From: Hirudinaria manillensis
Lineage: Eukaryota; Annelida; Clitellata; Hirudinida; Hirudinidae
Reading direction: 5' to 3'
DNA: 64,000 bases
NCBI GenBank assembly: GCA_034509925.1
Contig: CM067526.1
Coordinates: 5,785,001-5,849,000 of the forward strand
The position numbers and the translations under genes were made by a program. Below are positions 1-64,000 of the stretch, piece after piece. How positions within the stretch are numbered: the stretch's first letter is position 1; each line of letters opens with the position of its first letter. A model generated the notes under the pieces. That model had not been told where the DNA came from and did not search any database. It saw only the letters and a program-made list of their open reading frames with translations.

Positions 1-42
1 TGGATGGATGGATTGATGGATGGATGGATTGATGGATGGATT
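1..42. repeat. GGAT tetranucleotide tract (cut by window start)
   Basis: TGGA/TGGAT units run from the first base, with occasional ATTG variants. The tract probably continues upstream of the window. Confidence 0.85.
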
Positions 43-966
43 GGAACTGAAGAGGGGCATAGGGCGTGAAAAAAAGGTTCACGTGTTTGATAGGAGGGAT
101 GGATTGAAAGAAGAAGAGGCAACGGATTGAAAGAAGGAAGCAATGGATTGCAATGTTCGGAGGCTCCACCCACTGACATCCACTCACGGCTACCCTTGCT
201 TTTTCCAACATCTCTCCACCTTATTCTCTTAGTATCCTTCCTATGGTACTTCCTTCTTTGTATTCCTTTTTTTTCTTCCAATCCATCCATCCATCGCATT
301 CCATGGGACCTGTTTCCGCTCGGTTGGTTTTCCCATTCCACTCGTTCCTTTCGAGGACCCCTGAGACTTCAGGGTGGTCTTCCACTCACTTCCTTTCCAC
401 CCACCCACCCAACGTACTTGTTCCAGATTGCTTCCTCTGGCCATGCCACGCCAGTTTTTTCCCAGATGAATAATTGACATCTACAACAACAAAAACAACA
501 GCAACAAAAACAGCAACAAAAACAACAACAACATCAACAACAATGTAGAATATAAAAAACCGATTGGTCAATTAATTATTACTATTTACTAACGATTAAT
601 CATTAATAACACCCAAGTTTTAATGATCGTGTGAATTATTTTTTATTATTATCGGCGAATATTATTCTAATTTTAACTAAAAATGATCGAAAATGCAAGA
701 AACGTCTCTGAAATGCTTGTGAATTGCATGGAAGCACCTTTTCCTTTCATTCCAGTGATCGAAAGAACGTCGAGAGGATGAAAAAGAGGAGGCGCAAACG
801 GAACGTACGTGACTCCGAGTTCTTGTGCACGTGTGAAGAACCGGGAGAAGATAATTTACCCTCGGCCGTCATTTGCCGTTCGTCCTCAAGATTCCTTTTC
901 TCTTTTGGGTTGTTAAGCTGCACATGTATGCCATGCCGTAGGAAAATGTGTGCGGGTTACGAGCCC
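43..966. other. Non-coding, mostly unique sequence
   Basis: No supported gene. Positions 481-544 are a CAA-rich degenerate triplet tract. The short reading frames at 127-477 are low-complexity Ser/Pro/His and lack splice or domain support. Confidence 0.5.
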
Positions 967-1060
967 GTGGATGGATGGATGGATGGATGGTGAGTGGATG
1001 AATGAGTAGGAGATGGAAGGATGGATGGTGAGTGGATGAGTGAGCAAGGAGAAGTGGATG
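967..1060. repeat. GGAT tetranucleotide array, degenerate at its right end
   Basis: A pure ATGG run at about 967-990 is followed by GAGTGGATGA-type variants to about 1060. Confidence 0.85.
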
Positions 1061-1520
1061 GAAAGAGAATCGCAACACAGGACTGTTTCAATACTGTCCT
1101 TACAAACTGGTGGTTTCAACGTAGAAATGTACGGAGTTGCCTCATTGACTGAGTCGAATTGAGCCAACTGCATTGAACGAATACTGTTAACTATGATTTT
1201 TTCTGGTGTATAGTTGTTTGACTTTGTTTAATTAATAACGTTTACATATTTATTTCCAAATATAATAATAATATGACGTCATTTACGGAATCAGAATTAA
1301 GAAGTTAAATTTACTGTTATTGAACAATTACCAAGTACTGGTTTTGGACAATCTCTTGAAAAGTACTGGTACTTGGATAAGGAATTCTGGCCACAAGTCT
1401 GATATATTTTATGATGAAGCAGACGACGAAGGTGATGGTGATGGTGATGGTGATGATACCAAGTGTGTTCTCTTCTGACGACCCGTTTAAAAGGATCTCC
1501 AAACTCTTCCATTCTTGTAA
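1061..1520. other. Spacer with a perfect CRE octamer
   Basis: No gene. TGACGTCA lies at 1274-1281. A GGTGAT hexamer run lies at about 1428-1458. Confidence 0.5.
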
Positions 1521-1894
1521 ACTCACTCACTCACTCACTCACTCACTCACTCACTCACTCACTCACTCACTCACTCACTCACTCACTCACTCACTCACTC
1601 ACTCACTCACTCACTCACTCACTCACTCACTCACTCACTCACTCACTCACTCACTCACTCACTCACTCACTCACTCACTCACTCACTCACTCACTCACTC
1701 ACTCACTCACTCACTCACTCACTCACTCACTCACTCACTCACTCACTCACTCACTCACTCACTCACTCACTCACTCACTCACTCACTCACTCACTCACTC
1801 ACTCACTCACTCACTCACTCACTCACTCACTCACTCACTCACTCACTCACTCACTCACTCACTCACTCACTCACTCACTCACTCACTCACTCAC
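1521..1894. repeat. ACTC tetranucleotide array, about 94 units
   Basis: An uninterrupted ACTC run of about 374 bp. It translates to His-Ser-Leu-Thr in any forward frame, which gives spurious long ORFs on the plus strand. Confidence 0.98.
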
Positions 1895-2151
1895 ACACTC
1901 ATCACAAAGAAAGATAAGGATGTAATATTTTAACAATAAGTAAACATATTGTTGTATCAGTATAAGTATAATAAGCGTTCAAATACTCATTCTCACCATT
2001 CCGACGATCTTTCCATGCGGTTTCGCAACATCACAACATCACAACATCACAACATCACAACTCGCTGAACCGTCAATATCTGAACGGTCCTTATTCCCTT
2101 GGCGAATTTCTCCAGTGTCCATCACACGTTTCTTATCCTCTCTGTGAGTGG
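1895..2151. other. Unique spacer between two ACTC arrays, with an 8-bp tandem repeat
   Basis: Mostly unique. At about 2026-2061 an AACATCAC unit is repeated four times and more. Confidence 0.7.
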
Positions 2152-2950
2152 ACTCACTCACTCACTCACTCACTCACTCACTCACTCACTCACTCACTCA
2201 CTCACTCACTCACTCACTCACTCACTCACTCACTCACTCACTCACTCACTCACTCACTCACTCACTCACTCACTCACTCACTCACTCACTCACTCACTCA
2301 CTCACTCACTCACTCACTCACTCACTCACTCACTCACTCACTCACTCACTCACTCACTCACTCACTCACTCACTCACTCACTCACTCACTCACTCACTCA
2401 CTCACTCACTCACTCACTCACTCACTCACTCACTCACTCACTCACTCACTCACTCACTCACTCACTCACTCACTCACTCACTCACTCACTCACTCACTCA
2501 CTCACTCACTCACTCACTCACTCACTCACTCACGCACTCACTCACTCACTCACTCGCTCACTCACTCACATCACTCACTCACTCACTCACTCACTCACTC
2601 ACTCACTCACTCACTCACTCACTCACTCACTCACTCACTCACTCACTCACTCACTCACTCACTCACTCACTCACTCACTCACTCACTCACTCACTCACTC
2701 ACTCACTCACTCACTCACTCACTCACTCACTCACTCACTCACTCACTCACTCACTCACTCACTCACTCACTCACTCACTCACTCACTCACTCACTCACTC
2801 ACTCACTCACTCACTCACTCACTCACTCCACTCACTCACTCACTCACTCACTCACTCACTCACTCACTCACTCACTCACTCACTCACTCACTCACTCACT
2901 CACTCACTCACTCACTCACTCACTCACTCACTCACTCACTCACTCACTCA
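2152..2950. repeat. ACTC tetranucleotide array, about 200 units
   Basis: Nearly 800 bp of ACTC. It is broken by G variants near 2534 and 2556, an extra dinucleotide near 2569 and an extra C near 2828. The long intact blocks between these rare variants suggest recent expansion or strong homogenisation. Confidence 0.98.
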
Positions 2951-3280
2951 CCCACCATGGAAATTGTGGGCGAAATTATGGCTTGGCGGACGATGTTCAA
3001 GGTGGAAAGATAATGAAGAAACAAGGAGTGCATGGATGGTCGTTGGTGAATTGGGTGCATTCTGATTACCAACAGAAGCTCTTGGAAGATACTGGTCTTG
3101 GTGATGATAATGATGGTGGTAAAGACTGCGATGGCGTTGATGGTGATTATTATAATAATTGCTAGTAATCTTCTTTAATTATGACTAAATTATTGTTATT
3201 AAACTTACAGTTGTTTCGCCAAAGGGTTCTCTAAAAATACAATTCATGGATTGTATTTCGAATTACTTGATTCGCTCAAT
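2951..3280. other. Unique spacer
   Basis: I see no gene or structured element here apart from GATGGT/GATAAT triplet traces at 3098-3160. Confidence 0.5.
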
Positions 3281-3382
3281 GAATGAATGAAAGAATGAAT
3301 CAATGAATCAATCAATGAATCAATCAATGAATCAATCAATGAATCAATCAATCAATCAATCAATCAAACAATCAATCAATCA
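3281..3382. repeat. AATG/AATC array with 12-bp higher-order unit
   Basis: AATG units grade into alternating AATGAATCAATC blocks and then pure AATC, so the array has a compound tetranucleotide structure. Confidence 0.85.
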
Positions 3383-3786
3383 CACTGAAATGATTATTGG
3401 AATGAATACTTTCAATGAAATAATATTGGTGATAAAGTTTGTTGTGACGATGATTAAGGAGGCGGTCGTGATAATGGCCGTGATAAGGATGGGGATGGCG
3501 GTGGTGCACAAGACAAACAAAGGAGTCTCTGCGATGTCACGCAATCATGACTATCGACCGAGCGACGAGGCGTATAAGCGGTTTAGGATCGGCGGAGACT
3601 GATGTGGGACGATCTGAATGAATGAATGAAGGAAGGAGCAAAGGAGTGAGCTGGAAAGGATGAAGGAGTGTGTAGGAATGAATGAGCACCAAGATGGCGA
3701 ATGGTGGGCTGGCCTATCAAGGGAAGTCCAAGACTAAGGAAGAAGGCGTGGTCACGAAAGCAGATGGATGAACTTTCACTGAGTTC
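3383..3786. other. Unique spacer
   Basis: No supported gene. Degenerate AATG words lie around 3618-3690. Confidence 0.45.
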
Positions 3787-3883
3787 ATGGGTGGGTGGAT
3801 GGGTGGGTGGGTGGATGGGTGGATGGGTGGGTGGATGGGTGGGTGGGTGGATGGGTGGGTGGGTGGATGGGTGGGTGGATAAG
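3787..3883. repeat. GGGT/GGAT compound tetranucleotide array
   Basis: GGGT and GGAT units alternate in short blocks. The run is G-rich on the plus strand, with many spaced GGG triplets. Confidence 0.85.
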
Positions 3884-4880
3884 AGGATAAATGGATGGAC
3901 TGACGGATGGACAGATTGAAAAAATGGCGCACGACGGAAGGAGCGAGAGAAAAGGGGAACGCGAAAGACTGAATGAATCGAAGGAGGAATGGAAGAAAGA
4001 TTGATCGCTCGACCAAGGAAAGACTGAGCGAACCGGGTGAATGAATGAAAGGCCCGATGAGGTGGGGAGTGAATGAATAAATAATTAAGAAGAGGACGCA
4101 ACGGATGGACGGACGAGTGGACCTACCCTCGAAGGGGTAACGTTGATGGTTTAAGGGTTGCTTGGGTGCCAATGTCCAGCTAAGGAGGCAGTATCTCCCT
4201 GCGGAGTAATGAATGCGTAAATTAAATTAGGAGCCTCCAACCCGGTGTTCGTCTGTCCTTCCGTCTCGTCGGGTTCCAACTCTTTCGTCGTTCGTTCCCT
4301 CAGTCAGTCATTAATTCGTCTTCGGCTCGTTCGTTCAATCATTATATCATTCATTCATTCATCCATCCATCCATCCTGCACCCGTTCTCTCTATCATTCA
4401 TTAATTCGTTTATTCTTCCACTACTCGTTCTTTCTTTCTTTCGTTCATTCGTTCATTCATTCGTTCATTCATTCATTCATTGTCCCTTCGAGGTAAACTG
4501 CTCGAGCCAGTAAGGTTTCTTCTGTCTAGTCTCTCCGTCTCTTCTTTCTCCTTTTTGCGTTTGTCTGTCAATCTCTGATATTTTTAATTCTTTGGGAAAG
4601 TACGCCTAATAGTAACGACTACATTTCACGCTAATATCTACAAAAGCGATGAGCGAAAAATATTTTGGCCAAAAATTAAAAAAATATATATATATAAATA
4701 TAAAATAATTCAAGAAATTTGGACTAATTTCATGACTTCCTGCAATTTTCCAACTTTACAAATCTTTTCCAAGGTTTCATGTTTTCGACAAAAAATTTCG
4801 TCACTCCATCAAAAATCAGTGTTCACTTCCACAATAGTTTTCTCGTAATCGTTTTCTCGTCTTCCTCCTTGTTATCACTA
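3884..4880. other. Spacer with degenerate CATT/CATC and ATTCGTTC tracts
   Basis: No supported gene. Simple tracts lie at about 4341-4376 (CATT then CATC) and 4431-4483 (CATT/CGTT). From about 4560 the sequence becomes AT-rich, with a short TA run at 4682-4700. Confidence 0.5.
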
Positions 4881-5060
4881 CAAACATCTTCATCATCATC
4901 ATCATCGTCTTCATCATCTTCATCGTCATCATCATCTTCAGCGTCATCATCATCGTCTTCATCATCCTCATCGTCTTCATCATCCTCATCGTCTTCATCA
5001 TCTTCATCGTCATCATCATCTTCAGCGTCATCATCATCGTCTTCATCATCTTCATCGTCA
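4881..5060. repeat. CAT/CTT triplet array with an 84-bp higher-order repeat
   Basis: Pyrimidine-rich CATCAT/CTTCAT triplets. A block containing the marker word CTTCAGCGT occurs near 4936 and again 84 bp downstream, so a segment of the array was duplicated. It translates to poly-Ser on plus and poly-Asp on minus; neither is a gene. Confidence 0.85.
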
Positions 5061-5310
5061 CGGATGTTGTCATCAGCAGCTCCGAGACTACTATCAGGTC
5101 GGCTATTTGGTTCGTCGTAAAATTGGTTCTCCATTACCATTAGAGTCGCCATGCTGAACCAATTATCTCCGACCAATATCGTCGTCATCATCGTCATCAT
5201 AATCGTCGCCTGCCGTCGCCATCATCATCGTCGTCGTCATCGTCGTTGACATCATCATCATCAACGTCGTCGTCACTCACATCATAATTATCAGCATCAT
5301 CATCATCATC
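5061..5310. repeat. Degenerate CGT/CAT triplet tract
   Basis: A short unique stretch (5061-5170) is followed by CGTCAT and CATCAT runs from about 5175 to 5312. Confidence 0.7.
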
Positions 5311-5909
5311 ATCTATTTCGATAATCGTAATCGGAGAACCACTTGTCTGGTGAAATATTATTTCTAATGACCTCTCATGACCCCTCATGGCCTTTTTCTA
5401 AATATTCCTTAAAATAAAATTGCAATTAACTCATTTATTTGAGTAATTAACTCAAATTTGGCAACAAATGAATTAAATAAATACCATAATCAATACTATA
5501 ATTCGATAAAATCGACAAAATACATTTCCAAATGAAATGAATTATTAACAATCACTGGTCATCTTTATGACAGCCTGTGATGTTTTATGTAGGATAAGAA
5601 AAAATCTCAATTGATGAGTCAGCGTCAATGCGTTGCTTAGCAACGGGATCGTGAGGTGATCCTGGAGAGGCATTGAAAGTCACGCCATGTCCTCGTTGCC
5701 AGGAGGTGGAAGTAACGGAGTGAAAAGTAACGATACTTTTAGCAGTTACTTCGGAACTTGTTACTTCTGCTCGACTTTGCAACATGGTTTTCCAACGTTC
5801 AAACGATGAATTCCACTGAAATTTCATCTTAAATCAAGAAAATCGAGTTGAAAAATGTCATTCTCGTCGAATTTTTTCCATGAAATAACAATATAATATT
5901 AACTAATGA
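5311..5909. other. Unique spacer with an X-box palindrome
   Basis: No gene is supported. GTTGCTTAGCAAC at 5632-5644 matches the RFX X-box palindrome. GTTACTTC/GAAGTAAC words occur in both orientations at 5708-5768. Confidence 0.5.
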
Positions 5910-6190
5910 TAATAACAATAATAATAATAATAATAATAATAATAGTTATAATAATAATAATAATAATAGTTATAATAATAATAATAATAACTAATGATAA
6001 TAATAATAATAATAACTAATGATAATAATAATAATAATAATAATAATAATAGCATTAATAATCAATATCATTATATATGATTTATTATTATTATTATTAT
6101 TCTATTATATTATAATTAAATTCGTAAAGATTTTCACCATCATTTCATTATTATTATTAATATTATTGTTATTATTATTATATTTTGTGC
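5910..6190. repeat. AAT/ATT trinucleotide arrays
   Basis: AAT runs with occasional AGTTAT and ACTAATGAT interruptions to about 6055, then ATT runs to about 6182. Confidence 0.85.
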
Positions 6191-6462
6191 CCAGCTATTA
6201 TTTAGGCTGATCTCGCGCCTTTGGCATTAGGTTTCTTATTGTAAACAAGCACGTGGTGAGATGGTGAGGAGAGGTGAGAGTCGAACCGTAACAAAGAAGA
6301 TTTCAGGGTATCAGTTGGTTACGTACGTGGTACAAATTCAACGAAGATAGACTGAAGGAAACGTGGATGAAAGTAAAATGGTATCGGCCATTGGATGGAG
6401 AACCGATGGACAGATGGATGGTCGGGTGGATGAATAGATGATTTGGATGGACGGACGTACGG
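6191..6462. other. Unique spacer
   Basis: No gene or structured element seen other than scattered GGAT words at the right end. Confidence 0.45.
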
Positions 6463-6502
6463 ACGGATGGATGGATGGATGGATGGATGGATGGATGGAT
6501 GG

Positions 6503-6538
<36 letters not shown>

Positions 6539-6660
6539 ATGGATGGATGGATGGATGGATGGATGGATGGATGGATGGATGGATGGATGGATGGATGGAT
6601 GGATGGATGGATGGACGGATGGATGGATGGTCGAATGGACGGATGGATGGACGGATGGAT
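6463..6660. repeat. GGAT tetranucleotide array
   Basis: A mostly pure GGAT run with GGAC variants at both ends, about 45-50 units. It yields overlapping Met-Asp-Gly-Trp frames that are not genes. Confidence 0.95.
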
Positions 6661-7555
6661 ATTTTGTGAGAGAAAGAGGTAAATGATTAAACTGTCGATG
6701 GATTAAAGAAGAAATGAATGAAGTGGTGGAGGAATGAACGATCCAATGGATCGAAGGCTTATTGCGTTCTCACCGGGAAGATGGATTGGAATGATGGATG
6801 GAATGATGGATGGAAAGATGGATGAATGGCTGTAGGCAGCGAAGACTGATGGGTGGACGGATGGATGGACAGATGGCTGGATATAAGGATGGGCAGACGG
6901 GCTGGTGAAAGACTATCGCGTGGTCTTCGTGGAGAAAAAAAGGAGTAGGTACGGAAGTTGAGGCTGAATTGTCTGATCGTGTGATTTTGTGATGGTGTGT
7001 GTGTGTGTGATGCTGTTGTTGGTGTGCGTGCGTGTGTGTGTGTGTGTATGTCTGTGTATGTGACGTTGTCTTTAATGATAACCGTTGTATCCTTTAGTCT
7101 TGTTGAATTTATTTTATCATTTACAAGTTATTTTCAAAATATTAAATTAAAAATAAGAATTGTTTGTTTTTCCGATGGAAAAAAGTGTATTGTTGACGTT
7201 TCTGATTGTCAACAGAGAACAGAGAAATCAGGTCGTTGACCTCAAATTCATCCAGAAACTGACACATCGTCAAAGTATTTTAGCAAATAATCGTTACAAT
7301 TATGAATCAATTTTGAGCTTCAATAGCCATTAATGTAATTTAATTTGAATTTAAAAAAAAAAAATTCAAATTAAATAATTATTTTTTGCTTTTATAAAAG
7401 TTGTTGTTGCAAAAGTTCAAATGTAAAAACAAAATGATTTCTGTAATTCTACTAGTAGCATCAGATTTTTACTTTGAAACCCAGTTTCTCGTGGGTGGTC
7501 TCTAGCTTAGGACCACCCAAGGTGACCTCTGTTATCAATGCTAGTCGATACCGTA
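6661..7555. other. Spacer with a GT dinucleotide tract
   Basis: No supported gene. Degenerate GGAT words continue to about 6900. GT-rich runs lie at about 6995-7062. An AT-rich unique stretch follows. Confidence 0.5.
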
Positions 7556-7660
7556 GTCGTTGTCGTCATCGTCAACGTCATCGTCGTTTCGTGGTCATCG
7601 TCATCGTCATCATCGTTATCATCATCGTCATCGTTATCGTCATCACCGTCATAACCAGCG
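7556..7660. repeat. CGTCAT triplet tract
   Basis: Degenerate CGT/CAT triplets, pyrimidine-rich on the plus strand. Confidence 0.75.
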
Positions 7661-8309
7661 AGTGTTTGATTACAATCTATAGTGATTAAAATATAAATAA
7701 ATTAAAATTTCTTTATGAATATGCAAAAAATATGTTTTCATTTATTTCATTAAAAGTTTAAATTATTCAAAATCATAGTTTTTGAGAAATTCGTGACTGT
7801 CCAGGAATTCACTGAATTTCATGAATATTTACAAATATATTGTAAAATGAACGAAACTCTGAATGATATTTCAACCTTCAACTTCCACTTTTAATGATAT
7901 TAGTATTATTATTATTAGTAGTAGTAGTACTTTATAATAATAATAATAACAATAATAATAACAACAACAATAATAATAATAATAATAATATATTATATAC
8001 TAATTATTATTCCATTGGCTTCCCAGGTTCAGTTCACCTTCGTTGCACCTTCACCTCACCATCAATTCACCTCCAATTCACCTCAAATTCACCATCAATT
8101 CAGCTTAAATTCGCCTGGAATTAATTGTGAATTGAAGTTGAATTGAACGTAATACCTTTCTTTATGATGGTTTGAAGCATTCGGAAAGGAATTAATTGAG
8201 CCTCCCCGACACCACCTGGTTCAAAATGCAATCCAGGTAGACATAATTACTCGTCCTATTTCTAAGGAACCCTCGCAATTCTTGCCACTAATTCTGATGA
8301 CTAATTAAA
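7661..8309. other. AT-rich spacer with AAT tract and a degenerate AATTCACC repeat
   Basis: AAT/AAC triplets lie at about 7934-7992. At about 8038-8125 a degenerate unit around AATTCACCT recurs six to seven times. No gene. Confidence 0.55.
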
Positions 8310-8526
8310 CGATTAATTAATTAATTAATTAATATAATTATTATTTTATTATTATTATTATTATCTTTATTATTATTATTATTATTATAAATTATTATTT
8401 ATTAATTACGTAATTAAATAATTAAGTGATTGACACAAATGTTCATTTAATTCAACAACCTTCTTCCTTATTCGACAATTAACTTCTATCACGTGACTTA
8501 AATTAGCTAACGACAAATTTATTGTC

Positions 8527-8596
<70 letters not shown>

Positions 8597-8598
8597 TA

Positions 8599-8642
<44 letters not shown>

Positions 8643-8950
8643 TATTGTTATTGTTATTATTATTATTATTATTGTTATTATTATTATTTTAAATACTATT
8701 AGAATACAAAATTAATGATGATGGCGACTACGTGATGTTGATGACGATGTTGTAAGGGATCATGATGATGATCCTGGAGCAGAGACGAAAGAGATGAACC
8801 TTCTCTTTTTGCCACGAGAGACAAATTGACGTGCCGTGGTCATGATGATGATGATGACTATGATGACGTCAGTGTCTGTAATGATAACGATGATGATGTT
8901 AATTATTATTATTATTATTATTTATTATTATTATTATTATTAAAATTGTT
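8310..8950. repeat. ATT trinucleotide arrays with TGATGA islands
   Basis: Long ATT runs lie at about 8340-8400, 8526-8690 and 8898-8940. Between them is a TGATGA-rich spacer that contains a perfect CRE octamer at 8864-8871. Confidence 0.85.
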
Positions 8951-9480
8951 CTGGTATTAATTACCAAGAAAGATATCTGACATGGATAAATAGTTAAACA
9001 TAAATAAGGTTACCCAGATTATTATTCATTTCTTTGTATGAAATAAAAAACATCTACACCACTCACAAGTCATCCATTTCTCCACCAACAGTTTCGACCA
9101 AACCACGCACCAAACCTTATACCATACCTAAACAGGGTACCATAAACCACATCACTTACCCTATCCTGTACGACATACCAAGCCTCACATCGTACACCAC
9201 ACCACACACTAAAGCATAAACCACGCGAAGCTCACGTCACACCAATTCCCATTCTATCACCATCATCGTCGTCCTCGTCATCATCACTGTCGCCGTCATC
9301 GTCATCATCATCGCCAGACACGCAGGGAGTGCATATTGATCATCAGCGGCCGCAAATCAACCGTCCCGACGTCTACACTAAGAGACCAGTCGGCTGAGGT
9401 GAGTCGTTTTATAGACGGCCAAAAGGGTGGGTAGGTCAGGGTAGAAGGGGAGGAACTTGGGTGGCGTTAGGCGATGATGC

Positions 9481-9514
<34 letters not shown>

Positions 9515-9940
9515 AAGGACGGCGACGATATGATTGCGGTGGCGATAATGATGATGTGTTGTTGAAAAGTTTGGATCATAATTCAACCAATAGGATCAAG
9601 AACACGTATCATACATCAGCAGCAAATTAATATTTAGTGCCATCCACCCATCCTTCCATCAATCAATGTCTTTTCCATGCTTTCCAAGTCGCCTAATCGA
9701 GGTCCTCATCGCCGCCGTCGTCGTCGTCGTCATCATCATCATCATCATCATCATCATCGCAGAGGATAGCGGGTTGCATTAGCTAACCAGAGGCGATAGT
9801 GGAGGTGTGTCTGGAAGTTGGCATTTAATACAGGTGTGCGGACACCTGGGCTCCAAAGACAAATGGCTTTTTAAAACCATTGTGGTGTTGAGAAGAGCTG
9901 CCTTGTGTATAATTTTAATAACCACCCACGTAGTTAGTCA
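8951..9940. other. Spacer with triplet tracts
   Basis: TGA triplets lie at 9478-9513 and CGT/CAT triplets at about 9714-9765. Positions 9040-9230 are ACC/CAT-rich. No gene is supported. Confidence 0.5.
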
Positions 9941-9944
9941 TTCA

Positions 9945-9945
9945 C

Positions 9946-10005
<60 letters not shown>

Positions 10006-10052
10006 CCATCCATCCATCCATCCATCCATCCATCCGTCCTTTCATTTATCCA
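9945..10052. repeat. CATC tetranucleotide array
   Basis: CATC units with periodic CGTC variants; the complement of the GGAT motif seen earlier. Confidence 0.92.
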
Positions 10053-10250
10053 TCCGTCTGCCTAAGTTCTGCTTCTTCTTTTCTCCTCTTCGTTATTTTT
10101 TTGACTTGAAAATCTTTTTCACCGCTTCGTGTCTCAGCTCCACTTCACTTGACGTTGTAACTTTCCGTGTGACGTAACTGCCACGTCATAATCACGTGAT
10201 TCGTCTTTTCGAACTTTTCGGAAGCGAGGATTTTTTTTAAACTCCGCCGC

Positions 10251-10251
<1 letters not shown>
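10053..10251. other. Unique spacer
   Basis: Unique sequence with the palindrome AATCACGTGATT at 10191-10202. No gene. Confidence 0.45.
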
Positions 10252-10313
<62 letters not shown>

Positions 10314-10339
10314 CCCACCCACCCATCCATCCATCCGTC
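10252..10339. repeat. CATC/CACC tetranucleotide array
   Basis: CATC runs with CGTC and CACC variants. Confidence 0.9.
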
Positions 10340-10709
10340 TTATCTACCTCCTTGCCATCGAGGCATTCATTCGTTCCGCTGACCATCTGTTCTTCATTGA
10401 AATGACCCTCCTTCGGTTCCTGATGACGATCAAATCTAAGAAATTTGTCGATTCAAAATTTGAGTTGATGATGAAAGTTCTCTGAAAATTAATTTCGACA
10501 AATAAGCAGACGACTTTCGATCGGATTGTTGAATGTTAAATTGAGTTCGACGTTATTAACATAAACATATATCCCACATATAACTTTAAAGTTGACGAAA
10601 TTAGGAAAGTATTGAAACCAAAGATGATTGGGATTCCCCCACACACGAGGATCGCTTTAGAAAGGTGGCAGCATGGTAGTTGTTGTGAATCCTTCTAAAA
10701 ATTGTTCCT
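10340..10709. other. Unique AT-rich spacer
   Basis: I see nothing codable or structured here. Confidence 0.4.
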
Positions 10710-10820
10710 CCGCGCTTGACGTCATAAGTCACGTGAAGGAAAATGGCGGCAGCGGGAGCGGTCCGGAATATTATGACGTAGTAATGACGTCATAAAGGAC
10801 TAACATGGCGACCGTGTGAA
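10710..10820. promoter_or_regulatory. Promoter-like island: two CREs, E-box, YY1-like motifs
   Basis: Within about 110 bp: perfect CRE octamers at 10717-10724 and 10785-10792, GTCACGTGA at about 10728-10736, a YY1-type AAATGGCGGC at about 10740-10750, a half CRE (TGACGTA) between them, and AACATGGCGAC just downstream. The island is GC-richer than its flanks. Such clusters are typical of animal housekeeping promoters. No first exon or reading frame can be assigned on either side. Confidence 0.45.
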
Positions 10821-10861
10821 CGGAATGACAATGCTTCGATAAGCCCTTCTTCCGGCTCCGT

Positions 10862-10992
10862 GTCTAACCATCCACCACCAACCACCAATCACCAACCATC
10901 AATCACCAACCATCAATCACCAACCATCAATCACCAACCATCAGTCACCAACCACCAACCACCAATCTTCAATCACCAACCATCAACCATCC
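10862..10992. repeat. 14-bp minisatellite (CACCAACCATCAAT)
   Basis: About eight or nine imperfect copies of CACCAACCATCAAT, with CACCAAC and AGT variants. Confidence 0.88.
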
Positions 10993-11288
10993 TCTACTGA
11001 CTAGTGTGGACACTCAGAGATCCTTCTGCCTTGTTTTTCTTGACCACCTTCGACCAAGGCTATCCGAATGCTATGCTTGAATCTTTATACGATGAAATGG
11101 TATCATAATATAATATAATATTTCAAATACATTAAATTAACTAAATGCATTTTTTGTGGTTTAAAACAAATAATTATCAAAAAATGATGTGGCGTCAATC
11201 AATTCAACCATTCAGAGGGGTATTCTTTAGCCCTACCCACTGATTCACTCATCCATTCACCCAATCACCAAGGTGTGCCCATCGTGGC
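10993..11288. other. Unique spacer
   Basis: Unique, partly AT-rich. No gene seen. Confidence 0.4.
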
Positions 11289-11392
11289 CACCACACCACA
11301 CCTCACCACACCACACCACACCACACCACACCACACCAAACCACACCACACCTCACCACACCACACCACACCACACCACACCACACCACATC
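11289..11392. repeat. CCACA pentanucleotide array
   Basis: About 20 CCACA units with a few CCTCA and CAAAC variants. Confidence 0.92.
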
Positions 11393-11939
11393 ACGCATTT
11401 CCTGTGTTTCTTCCGACACAGCAAGATTTTCCGTCGCGACGTTTCAAACCGCAAGACGATGATGATGACGACGACGACGATGGCGATGACGATGATGAAG
11501 AATTGTGGTAATTATCGTTCAGTAAGGTTCTATGTCGTTGAAGGAATGCAAGGTTGAAGTACATGAGAGAAATTATTCAAATTCTGGACGAAGTTAAATT
11601 ATAAATGAAATATAATTGTTTCTAATGTTCATTACAATTGTGTTGTTGTTTGTCGTTGTTGTTGATGATGATGATGATGGTGATGGTGGTGATGATGATG
11701 ATGATGACTGTAATTGTTGTTGTGATAACGGTCAAATGACGCCACGATGACGGAACAGCTTGCAATCACACGAACTGAACTAAGAGATGGATGAATGGAT
11801 GGATGAATGAATGAATGAATGGATGGACGGACGGATGGATGGATAGATAGAAAGACTAAAATTATCTCATCAACCCTGATGTAACTCTTCTAATAATCAT
11901 CAACGCCATCATATCATTAGTGCTAGCGTCATCACTTTC
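11393..11939. other. Spacer with TGATGA, TTG and GGAT/AATG tracts
   Basis: Triplet tracts lie at about 11456-11505 and 11640-11710, and degenerate GGAT/AATG at about 11785-11850. No gene is supported. Confidence 0.5.
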
Positions 11940-12106
11940 AACACCGTCATCGTCCTCGTCCCAGTCATCGTCATCGTCTTCGTCATCATCATCGTCATCA
12001 TCATCGTCATCATCATCGTCCTCGTCTTCGTCATCGTCTTCGTCATCATCACCGTCCTCGTCTTCGTCCTCGTCTTCGTCATCATCATCGTCATCGGCAT
12101 CCGACG
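11940..12106. repeat. CGT/CAT/CCT triplet array
   Basis: Pyrimidine-rich triplets. They read as poly-Ser on plus and as Asp/Glu- or Met/Thr-rich frames on minus; none is a gene. Confidence 0.85.
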
Positions 12107-12441
12107 GAGACGGAAAGGAAATTGAACTAGTGGATCTGCGCACGCCTCGACGGGAAATAATCTCCAGGTGCTCGTGTGCTGGTGTGCGTGCGTGAGCGTG
12201 TGTAGCAATATACTGAATATACTATTTATAAAAAAGAATAAAAGAATGCAACACAATAATAAAATTATGATAAATTAATATTAATTATTAATTATATATT
12301 ACTATTTATTAATTTAATATTTCTTCAAAATTTATTGCCTCATTATTAATATTAAATAATATAATAACGATTAATATCTTGAAATAAAAAAATCTCAAAA
12401 AGTAAATTTTAGTTAAATTTTAAATAATAACAACAACAATA

Positions 12442-12477
<36 letters not shown>

Positions 12478-13182
12478 GCTGTGGTGGTGGTGATGATGAT
12501 GATGATTTTAACAAATAGCAAATGATTTTTAATTGATAAAATCAACGGATTTCCAAAAAAATGTGATTACGAGGTGTTAATAAAATTAATATTATTTAAT
12601 AATTATTATATATATATGGTGTGGTGAATAATTATAATAATAATAATAATAATTTATAATAATAATAATTTACAACATCAACAACAATAATAATAATAAT
12701 TTATAATTTTATGATAATAATAACATAAAAAAACCATAATAGTATACCAACGTTAATAAACATGTTAATTACTAGACACTAGTTAGTAAAATATGAATGG
12801 AAGTGCTAATATTATCTCTATTATTATAATATATTATAATAATATATATTATTATATATGATTACATAATTATTGCACACTCATGTTACTTTGACGTTTT
12901 ACTTGCGACAAATTAATTTTTGTTTTGTTTGACTTAGGATACAATTGTTGTATAACCAAACAAAAACAAATGTATCGATGGATGGATTTCAGAGATGCAT
13001 AGATCCAACGGTCAGGCATTGAATCCATCGCTTTTCCATCAATCCATCCGTCAGTCCATCCACGCATTCATCCTTGGTGTCGAGTGTGGAAGACGGACCA
13101 GATTTGGGGAACTTTTTCAACTTCGAGAAAAATTGAGAGAAAGAAGGAAGGTTGAACGAATAAATCGAGTGAGATGGTGATG
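12107..13182. other. AT-rich spacer with TGA and AAT tracts
   Basis: TGATGA triplets lie at about 12441-12512 and AAT tracts at about 12625-12720. Otherwise AT-rich unique sequence. No gene. Confidence 0.55.
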
Positions 13183-13269
13183 TGGAGGAGGAGGAGGATG
13201 ACGAGGAGGAGGAGGAGGAGAAGGAGGAGGAGGATGACGAGGAGGAGGAGGAAGAGGAGGAGGAGGAGG
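13183..13269. repeat. GGA polypurine tract, mirror-symmetric segments
   Basis: Nearly pure purine GGA/GAA runs on the plus strand. They are interrupted twice by the same GATGACGAG word, which suggests a small internal duplication. The composition could allow triplex (H-DNA) formation. Confidence 0.85.
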
Positions 13270-13621
13270 CAATCATTCGACATCATCATCATGACCATCT
13301 TCATCACTACCACTGCCTAAGGTGCAATTTTTAAATCTTAACAATTTCCGTCTCGTTGCTTGTGTGTGTGTGTGTGTATGTGTGTCCGTTTGTATAACGA
13401 TGTCGAAGAAACTGAGGAGATTCTGACAGAACTGTGAGTCACATCTTGAACCTAGGGTGATGATGATGACGATCACGATGACTGTGATGATGATGATGAT
13501 GATGACTGATAATACTGATAATTTAAATTGTGGCTCGTGATGATGACATTTTATTTGTACCGTTGAACTTAAAACGTTTGTTTCACCTCGGAACTGATGG
13601 AACAGTTCATCTGATTTATTA
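13270..13621. other. Spacer with GT and GAT tracts
   Basis: A GT dinucleotide run at 13361-13384 and GAT triplets at about 13458-13508. No gene. Confidence 0.5.
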
Positions 13622-13917
13622 AGAATATAATATAATATAATATAATATAATATAATATAATATAATATAATATAATATAATATAATATAATATAATATAA
13701 TATAATATAATATAATATAATATAATATAATATAATATAATATAATATAATATAATATAATATAATATAATATAATATAATATAATATAATATAATATAA
13801 TATAATATAATATAATATAATATAATATAATATAATATAATATAATATAATATAATATAATATAATATAATATAATATAATATAATATAATATAATATAA
13901 TATAATATAATATAATA
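13622..13917. repeat. ATAAT pentanucleotide array, about 59 units
   Basis: About 295 bp of ATAAT with no visible interruption until its right edge. It reads as Leu-Tyr-Tyr-Ile on the minus strand and is not coding. Confidence 0.98.
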
Positions 13918-14054
13918 ATGTTAAATAGTAGTAATAGTAGTAATGCTATCAATTGCATATACAATCAAATGTTAGGACAACAGCAACCAACCAAGTTGCC
14001 GAGCAAAGTTTTCCAAACATCACTTCATTCTAACCATAATCCATGACTTAACGT
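13918..14054. other. Short unique spacer
   Basis: Unique sequence; nothing assigned. Confidence 0.4.
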
Positions 14055-14166
14055 CATCGTCGTCATCATGACCATCATCATCGTCGTCGTCGTTGTCGTC
14101 ATCATCGTCATCACCATCATCATCATCATCATCATCGTCGTCGTCATCGTTATCATCATCATCGTA
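14055..14166. repeat. CAT/CGT triplet array
   Basis: CATCATCGT-type triplets, pyrimidine-rich on plus. Confidence 0.85.
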
Positions 14167-14974
14167 GCAGCAGGAGCCCCATCCACTCCAAGGTACAAAT
14201 TATCGTTTATCGTCACCACCATCAATAATCGTTGCCGTCTCTTAAGCCAGAAATACAGCGGAAGGGAGGAGTGAGAGAGTGAGTAAGAAGTGAGAGGAGA
14301 TGACGACGAGGGTGGTGGTGGTGATGATGATTGCAGCGATGATGATTGATTGGGATAAAAAGATCTATTCAACCTCACCAACCAAGTCAATCAATCCAAC
14401 CACCCACTCATTTTTCCCATCCCCAACTACGACTCTATTAATTGAGTGAATCAATCAGTCCATCCTTCCATCTATCCATCCGTTCATACTTCCATTCGCC
14501 CATGCCTCCATCCATCCGTCCGTCCATCCATCCATCCGTCCGTCCATCCATCCAACCGTCCGACTACCCCACATCTATTCATGCACGCACAGTCGACTAT
14601 TCTGAGAAATTCTCCCGATAGTTGCCCGGATGAACGGAAAACCGTAAAAAGATGCCATGTCGACGATCGCATTGATGCCTTCCGTGACACGATGACTATG
14701 ACGATGACGACGACGACGATGTTTGGTGGTGGTGATGACGATGATGATGATGATGTCGATGATGATGATGATGTCGATATCTTACTAATTGTTCACGTAC
14801 GAGTAATGAAATCCTAAGTGTCAAAATAAGTGGTAGAAATTTGAAAAAATAAAAAGGATTTATTTATTAAATGAATGAACAACAACAACAACAACATCAG
14901 CGACAACAACACTCCTAATGTCGTCACCTCACAACGACGACGACAACGAAAATAAAAAAAAAATACGCGAGCTT
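14167..14974. other. Spacer with CATC and GAT tracts
   Basis: CATC/CGTC tetranucleotides lie at about 14505-14560, GAT/GAC triplets at about 14696-14776 and AAC triplets at about 14878-14897. No gene is supported. Confidence 0.5.
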
Positions 14975-15055
14975 CGTCGTGACGTATTACTTCCGGCGAG
15001 CGGAAACGGCGTGCTTCGATACGCGCATGCGTGATTGCCTGGAGAGGGGAAGAGT
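14975..15055. promoter_or_regulatory. Promoter-like island: CRE half-site, ETS and NRF1-type motifs
   Basis: Over about 60 bp the sequence has TGACGTAT, then ACTTCCGGCG (the reverse complement of an ETS core CCGGAAGT), then GCGCATGCGT, which matches the NRF1 palindrome core. CpG-rich composition contrasts with the AT-rich flanks. These motifs together typify bidirectional housekeeping promoters, but I cannot assign a transcript. Confidence 0.45.
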
Positions 15056-15457
15056 TCTTAGACGCTGGGGGAATTAAAAGGTTTACGGGTGATGAAGATG
15101 AAGACGACGACGACGACGATGTTGTTGATGTTGATGATGATGATGATGGTGGAGATGGTGATGGTAATGATGATGATGATGACAATGACGACGACGACGA
15201 AGACGATAATGATGATTCCAGTTAAAGTGACTTCGATAGAAAGTTGTTCTATTAACTCATCCAGTGACATCGTTATCATCATCGTCATCGTCGTCGTCGT
15301 CGTCATCGTCAATCCACAATAAATGTTGTGCCAGAATGGTGACATGGACTATGATAAATTGCAATACAGGTTTAAAGAGCACCACGTCATCAACCCTTCA
15401 GTCACCAACTTTTTTTTATCATAATCATCGTCGTCGTCATCGTCATCATAATCATCG

Positions 15458-15492
<35 letters not shown>

Positions 15493-15500
15493 CTCAGCTT
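15056..15500. repeat. Two GAT and CGT/CAT triplet tracts in opposite orientation
   Basis: A GATGAC-rich tract at about 15088-15215 is followed by CATCGTCGT-rich tracts at about 15267-15312 and 15420-15494. The pair could pair in part as an inverted repeat. Poly-Asp and poly-Ser frames here are not genes. Confidence 0.75.
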
Positions 15501-16346
15501 TATATTAGCAATATCCAGGTAGCATCTAAGTATGCCCTTAAGCTGTTATTGACCGCTGATTGAATGATGATGATGATGATGACGACGACGATTGTCGTGG
15601 TGCTTGCCATGAAGACATTCAGTCTCGCTGTTGTTGTTATTGTTGTCGATGTTGTTGTTGTTGTTGACGCTGTTGTTGAATTCTTATCTAAACTCTTAAA
15701 TAGTATTGAATTGTATTTTGAATTTGATTATTTTGAATTGGAAACAACCGAAAAAACACAAAAAAAACACCACTTCTCCTTGACTCGTCTGCTTGGCTCG
15801 TTGTTAATGACGACGCAATCTTCGCCTCTCATTCCCTGACCTCCCGCGTCCTTGAACTCTGACACGAATTTAATAAACACTTGAACTTTGACCCGGACTG
15901 TCCCTTGCATCATTCATGGAGGCTTTGTGTCACGCTACAAAAGCTTTCATCAGCCTCGTCATCGTCACTTTCTACTCACTGTCCCTACTGGTCATCGGTG
16001 CGCTCGTCGTCATCATCATCATCGTCATCATCGCCGTCGTCGTCATCGTCGCCATTGACAACGGCCATGGAGGCTTTATGCAAGTATAGCTTACCCAATT
16101 ATTACTACTATGGTCTAGATGATGATCATCAGCATAGCCACCGTCGTCATGAATGATTATTATCATCACCCTCATCGTACTCATCATCGTCATCGTCATC
16201 GTCACAAATGTTTGTTCTCGTCCCCAGCAGCTCCACACCCTTCCAGTTTGCAAAGGCAGCAGCAACAACGACACGATGGCAAGAAATGACGATGACTAAG
16301 GAGAAGAAAAAGAAGAAGAAGAAGACGACGATGATGATGATGATGG

Positions 16347-16377
<31 letters not shown>

Positions 16378-16395
16378 GGAGGTGATGGTGAGTAC
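15501..16395. other. Spacer with several triplet tracts
   Basis: GAT/GAC triplets at about 15563-15592, TTG triplets at about 15632-15678, CGT/CAT at about 16003-16060 and 16163-16205, and AAG/GAT purine-rich at about 16298-16385. No supported gene. Confidence 0.5.
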
Positions 16396-16580
16396 GAGAA
16401 GGAAGGCGAAGAGAAGATGGCGGCGGCGATGATGATGATGATCCCGCGGCAAACAGTATGGCCGCCTGGGGAAGCGGAGCGATGATAACGACGGAGACGG
16501 CGATCACTTCCGGTCACGTGATAGGACAGCTCCGCAATAAAACGACGACGCTCTAATGCGTTCGCCCGCAGTGGGTCGCC
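16396..16580. promoter_or_regulatory. Promoter-like island: YY1-like, ETS and E-box motifs
   Basis: AAGATGGCGGCGG at about 16414-16426 resembles a YY1 initiator element. CACTTCCGGTCACGTGAT at about 16505-16522 fuses an ETS core with a CACGTG box. The region is GC-rich. No exon can be tied to it. Confidence 0.4.
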
Positions 16581-16799
16581 GGGAGAGAAATACGAGTTTG
16601 TGTCTCCACCGTGTGTGTATCCCGGTCACGTTCTTTGTATCCCATAGAATTTCTATCCCATGGAAGTTGCATCCCATAGAATTTCTATCCCACGTTGCAT
16701 CCTTACGTACGGCGTGTTCCATGTATCCTTGTCTGGTCAGCGTTTCCTACACTTTCCATGCATGATATGGGATACATATCATGTTGTTCTTGTAAGAGG
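16581..16799. repeat. Short tandem repeat around ATCCCATAGAATTTCTATCC
   Basis: At about 16638-16700 a unit of roughly 35 bp, carrying CCCATAGAATTTCTATCCCA, occurs twice. TATCCCAT words recur on both sides. The local reading frame at 16556-16765 shows no domain. Confidence 0.55.
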
Positions 16800-17315
16800 C
16801 AGTAGGACTATGATATACCGTGGTTTCCACTGAAACATTTGGAAATGGATGTAAGGAAGGAGTGAATTATGCATGGATTAGATTAATTTTTTTAGTTGTT
16901 TTACTTGGAACTTTTTTTTTACCTTCAGGTCATCACAGCCGCTGTCACCATCATCATCGTCGTCGTCATCATCATAATCTTCATCGTCGTCGTCCTCAAA
17001 AGACGAAGCCTGCGAGGATGACGGCGGGAAAGACTCATAGGTCGCCGATGATGATAAATTTTTTTCCGGTTGTGACTTTGTCGTTCCGCTTCGCTGATTT
17101 CAACTCGAGCGTCAACGAAGTAAAGTTCGCCTACGATGACGACGGTGATGATGATGATGGTGATGATGATGATAATGATGATGACGATAATGATGTTTAT
17201 GACGACGATGTCAACAACACCACTCTTAATAATAGTGATATCAAAGTGATGAGATAGTTATAGATATTAAAGTTTGAATCACGAGATGATTATTTAATAA
17301 ACTAATTAATTAATA
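16800..17315. other. Spacer with CAT/CGT and GAT triplet tracts
   Basis: Triplet tracts at about 16945-16996 and 17133-17212. No gene supported. Confidence 0.45.
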
Positions 17316-17579
17316 TTATTTGACCACGCGCACATTAATCCAATCAGAACTTGGGTGGTCATAACCATGCCATTCCATGGAATCAACTGTAAACAGCATG
17401 GATATCCTCAATTGTGACACAACGGATTGCATCCAAAGTACATCCTGTCCTCCTTCCACGTATCCGTCCGCTGACAACCGTCCCTGTATTCCTCCTTTTC
17501 CCGTCCATTCTTCATCTGGAGGGATGATGTTCAGTGGATCGTGGAGACCACGTGGCACGGACATGTTATGCATGATCAT
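17316..17579 (-). CDS. Hypothetical ORF, 87 codons, not recognised
   Basis: A non-repetitive frame of balanced composition on the minus strand, unlike the microsatellite frames around it. It starts with Met-Ile-Met-His-Asn-Met and contains a Pro-Pro-Asp-Glu-Glu-Trp stretch and several Gly and Trp residues. I recognise no domain. A perfect CRE octamer (17590-17597) lies 11 bp upstream of its first ATG. The opposite strand is also partly open, as can happen by chance in GC-richer DNA. It may be an unspliced piece of a larger gene, a lineage-specific small protein, or nothing. Confidence 0.2.
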   Translation of the reverse strand: MIMHNMSVPRGLHDPLNIIPPDEEWTGKGGIQGRLSADGYVEGGQDVLWMQSVVSQLRISMLFTVDSMEWHGYDHPSSDWINVRVVK

Positions 17580-17984
17580 TAACGAATGATGACGTCATAT
17601 GGATGCTCATTCTTCTTCTTCTTTCATTCATCTTCGCCTTATCACCTCCTTTTACATCCTCGTAATCATGATCGTAATCAACACCATCACCACCACCATC
17701 ATCATCATCACCAGCAGCAACAACACCAACATCATCTACGTCGTCGTCATCACCAATCTCGATGTCACCTCTTACCATATTTCTCCCAACCACTGCTTTG
17801 CCTACGCACTCGTATATTCTTTCTTTGTTTTTCACTTCATTGTTTCTTGCCTTTCCGCCCTATTATCGTCCTACGCGGGAAAAAATTAAAGAAGTGAAAA
17901 AGTCGGCTCGACAGCGCCAAAGACACAAAGGCTCAACAACTGGAATATCCAGGTGCGCGTGTTCTCTATAATCACACGCACGTA
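17580..17984. other. Spacer with CAT/ACC triplet tract
   Basis: A perfect CRE octamer at 17590-17597 and ATCACC/CATCAT triplets at about 17680-17758. No gene. Confidence 0.45.
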
Positions 17985-18115
17985 CCGCGTACCTAATCAC
18001 GTACGTTCACCGACAGCACACAGGTTACGTTACAGGTTACGTGAGTATACGCACGTATACGCACGTATACTTGCACGTACTTGCTTATGTGCAAGTATAC
18101 GTGTATACCAGTACG
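17985..18115. repeat. Palindrome-rich ACGTAC/GTATAC block with a perfect 15-bp hairpin
   Basis: Words such as CACGTAC, GTTACGT and GTATACGCAC repeat through the block. Positions 18062-18076 (CACGTATACTTGCAC) and 18089-18103 (GTGCAAGTATACGTG) are exact reverse complements separated by a 12-nt loop. Confidence 0.85.
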
Positions 18116-18310
18116 GGAGAACATTTCGCCAAAAAATAGTCTAAAAAATGCTGCCCGCAGGAGATGGAGAGAATGAAGGAGCAAAAACGGAGGAGAAAAG
18201 GGGAGGAGTTGACGTGGGGTGGTGGTGGTGGGAGATGGTGACGTGGGAGGGTGGGTAGGTGGGAGATGGTGACGTGGGAGGGTGGGTAGGTGGGAGATGG
18301 TGACGTCCCC
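18116..18310. repeat. Minisatellite, about 38-bp unit (GGGAGATGGTGACGTGGGAG)
   Basis: From about 18210 to 18307 a unit with GGGAGATGGTGACGTGGGAG and GGTGGGTAGGT occurs about 2.5 times. The positions before it are unique. Confidence 0.75.
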
Positions 18311-18499
18311 GTGGAGAGAGGAGATCCTGTTTCCTACCATTCTTCTGAGCGAATGCCTCCCTGAATAATTGAGTGAGAGCTCCGTGTTGTGTGTTCCTCC
18401 GAATTTATTATAATTATTATAGTTATTAAAAATTGTTATTATTATTATTATAATTTTCAGATTTATAATCCGGGCAAATTATTATACCAAATGCTACGT

Positions 18500-18503
<4 letters not shown>
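18311..18503. other. AT-rich spacer before the AAT array
   Basis: Short ATT runs at about 18405-18455. No gene. Confidence 0.4.
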
Positions 18504-18532
<29 letters not shown>

Positions 18533-18540
18533 CCATGATC

Positions 18541-18617
<77 letters not shown>
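18504..18617. repeat. AAT trinucleotide array
   Basis: Two AAT blocks split by a CCATGATC word near 18531-18540. On the minus strand this is an ATT tract following the sequence annotated at 18618-18740. Confidence 0.95.
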
Positions 18618-18618
<1 letters not shown>

Positions 18619-18740
18619 CCTAACATTATTAAAGTGGCATATGTCCGAAAAGGGCTCGAAGGCCACTGTGCCGTTGGGGTTAAATTTCCCCGAAGAAAAA
18701 GGTCTTCAGGGTGTTGAACCCGTTTGGCATGATTTGGTGC
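18618..18740 (-). mobile_element. Possible 3' end of a retroelement with ATT tail
   Basis: Read on the minus strand, about 120 bp of unique, GC-balanced sequence runs straight into the long ATT tract. That layout is common for non-LTR elements with simple-repeat tails. No reverse transcriptase motif is visible, so this rests on layout only. Confidence 0.25.
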
Positions 18741-19445
18741 TGGGTGCAGTTTGTTTGAAATCTTGTGTAAATACGTAAAATGTAATACAAGTATTTACTG
18801 CTATTAATAACTACTGATATTAATTTTATAAATGTTAAATTACAACATTTATCCTATAAAAAACCTCTTTATATGCACAAAAACCCAAAAAAAAACACTT
18901 TTAAATTGACTTGTTTCTTCAACTTGTGCAGCTGTAAAGAAGCTTCTACGTGAACCTTACTTCCTTAAAGTTATGTTTCTTTGTAGAGCGAGTGACATAA
19001 TATTAGTTATACTTGTATATATTAATTTATAAAACCTTTGATGAAATATAATTTATGTTATGTTTGAATTATTAATAAATTAATTTATATTATTACAGAT
19101 TTAAACGGACAGATTTGTTGCAACAGATGACATCATCACGGCTTAAAGCCTACAACTGACATTAAATTACTGAGAATATATTTTCATGTATTATTATTAA
19201 TATTATTTATTTATTATTATTATTTTTATTATTATATATAATTTTATTTATGTACTTAAACCTGTGGTGACAAACAGACAACAAAATGGCACGAAATATC
19301 GTTACTTCAAACATTTGAACGAGACATTCAGATTGATTGGTTGACGTTGAAGCACGGGTTGAAACTTCAATCAGACTTTCTCTGAATTCAAGAAACATCC
19401 GATGCTCGGTTTGTATGGCCCTGGAATGGTTTTGTTGGTTGTGAT
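18741..19445. other. AT-rich unique spacer
   Basis: I see no gene. The right part (19085-19400) is less AT-rich and might be a repeat fragment, but it has no diagnostic motif. Confidence 0.4.
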
Positions 19446-19528
19446 TGTGAGATGGTGATTGAAAATTGATTTATTGTGAGGTGGTGATTGAAAATTGATT
19501 TGTTGTGAGGTGGTGATTGAACAAAAGT
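19446..19528. repeat. 29-bp minisatellite, about 2.8 copies
   Basis: The unit is built on TGTGAGGTGGTGATTGAAAA followed by TTGATTT. Copies differ at one or two positions. Confidence 0.85.
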
Positions 19529-21311
19529 TGAAAATCGAACTGCAAACTCGGCATAATGTTTTCAGTCCTTAAAAAGACATGATTTTTACTTTTATCGTGA
19601 TATTTTAAGGCTTGGAAAAGATCGTGAATTTTGAAAATTTATCCATTCGAATGTTCAAAAGTTTCTCTCGTCCACAAAATTTCCGAAAGAAAAAAAAAAT
19701 TTAATATGTAATTTAAAATATTACGTAACATCGCCACATTTCTCATCGCAACCACTCATAATCATCACCCTCGTTTTTCTCCTTTCACTCAACCATTCAG
19801 ACCGACAGACACTCGTTCACCACCCACTCACTCACTCCCTCCGAAATGCACTCCGTTGCACTCAACTGCACTCGCACTTGACTCTCCGCCACCCGCGGAG
19901 GAAAAAAAATCCTTCCTCTCCGAGCCTTACGTCTGCGGTTCTAATTCGTTACAGCAGATAATGGCTCTGACGTAGCACCCGCAATCTCGGCTGTTCTTTG
20001 TCGTGATGTTCGTGCGTTTGTCTGGTGAGTGAATGAGTGAATGGGTTGGTACGCGAGTGACTGAGTATGTGGGTGATTGGTGGATGAGTGAGTGGTTGAA
20101 TGATTGAGTGAGTAGCTGTGAATGAGTGAGTGAGTAACTTTCGATAGTAATTAAAAGAATCTGAGGCCGAATCAGCCTTTTCCTCAAGCAGTCAATATAC
20201 CCGGGCATCAATTCCCCTTCGCTTCTGTACTCATCTGCAATCAATCCTTCTACTCACCCAATCAATCAACCCATCCACCCAATCATTCCATCGATCCACC
20301 CAACGAGATTCCCCCCCCCCACTCACCGTTCCGGGGCGTTCACTGGAGCACGCGACGATGAAAATGACGGACGCGCGCAGAGTGGAGTGGAAGAGAAAGA
20401 GAGGAAGACGACGACGATGAGGAAGGGAAGGAAAAGTAAGATGGATGGAATGGCGACCGGACGGACGGAGGAGTTAAAGAAAAGCCGAGTGATGGAAGGA
20501 ACGGAGGACGAAGACTGCCTTGTTGGGTGGCTGCTGAGTGGTTAGCTGGACGGGACATACATTTTCGCCCAACTTTCACCCACTCCATCAATCCTTCACC
20601 AAATGAATGTTCCTGCAGCATGTCTTTACGACCTACCTTCTCCTTCACCAGCGAAATTTTTCCTTCAGTCACTCCCTTTCTATTGCCACCATTTCTTCCA
20701 TTCACTCATTCATTCACCGATTCATTCATTGATTCATTCACTGATTCACTCATTCATTCAATCACTTCCTTGCTTCTTCGAACAGGTAAAGGAAAGGCCT
20801 CAGGTAATGTTAAAGCGTTTTATTTCTTATCAACTTTTCATTTGAATAAATAAATATATTAATTTAATATATTACAATATTATTTATAATATATTATTTA
20901 TATTTATATATATTTATCTAGCAATATCATTAATAATGCTGTTGCAGACATGTTGTTGAAGTTGATACCATTAAAAGATATTAAAATCATTCAGAATTCT
21001 TTAACCCATAACTCAATTGAAATGAAAATTCAGCCATTTTCCATCCACCCACCGACCATTGCTATTCATTCATCCACTACTCCATCCAGCCATCCAATCA
21101 TCCACTACACCATCCAACCATTCATTCATCCACTGCACCATCCAACCATCCGGCAAATCTGCTGATTCCGAGCCAAATTGCACCACCTGGCATGAGGGAC
21201 AAATCTTGGCATTGTACTGGTCTTCAGTTGTAGTTCAACTTAAAATTCCTCAATTCCTGGTGGTGTCTCATTTATTCATTCATTCAGGTATCCCTCTATC
21301 CAGTATTAAGA
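19529..21311. other. Spacer with degenerate GTGA/ATTC tetranucleotides
   Basis: GAGTGAATGA-type repeats at about 20022-20135, ATTCATTC words at about 20700-20765 and CATCCA words at about 21040-21150. A run of ten C's lies near 20312. No gene is supported. Confidence 0.5.
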
Positions 21312-22204
<893 letters not shown>

Positions 22205-22320
22205 CAAGAAAACGTGACCTTGAACAATAATGACGTCAAAAGATGGCACATCATCGAAGATGGCGGTAACGATGACGTAATGATGACGTAATTGTTGAGC
22301 AACATTTGCCGCTGGTCAGC
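22205..22320. promoter_or_regulatory. CRE cluster with YY1-like motif
   Basis: TGACGTCA at 22231-22238, AAGATGGCGGTAAC at about 22258-22271, then two TGACGTAA elements within 25 bp. Layout resembles the 10.7-kb island. Confidence 0.35.
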
Positions 22321-23029
22321 TGATCATTCGATTACTCTAAAACATTGTGTTAAAATCTTTGAATATTCATTAATTGGGAGGGGTTGGAGTTGAATATTAA
22401 TTGGCCTTCACCAACCTGGATCAATATGCCAAATATGAATTGATTTTCGTACAAAGCCTAGGAGAAGCTATGGTTAATAGTTAATAATAGTTTTCTAACT
22501 GGACACGGATCATTATACTAATACCAACGATTAATTCAAACCTCATTAAATAAATTTTGGAGCAGAAACTCGTGAGAGACCTTTAGAGGACATTTTGCAC
22601 ATATACTTATCCAAAAAGTGAACGATTACTTGGGATTTAAGGGTAATTTACTAATTAATAGCATTAACAGAATCATTCACTTACTAACATAACCTAACGA
22701 ATTACAAGTGAATTTTATACCATGATAATTCCCGGAGAATTGAAAGTTCAATCAGGGCCCTGCCAAATTTGTGCGGATACCTCTAAAAACTTTGACCATA
22801 AATTGCGTAATACTTTAATACATCGACAGGTGCACAAATCAACCGTCTATTAAATGTCTTAAACGGACCAAATATTTACCTTCTCCCGGTCACCAGAATG
22901 TTTCATTCATATTTTTGAGATCACGAGACATACCCCCCTTAAAACAGCTAGTGATATGCCCATATATTTCACTTGATTTAGACATCCAGTCGGTCTCAAG
23001 ATTCCTTCGGTACGTCTTTCCTTTTCCTC
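22321..23029. other. Unique AT-rich sequence
   Basis: No gene or repeat seen. Confidence 0.4.
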
Positions 23030-23150
23030 TTATCTTCTCGGCCAATAGGCAGCTTTTCAGACATCGACGTCATCCTAACCTCTGACCTGTCGTGGCGAGG
23101 TGGGTCCTGACCTATTTAAGCCAGCGTCGAATTACGGGCGGTCACGTGAC
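23030..23150 (+). promoter_or_regulatory. Possible TATA-containing promoter with CCAAT, CRE and palindromic E-box
   Basis: GCCAATAGG at about 23041, CGACGTCAT at about 23066-23074, TATTTAAG at 23113-23120, then GGTCACGTGAC about 20 bp downstream. Order and spacing would fit a plus-strand start near 23145. No exon is visible before EIF3B, which starts 940 bp further on. Confidence 0.35.
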
Positions 23151-24087
23151 TATGATGAGAAAATAACTCAACGCTTCTGCTGTTCAAAACGCTCGAGGTT
23201 AGTATGATCACAAAAAATGTGCATCGCTCCGGTTGGACATGGACATCTGGTCACACTTGTTTGTCGTGCCACGTGTATGCAAGAACGCCCAACCGTCCAA
23301 ATTTCTTTTCCACGATGTTGTTGACCTCCTTTAGTGTCTTTGTCAGACACCGTAAACTTTAAAAATTGACCCTAACCTCAGTTCAATGAGATATTCAAAG
23401 TGTGAGGATGTTTTTTTTTATCGTTTTGTTAGTCTCTGTTTTAATCTGAGTCCAATATAGTCAGATATAGTCACTAAGTCCTTACTCCAATTTTATCGAA
23501 ATTCCAGAATATTCAAAGTGCTTAATCTGTATTTAATTGATAATAGGACCGACAAAAAGCTATGTCACGGTTAAAATAATTTTAACTACAATCATAATAA
23601 TAGAGATAATAATAATAATAAATTCACATTAAAACCGTATATTTTAAACTAAAATCAAAATTCCGCATAAAATCACATTCCATTTTAATATTCAATCTTC
23701 ATTTTGGCGAGTTTATATTCGCATTAATCAAGACAGAATCAAAGTTTGTAATTTGTATTTTTGGCTTAATATTCTAGCTACAGTTAATATATTTTTTAAA
23801 ATTAAAAATGGTTCAATTTTTTTTCTCAAATTAAAATTTGAAATGTTCATTTTCGTTCCAGACATAACTTGCAATTTGTGAAAGTGATCAAATGAGAATA
23901 TTTAAAAATTGTAAAATAATAAAATTAATAATTTGCAAGAATATATTTTATAAATTTATGTTTCAAAATTATGGTCATAAAGTATTGAATATTTTTGCAA
24001 TGTAAACGTCTATATTCTCTTGGTGCCTTTCTTCCGATGGACTGCTAATAATTATCGCCTGCCTTTAGTTTTAACAAATTTAAAGAA
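23151..24087. other. AT-rich region upstream of EIF3B
   Basis: Mostly AT-rich unique sequence; it should contain the EIF3B promoter and 5' UTR. I see no other gene. The frame at 23168-23350 on minus shows no domain. Confidence 0.45.
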
Positions 24088-27000
24088 ATGACAAAACAAA
24101 AACAGCGAGATGTTTACGAGGAGGATTTCGAAGATGAGGAGCCGGATTTTAGTGACCCAGAGGATTTTGTGGACAAAATCTCTGATCAAGGTTTGCTCAT
24201 CTTCAATCACGCTTTCACCCAAGCTCATGCTTTCTTATGATTTCTGTGCTATTCTTGACTTCGGCAAAATTTCAGATGTTCTCATTAAAATGTCACTTGC
24301 GTAAAGATAGTTTGGCGCTGGTAATAAATATGATCGCGATGAAGTTGCTGCTCCACAATATGCTAACGTTACCAGCCTTTCTGGAGCGTTGCGTATTTGT
24401 AATTTGCAATTGTTAACCACATTTGAGTAATTGGATCTAAATCCATGAAAATAATGCAGTCAGCCTAATTGTTTTCTTAGTTGATTGAGTTTATAACAAT
24501 ATCTGTTATTGTTACATTCATGACATGGATCTTTTTCCTTGCAGAGCTTTTAGGAGATTTAGTGAAGCAGAAGCCAAAGGAGATAGACGGCATAGAATCA
24601 GTCATAATAGTTGACAATGTTCCGCAAGTAGGTCCAGAGAGGCTGGAGAAGTTGCAGAACATCATTCGTAAGATCTTCAGCAAGTTTGGCACCATAGTTA
24701 ACGAGTGCTACCCGTCCAAGAACGGATCTACCAAGGGTTTCATCTTCATCGAATATCAAAATGGATCGGAGGCACAGAAAGCCGTTGCAGCTGCTGATGG
24801 TTACAAACTAGACAAGCAACACATCTTTTCTGTCAGCCTCATGAGTGATGTTAACAAGTGAGTTGAATTATTCTAAAATAACATAAAAATGTCAATATCT
24901 CTGTAAACGACGTGGTGGCTTTCAGGTACATGAACACGCCAGACAAATGGGAGGAGCCTGTGGCCATGCCGTACAAGGACCACGTGAGTTATTAATATCC
25001 TAAATTCCTACAATTTAATAACAGCTGAATATGATGAGAACATGGAATGCTTTGTCTCGAAATTAGTGATGACAAATTGATTCTGATTCAGCTGTTATAA
25101 ATTAAATTATTTATAATAAAATTTGAAACTAAAGTAAATGATTTCATTTGCAGGGAAATCTCTATGGTTGGTTGGCAAACCCTCATTGTTACGATCAGTT
25201 TGGAGTGATCCATGAAGGAGGAGAGACCACCTCTCTTTTCCTCAACACCCCTGGGGAACCTCAATGTTTGGAGTCAAGAAAGGTTGGTTACAGCGATAAT
25301 TATTATTTGTTTTATTGTTCATGTCTCTTGGAAACCAAGAAATCATGTTAACTAATTTTGACATTTCCAGAGATGGACAGAAAGTTACATCAAATGGTCG
25401 CCAAAGGGCACCTACCTATTGACCTTCCACCAGAAGGGTATTGCCCTCTGGGGAGGAGAAAAGATGGGACAGATCATGAAGTTCAGTCACCCTGGTGTTC
25501 TGCATTGTGACTTTTCTCCTTGTGAAAGGTATTTTGTCTCATTTTGAATTATCATATTGGCATTGTATTGTGGCATCAAGTGATGCAATATGTGTTTACA
25601 TGGAAAGCAAATATATCATCAATCTGTAACATACAATGTAACAACACCACAGGTACTTGGCTACTTATTCATCTGCTGCTGATAACAAGGATGACCCTCA
25701 GGCAATCATAATCTGGGATGTCAAAACTGGAGCAAAGAAGAGAGGCTTCCATTGTGATAATCCCAACCCATGGCCTGTTTTCAAGTAAGATTCCAGAACA
25801 AGTTTTCTTTTATTGTGATTCAAAGCAACTTATATACAAAACTATATATAATGATATTGAAGATTGAAAATAAGTTGCAAATATATATATATAATACAAT
25901 TATATATTTAATTTGATATTTTATGGCCTAATCTGGTTAGTTAAAAAATATTTGTTTCGTGTTATAGGTGGAGTCATGATGGAAAGTTCTTTGCAAGGAT
26001 GGCCAATGATGCTTTGAGTATTTATGAGACTCCCGTAAGTGTTCTGACACGTATTGTTAAATACTCATATGGCTTATAGCATTAAATTTATTTACATATT
26101 TATTATAATAATAATTATATAATTGTGTGCATAATTTGTCATTCAGTCGTTCGGTCTCCTCGACAAGAAGAGCTTAAAAATCAAGGGCCTGAAAGACTTC
26201 TCCTGGTCTCCCACCGACAACATCATCGCGTACTGGACAGGAGAGGAACGTGACACCCCTGCCAGGGTCACCCTCGTAGAGTTGCCCAGCAACGCCACTC
26301 TCTGCAACAAGAACCTCTTCGCAGTTGCCGACTGCAGGATGCACTGGCAGAAGTCGGGGTCGTACCTTTGCATCAAGGTCGACAGGTACAAGTCGAAGAA
26401 AGAGGAAAAGGATGGAATGAAGTACAGCGTGAGTTGAACATAATTGCTTTCGTAACTGACTAGTAGTGGTGGTGATGATAGTAGTAGTGGATGTGTATGT
26501 CATTTGGATGGATAATAGTCGTACAGTTATTGCAAGATGCTGATGAGGCTGAGTTATGATGGCATCCTTAGGAATGCTTTGTCTTGATTTTAAATATGAA
26601 GATAAATCAGTTCTGAATCAGCCCTCTTGCAATACAAAATAATATACTGAACATGATGACAATCTTTGGAATGCTTTGTCTCGATACGATGATGATACCA
26701 GACATCCGATTCAGGATATATATATCCATATGTGTATATGATCTTACTACTGCCTGACTGGGAGTTGAGCTTCAAATGATGACAGCATTTGGAATGCTTT
26801 GTCTTGAAAAGTCTTCCTGATGATACCAACTGTCTGATGACTCAACTTACTTAACTGCCTTAACTGAGAGGCTTAATAGAATTTATTAACAAACACATGA
26901 ATGTTTGATTGCAGGGCCTGTCACACAACTTCAACATATTCAGGATCAGGGAAAAGGAGATCCCAGTTGACATCGTTGAAGTAAAAGGTACTGAAGCTAA

Positions 27001-28610
27001 GCCTCCATTTTTTGCAATCGTGCAATCATTAATCTGGATTCATTCTTTTGCCAGACCCCATATCGGCCTTTGCCTGGGAACCCGTCGGTCACAGGTTCGC
27101 CTGCATCCACGGAGATTCGAAGATCAACGTCAGCTTTTATAACGTTAAACCGGGAGGAGTCGTCGAACTAATCAGTGAGTTTCGGATTAACATTTGACAT
27201 TTAATTGATTTTACATGTCTCGGTATTTTTGGTTAAACATTCGTTAAAATCTTTCAGAGACCTTCGAGAGGAAGCAGGTCAACCACCTCTTCTGGAGTCC
27301 GAACGGCCAATTCATAGTACTTGCCGGTCTCAGGAAGTAAGCGACTTGAAAATCTTTAAACAAAATTTACTATGAAATTAAAATTGAACTTTTCTCGACA
27401 GTCTGAACGGAGTGTTGGAGTTTGTCGACACCAACGACATGTCCGTCATGGTACAGGCAGAGCACTTCATGGCCACCGACGTCGAATGGGATCCGACCGG
27501 ACGCTACGTCGCCACGGGGGTCAGTTGGTGGGGTCACAAGGTCGACAATGCATTCTGGATTTGGAATTTCCAGGTAAGAAAGTCATCGACTGAATGCTTT
27601 TTTTGGATTGTTAACAAACTTTGTTTTGACTTTGACAGGGCAAGATCCTTCACAAACAAATCATAGACAGGTATTGCCAGATTGTATGGAGGCCAAGACC
27701 ACCTACTCTTTTAACTCCTGAACAACTCAAGGTAGGAAATTATTAAACCGTCGAATGAAAGAAGAAGGTCATGTGAATTTAAAACTTTAATTTCTGTTTC
27801 TAAAAGGAAATCAAAAAGAACATGAAGAAATACAACATCCAGTTCAGCATTGAGGACAAGAAGAGGGAGTCTAAAGCATCAAAGGTTTGATTTTTATATT
27901 CTTACAAATAATTTTGTATCTACAATATCTTAAAATATTATGCTAAATATTCGTGGCTGTAAGATAATCTGTGGTTGCAAAACATTTGTCTTGAAAAACA
28001 TTGATTATGAAAAGCCGATCAACCACCCCTAACACACAAATCTAAATATATATAATTAGGGACTGAACATGATTAAGACTTTGGAATGCTTTGTCTTGAT
28101 TTTTATCTGAAGACGATATTCATCAATGATTCAGTCCAGCACATTTACATTATTATCACATAATTAGTTAAATTGCATTCACTAAATGATTTTTAATTCT
28201 TTAACAGGAGCAGAAAGAGAGGAGAAGGAAGCTTCATGTGGAGCATGGAATGTGGCAGGGAGAGATGGAAGAGAGACGTGCAGAGGACAAGAGGAGGAGA
28301 CTCGAGCTCAGATGCGGTAAGTTCCGAGTGGTTTGCTTGGCACGACCAGTAGGCGGATAGGATGATTCAGACTTGGAATGCTTTGTCTTAATTCAAACTG
28401 ATGAGCACCAATAGCTGATCCACGTTGCCTCTTCATGAAACTGAGCATAAATTAACCTGCCTTGAAATTATTTTAAAATTTTTTTGTAATTCATCTCCAG
28501 GTATCGACACTGACGAGTTCGACAGTCACGTGGAAAACATCGAAGAGGAGATCGTAGAGTTCTTGGTGGAAGTCAGAGAGATTATCTTAGACGAGGAAGA
28601 GGAGGAGTAA
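24088..28610 (+). CDS. EIF3B: Eukaryotic translation initiation factor 3 subunit B, 16 exons
   Basis: Core scaffold subunit of eIF3, which loads mRNA onto the 40S ribosome in the cytoplasm. Exons: 24088-24190, 24545-24857, 24926-24983, 25154-25282, 25371-25528, 25653-25784, 25968-26034, 26147-26428, 26915-26987, 27055-27174, 27258-27336, 27402-27573, 27639-27731, 27807-27884, 28208-28316, 28501-28610. The spliced length is 2,076 nt, giving 691 residues, with phase consistent at every junction (human about 814, yeast Prt1 763). An acidic N-terminus is followed by an RRM at residues ~53-136, then the beta-propeller with repeated WSP/W.H blades, and a charged C-terminal helix ending in poly-Glu. 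The start ATG precedes the acidic segment; an extra upstream exon cannot be excluded. Introns 3, 8, 14 and 15 contain six snoRNA-like units. Confidence 0.95.
25018..25098 (+). ncRNA. C/D-box snoRNA-like unit 1 (EIF3B intron 3)
   Basis: The best-preserved copy. A perfect 13-bp terminal stem (25018-25030 with 25086-25098), C box ATGATGA at 25031-25037, D'-like TCGA at 25057-25060, C' box GTGATGA at 25066-25072 and D box CTGA at 25083-25086. Box order, spacing and the closing stem match the C/D snoRNA fold. The sequence before D' carries the core GGAATGCTTTGTCT shared by all six units. The unit sits inside a 170-bp intron, with short flanks as expected for splicing-dependent processing. Confidence 0.85.
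26528..26633 (+). ncRNA. C/D-box snoRNA-like unit 2 (EIF3B intron 8)
   Basis: The outer stem ATTGCAAG pairs with CTTGCAAT, and an inner AGGCTGA pairs with TCAGCCCT. C box ATGATGG at 26555-26561 differs from consensus at its last base. D'-like TTGA at 26584-26587, C'-like ATGAAGA at about 26595-26601 and D box CTGA at 26613-26616. Shares the GGAATGCTTTGTCT core. First of three units in this intron. Confidence 0.75.
26645..26716 (+). ncRNA. C/D-box snoRNA-like unit 3 (EIF3B intron 8), weak D box
   Basis: C box ATGATGA at 26653-26659, the shared core, D'-like TCGA at 26681-26684 and C' ATGATGA at 26689-26695. The D-box position holds CCGA (26706-26709) and the closing stem is short (CTGAA with TTCAG), so it may be decaying. 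Confidence 0.55.
26763..26847 (+). ncRNA. C/D-box snoRNA-like unit 4 (EIF3B intron 8)
   Basis: The closing stem AGTTGAG (26763-26769) pairs with CTCAACT (26841-26847). C box ATGATGA at 26776-26782, shared core, D'-like TTGA at 26804-26807, C' CTGATGA at 26817-26823 and D box CTGA at 26834-26837. All four boxes are good. Confidence 0.8.
28060..28137 (+). ncRNA. C/D-box snoRNA-like unit 5 (EIF3B intron 14), degenerate boxes
   Basis: A perfect closing stem GGACTGAA (28060-28067) with TTCAGTCC (28130-28137) and the shared core. The C box reads ATGATTA and the D-box position reads ATGA (28126-28129), so kink-turn pairing is compromised. Possibly a pseudogene. Confidence 0.5.
28351..28428 (+). ncRNA. 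C/D-box snoRNA-like unit 6 (EIF3B intron 15)
   Basis: C-box-like GATGATT at about 28361-28367, shared core followed by CTTAA in place of CTTGA, a good C' CTGATGA at 28398-28404 and D box CTGA at 28415-28418. The closing stem is weak, limited to GGA/TCC and AGGC/GCCT pairs. Confidence 0.6.
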
Positions 28611-29727
28611 ACTAGCCAGCCACGCCCATCTCCATCATTTAAGCCCGCCTTCATTTACTTTCGGAAGAGACACTCCAGTTGCATTGAATTGATTTATTGC
28701 TGTATTAACATCATTCTGACAATTATATTCGGTTTTCTTTGTTGTGTGAATTATTAAGCATCCTTAGTCGGCAGAGGGAACTTACATTTGCACGTGGGCT
28801 TTTGCCAATAGGCATGGCCGGCAAGGCTATGTTTTTCTTGTGTGAATATATTCACAAAAATATCTGTGTATCTAAAGTAGGTAAAGTTATCTGTAATAGG
28901 CTGGGTGCTTTGTTCTATGACGTTTAATGAAGCAGCTCATGCATTGGTTTGGATGCAGGCTGGCTTTGGAAATACAATTTTGAATTGCGTAAGGATTTGG
29001 ATGGTTGCTGCTGTTAGTTCTCTCGTGCCATGTTATAAGGTCAGAAGTAAAAGGTGCATTTGAGCCAATAATTTGGCAAATTTATGGCATATATATTTTA
29101 TATAATGTGGCAAAAATGACAAAAAGATAATGATTTGGTTACATGCTGTGTTGCAAGGTGTTAATAATGGGGTGATTTACGCATATATTTTGGTTACTGA
29201 GTTTGAGGTAATAAAACACAGATTAAGAGTATGATTTGTGGAATGTTTCGAGCAAAGATTTGCCCCATCTTAAAGTTTTGTTCAAATGACATGAAGGAAT
29301 AAAACATGGATAACAACTTGGGCATTTCAAGAGTATTGCAGCTGATCTTGCAACAAGAATAAGTTAATTTAGGGGAAATTAGTCGTTATATTGACAATTA
29401 ATTAGTCCATTAATTAACGTGAGATGTAGTGACACAAAAATGAGCATTACCTGCGTTGTTGAATGTAGCACATGTTTTTGTAAATATAGATTTCATTTGT
29501 AAGGTTGGGGGAGGTTTAAAACATTGCAATAAATAGAAAAAAATTAGCAAAAATGGATTAAATCAAAAACAATGATCAAAAAAGTAATCTTCAACAACAT
29601 GCACAATAAAGTCGACCAATAAAAGCAGATCCCAGTTCAAAATAAAAGATTGGCAAAAACAAGTTCCCACAAAAATTAAATTTGAATATCTTAACTTATT
29701 AATCAATTAGAGTTTAAGGCACCGAAA
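28611..29727. other. 3' UTRs and spacer between convergent EIF3B and FCSK
   Basis: AT-rich. AATAAA-type words occur at about 29210 and 29299, and on the minus strand nearer FCSK. No further gene is seen. Confidence 0.5.
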
Positions 29728-32578
29728 TCACATTTTAAATGAAACAAATTCCATTTCTTGACCTTCAACTTGCACAGACATGCCTTCTTCATCTACGCAA
29801 GCTTCGTAGACCTCAGGCTGATTTTCAATCTGAGACATAAATGACATGATATTGTGAGGGGATAAATTTTATTAGATTTATTAGAATTAAATTCAATTGT
29901 AAACCTTCAGTTGGCTAAGTATGCTCCTGATATTTTCTTCGTCGTTCTTCTCTTTCGTGAGGACGTACATGAAGCCACCGCCACCTGCTCCTGCCATGCA
30001 CATCCCGTGGCAACGGTCCCTCAGTGCCCCCATGATTTGGGTCACTGCCCTCGGCTCGCTTCCAGGGGCCAAAGCCTTTTTGAGCTGCCAATATCGGGTA
30101 ATGCACTCCCCCAATTGAACCAGATCCCCTGAATGAAGTGACAATACGATAAAAGTTGCAAGCATGTCAGTTGTCAGTGTACTTTAGAAATCTAGTGTTA
30201 TTACAAATTTCATTATTATTAATTAATTTATTATTAACGTAATTACCCTTTTCAAATGACTTTCGACTGAGGTGTGCCAAGCTGACAAGATCTTTGATTA
30301 TTCCGATTATCGCCTCGTCTCTCGCATACCAATTTCTAATCACATTCTGAATAATGGAATATAAAAGGATAATATATCAATAATAACAGAATATAAAAGG
30401 AATGCAACAAAGATGTTAATAAGATTATTATAAAATGATTTTATGCTGACCATAAAAGTTGAAAGAATTCTTATTTAAACTTTTTAGTGGCCAATTAAAG
30501 ATGAACTCAAATTAACAAATACCTGTAGGAGATTCTTGGCCAATCTCGTCTGACCAGTATAAATGAGTACCAGATGGCTATTGAACAACTGCATGACATC
30601 ACCACTAGCGGTCACATGATCGACTTCGACCTCCAAGGGTAGTTTTGACCTTGAATGACCCAATTTTATGCCCCCACTGAGTCCACCCACCTGGTCCTGC
30701 CAGCCACCACCTGTTGTCAGCAGTTGTTCCACGTACAAAACCTGAGATGATAGTTCATCGTTTGGCTTTACAACAGGAATGCAATTTTTCTATTTTTCTT
30801 AACTTTTATTCTTGGTTTCATGGATAAATTTTTAAATGAATTCCTAATGCATTAGTTTAACGTATTTAAAAAGTCTAATTTACCAAATCATCAATAAAAT
30901 TGATAATCCTCATTTACTAAATAAATGTAAACAGAAACAAAAACAAACAGCATGATTGAGTGAATGAATGTCAAATGAATGTCCAGCTGCCCTCCACAAA
31001 CAAGCTAAAATTGCACCTGCCATGATGCTGCTTGTACCCAGGCCTAGATTAATTAATGGTACAAATTATGTTAAATATGCCATTAAAGTGTATTTAAATA
31101 TGTTATTGTTTTAAAATCTTTTCGTTGCTCAGTTTATCACTCGCCAGATCCGTGCGGAAGAATCGACCAGGACTCGATCTCGAATCCGGATCCGAACCTG
31201 CTTCGCAATTGGTCGCCGAGAGGCACTCGGCTCGGGTAATCCACCAATCCTGAACTGATTAAGCAGGACTTTATCAGGGATCCTAATGAAAATGAAAGAA
31301 TTTGTTATTAACTGCACCAGATTAAAAGCATTGTTAAAGCATAAAAGAACAGCAAATGAAAACAAATAGCATTCGATGCTTCAATTTTCCACATAAAATG
31401 CTTATAAAAAATAAAAACAGGTAAACCAAGAAATGTTTCTGCATGTGAAAATCACTCCATTTAAACATCATCACATCTGAAAATATATTTTTTTGAAATC
31501 CTAAATAATATTTATGACAACTTTATTAAATATATCTACTGGTTTATTTTACCAAACGATCCTTTAAAAATGTATTGAATCTCACCTGCCGCAGGTGGCT
31601 GGTTGTGATTCCTCAGGAAATCCAAGTCGTTTCCAACAATTTTTATTCCACCTTCCAAGTGGATCACCAATTCCAAGCTGTTTCCAGGAAATGTTATGAT
31701 AATGATTATTTGTATTATTTATGAAATATCTTTAATGCAATTTAAGAACTGCTCAAAATTGTTTCAATGATGACAAAAGTTTAATTTTTAACCATTTGTT
31801 CAAAATTAGGAATAATACAGGTGAAATATATCACCTCAATTATTCAGACAGCCCCTAACAACCACAACAACAAATTTACTCACTCAGGAATTCTCCTTGC
31901 CCGAGCACCTATCGGTTTCTGAAAACGAAAAATAAAAAGTTCCGACGAACGATACTTTGCACGACACTCTCTGCCTATCTCACCTGTCCGTTGACGGTTA
32001 TGGCGGCGTTGAAGACGGCTCCTCCGTTTTCATAAGTCAAGGGTGGGGTGTCGGACCAACCCCCCGAAATGTCGATTCTTGCCGGGCACCGACAGACCAC
32101 CCATCGTTCGATTTCCAGCAAACTGCTCGGCTTCGTTTTTATAAACTGTCGAAGCATCGTTTCAATAGAGTGGAGCGATGGTTAATTAATTAATTAATCA
32201 ATTGAATAATTTAATTAAATCATATTCCCTTAAGGGATTATTTATGAGAATTATTGGCATATTTTTGTTCACTGCATAGTATCATGGAATCAGTGTATTG
32301 TCTTACAGAAATGTAATTTTGTAGATCAATCCAGGCAACATTTAATGGGATCCTAACCAACTTCATCATCATCATCATCATCATCATCGCCACCATCTCA
32401 ACCCACCTTATGAACTGACATCACAGCCTGCCTAATAAGAATTTGACAAGCACCCTCGTAATGCCTCGCAGCTCTCACCATCCTGGTTTTCGAGTCCAAC
32501 CAGTTGTTCCTCTCTTGTGACATCACCTTCAACCCACCAATCACGTCTCCCTTCTTTGAATGAAATGATGAGGTCAGT

Positions 32579-32655
<77 letters not shown>

Positions 32656-35600
32656 TATAATTAAATATACGAGCATCCAATCTAAACCTCTTGTTTTCAT
32701 TTTTATCAAATTTAATTAAAAGAATAATATTATAGCTTATTATAGTACAACCAAAAGATTACTCATCACTTCATCTAAGCTTTGCATGTTTTCCATTTTG
32801 TTTAATTTAAGCAATTTAGTGAAATATATTTTATACAACAAGATGATAATAATAACAACAATGATAAAAATCATGATCATCACCTCAAACAAGCCATATG
32901 CACCCATCCAGCACCTGTTGGAGGTGGGTCCATTCCTTAGTCCTCCTTCACCATTTGCCATTTCAGCCAAAAGGTTGGCAATGTTGGCCAGGACTCTGGC
33001 ACTTATTCCTGGGCAGTGGTGGTTGTCAAGTCCAACTGATGATGATGATGATGACAGGTAAATATACAAATGAGATCAAACAATTCGAGAATCACAAAAC
33101 ATCAACAATCATTACAGTGAGGAATGAGCCTCAGTCATCTGCATCATTATCATCATCATCGTGTCATTTAGCACCGTATCTCAATTTCATCACTTTTGTC
33201 AAGCTCTTCAAGTAACTTTTGACTCTGCCCCTCGACGCAAGCCAGCCAATAGAGGCTTTGCAGCTCCATAGGCTGATTACAAATTAGGGTTTTCCCAATG
33301 ATTTGGCAGGAGACGTGGTGAAAGATTGACCTAATTATTCAATTATTGAATTCAATTCATTATTAACTTAACTTTTATGAAATCAGAGTTCAATTAAACT
33401 CTTCATAATAGTCATTAAAGCAGAAATAATGATTATTTCTGTTCAATATTGTTCCAATTATAAGAATAAAATGTAATTCCAAATATTCAAAACCTTTTGA
33501 ATTCCATTTGACTTTCAACATCCAGATCGCCGAAGATGTCCTCCAAAGACACTCGATCGGAGTTTTTCCATCTACAAAATACGTTCTGGTTTTGAAATAT
33601 TTTTAAGCAAACCATTTATTTCACATCAACTGTTAACGACCTCCGATCTTTCGGACGTCGCAACAACAATCGTACCTCGTCAGCACTTCAGAATTGCAAA
33701 CATGGGTTTGCAGGAAATCAACGAATTCAATGAAGTCGTTGTCATGGCAACTGCCAAGAGAACTCACAGGAAAGAGTCTGGCAGTGTAAACTGATCTCGA
33801 CTGGAAGCAAACGTTGCAGACAAATAATTATGAATAATTATGGTAATTAATTTGTACATGAAAATAATCAAGAATAAATTCAGAACTTCTGATTCAATCC
33901 AGAGATCTGTGTCAGTTATGCCAGTCTTCTTCTTGAATTTCTCAAAGGGAATGTTGCAGAAAGTTTCAACGCCCTTTGGAAAGTCAATATTTAACTTCAA
34001 CGGATGCTCAAATATTTATGACTTAAAGTGACCACGTTGTGTGTTTAAACAATTATTTGATTAAATATTAACAGATAAAATATTAAATGTAATTTTGCTA
34101 AACAAACGATAACCATTATTTTGTCATAGCAGCCTAGGATGACAACGCATCTTCTCCTGTTTTTGTTCTGACCAAAGAAGAAACCAACGAGAGATAAACT
34201 GTCATCCAGTTGAATCTTTGAGGCATTCTGAAATTGTTTATTAAACATTATCACTACCATTATCATTGAAAGCCATCACCACCATCATCATCATCAGAAC
34301 ATTACAATCACCTTCATCTCGATGCTACTCAAAATGCAATTTTTCCCTATCGTTATATTCTCTCCTGATAATGATACATTTTGAAGAAGCGATCCGTGAC
34401 CGACGCAAATTCCACCGACGAGGGAACAATTTAAAAGGCCAACTCCATCACCTACGATGACATCATCCTTGCAATAAAACAAAATTACATTAGCTTAAAT
34501 CATCAGAGAAGTACCATCGATAATGTATAATCAAATACATCAAGGTATCATGTTATCGATATAATAAACATTCTACGTTATATTTATGCATTCCTCTGAA
34601 ATACCTCCTTGAACAAGTGCCTACTGAATTCTGTTTTCAGACCCTCGGAGGTAGCAGAAGGCAGGATTTGCCCGATGTACTCGTGGCCTGGCCACGTAAG
34701 GTAGGTGTGACTCCCCTCTGCCAACACTAGAATGGGACAATACACGTCGCATTAATAACTAGTAACAATTATTAAAGTAACGACCCGACCTACATGTTTT
34801 GCACTTGAAAGAACTGAAGTGCTCGTAGACCACCTTCCGAGCGAATGCCGCAAAATCGGACGAGACTTTGTCGTCCTCTGACGTTCCCCGATCACCTGAA
34901 ACTTCTTTTCTGTTTCCATAAATTCCTCCGACCACAAATTTAGCCTCCGAACATCCGGGACACATGGCCAGCAAGAAGTCAAAGAATAACGATAGCTGGA
35001 GGCGTAATTAGCATAATTTAAGCGGATGGAAGATAATAACATTAATATTAAACCTCCATAAATTTATTTTATCCTTTACAAAAAAAACCCATTCCTATGT
35101 CTTAGTTAATGTCAACCTGTATTGGTGCAATGCCACTATCATAACCCAGGTAGGTGCAGGCATCCAACGGGGAAATGGTATGCAAGGCCAACAAAGTATT
35201 GGCCACTGCCAAACTTAAGTATACAACACCACTGACCTACAAAAGTGGATGCAATATTCATTATTTATAACAATTAAATTAAGAAAACAACATTATTAAT
35301 AATGTAAAGAATTAACATATTAACATTTTTATGAATCTGCATTATGTAATTAATAACATATATATTATAATAATTAAAATAACCAGGGGCACAAAGCCAG
35401 ACGGAAGTGTGCATTTCTCGACAATGTCACGGTCCTTGCATTTGTAGTGAATGTTTTGCAAGTATTCACCCTTAAAATGTAAGTGATATAATTAAAATAA
35501 TTAATAGGTTAAATTGAATTTAATTCCATTCAAACAACTTAATGAATGACCTTTTCATCCAACTCACAAATGCCGTGTTCCCTGGCATACTCCTCCCTCG

Positions 35601-37093
35601 AAGGGACCATCAAGAGGCAGGCATCGGCACCGGAGAAACGCCTCGAATCTTTTGGAAGAACTCAATTAAAATCACAACTTACAACCGCCATGTCAATGTA
35701 TTTTATGCGATTTTAAATTAACTTATACAAAATGATTTTGCCACAGATTTTTCATGAGTATTCAACCAGAAATCAGAATCAGAGACGTTTCAAAATAATA
35801 AGAGTTGCAAGACAAACTACAAAAGATGACATTGATGATGATGTTGTTGAACAACAAGTCAACGAACCTATGATATCCTCAATGCTCAACAACATGTCAG
35901 AACTGCACACCCAGACACCTGCCGGCGAATTGAGAGCCACCTACAACAAAAATTTCGTCTCGGAATCTTCTTCCCCGCACGCGTCACCGCCATCGTTTTA
36001 TTCACCTTCGTGGACATCAAGTCGATGATTACGTCGAGTATGCAGAGCGGTCGAGGCATTTCCTTCCTCAGGTTCGAAGCCAAATTGATGAAAGGTCGGC
36101 CACATGGTTCGTGGGGCATGATACGTCCCTGATTAATAAATGGATTAATAAGTTGCAAAGTAATTAAAATTCCAATCACATTGTTGGACCACTTACAGAA
36201 TGGATAAGAAGAATTCTGCCATTCTCAAGGACATCAGAATTAATAACCTTCAAATAAGAATAACATTTTAAAATCAGGCATTTCTCTTATTGAAAGAATT
36301 ATTATGAATCAGTTACTAATTATTTGTATAAGAATTGAAAATATTTTGATATGTATTTTTCAATTTATGTGACTGTGGCATGAATCATTATTTTGTAATT
36401 GAGTGGAATATTTGTTCCACCTCCTTATACTAACCCCCAGGTTTTGTCAGGAAATGCATAAGTGTATACAATTTTACTAAATATCTGTATATTATTATTA
36501 TTATTTCATTATCAAATATCAAACAAATTAAAAAGATTCTCAAACTCTACTGAAAAGCCTTTCTTGGCACTGATGTGTTCAGCAAGAACCAGCAATGCAT
36601 TCAGTGTGGCTCCTCCACTGCCAATCTGTGACTTCGGATCCTCAACAACGATGAGTGTTGTTTCATTGCTCAAAAATTTATTGCATCTTCTCCTCTCAAG
36701 CTCTTAATTAATTCATAATCACATTAAATACGAGTAAAAAGAAAGCTAAATTATTGGACCCATTTAATAATAGATGCAAACATAGCAAGTTGAATGAGGA
36801 TTTATAGCTTGATTGAGACATACTGAAACAAATCACTTGGACACCGTTTATAAAGTTGATAGCACTTTTTAGGCATATCTTATGCATTTGGAGTCATTAA
36901 TATAATTAATTTCTTGAAGATCGTTAAGCAAGTTTTAACCCTAACCTTAGCCATTCACTTTTGTTGTATGACGTACATTTACTACTAGATTTTCATACTA
37001 ACTATTTTCGAAGCGATTAAACCTCTCACCTTTCTGATAAGCCGATGTATAATTCGAATTTGGACAAGTCAGTACGACAGCAGACCACTCCAT
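29728..37093 (-). CDS. FCSK: L-fucose kinase, about 27 exons
   Basis: Phosphorylates L-fucose to beta-L-fucose-1-phosphate in the cytosolic salvage route to GDP-fucose. The first exon is 37030-37093, followed by 36551-36702, 36197-36247, 36006-36128 and 35868-35940; the last two are 29905-30128 and 29728-29829. The N-terminal fucokinase domain shows the conserved [12 protein letters not shown] motif (exon 2). The C-terminal GHMP kinase carries three signature motifs: [15 protein letters not shown] (32.05 kb), LPHGSG/LGTSS split by an intron at 31.14 kb, and GAGGGGF (30.0 kb). [18 protein letters not shown] and [12 protein letters not shown] also match animal fucokinases closely. Phase was checked for the 5' exons and for the 3' third; middle exons are assigned by homology. 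One donor (31143-31144) is GC rather than GT. The length, roughly 1,000 residues or a little more, fits the family. Confidence 0.92.
32340..32400. repeat. Short CAT triplet tract in an FCSK intron
   Basis: CATCAT run at about 32366-32390. Confidence 0.7.
32583..32660. repeat. AAT array in an FCSK intron
   Basis: About 25 AAT units inside an FCSK intron, next to the exon ending near 32560. Confidence 0.9.
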
Positions 37094-38416
37094 AACTTTA
37101 ACAGTAAAAACTACTTGCAGCGGTGTGTCACGTAAATGGCATACATTTAAATCTTTCAAACACGTAGGCTTGGCCTCTCATTAAAAGTAGATCATTTTCA
37201 AGGTGCTATTAAGATAAGCAGACTTAAGCATTCTCTTCCGTAAGTTGCACATACGAATTCAATAAGGTAATTTATGCACCGTCGGAAGTGTCATTAAGTG
37301 AATTAATTCACTTGATCTCGCGAGAAACCCCAAATCGCAGTGGCATTCCAACTAATGGAGTCGCCACGGGAGGGTAGTGGCCTCTTCAACTCAGACAATT
37401 TGCACTTTAAGCGAGAGATTTTTTGTGTGAAAAGCAAAGGAAACTAGCACATAACTATAAAAGCAAAATTTGCTCCCTCCTCAACCTTGACCAATTTTAA
37501 AATCTTGGTTGCGGAAGTCTTTACATTACAAAATCTTTTATTTTATAATACATTTCACTATAAAGTGTCACAGTGTAATGTTCAACAAGTTATATCCTCT
37601 TGTGGAGCAAACATATTTTTTCACTTTTTTTAAACATTTCTACTCCGTATCATTACTAGCGTTGTCCGGAATGAGGTCATTTCCATCCTGAATTTGGGAA
37701 GCGATGTCCATCACCTCCTAACATACTGCCATGTAGGCTCAGAGTCTCTCATGAGTCACAGCAGATAACTTGTTCTTGATAAATGGACGATTCATAAGAA
37801 AAAGCCACCAACTTATGGTAGATTCGAACCTTTGTTATCGGCAAGTAAATTCTTATGTAATATACCAAACTGAGAAATAACTCAGTATCTTAGACGATTA
37901 ATGTGGCACCTTAACGCAATTTATCTTAAGGTTATCTTAATATCTGACAATCATCAATATACGCTTTTGTAAACAAACTCTGTGCCTGAAATGTATGCAA
38001 AAAGGCTAAGTTAATTATAACTACCAATTAACTACAAATACCAGTATGTAATTTTATTCAAAGTTCAAGTGGTAAAATCATAGCATTATAAAACCACTCC
38101 AAAACAAAAGTAGGAATCTTTTATAAGATGGCCACATTTTTGTGTCTATGGTAGAAGTAAGGCAGCCTTAATTTAACTTTAATATACAGTACAAAAGATG
38201 CTTAAGAGTCATGATGGAAGTTATAAAATGAAAAAGTTTTGCTGTTGAAACAAAACCATGTCCATAAAACACCACGACTTTGAGCACCGCAAACGTCTAC
38301 TCGCGAGAGAACAACGTAAAAGCAGAAGCTGAAGGAGGTCGATGTTACAGGGGAGTATGCAAGTCGACAGAATATTTTATACAAAAACAACAGGTCGTCC
38401 CATGTAATGGACACGA
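37094..38416. other. Region upstream of FCSK and downstream of CENPA
   Basis: About 1.3 kb of AT-rich unique sequence. It should hold the FCSK promoter and the CENPA 3' UTR. No other gene or array is seen. Confidence 0.5.
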
Positions 38417-39989
38417 TCATCCATAGTACCCTCTGATCCTACGAGCCAACTGAATGTCTTTTGGCATTAAAGTGACCCTTTTGGCGTGTATTGCACACAG
38501 ATTGGCATCTTCAAACAGGTGCACAAGATAAGCTTCTGTAGCCTGTTGTAATAATAACGAGTAAATAAATTGATAAATCAATATCAGAGGTGAAGTGAGT
38601 CATCATCTGGAGTCAACACGAGCATGACCGATATGAACGACGATGAAGATAAACGTAATGTAGAAATTAAAAAATAACCTCTTGAAGGCATTCAATGGCC
38701 AGAGCTTGCCACCTCAAATCTCCCAGAACCAGGTCTTGAGTTATTTCTTTGACCTTTCAAATTTATTAAAATTTTCTAATTTTCTGTTAACAATAAATAA
38801 TAAATTAATCCAATAATGAAAACAAATAGATATTCTAGCTAGGCTCTTATATTCTTGTGAATGATTCAATCAATTGGTATTTAAATAATCATTCTGAGAA
38901 GCAAAAACTCACCAATCTTGCAAACGGTAGCTTCCTGAGCAAAAGCATTGTTGACTTTTGATATTTTCTGATTTCTTTTAAGGCTTTAGTCCCGGGCCTG
39001 TATCTCCGTGCTGGTTTGAATTTATGATTATTAATTAATTCACTCATACAAATATATTTAATAAAATTGATGGCTGAGCAGGCAAATCTCATCGTATACA
39101 CAAAATAGGTGCTTCATGATTTTTTGCAAATCTTACTGAATATTTGTTCAATTCATGTGATTGTTTGGAGATTTCAGAATTATAGTGAAGAATATTCTAA
39201 AGTAACTATTGCCATTAAAAGTTTGACATAAATCAAAAGGAAAATGAAGCATTTTGTTGGCCTAAAACTGTTGCTAAAGTACAAGTAATAATAATTGACG
39301 GTAATTATTAAAACAATAGTTATGAATTAAAAATGTTCGAAACAGATTTCACCTTTAACTGACTTGTTTGCTGATGGGTCTGCTATGAGGCTTCTTTTAA
39401 CTGATTGCTTTTTTCCTGTTCCAGCAGAGGCTGCTTGCTCCTAAATCAATCAATTTAATTTTTTTTTTTTTTGAGAGTTTAGAGTTTATTGAACAAACAA
39501 TTATGTACACCAACGAAACAAATTAAACTTAAAATACAAAATAAACTCATAGGGTCAGTCTTAAGGAAGCGCAAGCTTCCGCTAAACAGACTGGCCCTAA
39601 AAATCATAATATATATAATACAACCTATAAATATATTAATCAATCATTAATAAAATCATAAGAAATAAATCTAAACAAATTTCGAAGGCATTACATCTTC
39701 TAGGTGTTTGATTATAATAGCCCTATGTAATATGCTTGAGAGTTTTTACATAAACTGAGTGAGAGATTATTATTTAATTTTGAAAAGTGTCTACCAAAAA
39801 GTATTTACAAGAAGTAAAATGTTAGACAAAAAAAATTAAGAGTGATTTTTCAATTCGTTAGTTATGTAACTCATGGCATTTCAAGGTTTCAATTCACTGT
39901 CAACATTAAACTCTACTATTTACCTTCATGCTTCTTCTTTTAGGCGTAGAGGATTTTCTCCGATTTAAAGAATTATGCGGAGCCCTCAT
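38417..39989 (-). CDS. CENPA: Centromeric histone H3 variant CENP-A, 5 exons
   Basis: Replaces H3 in centromeric nucleosomes. Exons: 39924-39989, 39353-39440, 38913-39010, 38679-38753, 38417-38542; 150 residues with consistent phase. A basic tail of about 50 residues diverges from H3. The fold begins at [20 protein letters not shown], and the C-terminus has [25 protein letters not shown]-like marks: loop 1 reads [10 protein letters not shown], one residue longer than H3 QDFKTDLRF and with Trp in place of Phe; the alpha-2 helix has [10 protein letters not shown] as in CENP-A (H3: AYLVGLFEDT); and the C-terminus ends RIRGYYG rather than RIRGERA. It is not canonical H3, which is usually intronless. 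Confidence 0.9.
39441..39600 (-). mobile_element. Poly(A)-tailed retro-insertion fragment in CENPA intron 1
   Basis: On the minus strand a non-repetitive segment ends with TTCAATAAACTCTAAACTC followed by about 14 A's (plus 39457-39471). A polyadenylation-type AATAAA close before an A tract is the 3' end of a retrotransposed RNA. The upstream part has GCGGAAGCTTGCGCTTCC, a strong small hairpin. The 5' boundary is not clear and I see no target-site duplication. It could be a truncated LINE, a SINE, or a processed transcript. Confidence 0.45.
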
Positions 39990-40715
39990 TTTAAATTGCT
40001 TCAGACACTGGTATTAGGGAAATTTGCCAAAAGGAACGTAAAGGACGTCTAAACACTTTAATTAAAAAAACAGTAGTCAGTAAAGTCAAATGAATTTCAT
40101 CTTCATAATTTCACTGTACACATACACCTGCCCTTTGTATTTTCGATTACTTTTGCAAAATACTCGGCGCCCCTTCGGATGTCAAATTTGCCACCATTTA
40201 TTGTAAACAATTTGTTGAAAAGTGATAATATCAAAATATTAACTTTCAAACGTTTCAAATTTATAAAAATATAATTATATTTTATTTACTAATTGAATTT
40301 ACATTTACTTATATTTTAAATAATTTCCTTAGAATATTCCAAACAGCTGCGAGTTAATATCTAGCATAGAACAGCTGAATGAGGTTACATCGGGAAGTCA
40401 ACTTTTTATTTGTTTTTGAAGTTTGGGATTAAAAATTAAGGAACGTAGATTTAAGATTCCTGATGAAGTTTTAAACTGTTGCGGATGGAAATTTTGGTCT
40501 AGCGTTAAACTAGGTTTTTGAGGTTAGTCAATACTTGTTTCAATCTACTTTTACTGCTTTAACTTATTATACGCAACTCTCAATCAGTAATTGTGCGAAA
40601 TCGAGGAGTAAAAAGTTATTAATTTGAAATGGTTTTGCATGTCTGTGATATGTTACTGAACCTGAGTCACCGAGGATGAAATTACGATGTAAATATATCC
40701 AACTGTTTACAGAGA
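39990..40715. promoter_or_regulatory. Divergent promoter region of CENPA and SECISBP2
   Basis: The two start codons face away from each other over about 726 bp. TTTACAG just before the SECISBP2 ATG looks like a splice acceptor, so SECISBP2 probably has a non-coding first exon in here. No clear TATA box. Confidence 0.5.
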
Positions 40716-43700
40716 ATGGCTGAAGCGATGATAATTAATCAACAATTAGATGCTTCGCCGGACAAAGCAAAGCAGGCTGCGCACCAGTTGTGTTACTCTC
40801 AACAACGTAACAACAATCATCTTGTAATCCAGCAACAGTTGCCAAATGTTGGTCATAATGACATCAATTCTAACTTTGATGGATATTTTCCAGGATATAT
40901 GTACAGTTGCTATCCTTTTGTCATGCCCCCAAAGTCAAGGTGACAACATATTTTGGAAAAAGAATTAATAGATTTAGTTAATTCTATAAAAAAATTGATG
41001 TAATCAAGAGATGGAATAATTATGCTGGAAAAATATGCTATGTGATAAGGTTGTCAACACCTGCCATACATTATTAAGTACTAGTGAATATACCTGCAAG
41101 CTTTTGCACATAATTTTTAGATAATTTTATACAAGACATTTTTAATCTGATAATTTTACATCTTGATTCATCTTATCAATGTTTTTGAGAACTGTGATGC
41201 TGAATGTTAGTGTTTCTTAATGTAATTATACATTAACAGTCACTTTTTTTGAGCTTGAGTGGCTCTGATATTTTGGTCATATAATATTGAAGGTATGCTG
41301 ATATATGAATTTCCACTTTTTCCTATACCATGCTTTATACCTCAAAATGTACATCTTGCAAATATGTTAAGGAATGCATTCTAACTATGATCTAATATGA
41401 TTTTTAATGAAGTATAATTGTTTACAATTGTTTGTTCTGTATTAGCACAACTTGTCAGGATCTACCTGTAAGGAACACGTCACTCTTGACTTCCTCTCAG
41501 CAACAACTCTTGTCTGATGCTGCACTACAATCACAACAACATCAACAGTCTGTTATGTTGCACAATGGACTTGTGCCAGGTGGATACATATCAGGTATCT
41601 GATATAACTCCATCCCATGTACCGTTCCATTACAAATAGTTGTCGATGATATGAATTTTAGTGATACATGCAAATGAATTTTGAGTATTTCAATTCTCTG
41701 CAATGCATGACATTGAATCAACTGGCAAATTTCACAAACTAATCGCATTGTTTTACTTTGTGTAGTTTTCATTCTCACAGTCATTTTATAACTTCAGGTT
41801 TCTATTCCCTTGTTCCACTTCCATCCGTGGTGACCACAGAAATGCTCTCGTGCCAGCAGGCAACCGTATCTTCTGATCACAACTATCATCATCATTATCA
41901 TCATCATCCCTTTCAGCCAATGGATGGCCAAGGAATACAAGCCCTTCTGGGGCCAATAATTGGCTATCCTTTCCCCTGCTTGCCGCAACATTTTGCGATT
42001 CAACAACCGCAACAACAACAACAGTTTCCTCAACAACATTTTAAGCAGCATCAACAAGTGAGAATGTTGTGCATTTGAAGGAATCTTAATGGTTACACTT
42101 AAGGAGCCAATGTTATCGTTAATGATGTCGTTATCATAACTCACAGTTGATCAACTTGTCACAACAATTTACAAACAACTGCCTGAACACTATGGAAGGT
42201 CAGAAGAAGGTCATCATTATGAAGGACGTGTCAATCCAAACAGGTAGGCCAATGATACTCGTGATGACGGCAGAAGCCATTCTTTGAAACTCAGTGGAAA
42301 TGCTAATTAAACTTTCAGTCATTAAATGTATTTTGTAACTCACACTAAAATTCAAATTATTTTCATTGAATTTCAATCAAATTTCTTTTTTTTTTTAGAA
42401 TTCAATGAAAAGATAGCAGATGAAATCCTTCTGGATTATCCCAATTCCTTCTACTCTGGAGGCGGAGACGAGTCTCCCGGTAGCGACCTTTCGGATCCCC
42501 CGTCGAAGGGCACCGACACCTACTCCCTGTTGAAGGGTCGTTCCTTCGACTCCGATGCAATCCCTCGCTCTCCTTTTGCACCGAAGACCCGCGGCCGTCG
42601 CAACGATCGGTCGACCGACTGCTCCTACGGGGCTTCCAATCCTTACCTGCAGCACTGCAATAATTTAAATCCATACTTGTTAAATTTCCCCCATCCTTTT
42701 GGGAACTTGTCTTTTAATGAAGCGTCGACAGGTCTTCAAAGAAATGTTTCGGGATTTTGTCTTTCGACGACGACAAATTATGACGGACGGATGAAACCGA
42801 CTCCGAACTTGTTTCCCATTCCCTCCGATCTCGACTCCAATCCGAACGCTTTTTCTTCTGCGACGCTCGGTGCTTCTTCGATTTCGAACGAGGAACGTAC
42901 GAGATCGGAAGTCGAACGAAAGCAGAAATTCTATCGCAAGACTCGATCGGACAGGGGTCAGAAGGTCGCCGTCCCGACCTTCGAGGTCAAGAAAGAGTTC
43001 TCGGACATCGTCGACGCCGTCGGAAGTCTCGTCGCCAAGAGCGGTTCCGTCGGAAATTCCGAGCCTTCGAGCAGCAGGGCGTCTTCTAAGGGTGCGGACA
43101 GGAATCCGTCGGAAGAGAAAGTCACGAACTCGGGATCGAAAGCTCAAAAGAACAACGTCAAGCAGAGTTTCTCGACCTGCAGGTCCTTCAACGCGGAGAA
43201 GTTCGAGAACAGAAACGCATTCAACGGACTCGGGAAGATGCACGCCTACTTGCATCCGGCAGTGGATTTTGGTCGCGTGCCTTTCAATGTTTACAACGGA
43301 ATCAACAGACACCTTCCAGGAGCCAACGTCTTGGGATGGCAACAGCCTTCGTTTCATCCAAAAAGTAAAGTTCCGTTAATTCGTTAATTGATGACTTTCA
43401 AGAATTGTAAAGTCTTGAATTATAAATAATTATAAAGTCTCGAATGTCATTTAATTGAGTAATTAATAAGTTTGCTGGTCAAGGTCAGTTTTAAACATTT
43501 TTTTGGTTCAATGAAGTTGAATTAATGATTGAAGAAACTGGTCAAATAACGTTCGATTGCGACAGACCACGACGTTCGCTCGACCAAGCGTAAACAACAA
43601 AAGCGGCAGATGATGGCCAACAAAGCTGCCGAGGAGGAGATGGAGGAAATATCGAAGGAGAGGGAAAACTTGCTGAAGGGGATCATGTCAACCAAACAAG

Positions 43701-46700
43701 TCCGACCCTCGGAAGAGGCGGACGGAACGAGCGACGGCCCTCGGGAAGACGTCGAAGCCCGTCGACGCGACTCGGGAGTTCGGCAACGAGTCGACGCTTG
43801 CAAGGAAGAAGAAGACGAGGAGGACGGAGAGACGTCGACGAAGTTTGCAGGTTTCGAAGGAGAAGAAGGTACCGGCACTTTGGAATTTGTGGAGGAACCC
43901 TCTGAAGCCTGCATCCCCAGTCGACCTGCGAACTCTGCCTCCAAACCTCATCCTGGCAACAACAACAGTTTGGAGGAAAACCCTTCGCCCTTGAGTCAGA
44001 TGTCTCCTCTGACATTCAGTCCTCCTCTCTCCTGTCCCAACGAAGTCACGGATGTCGACGGCACCGGGAACGTCGCGTCAAAAATTCACAGCAGAAGATT
44101 CAGAGAGTTAGTAGCTTCACCTCGGCCTTCGTTCATGGTCCCCTCTTGGTTCAGTAAAATATTGTTGGATGACATTGTTATATTACTCAACAATAAGAGC
44201 AATAAATAAATTATTTTATTAACAACTATTATATACATGATTATTATTATTATTTTATTGTTATTATCATTATACTATTACATTGTTGTACTATATAACA
44301 ATATAATTGTCATAGCATAACTATGTATAACCTTGCAATAAGGTGTTGTGTTTGATGGCGTTTTTACTTTCAATTGATATTGTTTCTAATCGCTCGTCAT
44401 GTTGTTGAATGTTTCAATGTTGGAATGTTGTTGTTGATCAACAAATTCTAACTTCATCTTTCATCTCCAGAGTATCAGCTTATGATTATTTTTATAGGTT
44501 TTTAATTAATATTTATTTGCTGTTTTAATTATTACTAACTATTATCAATTATTATCAATTATTATTAATTATTATCAATTATTATCAATCCATAAGTTCA
44601 AGACTGAACTTTCCTCGAAGTGTCAGTTTAACATGTACAAAAATTATGTGAAACTAAATTAAAAATTAGTGGTTTGAATCCATTCCAAGTAGTCATGATG
44701 AATTTATGTTTGAATATTTTATGCTAATGAGTTGGAATAATCTAAATAATTAACACCATCAAATTAACTCTCATATCACTTATTGATTTTGATGTTTGTC
44801 ATTCATAAAGTCAGATGACTGCAACATTTGCAGCATTTTATTTGCAAGAATGATTAAATTGTTTAAATATTTTACCTTTTTGCTATCAATCTCCAGGTAT
44901 TGCAGCCAGGTGTTGGACAAAGAGATTGATGACAGGTGTGTCCATCTTCTTCAAGACTTGGTAAAATTCCAGGATCAAATGTACCACGTTGACCCTTCAA
45001 AGGTTGATAACTTTATTATTCAATTGTCATCTTGAATTTTTGTGAATTTTAAAAATACTTGTTTGAATAAACATTTAATTATGGTAATTCAAGTCTAAGT
45101 AAACTCTCGAGTGTAAATGTTTAATGTTTTAATGTAGTTAATAAGTAACAGTTTATAATTAACTGATTAACTGAATTATTGGTTTCAAGTTCTATGATGA
45201 TGATCGAAAAACTTATTATTATTATTTCTCGAATTAAAATATTTATTTCTAATTTTTCAACTAACATATTTTTAATGTTTTTCTAAAAGACTTAAAATCT
45301 TAAAATAGAATTTTAATGTGTGATTAACTTTCTATTAACCAAATGTTACTTGTTATCTTGTTGACATAAATGTCATAACAATTGTGATATCAGGCCAAGT
45401 TAAAGAAAAGATTTGTTCTTGGATTGAGGGAGGTGGCTAAGCACCTGAAAATGGGGAAGCTGAGATGCGTCATAATTTCTCCGAATCTGGAACAAACCCA
45501 ATCCAAAGGTGGTACTCCTTTGATGCGCGTCGTGCGCGCGCGTATATCGTCGCGACGGAGGGTCTCCTCGACGGCGGAAATCGAAGTAAAGATCCGTCCT
45601 CGTTTAATAAAATTCTGTTGATTTTTAAAATTTTTTAGGAGGATTGGACGAAGCTTTGAAATCGATCATAGAAACCTGCCAGGCACAGGAAGTTCCCTTC
45701 GTGTTCGCCCTCGGCAGAAGGGCTCTCGGCAGGGCGTGCGCGAAACTCGTTCCCGTCAGCGTCGTCGGAATATTCAGCTACGAAGGAGTCGAGGTGGTGA
45801 CTAGGACTTCATTCGATTCATTTCATCAATATCAATTTATTTGCGGTTGCCAGCTATCCTTTGAATGAATGAATGAATGAATGTCAGCCGATAAGTGTCG
45901 ATTTTAAAGTCTGAAAATGTATTGTTTCTAAATTAAATCATTATCGTTATCATTCTAAGGACAATGTGTAAAGATTTTCTTGTTTTTAATCAGGAAGACT
46001 TTGCAGTTCTCAAGAGACTAACAGAGAAGGCCAGAGATGCATACGCGGAGATGGTGACCAACCTCAAGAAAGAAGCGTCGTTGCAAACATTGCCCTTGGA
46101 AAAAACCGAAGTAACTGCTGCAGATTTGCCCGAAGATCTCGACGAAAAAGGCGATCCGTCCATCAAATCCGCGTCTTCCGTCGTCGTCCCCGTCGCTTCT
46201 TCCGCACCCGCCGGACCTCCTCCGGGGGGCTTCGAGAAACTTTTTCCCCACTTGGGCCACTCGAGGACCCCCTCGGCTTGTAGCGCCATCTCTTTCGTCA
46301 GCAGCGTCCTTTCCGAGCCCGTGTCCGAGAACCTCCCTCTGTCCGAAGCAGAAATCGAAAACAAGAATTGCGAAGGCGATAAGCAAAAGATCGACAAAGA
46401 CGTCGCAATCTCGGAATCAAAAGATAAAGATGCAGAAACGAAATCATCCGTCGTCGAATGCGGAGGAGACAATTCTAAAGAAAAACCGATCGTTCCGCAA
46501 AGTTTGCAGAACTTTAGAGCCGCGACTTGCTCGAACGAGGCAGCGACGAGCAAAGAAGGCGTCATCTGTTCCCCGACTTTGGGGAAAACCATTTCTTCTG
46601 AGGTTTCCGAGAGAATGGCGACGGACGTGGCGCATCGAGGTTCTCTACTCGAGTCAACTGCAAAAACCATTCTCATGAGTATTCACGAAAACTGCGAACT

Positions 46701-47532
46701 AGAACTTCCGGTCTCCAAGACAAATGATCGTTCGGGAGAGGATCGGAACGTCGAGAATTCTTCGGATGCCGTTAAATCGGAGACGGAATCGACGACGTCC
46801 GCTCCTTACCTGGATGAGGACGATCGTTGCGGAAAGTTTGCGCGGATCAAAAAGCTTTCCGATCGAACGAGCAAGTTTTCTCCTCTTCTCGGACATTCTA
46901 ACGACGGAAACGACGCGGACACGGAAGAAGATCGTGCGAGCAAACTCGTGGACGGCGCTTCGCACGCGTCGCCGAAACTTTTGGCTCCGCGCGACGGAAA
47001 CTTTCCAGATTTTCCTTCTCCGATCCAATTTTCTGGAGTCGCAAAACCGCGTCGCAGACGCTCGAAAGAAGACAAATCCGACGACGACAAGACCATCATT
47101 CTTTCGAAAGGAGACGAAGACGGCTCGGTGTTCGCCTTCAACGGCCGCTCGTCCGAGAGGGTCGCTCGCGATCCCGGGTCGACCGCCGTCTTCGAGCACG
47201 ACCGGGTGGAAGTCCTCCTCGCCCGTTTCACGTCTTCGGGCCTCGACGCACGACGAGAGGTCGAGGGGGAACCGACGAGTGCAAAGACCAACGATTTGGC
47301 AGAATATTCTGAAAGTACGAAGGACTTGGAGGACGTCCAAGAACTTCCTTCGATTTCCGACATGTCCTGCAAGGCCAGCAGGATCGAATCTTGGGTCGCC
47401 GCGTCTCGCAAAGCTCTGAGAAACTTCTCCACTTTCACCGAGGAGTCGAATGACGACGAAGACGACGACGAGGACGATGACGACAAAGATGACACGATCG
47501 ACAGAGAAATCGATGATGATAACAGCCAGTGA
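40716..47532 (+). CDS. SECISBP2: SECIS-binding protein 2 (SBP2/SBP2L type), 10 coding exons
   Basis: Binds the SECIS element in selenoprotein mRNA 3' UTRs and recruits the Sec elongation factor at UGA codons. Exons: 40716-40939, 41446-41594, 41798-42057, 42147-42243, 42399-43364, 43566-44106, 44897-45002, 45394-45508, 45639-45793, 45994-47532; 1,383 residues, phase consistent throughout. The N-terminus is Gln/His-rich. The conserved segment SRRFREYCSQVLDKEIDDR spans exons 6-7. The L7Ae RNA-binding domain (about 782-892) has VIISPN, QSKGGLDEAL, VPFVFALGRRALGRA and LVPVSVVGIF. A C-terminal tail of about 490 residues, Ser/Asp/Glu-rich and ending in a poly-acidic run, lies in one large exon and is much longer than the tail of human SBP2. 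Whether it is SECISBP2 or SECISBP2L needs a tree. Confidence 0.92.
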
Positions 47533-47599
47533 TTGGTGGACAGCACCACTCTCGTGAAAATGCTTTGGAAAATAATCCATTAATTAAGAAAATATTATT

Positions 47600-47820
47600 T
47601 CCACTTCTTCTTGTTTTGCAGATTGAATGACCACACAGTAATATTAATAATATTATTAATGATAATAATAGTAATAATAATAAGTTTATTTGTGTAGTGC
47701 CACAAGGAGCGAGAAGCTACTTTTTCTTGCGCTTGGTTTCCCAGATTGGTTGTGGCAACAACATTAGAGGATGATGTGTCCTGCAATGCTTCACCGAGCA
47801 GACGAGTTGTAATCAATCCG
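47600..47820 (-). mobile_element. Possible LINE 3'-end fragment with ATT/TTA tail
   Basis: Minus-strand reading frame 47816-47595 has a GC-balanced beginning, ending in SLWHYTNKLI, after which it runs into TTATTATTA-type tail sequence. A coding end running into a short simple-repeat tail, with AAATAAA nearby, is typical of non-LTR element 3' ends. No catalytic motif remains, so the family is not assignable. Confidence 0.3.
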
Positions 47821-48857
47821 CATTTTCCCGCTTAAAAGTTGGTCGTCGTTTGTGAAATCGTAAATCAAATTTTCTTGGTTTTTGGTTCAACCATGCCGTT
47901 CGTGATGGCATTCAATTCTTTGTCATTTTATGGAAAAATGCAAAGCATTTTGCATCGGAAGTCTGTCGTTTTCCAGAATAATATTAAATGCATTTCTTTC
48001 TTATGGGTTGCTTGATTGCTTAAACCTTACTCATGCTTGCTTCTTATCAGAGATGCTATTAAATACTTTTATTATCAGTATTATTATTATTATTTCTTGA
48101 AATTTATGGCTAATCTTGCAGACGTTTGGACATGTTTATTTTTATAAGAATGTTATTATGCTCTAGCTTTTCCAGTTTGTGCTTGAGTGACTTTGTCATC
48201 CATGACGGTGGAGCGTCACGAGCACTGCATTCGGATGACTATGACCCCAGCTGTGACGTCGTCATTTGTTTTAATTTCTGGAGGATGGAATTTCATCGCT
48301 TGCTTGTGTGGCTTGCGTGGCTTCCTGAACGAATACCAAAAGGCAAAATTATAAATTAACAAGTTTCGCTTACTTAACGTGTCACGTTCTCTGGCACCGC
48401 CTCCGTCGACTTTCATGACGACGACGATGTCGTTCGACATTATTTTACGGGATCCGAGCTTTTAAATGTACTTTTATGGCAAGAAATTACGTTTCGATTG
48501 ATTGATTTATTTACTTAAAATATTTACATTTTGGTTTTAAAATTGACGAATTGTTTCTTGTGGTTTCGAAAGAATTGTTTAAGATGTTTTTTTTTATCAT
48601 CCTGCTGATTAAATTGTATCAAAATTGTTCTATTTTAAAAACAAATTAATTTCTTTTTTTTTCTGAAAACATGTTTTTTGGAATTTTAAACTTCTGTTAG
48701 AACTTCTTTTCCTAAATTAGTTTCTTTTTTTATTTTTAATGATACTATCGCATTGTTGACGTCTGATACGATGATACTAGAGGTCAAGAGGTCGGTTATT
48801 ATAATCGATTATGATTATCATCCTCGTGATGGTTATTATAATTGACCACGGGGTGTA

Positions 48858-49060
48858 GCTGTGAAACCATCGAATGATCGGGTTGTTTGCACACCAACGA
48901 GACTCGAACCAACGAAGCGCAAAGGTCGACAGAGGATGTCATTGCACGACAAACTTCTGGTCGGGCAAGCATCGAGGTCTTTGGCAGCTGAAATCTCTCA
49001 GATGGTGATGATGATGATGATGAGTTTTGAGGTTTGGGAGTACGAACACCTGCAGTAGCG
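48858..49060 (+). other. Possible unassigned coding exon
   Basis: After a GGTGTAG acceptor-like site, a non-repetitive basic frame (KPSNDRVVCTPTRLEPTKRK) continues through a TGATGA microsatellite to a stop near 49058. I recognise no domain and find no confident partner exon. Confidence 0.15.
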
Positions 49061-49527
49061 GCTCAGCAAGGCAAGCAAAAGCAACAAGGGCTTCGTTTGG
49101 AAACCGTTACAATGGAAGTATAGAAGCTATGTTTATTGTGATTTTATTTATAAATTATTTTATCATTTTTTGCAATAAAGTTCTCCATGAAATCTTGATC
49201 AATAAAGATGTTTTAGAAAGAAGGAAGAAGTCTTGTGGAATGCATTCCACTAAAATGAGGTTGCCTGTCAATGCCTGTTGATATCATCATCATCATCATC
49301 ACCATGTCTTTTGGAGCACTGACAGTGGTGCAAAGTAATAAAATTATCTTACACAGTAAGTCATTTGATCTATTTTATTTTATTTATTATTCTGCACCTA
49401 ATTCTAAATAAGTAATAACTAATTATGGATATTATAATCATAATAAGAATAACATAAATATTATAATTGCATTATAAATAATGTTATAATTGTAATATTA
49501 TAATTGATGTCGCCAGCAAGAAGGAGG

Positions 49528-52500
49528 TCATTGCTCCAGTTGGTCATGTTCGCGAAGCTTTTCGGTCGATGACGTGGTCATCACGTGACCAACGTCGGAT
49601 TCCGGGAGGTGCGCCACTGGACGGGCGTCGAGCTCCTTGACTGTGGAAACCTTTTGTCTATTGGTGGTGATGATAATGATGGTGGTGGTGGTGATGATGG
49701 TGACGACGACAATGACGAGTGATTGTCATCATCACAGGTGGTGATGATGAGCATTGTAATAAGTGATTATAATAGTTGAATTATAATATTATATATAATA
49801 AGACCCTGTTGATTATAATCCTAGCGACTTACCTCGTTCTGCAATAGCAACATAGGATGATGCAAATCAGTATCAGGAAGAAAAAGAAGAGGAAGAGAAT
49901 GACGATGAAGGCGATGATGGCTAAAATAACAAAGGAGATTATTAATTAATAATAAATTATGTTATTGTTGACCAGTTGAGGTTTGATTGAAACTATGAAA
50001 CCTATTTGAGTCTTGGTGAAGCTTTCACTTTCAACGATGTTTGCAGGAGGCAGGAGAGGATTTTTGTTGTTTGGGTCGATTACGTAGTCATCCTTGTTGC
50101 TGCTGTTGCTATTGTTGTTGTTGTTCTTAGTATTGTTGAAGTCGCTACTGTTTCTGGCGTTGGTCGTCGTCTTGGTGGATGAATTGGAAGAGTGGTGACG
50201 ATCAGTGGTTGTCTGAACGTGTGTTGAGTCCGAAACGTATCGAGAGGAGGGTCTTTGAGACGACGTCGTTGTTGTCGTCGTCGTCATGGTAACCGTCGTG
50301 GTGGATGTCGCCGTGGTAGTCCCTGTGGTAATGGCATCAAACCAAGATGGATCCATCGGATCTTCTGGAAAAGGAGCATTCCAAGCTTCTGATGAGTAGG
50401 ACTTGAAGTAATCGTAACCTGCGTGACGAGGATGTTTATGCAATTTATTCTTCTGATTTTAAATAATAGCAGTTCTTACCGTGTTCAAATGCATTACATC
50501 TATATTATAATAATCATAATTATATAGTCATCTCTGTTTATTTATTTAATTTATTAATAATATTGCATTCAAAACCAACCCCTCTGGCAAAGAAAGAAAA
50601 CAGGGGAAGTTGAACATTTCCTTGAACTCCAAAAGTAACTGTTGTTGTTGTTGTTGTTGTTCCCTTTTGTCATCATTATGCAATGCAAGTCATCATCACT
50701 ACTAAACGATGACCACGGTATTGCTGCTGAGATCGGTGATGATGATGATGACGATGATGGCGAAGAGGTTTTCGGTTCGTTAGGGGCCCAGTTGGTGTAA
50801 GTGAACGTGTTGGCTGAATTAATAAATAAATTTATTTATTGTGCGGCCATGTTTGCTTTAAGCCAATTTTAATGTAACGATGACATCATCACCATCATCA
50901 TCATCGTCACCTGCTAACCAACGCCATCCTCCAATGTAGGCTCCCACCCAGACTTTTGCGTTGGGGTTTCTGTAAATTGTTTTAGGAATTAATTGGTTTA
51001 ATTGGTTTATTATCAGTCGATAAATAATTTATTCTATGCAAAGTTTCAGTTTTAAGATTAGAAACTCTTGGCTATTTCACAATTTATTTAAACTATTATT
51101 AAAAAAATGTTTTTAAAGGAATAAAAATTCAGTTACGACTAATACCGAAACTGCTGGGCAACCCAATTTCTCAAGGTCATTTGCTGGAAGTCAGAGGTCA
51201 GGGTTGTCAACTCCGCTCCGAGGTTACGACAGGATTGGTCTGCTTCCCTCCAGGTCAACCGATTTGATTGGCTGCTGAGGTGATAACATATTTGGGAGAT
51301 GAGACGATCTCCTGTTGCCTGGCAACGGGTGATGGATCCTGATTGATCAAATTGATCAAAGATTGTCGTTCATAAATAAATCTTTTTAGCAAATAAATAA
51401 ATAAATGATTAGCTAAAAAAATCACTCGTAAAATGTTTTACTTGAAAGATTAAAGGTAATTTAATTACCATTGAAGCGGCAGATGTATGGATAAGTTGAG
51501 TTACAATCCTCGTCTGCCAATCCACCGTTGAGATTCAAATCCATGGCGGCACAAGACTCTTTTCCAGACTTGTTGTCTGGTTGACCGAAGCCCCACTTTG
51601 CTCCTATTCCTTGAATTTTAGAAATCAAACTATGTGAATTAACTAATATTTAACTAAGTAAATACCAATAACGCATTTAACATGAACTTTAACAAGTAAT
51701 AAATGGTATTAATAAATAATTTATTAATGATTATCACAATCAATTGTTCACCTCCAACTCTGAAGAGAGTGAAGTAGTTGATGTTGTAGCCTCCACACCA
51801 CCAAGTGATTTGATTGGCTGAGCTGCAGGGGAAGTCACACTTCCCTGCTTCTGATTTGTTGGTTTCGTTGATGACGTTGCCGCAAAAACAAAAATTCATT
51901 CGCTGAAAATTTTTGAAATGTTTTTCCAACAAATTTTGGTGAAATGGAACTTAATAAATCGCCATTTTTAGCATTTAAATTTCTTTTAATTATTCAATAC
52001 TTAATTGTAATATTCATTGGGAATGCAGAGTACTGACATTTATGGCAGCGTAACCATTGCTGGCCTGTTTGCAAATGTCCAGACATCTGTCAATCATTGT
52101 TTATTTCGTTTGCACGATTTTGATTGGATATTTATGAAAACTAATTATTAGATCATAGCTAGATCGATACATATTCATGAGCTGCTTCATGAATTATTCA
52201 AGAACGACTGAGACTGACTTTCCAACTGTCATTTGGCTGCTGTCGTCCGAAAACACTTGGAAGAAATTCGAACTCAAATTAAAGAAACATCCCTGGACTT
52301 GGAGGTCGAGATTATCTGCAAATTATTATTATTTATTAACGATCAATTAACATTTATTAATGATCAATTATTATTTATTAATGCAATTAATAACCGATTG
52401 TTTTAAATTTAATCCCTTGAGACAAAATTTAAGATTTCCATCGATTTGGAACGAACAAAAAACAACAAAGCGAACATCATTTGAAGAGCACCTTTGCTCC

Positions 52501-53093
52501 ACCTCCAAACGAAACGATTTTCAACACCTCCGAGCCACAAGGGACTCATGATGATCCTGTCCAAGAACTTTTCCATCTCCTGCTGCCTTCCAGGAGATGG
52601 AATGGCGGCCATGTTTGCTCCGCTGAACTCGGGGATGGAATATTCCTGACAGCTTTCCATGGCGCGCGGCCAGGACTTTCCGTCGAAACGGAAAGGAATG
52701 CAGAGGAAGTCGATGTAAATGCTTGGACACGTCACAGGGTTGCTGTTGTAGGCTGTTGTTGGGAGATACTTGGTTTAGTTATTTCATTGTTTAATTAATG
52801 AATTAAATAAAATAATTAACATATTATGGCAATTAATCAGTAATATTTAATGAAGCGATTTAAATAGATTGACTATTAATCGTGCAAATTGCAAATAATC
52901 CTTCTGCGTATATTTGTCTGTGGAGGACATCGTTGAAGACTAGAATTATGAATTCTAATTATCTGATTAATTATTATTTTTTGATTAATTACTGAAAATG
53001 GTAAATGAAATATGACAAACTGCAAACAATAACAATAATAAGAGAGAGTTTAAAGCACACGACTTCCATCACTTTCAACATCATTAATCTCAT
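49528..53093 (-). CDS. WSC / C-type lectin single-pass membrane receptor, 12 exons
   Basis: Exons: 52993-53093, 52492-52742, 52219-52315, 52038-52086, 51752-51902, 51469-51609, 51146-51338, 50911-50969, 50580-50813, 50002-50418, 49833-49920, 49528-49657; 636 residues, phase consistent. A hydrophobic N-terminus (signal peptide or anchor) precedes the first half of C-type lectin domain 1 (~35-117, WLGG...FVWRWSK). A WSC domain (~118-216) follows, with CLDICKQ, FCFCGN and WWCGG. Then comes the second half of lectin domain 1 (~217-263, KWGFGQPDN, ADEDC, YICRF), lectin domain 2 (~264-425), a Thr/Ser/Asn-rich stalk (~426-564), a TM helix (~567-588) and a 45-residue tail. Probably a cell-surface glycan-binding receptor. 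Ligand and calcium dependence cannot be told. Exon 1 is the least certain, although phase and hydrophobicity fit. Confidence 0.82.
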
Positions 53094-54541
53094 TGTCTCG
53101 ACCAGTTGTATTTCAAAATCGGACGTTGTTTGGAACCAATTTAGACAGAGAAACGAAAATATTGATCATATCGTTGATGGTTTTTACTTTTCTTTTAACA
53201 CCAAAAATGTTAAGGTGCACAATTACGGAGGCAGGGGCACTTGTTCCACCCCATTCCTACCACACTCCTACCCCACTCCTACCCCATCTCCCCATCCCTA
53301 CCCCATCTCCTCACTGACCACGCTAATGGTCGCCAACTCAATGAACTTAACCTGAATCAGTTCCACGCCAGAAGGAAAGCAGGCAAAGCAATAAACATTG
53401 CCTTTCCAAGTCTTGCAACATTTCTGAAAACATTTAGCAAAAACTCTGTTCAAAACGACTCGATTTCTTAGAACGTTGACCAAAAAATATAAATAAATCA
53501 TTCTAAAACATTATAAATTATCCTGCAGAATCTTAACAGTATCAAAACAGTAAAATGGTTGAAAATAAAGTCCAATTTAACGAAGAAATTGCAAAATTAA
53601 AACAAGTAAAATGTTGAATCGCAAACCTTTCAATAACTCGTTCAAAAGAAAACTTATCCAATGAATGTTTCGTCTCCAAAACAGTGCTGATGAAATCCTA
53701 AGCAAACGTAATTCCTTTGTAAATCTTCTATAACGGTTTGAAAGATTATAATAATAATAATTGTTTTTGTTGTTATATTATTATTATCGTTATTATTGTT
53801 ATTGTTATTATTATTACTATTAGCACTGTTACAACATATCAGCCAATCACTTGTCAACATCAACGCCAATATTTCTTACCCTGCATTTGTCCTAAGAAGT
53901 TTTTGTTTACATGTCAATGTTTACTCACAACCCGGCAGTCGTTGTCATCATCGCCCTATAATCATTATCATCACCATTATCATCACCATGGTCCCTGTCA
54001 TCATTTTCATTTTTTGTTTCTAATGTTTTCAGAATGCCTCAGTGTCGCGGGATATTATGTCGACGTAAACAATGCCGTCACCATGGTAACCGCCTCGCTT
54101 CATTGACTCCCTACGGTTCAAAGCTGCGAGAAATCCCATCGTTACGAGGCACCTCGGTCCTGGAGCATAATTTATTTTCATAATAATTATCATAATTTTG
54201 CATTAATTCCATGAGATTCTCGACAGAAGGATTTTAAAAATAATAATTATCACAATTTTGCATTAATTCCATGATATTCTCGACAGAAAGATTTGTAAAA
54301 ATAAATCCAGATCTCTCTAAATAGGTGTTGTGCTTGTAATCAGTCACCTACAAACCGCATTAATGAAAATATTACCATCTGGTTCACTCAATATTACTGG
54401 CTCACTATAATTTTATTATTATTATATTTGTTATTATGATTATTATTGTGAAGTAGAAAACAGTTTTAACACAACTAGATCCTAGATTGTCCACTAAGAG
54501 GGGTGCAATAAAATCTATAAAATCTGCCATTGATTTATTGG

Positions 54542-54572
<31 letters not shown>

Positions 54573-55332
54573 GTTGACTGACTGGTTGAACTTGCAACAA
54601 GTCAATCAGAGAGGCAGAAAGTATTTGTTTTCCTCTGTTCTTTCGTAAGCAACATGAGCCACAAAACTTCTTTCGAGTAAACACTTGCATTATCTGCGTG
54701 AGTGACAACAGAATTACATAAAAGTAATAATAATAAACAAAAAGATCAATAATCATTTCAACCTTCAAATATCATGGAAGTATTGAAACACTGAAGGCCT
54801 AAATATTTCGAATCCACGACATCATTTGATTATTATTATAATTAATGTTAAATTATTATTACGATTATTAGTATTATTATTATTACGGCTAACATTAATT
54901 TTAAATTGTTTTATTTTAAAGTATTTTATTATCTTTCAACACTAAAATTACAAAGAACTTTGTAATAGAATTTGTGCGTTATTCACGTCTAACGTCGGAT
55001 CAGCTATGAAAACTATATTTTATTTTTAATCCAATTAGCGATTTTATAGCGTAATTAATAATTAAATTATTAAACTAAAATAATTTAATAAGTAATAAAT
55101 AAATAATATTACAATTAATTAATTAATTAATTTTAACGGTTTAATTAATTTTAAAATTAATATAATTTAAATTTAATTTAGAAAATATTCAGCATCTTTA
55201 TTTCGTAAGTGAACGAGGTTTTCTGGTCTTTCACTTCAGAGAATTCAAATAATCCGATCCTTTCCTGTAAACACAAACATAAATACATTTCTAACAGATT
55301 AAATCCACATAAAAGGTTAAATAACATCAAAA
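53094..55332. other. Spacer between the lectin-receptor and HECT genes
   Basis: Holds a C-rich CCTACCCCA tract at about 53250-53318, ATT/TTG triplets at about 53748-53825, an X-box GTCACCATGGTAAC at 54077-54090, a ~61-bp direct repeat (54178-54300) and a TTGA run at about 54536-54575. The last 500 bp are very AT-rich. No gene. Confidence 0.5.
54178..54300. repeat. Direct tandem repeat, about 61 bp x 2
   Basis: Both copies contain TTTTGCATTAATTCCATGA and ATTCTCGACAGAA and differ at a few positions. Confidence 0.88.
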
Positions 55333-57885
55333 ATGGGAAACAACAGTTCTACCGTCTCCATCGAGAAAATGAACTCCAATAGGGAAATCATTCCAATCGT
55401 CAGAAGCTTACTGAGCAAAGATGCTTTTAGGGTTTGCAAAACAGAACTTGAAGAAGTTAAGAAAGGCAACTATTCTTATCTCTTGACAAAGTCGTTAGCC
55501 GTTTTCAATCGAATTTTGCCAAAGTTACCGGAGGAATTTGAGCTCGGAATATCGGATCTGAAGGATTTCCACGGCATGATCGTCATTGGTTCTAGCGAAG
55601 AAGAGCTTCAACATGTTGATTATTTCATAGGGAAAACTTTTAGAAGAGTCTTTACGATTTTCGATCAGTTCGTCAAAGGTCAAAAATACGTTCCGACTTT
55701 AGATGCCGTCATATTCCTCAAAATGATTTATTTCTCCGGTGAGAAGACTCTCCAGCAAATGTTGTCGTGGCGCACATTTCCAAAACTCGTCGAGCGCATG
55801 TTGGATTCAGATAATGACTACAGCTGCAACGTAGCAGTCAAAGCTATGGCCGTCATTGCCGTAAAACTTCCGGATAGATTCAAAAGGATAGTTACCAGAA
55901 AAAATATCTTGAAATTCAGATTTTGGCTTAAAAAGATACTCGGCGATCAGATAAGCTCTGAGGTTTATCAATTCTGCGGAAGTTTCGATTTGAATCCTCT
56001 GCTTAAGAAGTATTATCCAGGTTTAGATTGCTTGAGGAACGTACGAGAAAAACTTCGAGAACATGATGATGCCAGTGCCATGGAAATGATGGCTAAAATC
56101 ATCGAGGAGGACTCAGTGTTGGAAGATGAACTTGCCCATTCGAAAGTCGTACCTGAGTTCGTCAACTTCTTGTCGCCTTCCAATGAAGAAGATGTAAAGG
56201 AAAAGAATTTGAAGATATTTTTAGAAATCTTCCTGCAGTTGAAATACAAAGATGGAGCCGTCTTCCAGTTGGACGTTGAACGCTTTAGGAAATTTGTACG
56301 AAAACTGGTATCCTTGATTGAATACTTGGGCAAAGAGATGGGCAAATATTCTTCGAGTAAGGATGGTGTTAAATCAAGTTACTATTTATATCATGGAACC
56401 TCCATAAATTCCGCGATGACGCTGTTCAATTACCTCACCATTATCAATTCATCATGGCATCACTGGTTGGATAGACCCCCAAATCGCGGGGAATTAATTC
56501 ATCCAAAAGATTTACGGAGCGCAGAGCTGACAGATTACTACGAGAAAAATTACCGCTCTTATGAAACAAATGGAATGAATCTCGATTTTCTAAACAGGTC
56601 TCCATTCCTCCTACCTTTCCACCTGAGAAAGAAGATCTTTTATGAATTTGTCGGTGAGAGAATGAAGCTCTGCAAAGCTCACGATGACAACAAAATCCTC
56701 GTACAATTATCTCGAGAAACGATTATGGAAGACATCAGGGAATTATTCAGCGGTAAAATTTGCCTCCATTCCAAGTTTTCTTTCAGCTTTTACGACGAAA
56801 AAGGTTTCGGAGACGGTGTGACGAGGGAAGCCTTCCGAGTAATTTCGCAACATTTCCAGAAGAGTGAGATGAATCTCTGGCATGGAGAAGTATCATCGTC
56901 AGACAACGGAAATGGGGGAGTCAGTAATACTTACGTACATTCACCTAACGGTTTATTTCCGATGACAAATATTGTAGAAGACAAAAGCGCTTGCGAAGAT
57001 TTTAAACTTTTTGGACTGGTGGCCGCAAAAGCTCTCATTGACAAAGAAATGTTGGACATACACCTCAATGGTGCTTTCTATCGCAGCCTAATGAATAATA
57101 TATACGTTAAATTCAGAAAAAATTACCTCGATGTTGCTGAAATTATGCCCTCGACAAAGTGGCTCATTCTTCATCTCGAAGAGGTGAAAAGACAAAAGAG
57201 AGCTATCGAATCAGATTCGAATCTCAGCCAAGAGGAGAAATATTTGAAAGTTCAAGAATTGACGGTTGAAGGGTGTTCGTTCGATGATCTGATGATTTAT
57301 TTCACCCTTCCCGGTCATTCAAACATCGAACTTATTGAGGGCGGTAAAGACGTCATGCTTTCTCCGTTCAACGTAGAAGAATATCTCGATAGGTTAGGAG
57401 AGGTTGTCATAAACGATGGAGTGAAGCATAAAATGCAGTCATTCGCCAAGAGCTTTAAAAAGTTACTCGGCGTATCCGTGGGAATGTTTTCCCCGAGAGA
57501 ATTGGAATCTTTACTCTTTGGAGAATTTGAAGAGAATTGGTCGGTGGAATACTTGAGTACCTGCTTAACCGATGAATGCACTTCGGCTTCTGAACACAGA
57601 ACAGTCGAATATTTGTACCAAGTACTCAACTCTTTCAACCGTGAACAGCAGCGACTCTTTCTGGAGTTCGTCACCGGAAGATCACGCTTGCCACTTGGTG
57701 GATTGTCTTCTTTATCTCCTGCGTTAGCGGTTCGAATCAATTGCAGCATTAAGAACGTTTCTCTACCTACATCTTCTACCTGCTTCAACATATTATACTT
57801 GCCAAGGTACAGCAATCCTGGCTTGCTCAAACGAAAACTATTACAAGCAATTTACGAGTGCAGGAACACATTCCAATTGATCTAA
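55333..57885 (+). CDS. TRIP12/UFD4-like HECT E3 ubiquitin ligase, intronless
   Basis: A single 850-codon frame in a neighbourhood of multi-exon genes. The C-terminal half matches TRIP12-type HECT domains: KFSFSFYDEKGFGDGVTREAF, FKLFGLVAAKALIDKEMLDI, FTLPGHSNIELIEGGKD, FNREQQRLFLEFVTGRSRLP and the catalytic-cysteine motif LPTSSTCFNILYLPRYS, with Cys817 as the predicted thioester residue 33 from the end. The N-terminal ~430 residues are helical and divergent, and I see no ankyrin or WWE domain. It is far shorter than TRIP12 (~2,000 residues). It starts MGNNSSTVS, which fits an N-myristoylation signal. It is probably a retrocopy-derived or lineage-expanded ligase; the intact frame and conserved catalytic residues argue that it is functional. 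Confidence 0.9.
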   Translation: MGNNSSTVSIEKMNSNREIIPIVRSLLSKDAFRVCKTELEEVKKGNYSYLLTKSLAVFNRILPKLPEEFELGISDLKDFHGMIVIGSSEEELQHVDYFIGKTFRRVFTIFDQFVKGQKYVPTLDAVIFLKMIYFSGEKTLQQMLSWRTFPKLVERMLDSDNDYSCNVAVKAMAVIAVKLPDRFKRIVTRKNILKFRFWLKKILGDQISSEVYQFCGSFDLNPLLKKYYPGLDCLRNVREKLREHDDASAMEMMAKIIEEDSVLEDELAHSKVVPEFVNFLSPSNEEDVKEKNLKIFLEIFLQLKYKDGAVFQLDVERFRKFVRKLVSLIEYLGKEMGKYSSSKDGVKSSYYLYHGTSINSAMTLFNYLTIINSSWHHWLDRPPNRGELIHPKDLRSAELTDYYEKNYRSYETNGMNLDFLNRSPFLLPFHLRKKIFYEFVGERMKLCKAHDDNKILVQLSRETIMEDIRELFSGKICLHSKFSFSFYDEKGFGDGVTREAFRVISQHFQKSEMNLWHGEVSSSDNGNGGVSNTYVHSPNGLFPMTNIVEDKSACEDFKLFGLVAAKALIDKEMLDIHLNGAFYRSLMNNIYVKFRKNYLDVAEIMPSTKWLILHLEEVKRQKRAIESDSNLSQEEKYLKVQELTVEGCSFDDLMIYFTLPGHSNIELIEGGKDVMLSPFNVEEYLDRLGEVVINDGVKHKMQSFAKSFKKLLGVSVGMFSPRELESLLFGEFEENWSVEYLSTCLTDECTSASEHRTVEYLYQVLNSFNREQQRLFLEFVTGRSRLPLGGLSSLSPALAVRINCSIKNVSLPTSSTCFNILYLPRYSNPGLLKRKLLQAIYECRNTFQLI

Positions 57886-58282
57886 GAAGAATGATTCGGA
57901 TAATTACCTCTGAAATTTGTTTTTAATATAAATTTTAAAATGACTTACAAATGAGTTGTCTTATTAATTAAAGTGTTAAATAATTCTCTTAAATGTCTGA
58001 AATGATGATTTGTAAGCTTTTATTTTGTGCTTTTAATCCACGAACTATTCCACTTCATGAGCTTTATAAACTTCTCTCATTCACAAATGGATGCGGAAAG
58101 CCATCATAAAATCAATAATAAGATGTATATAAGATATGAAATGTTAAAATAATCATTAAACAAACAGCATTGATTGATAAAAATAACTTTGAAAATGAAA
58201 GTCGAAAAAATATACAATATAATATCTGAAGGATTTGGTCATAAATCGGTCGGAACGAAAATTACAAGATTTGAAAACGTTT
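57886..58282. other. Short spacer between HECT gene and P-loop NTPase gene
   Basis: AT-rich, holding the 3' UTRs of two convergent genes. Nothing else seen. Confidence 0.5.
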
Positions 58283-59576
58283 TTAAAAGTTTCTTTTTGA
58301 AATCTTCAGTTTTAGTTTGAAGTTTGTGATGAATTTTTCAAGGGACGAAACTCTTTTGTTCAGTTCAGGGGCTGACATGACCTTGTAGGGGATTTTAAGT
58401 TGCCTGAAGATCTTCTTGAAGCACAAAAATAATTCCACGAGTTCTTTGAATGACGAATCCATCCTCACGTCATCCTTCCTTTTAAATTTCTTCTGGGGAC
58501 GAATTAAAACAACCACAGACTTTCTGTACCTGTGAAATTAACATTATAAGGTGAGTTTATTTGATACATTTGGGCATCTTAAAATGGGACAGTAATAATA
58601 AAGAGAATAATTGACAAGAAAGTTAGTAAATCAAATAGAACAGTAATTTCATTAAAGTTGAAAAATCAAACAAAAGCATACTTTATAAGTAGAAGTTTAT
58701 TATCTTGTTTTGAAAGACTTTAACATTTGAAATCTAATGGCACCTTTTCAAAGCCCTTTTTATGTTCTTTTGGCACACCATGTCCCCTCTTATTTTGTCG
58801 CCTTCAGGATGGTACTTGGTGATGTACACCAGTGCATCGGGTCCCCGATCATACACCACGACTGGAATATTTTAGTAATTTAAATAATAATTTTTTGAAA
58901 AATAAAAAAATAATAATAGTACCAACAACAAAAGTAATAATAATAATAATAACTACTGGTCTTGAGAATTTGTTCAAGGTTTAACTAATTCTGCTTGCTA
59001 ACTCTAACTCTGAGATTTTACGAATATAACGAATAAATTTTTACACCACTTTCAATGAAAAATTGTGCAAAAATGTGAGTCTTATGATAAATACACTAGT
59101 ACTTAAACTATTCAAAACAATGAAATTAAACCTTGGAACTTCAAACCTCCTTCAACGGTTTCATCAGCCTCTTCGAGCGCGCACTGTTTTTCCATCAAAC
59201 ATCTCTGGAACGTCTCAAACCTTTTGGGATAAATGCTCGGATCCACGTCGCACGCCGTTATTCCTGGAAAAGTTATTAACTTTTAAACTGCTCTGATTAA
59301 TTTGCATTTAGCCATTTTAATATGGCAATAAAGTCTGGAGCAAAAAAAAGAAGTTATTATTTATTATAAATTTTATGTATCACCTCTTTCGAGAAAGTAT
59401 TTCCTGGCAATTTCTTCCCTTTTTGCAAAGTCAGGATTTTTTCTTGACAGGCTTTCAATGAGAGTTGTTTTCCCAACCCCGTGAGGACCACAAATGAAAA
59501 CACGAATTGGCTGTTTCTTTTGCTTTCCTAATCTGTTTTTGAACGTTTGTTTGAGAATGCTCAGAGGGGGAAGGAA
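58283..59576 (-). CDS. Small P-loop NTPase (AAA_28-like), 5' end missing
   Basis: Exons 59384-59576, 59147-59263, 58744-58861 and 58283-58529 join in phase to 224 residues. The Walker A motif ICGPHGVGKTTLIESLSRK lies near the start, and VVVYDRGPDALVYITKYHP resembles the Walker B/DRG motif of AAA_28 and nucleotide-kinase-like P-loop proteins. A basic C-terminus ends LKISKRNF. The first exon here opens after an in-frame TAG that is itself the acceptor (GCATTAG), so an upstream phase-0 exon with the ATG must exist. I could not identify it between 59577 and 60200. Substrate unknown; it might be a small kinase. Confidence 0.7.
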
Positions 59577-62119
59577 CTAATGCATAGTTAATGCATAAAT
59601 TCATTAACCAAGCTGCTGGATATTGTAAGAACTGGCTTATCAAAATGAGTGCAAAAACCTCAAGATTTTACTGCTATTGAACATTTCAAACTATTCAACT
59701 AATATAGCAAATAAAACTAATAAAACCAAATTTATCAAGAACCGAACTGAATTAATAGCATCCTCAAAGTACAGTCTCAAAGTGCATCCCCAATCAAAAT
59801 AGAACGCAACAAATGATTAACAAAAAATTAATAAATCGACCAAACCTTTTTTCAAATAATCGTGCCTTTTCCATTTCCAAATATTGAACAACATAAGTCA
59901 ACAAAAATGTAATAAGATGAAATACTGATCGATGCTCATTAAATCGAACAGTTTATAAAATCTTAAGGTCATCTCGCAATATTAAGCAGTTCAAAATTTA
60001 AGTTACTGTCGAGTCGGGTGCAGATTATTGCTTTTAAAATCTTTTCATAACAAAAACTTCGGAATTTCCGAGACGTATTTTCCATGATTCTTAGTACAAT
60101 CGAAACCAAAACAACATTGCTAAAAATACAACACCCCACAGCAATTATGTGATCATTCGAAGTTTAAGTAATCGCTAGAAGACAGTGAAGCGATATAAAT
60201 AATTAGAATGTTAACCCTCAGAGCCGTCATTCAATTGAACTTAATGAAAGAAAACAGTCAAAATAAAAACTACTTAATATATAATAAAAAAAAAGTACAC
60301 GTTGAGAACAAATCAGTGGCAATTGTAATTGTAAATGATGACATAATTCGAAGTATATAGGACAAATGTTAACAAATTCCTTCGGGTTTTTTGCCAAGGA
60401 CCAAAAGTTCAACGTTTTAGCATTTGTTCTTTCTTAAAGCAATTTGAAAATTGATGTTGTAGGATCGTAAATTGCGAAAGGTCATGTGGACTTAGTTCAT
60501 TTGCATATCATTTAGCCATCCATTAGCAGATTCAATACCCCGATAAAATACCCTAATCCTGATTGCGAAGGTAATTGGTGTCATGATCTGCGCAGGAAAA
60601 TAAACCACGTGAATTTGCAACTTGCAGCGCAAATTCAAACAAGTCGTAACAAGCAGAAAACTTTTCAACTATTCATCGGTGAGGCGAGAATGATGTTAAT
60701 TTGTCGCTGATGAGTTTTGTTTAACCAGAAGTACTTCACTGTGGGTATCGACCAAGAGATAAGATCAGCCAGTGTGAATTAATCCCTTTAACATCGTCTG
60801 GTGACCTTTATCCAGAGTCAATTTAACTCCACTCGTGCATTTTGTTTTAAAGACGGAATAAGTTGTTTATTGACCTGGAAAGGAAGAAATATAGAATCTG
60901 ATCAGTGGCGTAGCATGGCAAAGGTATATGGCTTTTGCCAAGGCCTTACGTGGGTAGCAATTGTTGAGAAATATACAGAATAAAAACTAGATTCAAATTC
61001 TAATTTTAGATACCTTGATGCTTGAAAAGACCACTTGATATTCAATACAAGTTGCAATGGTGCAACGTTATTTCTATGAATCGAGACTAGATAAAGCTCT
61101 GCTTATGATGGAAAGCGCAATTGGTGGAAACGTTTTCGAACTTTAAAAGACACTAAAAGTCAATTTTCACTTGAATTAAAGTTTGCTTAAAAGGTCTCTG
61201 TTAGCTATAAAAATAATGCATTTATATAACGGTTCAACTTGGTTCATCGCCATGTCAAGAACCATGCGTGACCATAAAACTACGTGTCCTAATATTTGAG
61301 GCTAAATTTTTTGAAAAGTTATGAGAAATAAAACAATTACCTAATTAAAAATAAAACAAATTGGAATTTTCTGACTCAACGATCAGAGCGAGGTTAAAAG
61401 CAGTCTGGATAGTCGAACTCATACTACATTCTCGATGATGAATCAACTCGATAGCCCATATCAACTCGAAATGCAACGATTTTTATTTCAAAACCAAAAA
61501 TATTAAGACGTATTATTTTTGCATGATAAAGACTTTAATCATAAAACTGCTATAAATATTTGTTTAAGGAAATCTACTTTGACGTCATTTGATCAATGTT
61601 TAATTTATTAATTCAAAATATTTAAAAGTGTTAAGCAAAGGAAATATACTGAAAGTTTCTTAGAGGTTATTGAATTTGTCAGTCGAAATGATTTAATCAT
61701 TCCAACAAACATTGCTTTAGTATGAGTTGACTATAACAAAAATATCATATTATAAAAAAAAATTGAGGTGTTGAGAAAACGTGTCTAGGTCAGTTGTAAA
61801 TTACGCAGCAAAAAGCAAAGAAAGTCGCTAGGGTCTAACTATAACAAACCAAAGCAAAACATTAAGTACAAACAAAATATAGTTAAAATGTAAGTCTGCT
61901 AATTTTAAAATAAATTAATTTGGCAAGGATAATATGTAATCTATTTATGATTACATTAAAATGTGGGAGGACGGGTTATGTTGTCAAGTACCTCTTGTTA
62001 TTCCTGCTTCTCGTTGCGATGTCTGGATCGGGACGTGTTTGATTTAAACTCCGAAAGTTAATAAGCATTCGTAACTTACCTCTGACCATCTATATCATTT
62101 GAAGAATTAACATTCAAAG
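59577..62119. other. Spacer with the unresolved NTPase 5' exon and AMFR upstream region
   Basis: AT-rich unique sequence. It should include the first exon of the NTPase gene. CAGTGGCGTAGCATGG at about 60903 resembles the start of dispersed transposon relics seen in many animals, but no element can be delimited. A perfect CRE octamer at 61580-61587 lies about 530 bp upstream of AMFR. Confidence 0.45.
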
Positions 62120-63887
62120 ATGCCGCTGCTAGCTTTAGTAAGGTTGCCGCTGCCAAATTTGAGGACATATGCAATAATCAGTACGGTTTTGTTTGTTACT
62201 GCCCTTTTTCATGCCTTCAATTGGAGAGAAGAGGAACAGAACTCGAGCGGTTACGACAATGCTGGATTTGATTTGCTGGACATTCTACTGGCGTCCAAGT
62301 CGAACGACAATACAATCATGTTTCTCAGGACTTTGGTCAAGGAACCTTGGTGTCTCCTGGTAAGAAGTGATGAGGATATACTCGTGATAGATGCTTTTTT
62401 TATTTATTTAGAGTTGCATGATTTTCCCAAATAATATTTGATTGAACAAATTCTAATATTTCTGATATGTCTAAGCCCAACTTATAACTAAATGATTGAT
62501 GCAATGAATTTCTTACACTTCTTACTTTCTTATATTTGACCATGTCAATTGAAGTGTATAAGATTCATTGCTTTTTGAGACAAATGCTTTACTTTTGTGT
62601 TGATCATCTGTTTTCATTAACAAGTTTGTTAACATTCAGCAATTTGTTGATCCTAACACCAAGAAAATCATGAATGTGTGGCTTTGAACTTATGTCTTAA
62701 ACGTGTTGTAGGTGATTAGTGTTGCTTAAGCATCTATAAGCAGACTATCTCAATTACATCACATTCAAAATCAAAGTTTCACTTTAAGTTCATATCAGTG
62801 GAACAGGAATGGTACTTTCTTGTACTTTCTTCAAGTTGGACTACAAGTAGATTCTAATCAGTCCATCTTAGATTGCTTGAATAATAATTTCTGTTACTTA
62901 GTTGCTCCTTTCAATCGTTTGATGCTTTTAAATCTAATTGTTGTTCTTAATTAACATTGTTAATGTGGTGTCCAAAAGGTCAAAAACCTTTTGGACTTTT
63001 TCATCATTTTTGTTGATGATGAAATATATTATCACAAGCTCTTAATACCGTGCATTACCTATTGAGCGAATGTCGTTAGCATAAATTATTCAAACATCAA
63101 AATGTAAAAATGCATCATTAGTAAGCAATATCTTATTATATACTTTTAAGTCAATGTTTTGAAATCATGGCTTTTACCCTCAGGTGCTCATAAACCAGGC
63201 TTACTGCTGTCTAATGTTGTTTGGGAAGGTTATACAAAAGCTCGTGTTTGGACAGCTGAGAATTGTGGAGCAACAAGTTAGAACATTTATGTTTAATTAA
63301 GAAGTTATGATTAGATTTGGATTAAAATGAATTTTAAACATCACTACTACCAACACCACCACCACAAACATTATCATTGTCATCGTTGACTCCTAACTAT
63401 ATTTTAGCCGTTGCTAGAGTTTTGAGCAAATATCTGCTATTACATCATTGCATTGCATTTAATGATCATTTTGTCATCATTGATCACTGATCAATGATCA
63501 AATGAAATCAATAGTTAATGAAGGCAGTTTCATCCAGGCGGGCATTCTGAATGATGTTTTTAAACATCTGCTCGTCGGTTGGGACGACATGACCCGCAAC
63601 ATAACCATCGCACGTCACCCCTTAGGACTTTCACCTTTGAACATATTTAAAAACACAAGGAAAAGAAAAGGAAATGACGTGTTAATAAAGATTAATGTAA
63701 ATTTATTTTATATTCAACGCAGCATGCCAAGGACAAGTTTTGGAACTTTGTGTTTTACAAATTCATTTACATCTTTGGCGTCATGAACGTACAAGAGATC
63801 GAAGAGATAGTTCTTTGGTTTTCCTGGTTCTCAGTTCTTGGATTTCTCCACATACTTGCCACTCTTTCCAAAGATCGCTTTGAATAC
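62120..63887 (+). CDS. AMFR: AMFR/gp78 ER-membrane E3 ubiquitin ligase, first three coding exons (cut by window end)
   Basis: ER-resident RING ligase of ER-associated degradation. Coding exons 62120-62359, 63184-63276 and 63723-63887 give residues 1-166 in phase. The start MPLLALVRLPLPNLRTY closely follows the vertebrate MPLLFLERFPWPSLRTY. Hydrophobic segments lie at about residues 16-33, 81-103, 118-132 and 141-160. KDKFWNFVFYKFIYIFGVMN and the last residues, SKDRFEY, match the family. The RING, CUE and p97-binding parts lie beyond 64,000. Introns of 824 and 446 bp are larger than in EIF3B. A donor GTGAGT follows the third exon at 63888. Confidence 0.92.
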
Positions 63888-64000
63888 GTGAGTCGGTTTT
63901 AGAAGTTCGGTTGTTTTTGCATTATGGCTGGCCGTTTATCGACATTCTTATCATCATTCATCGTTCATCGTATTATTCTCAGTTGTTGATAACAACTACA
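63888..64000. other. AMFR intron 3 (partial)
   Basis: Begins with GTGAGT; the rest is non-coding to the end of the window. Confidence 0.8.

Follow-up and report, generated by a model that had tools for sequence, protein, structure and literature searches.

Cis-duplication of C/D snoRNAs, in which several copies lie in one host gene and keep their guide, has already been described. In chicken, cis-duplicated C/D paralogs occupy the introns of one host, with guide regions and structures maintained while the rest varies (available portion of PMC2653536). Drosophila isoform clusters (the Uhg genes, lola, Arpc2 and dom) likewise have several intronic snoRNAs per host, including related isoforms; the excerpted text of PMC13228274 allows a likeness by host layout, not by 28S sites, and the host here is EIF3B. 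SNORD2 is another intronic C/D snoRNA (partial text of PMC11028025). The six units that we describe in the EIF3B gene of Hirudinaria manillensis are a new example of cis-duplication with a kept guide. SNORD2, by comparison, is hosted by the initiation-factor gene EIF4A2, is a single copy and has another guide. Relative to the chicken set, as far as that portion of PMC2653536 presents it, EIF3B stands apart in carrying six copies within a single gene, with intron 8 alone holding three, and in a guide that matches a 28S base at variance with both the annelid and the consensus sequence.

We consider it probable (approximately 0.82) that these units are a cis-duplicated, intron-hosted C/D snoRNA family that guides 2'-O-methylation of one 28S adenosine. 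The original prediction, that a C/D snoRNA family has expanded inside a single translation-factor gene, is supported by the boxes, most of the stems, the intron position, the D' versus D guides and the 28S target. What counts against the methylation-guide family is the lack of any Rfam gathering score, the departures in the C and D boxes, the lack of a CUGA D' box and the stem of u6. In the proposed mechanism, the units would have arisen through repeated duplication within EIF3B, and the introns would be spliced and then trimmed to give six intron-encoded box C/D snoRNAs, which would be expressed and assembled into snoRNPs. All six would retain one working guide upstream of D', pairing with 28S at ACAAAGCAUUCC, and the guide before D, being unconstrained, would have drifted.

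The window, i.e., the whole 64,000-nt stretch of DNA analysed, contains a clean 16-exon gene model whose encoded product is eIF3b, and this model bears out the placement of the units in introns 3, 8, 14 and 15. The host and units are as follows, with the number of shuffles that equal each closing stem:

24088..28610, + strand: coding part of the EIF3B host gene, 16 exons (gene model)
25018..25098, + strand: u1, intron 3; 0/1000 shuffles have an equally good stem
26547..26623, + strand: u2, intron 8; C box ATGATGG at 26556, D box CTGA at 26613, stem GGCTGA/TCAGCC; 55/1000
26645..26716, + strand: u3, intron 8; C box ATGATGA at 26653, D box CCGA at 26706, stem CTGAA/TTCAG; 17/1000
26763..26847, + strand: u4, intron 8; C box ATGATGA at 26776, D box CTGA at 26834, stem AGTTGAG/CTCAACT; 3/1000
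28060..28137, + strand: u5, intron 14; C box ATGATTA at 28069, D box ATGA at 28126, stem GGACTGAA/TTCAGTCC; 1/1000
28351..28430, + strand: u6, intron 15; C box ATGATTC at 28362, D box CTGA at 28415, weak or absent stem; 537/1000

From the end of the D box to the 3' splice site, the last unit in each of the four introns lies at 67, 77, 78 or 82 nt, in line with the conserved placement that the accessible part of PMC8162545 describes for C/D snoRNAs in introns. The usual arrangement is one snoRNA per intron (partial text of PMC11028025), so the three units in intron 8 are a departure that counts against the snoRNA family reading.

The units were predicted to carry C, D', C' and D boxes and, in most cases, a closing stem. 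The box order holds, and the C and D boxes lie near the ends as in box C/D snoRNAs, with the sequences canonical only in part. The C box is an exact RTGATGA in u1, u3 and u4 (3/6; variants ATGATGG in u2, ATGATTA in u5 and ATGATTC in u6), and the D box is CTGA in u1, u2, u4 and u6 (4/6; CCGA in u3, ATGA in u5). Both are exact in u1 and u4, and in the other four units one or both are off by 1–2 bases. Internal C' and D' boxes of C/D snoRNAs are often degenerate: here D' is TTGA, TCGA or TTAA, never CTGA (0/6), and C' is exact in u1 and u3, with 1–2 changes in u2, u4, u5 and u6. The most canonical unit is u1, with C box ATGATGA at 25031, D' TCGA at 25057, C' GTGATGA at 25066, D CTGA at 25083 and a 12-bp closing stem (25018–25029 / 25087–25098).

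Tested against shuffled flanks, the closing stem stands in five of the six units. Flank pairing averages -11.1 kcal/mol over the six, compared with -4.6 kcal/mol in shuffles (0/2000 as good). Individually, u6 has no demonstrable stem and u2 is marginal, because 537 and 55 of 1000 shuffled flanks equal them. By eye, u2 also has a candidate outer stem, TTGCAAGA (26530–26537) with TCTTGCAA (26625–26632).

The core of the family is the 14-mer GGAATGCTTTGTCT at the D' position, which all six units carry, as predicted, in exact copies:

25044..25057, + strand: 14-mer of u1, exact match
26571..26584, + strand: 14-mer of u2, exact match
26668..26681, + strand: 14-mer of u3, exact match
26791..26804, + strand: 14-mer of u4, exact match
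28083..28096, + strand: 14-mer of u5, exact match
28375..28388, + strand: 14-mer of u6, exact match

Allowing up to 2 mismatches still gives 6 occurrences in the window (shuffles: mean 0.58, largest 3, 0/100 reaching 6). Pairwise identity is 1.00 in this core and 0.32 in the outer flanks, which the copies do not share. The sequence before the D box differs in each copy, again as predicted: D-box guides differ at a near random level, their pairwise identity averaging 0.29 across 10 nt versus 0.26 expected from composition (0.38 over 14 nt, a span that takes in C' bases), and u3 and u4 have a few bases after C' in common. The family offers a clear natural example of a guide being retained after cis-duplication: of its two halves, one is invariant across the six copies and the other is near random. 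Purifying selection may lie behind the invariance.

The altered boxes allow a narrower reading, which we regard as possible but the less probable one: only some units (e.g., u1, u3 and u4) are active, and u2, u5 and u6 are pseudogenes on their way out. Each of these three has a changed C or D box, and u6 has no clear stem; the D box of u3 is changed too, however. All six units keep the 14-mer unchanged beside drifted neighbours, which would be unexpected in dead copies of such age, and the stem of u5 is strong (1/1000 shuffles as good).

The 28S target is new relative to the earlier observation. Counted upstream from D', guide positions 2–13 match ACAAAGCATTCC, a stretch of this genome's own 28S fragments, by perfect complementarity over 12 bp; position 1 stays unpaired and position 5 lies opposite an adenosine, i.e., the guide exceeds the 10 nt before D or D' that a C/D guide needs and puts its target at the fifth nucleotide. 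In u1, 25044–25055 (GGAATGCTTTGT) pair with 28S, 25056 is the unpaired position 1 and 25057 is the first base of D'; this register is identical in all six. Methylation would be directed to the middle A of AAA (fifth position from D') in AAAACAAAGCAUUCC. On the 2,970 nt of target sequence, 2, 0, 0, 0, 0 and 0 of 100 shuffled guides (u1–u6) did as well, a scan made with a 28S target already in mind, which counts against it. The scanned sequence comprised parts of the 3' half of 28S, two of which overlap, and a smaller portion of 18S, and it included no 5.8S or snRNA. Against the same rRNA the D guides scored at best 7 to 8.5, which 47 to 95 of 100 shuffles equalled, so none rose above background.

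At its twelfth position the guide matches a C in the genome's own 28S, whereas G stands there in an annelid 28S and in the Rfam consensus, making guide–rRNA co-evolution directly testable. The predicted duplex is stronger with the own 28S (-18.9 to -20.5 kcal/mol) than with that annelid 28S (-14.6 to -16.3 kcal/mol). It counts against the methylation-guide family that the own base was read in fragmentary rDNA, in one case next to a retroelement, and not in an intact array: four fragments span the site, ATTCC being retained in three and altered in L017. Intact rDNA was not found in the assembly, where 28S occurs only as fragments, 18S as three fragments, and the 18S 3' end not at all with up to 2 mismatches. 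A wider rDNA hunt gave no match in viral contigs and one 28S piece in genome contigs, in the bin of an annelid's symbiont (L031). Of five places located in a separate search, three (L010, L012 and L013) were examined.

Alternatively, the units could be real C/D snoRNAs whose conserved antisense helps rRNA to fold or be processed without directing methylation, which we think improbable. The pairing spans 12 to 14 bp, the target extends into a helix where the genome's C9 fragment has a C.C mismatch in place of the consensus G-C pair, and D' is degenerate in all six units. Against this, the pairing sits in a methylation-guide register (1 unpaired, 2–13 paired, A at 5), C'-like boxes are present, and 10–21 nt is ordinary for guides (accessible part of PMC8162545). 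A related idea, which we hold only tentatively, keeps the guide function: the derived 28S base disrupts a G-C pair of the neighbouring helix, and six redundant snoRNAs with a co-evolved guide serve a site absent from the literature examined (human A3652 / yeast U2148 by our own count), where the long duplex may aid folding of the weakened helix.

The methylation-guide reading yields one predicted site in 28S. Table 2 of PMC11542601, in the part available, lists no methylation there, but its human, yeast, algal and archaeal entries are restricted to sites that plants have too. A literature search on human site numbers and guide or target letters found no paper on this guide, and publications combining 'snoRNA' with the guide letters concerned other subjects, judging by their titles.

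The covariance comparison was mixed: no Rfam model reached its gathering score in the 64 kb, and the C/D hits below it were weak. In a sensitive scan, u1 matched SNORD73 (26.4 bits, E 0.38, spanning only the 3' half of u1), SNORD79 (25 bits, E 1.5) and snoU25 (24 bits, E 0.14); u2 had one hit (SNORD58, 22.6 bits), u4 one (GlsR14, 16 bits), and u3, u5 and u6 no C/D hit up to E 10. These 16–26.4 bits compare with family cut-offs of 41–90, so the units belong to no catalogued Rfam family that was scanned. The missed scores bear more on catalogued-family membership than on the C/D snoRNA class, and the units add a C/D family missing from Rfam.

Elsewhere in the 148-Mb assembly, the exact 14-mer has 8 matches, the 6 in EIF3B and 2 others (backwards pattern: 1). 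The match on C4 shows no C/D layout and falls within a 342-aa frame in sense orientation, which means that an mRNA from there would contain the guide sequence itself and nothing complementary to it; the match on C7 has no C/D layout either. TGAT plus the core finds the six and seven others (backwards pattern: 2). These seven and the C4 and C7 matches, nine loci in total, were scanned with a model (R1) built from the six units, for which reason its scores on those units are no evidence. The best locus (L038 on C2, 28.4 bits) is intron-like and TGATGA-rich, without a D box, and was rated chance or a relic; the next (L008, 20.5 bits) contains the core itself. A DNA search with u1 recovered u1 only, and it says little on diverged copies because it missed even the other five units. 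Exact patterns and this one search gave no further convincing member; this, the unshared flanks and a core complementary to 28S in register make it very improbable that the units are a dispersed repeat or splicing element merely containing TGATGA motifs, even though ATGATG-type simple repeats are abundant in the window and create several spurious C/D-like places.

Within intron 14 there is one more candidate:

27966..28041, + strand: possible decayed seventh copy; 8.9 bits, E 0.7 in 4.7 kb; repeat family D13

It has no C box, and its fold energy gives a z of -0.32. With a TTTGTCTTGA core and a GTGGTTG/CAACCAC stem, it is possibly a decayed copy, a reading that we hold with low confidence.

The EIF3B exons join into a clean reading frame of 16 exons, the product of which matches solved eIF3b (E 1.3e-286) and also gives a Pfam match; its top eIF3b matches reach 955 bits, and weaker matches at 301-398 bits are presumably fungal. 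This model confirms the original prediction's placement of six box C/D snoRNA-like units: u1 in intron 3, u2-u4 in intron 8, u5 in intron 14 and u6 in intron 15. The window holds six exact copies of the invariant 14-mer directly before D' (the core), which all lie on the + strand and within 3.4 kb; the whole assembly (148.4 Mb) has eight exact copies, including these six. The last unit in each host intron lies 67, 77, 78 or 82 nt from the 3' splice site, while u2 stops 298 nt and u3 205 nt short of it. PMC8162545 places intronic C/D snoRNAs at a conserved position, with the branch point ~50 nt downstream. According to PMC11028025, an intron usually hosts a single snoRNA; intron 8, with its three units, departs from this rule.

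The units span 56-62 nt from C to D box. The most canonical is u1, in which C, C' and D all match exactly and the stem has 12 bp; C is also exact in u3 and u4 and D in u4, whereas C is altered in u2, u5 and u6, D in u3 and u5, and D' is degenerate in all six. Flank pairing averages -11.1 kcal/mol over the six units versus -4.6 for shuffled flanks, with 0/2000 shuffles equalling it, and flanks cross-paired between units (30 combinations) give a mean of -5.4 and a best of -11.1. Per unit, the real stem was equalled by 0 (u1), 55 (u2), 17 (u3), 3 (u4), 1 (u5) and 537 (u6) of 1000 shuffles; an outer 8-bp stem is also visible by eye in u2. Because z-scores of whole units range from -3.04 (u4) to -0.11 (u3), folding energy alone is not diagnostic for all six. 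Intron 14 also contains a 7-bp stem with a partial core and no C box (window 27966-28041), possibly a decayed seventh copy.

Mean pairwise identity among u1-u6 (0.26 is expected from base composition)
Core: 1.00
C box: 0.84
6 nt before core: 0.43
8 nt after D': 0.31
10 nt before D: 0.29 (14 nt: 0.38)
Outer flank: 0.32

Identity outside the core and C box is low, so the duplications are old, and some constraint must account for a core that has not changed. Gene conversion is an unlikely cause, as it would be expected to keep neighbouring bases alike too.

A search of the assembly with ACAAAGCATTNCGA, chosen from 28S context, gave five hits, one of which lies on the opposite strand within a 28S fragment on contig C9 (an Rfam LSU match), reading TCTAATTAAAACAAAGCATTCCGATGG. 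A C12 fragment contains the full ACAAAGCATTCC, a C7 fragment keeps ATTCC at its edge, and the target site differs in a diverged C9 fragment (L017); the remaining 28S fragments do not span the site. The perfect complement of the target is GGAATGCTTTGT (12 nt). With the register set by D' (TTGA/TCGA/TTAA), the C at guide position 1 stays unpaired, pairing runs from position 2 to position 13, and position 5 lies opposite the central A of AAA. The duplex with the C9 fragment has 14 pairs for u3-u6 (adding G.U and A-U), 13 for u1 and 12 for u2. Shuffled guides, run against the five targets, equalled the u1 score in 2/100 cases and those of u2-u6 in 0/100 each; for u2 the top score came from the diverged copy on C12.

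By a count along a yeast sequence, we take the predicted A to be yeast U2148 / human A3652. At three sites in the table of PMC11542601 (Cm2197, Am2220 and Am2256) the same count lands on the expected nucleotide. The table has no methylation at the predicted A and includes non-plant sites only if plant-shared. A literature search by human site numbers returned no report of methylation there.

The H. manillensis genome, as read from rDNA fragments only, has GCAUUCC at this site versus GCAUUGC in both an annelid-associated 28S piece (L031) and the Rfam consensus, and the guide bears a G matching the genome's C. The duplex is predicted at -18.9 to -20.5 kcal/mol for the genome's own 28S, against -14.6 to -16.3 for the annelid sequence and -11.3 to -12.8 for the consensus. 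Judged from these two comparisons only, the C may be the derived base; when the C9 fragment is aligned to the Rfam model, a C stands opposite C in the adjoining helix. L031 comes from an annelid symbiont bin and is labelled as a bacterial endosymbiont of Escarpia laminata; within bases 1-470 it has an animal-type 28S piece that by eye gives way to other sequence after ~base 467 and is likely host contamination of the bin. 18S and 28S searches of the assembly found no intact rDNA array; ten partial 28S matches are dispersed across it. At L013 (2-1471 and 1381-1770; ~4 kb from the start of C9), a 28S fragment is joined to a reverse-transcriptase frame (RVT_1), at a junction resembling the R2 insertion site.

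None of the six D guides scored above background against the available rRNA, which gave partial coverage (47 to 95/100 shuffles as good). This second guide is best taken to be free of constraint, a common situation: in a chicken set of 83 guide snoRNAs, only ~15% are double guides (PMC2653536).

An Rfam scan gave no match reaching the gathering score; the family is thus absent from that catalogue. Cis-duplication is named for chicken snoRNAs in PMC2653536, with guide regions and structures maintained and the remainder varying; this kind of family (cis-duplicated, guide kept) is thus already known. Among the papers retrieved for EIF3B together with snoRNA, intron and host gene, none describes EIF3B as a snoRNA host in its title or abstract opening. 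On contig C2, an intron-like locus (L038, 1463-1536) has TGATGA repeats and GAATGCTTTGT, without a D box, and scores 28.4 bits against the profile built from u1-u6. The window also contains very long tandem repeats at 1381-3165, reading as THSL repeats in several frames, and many further simple repeats.
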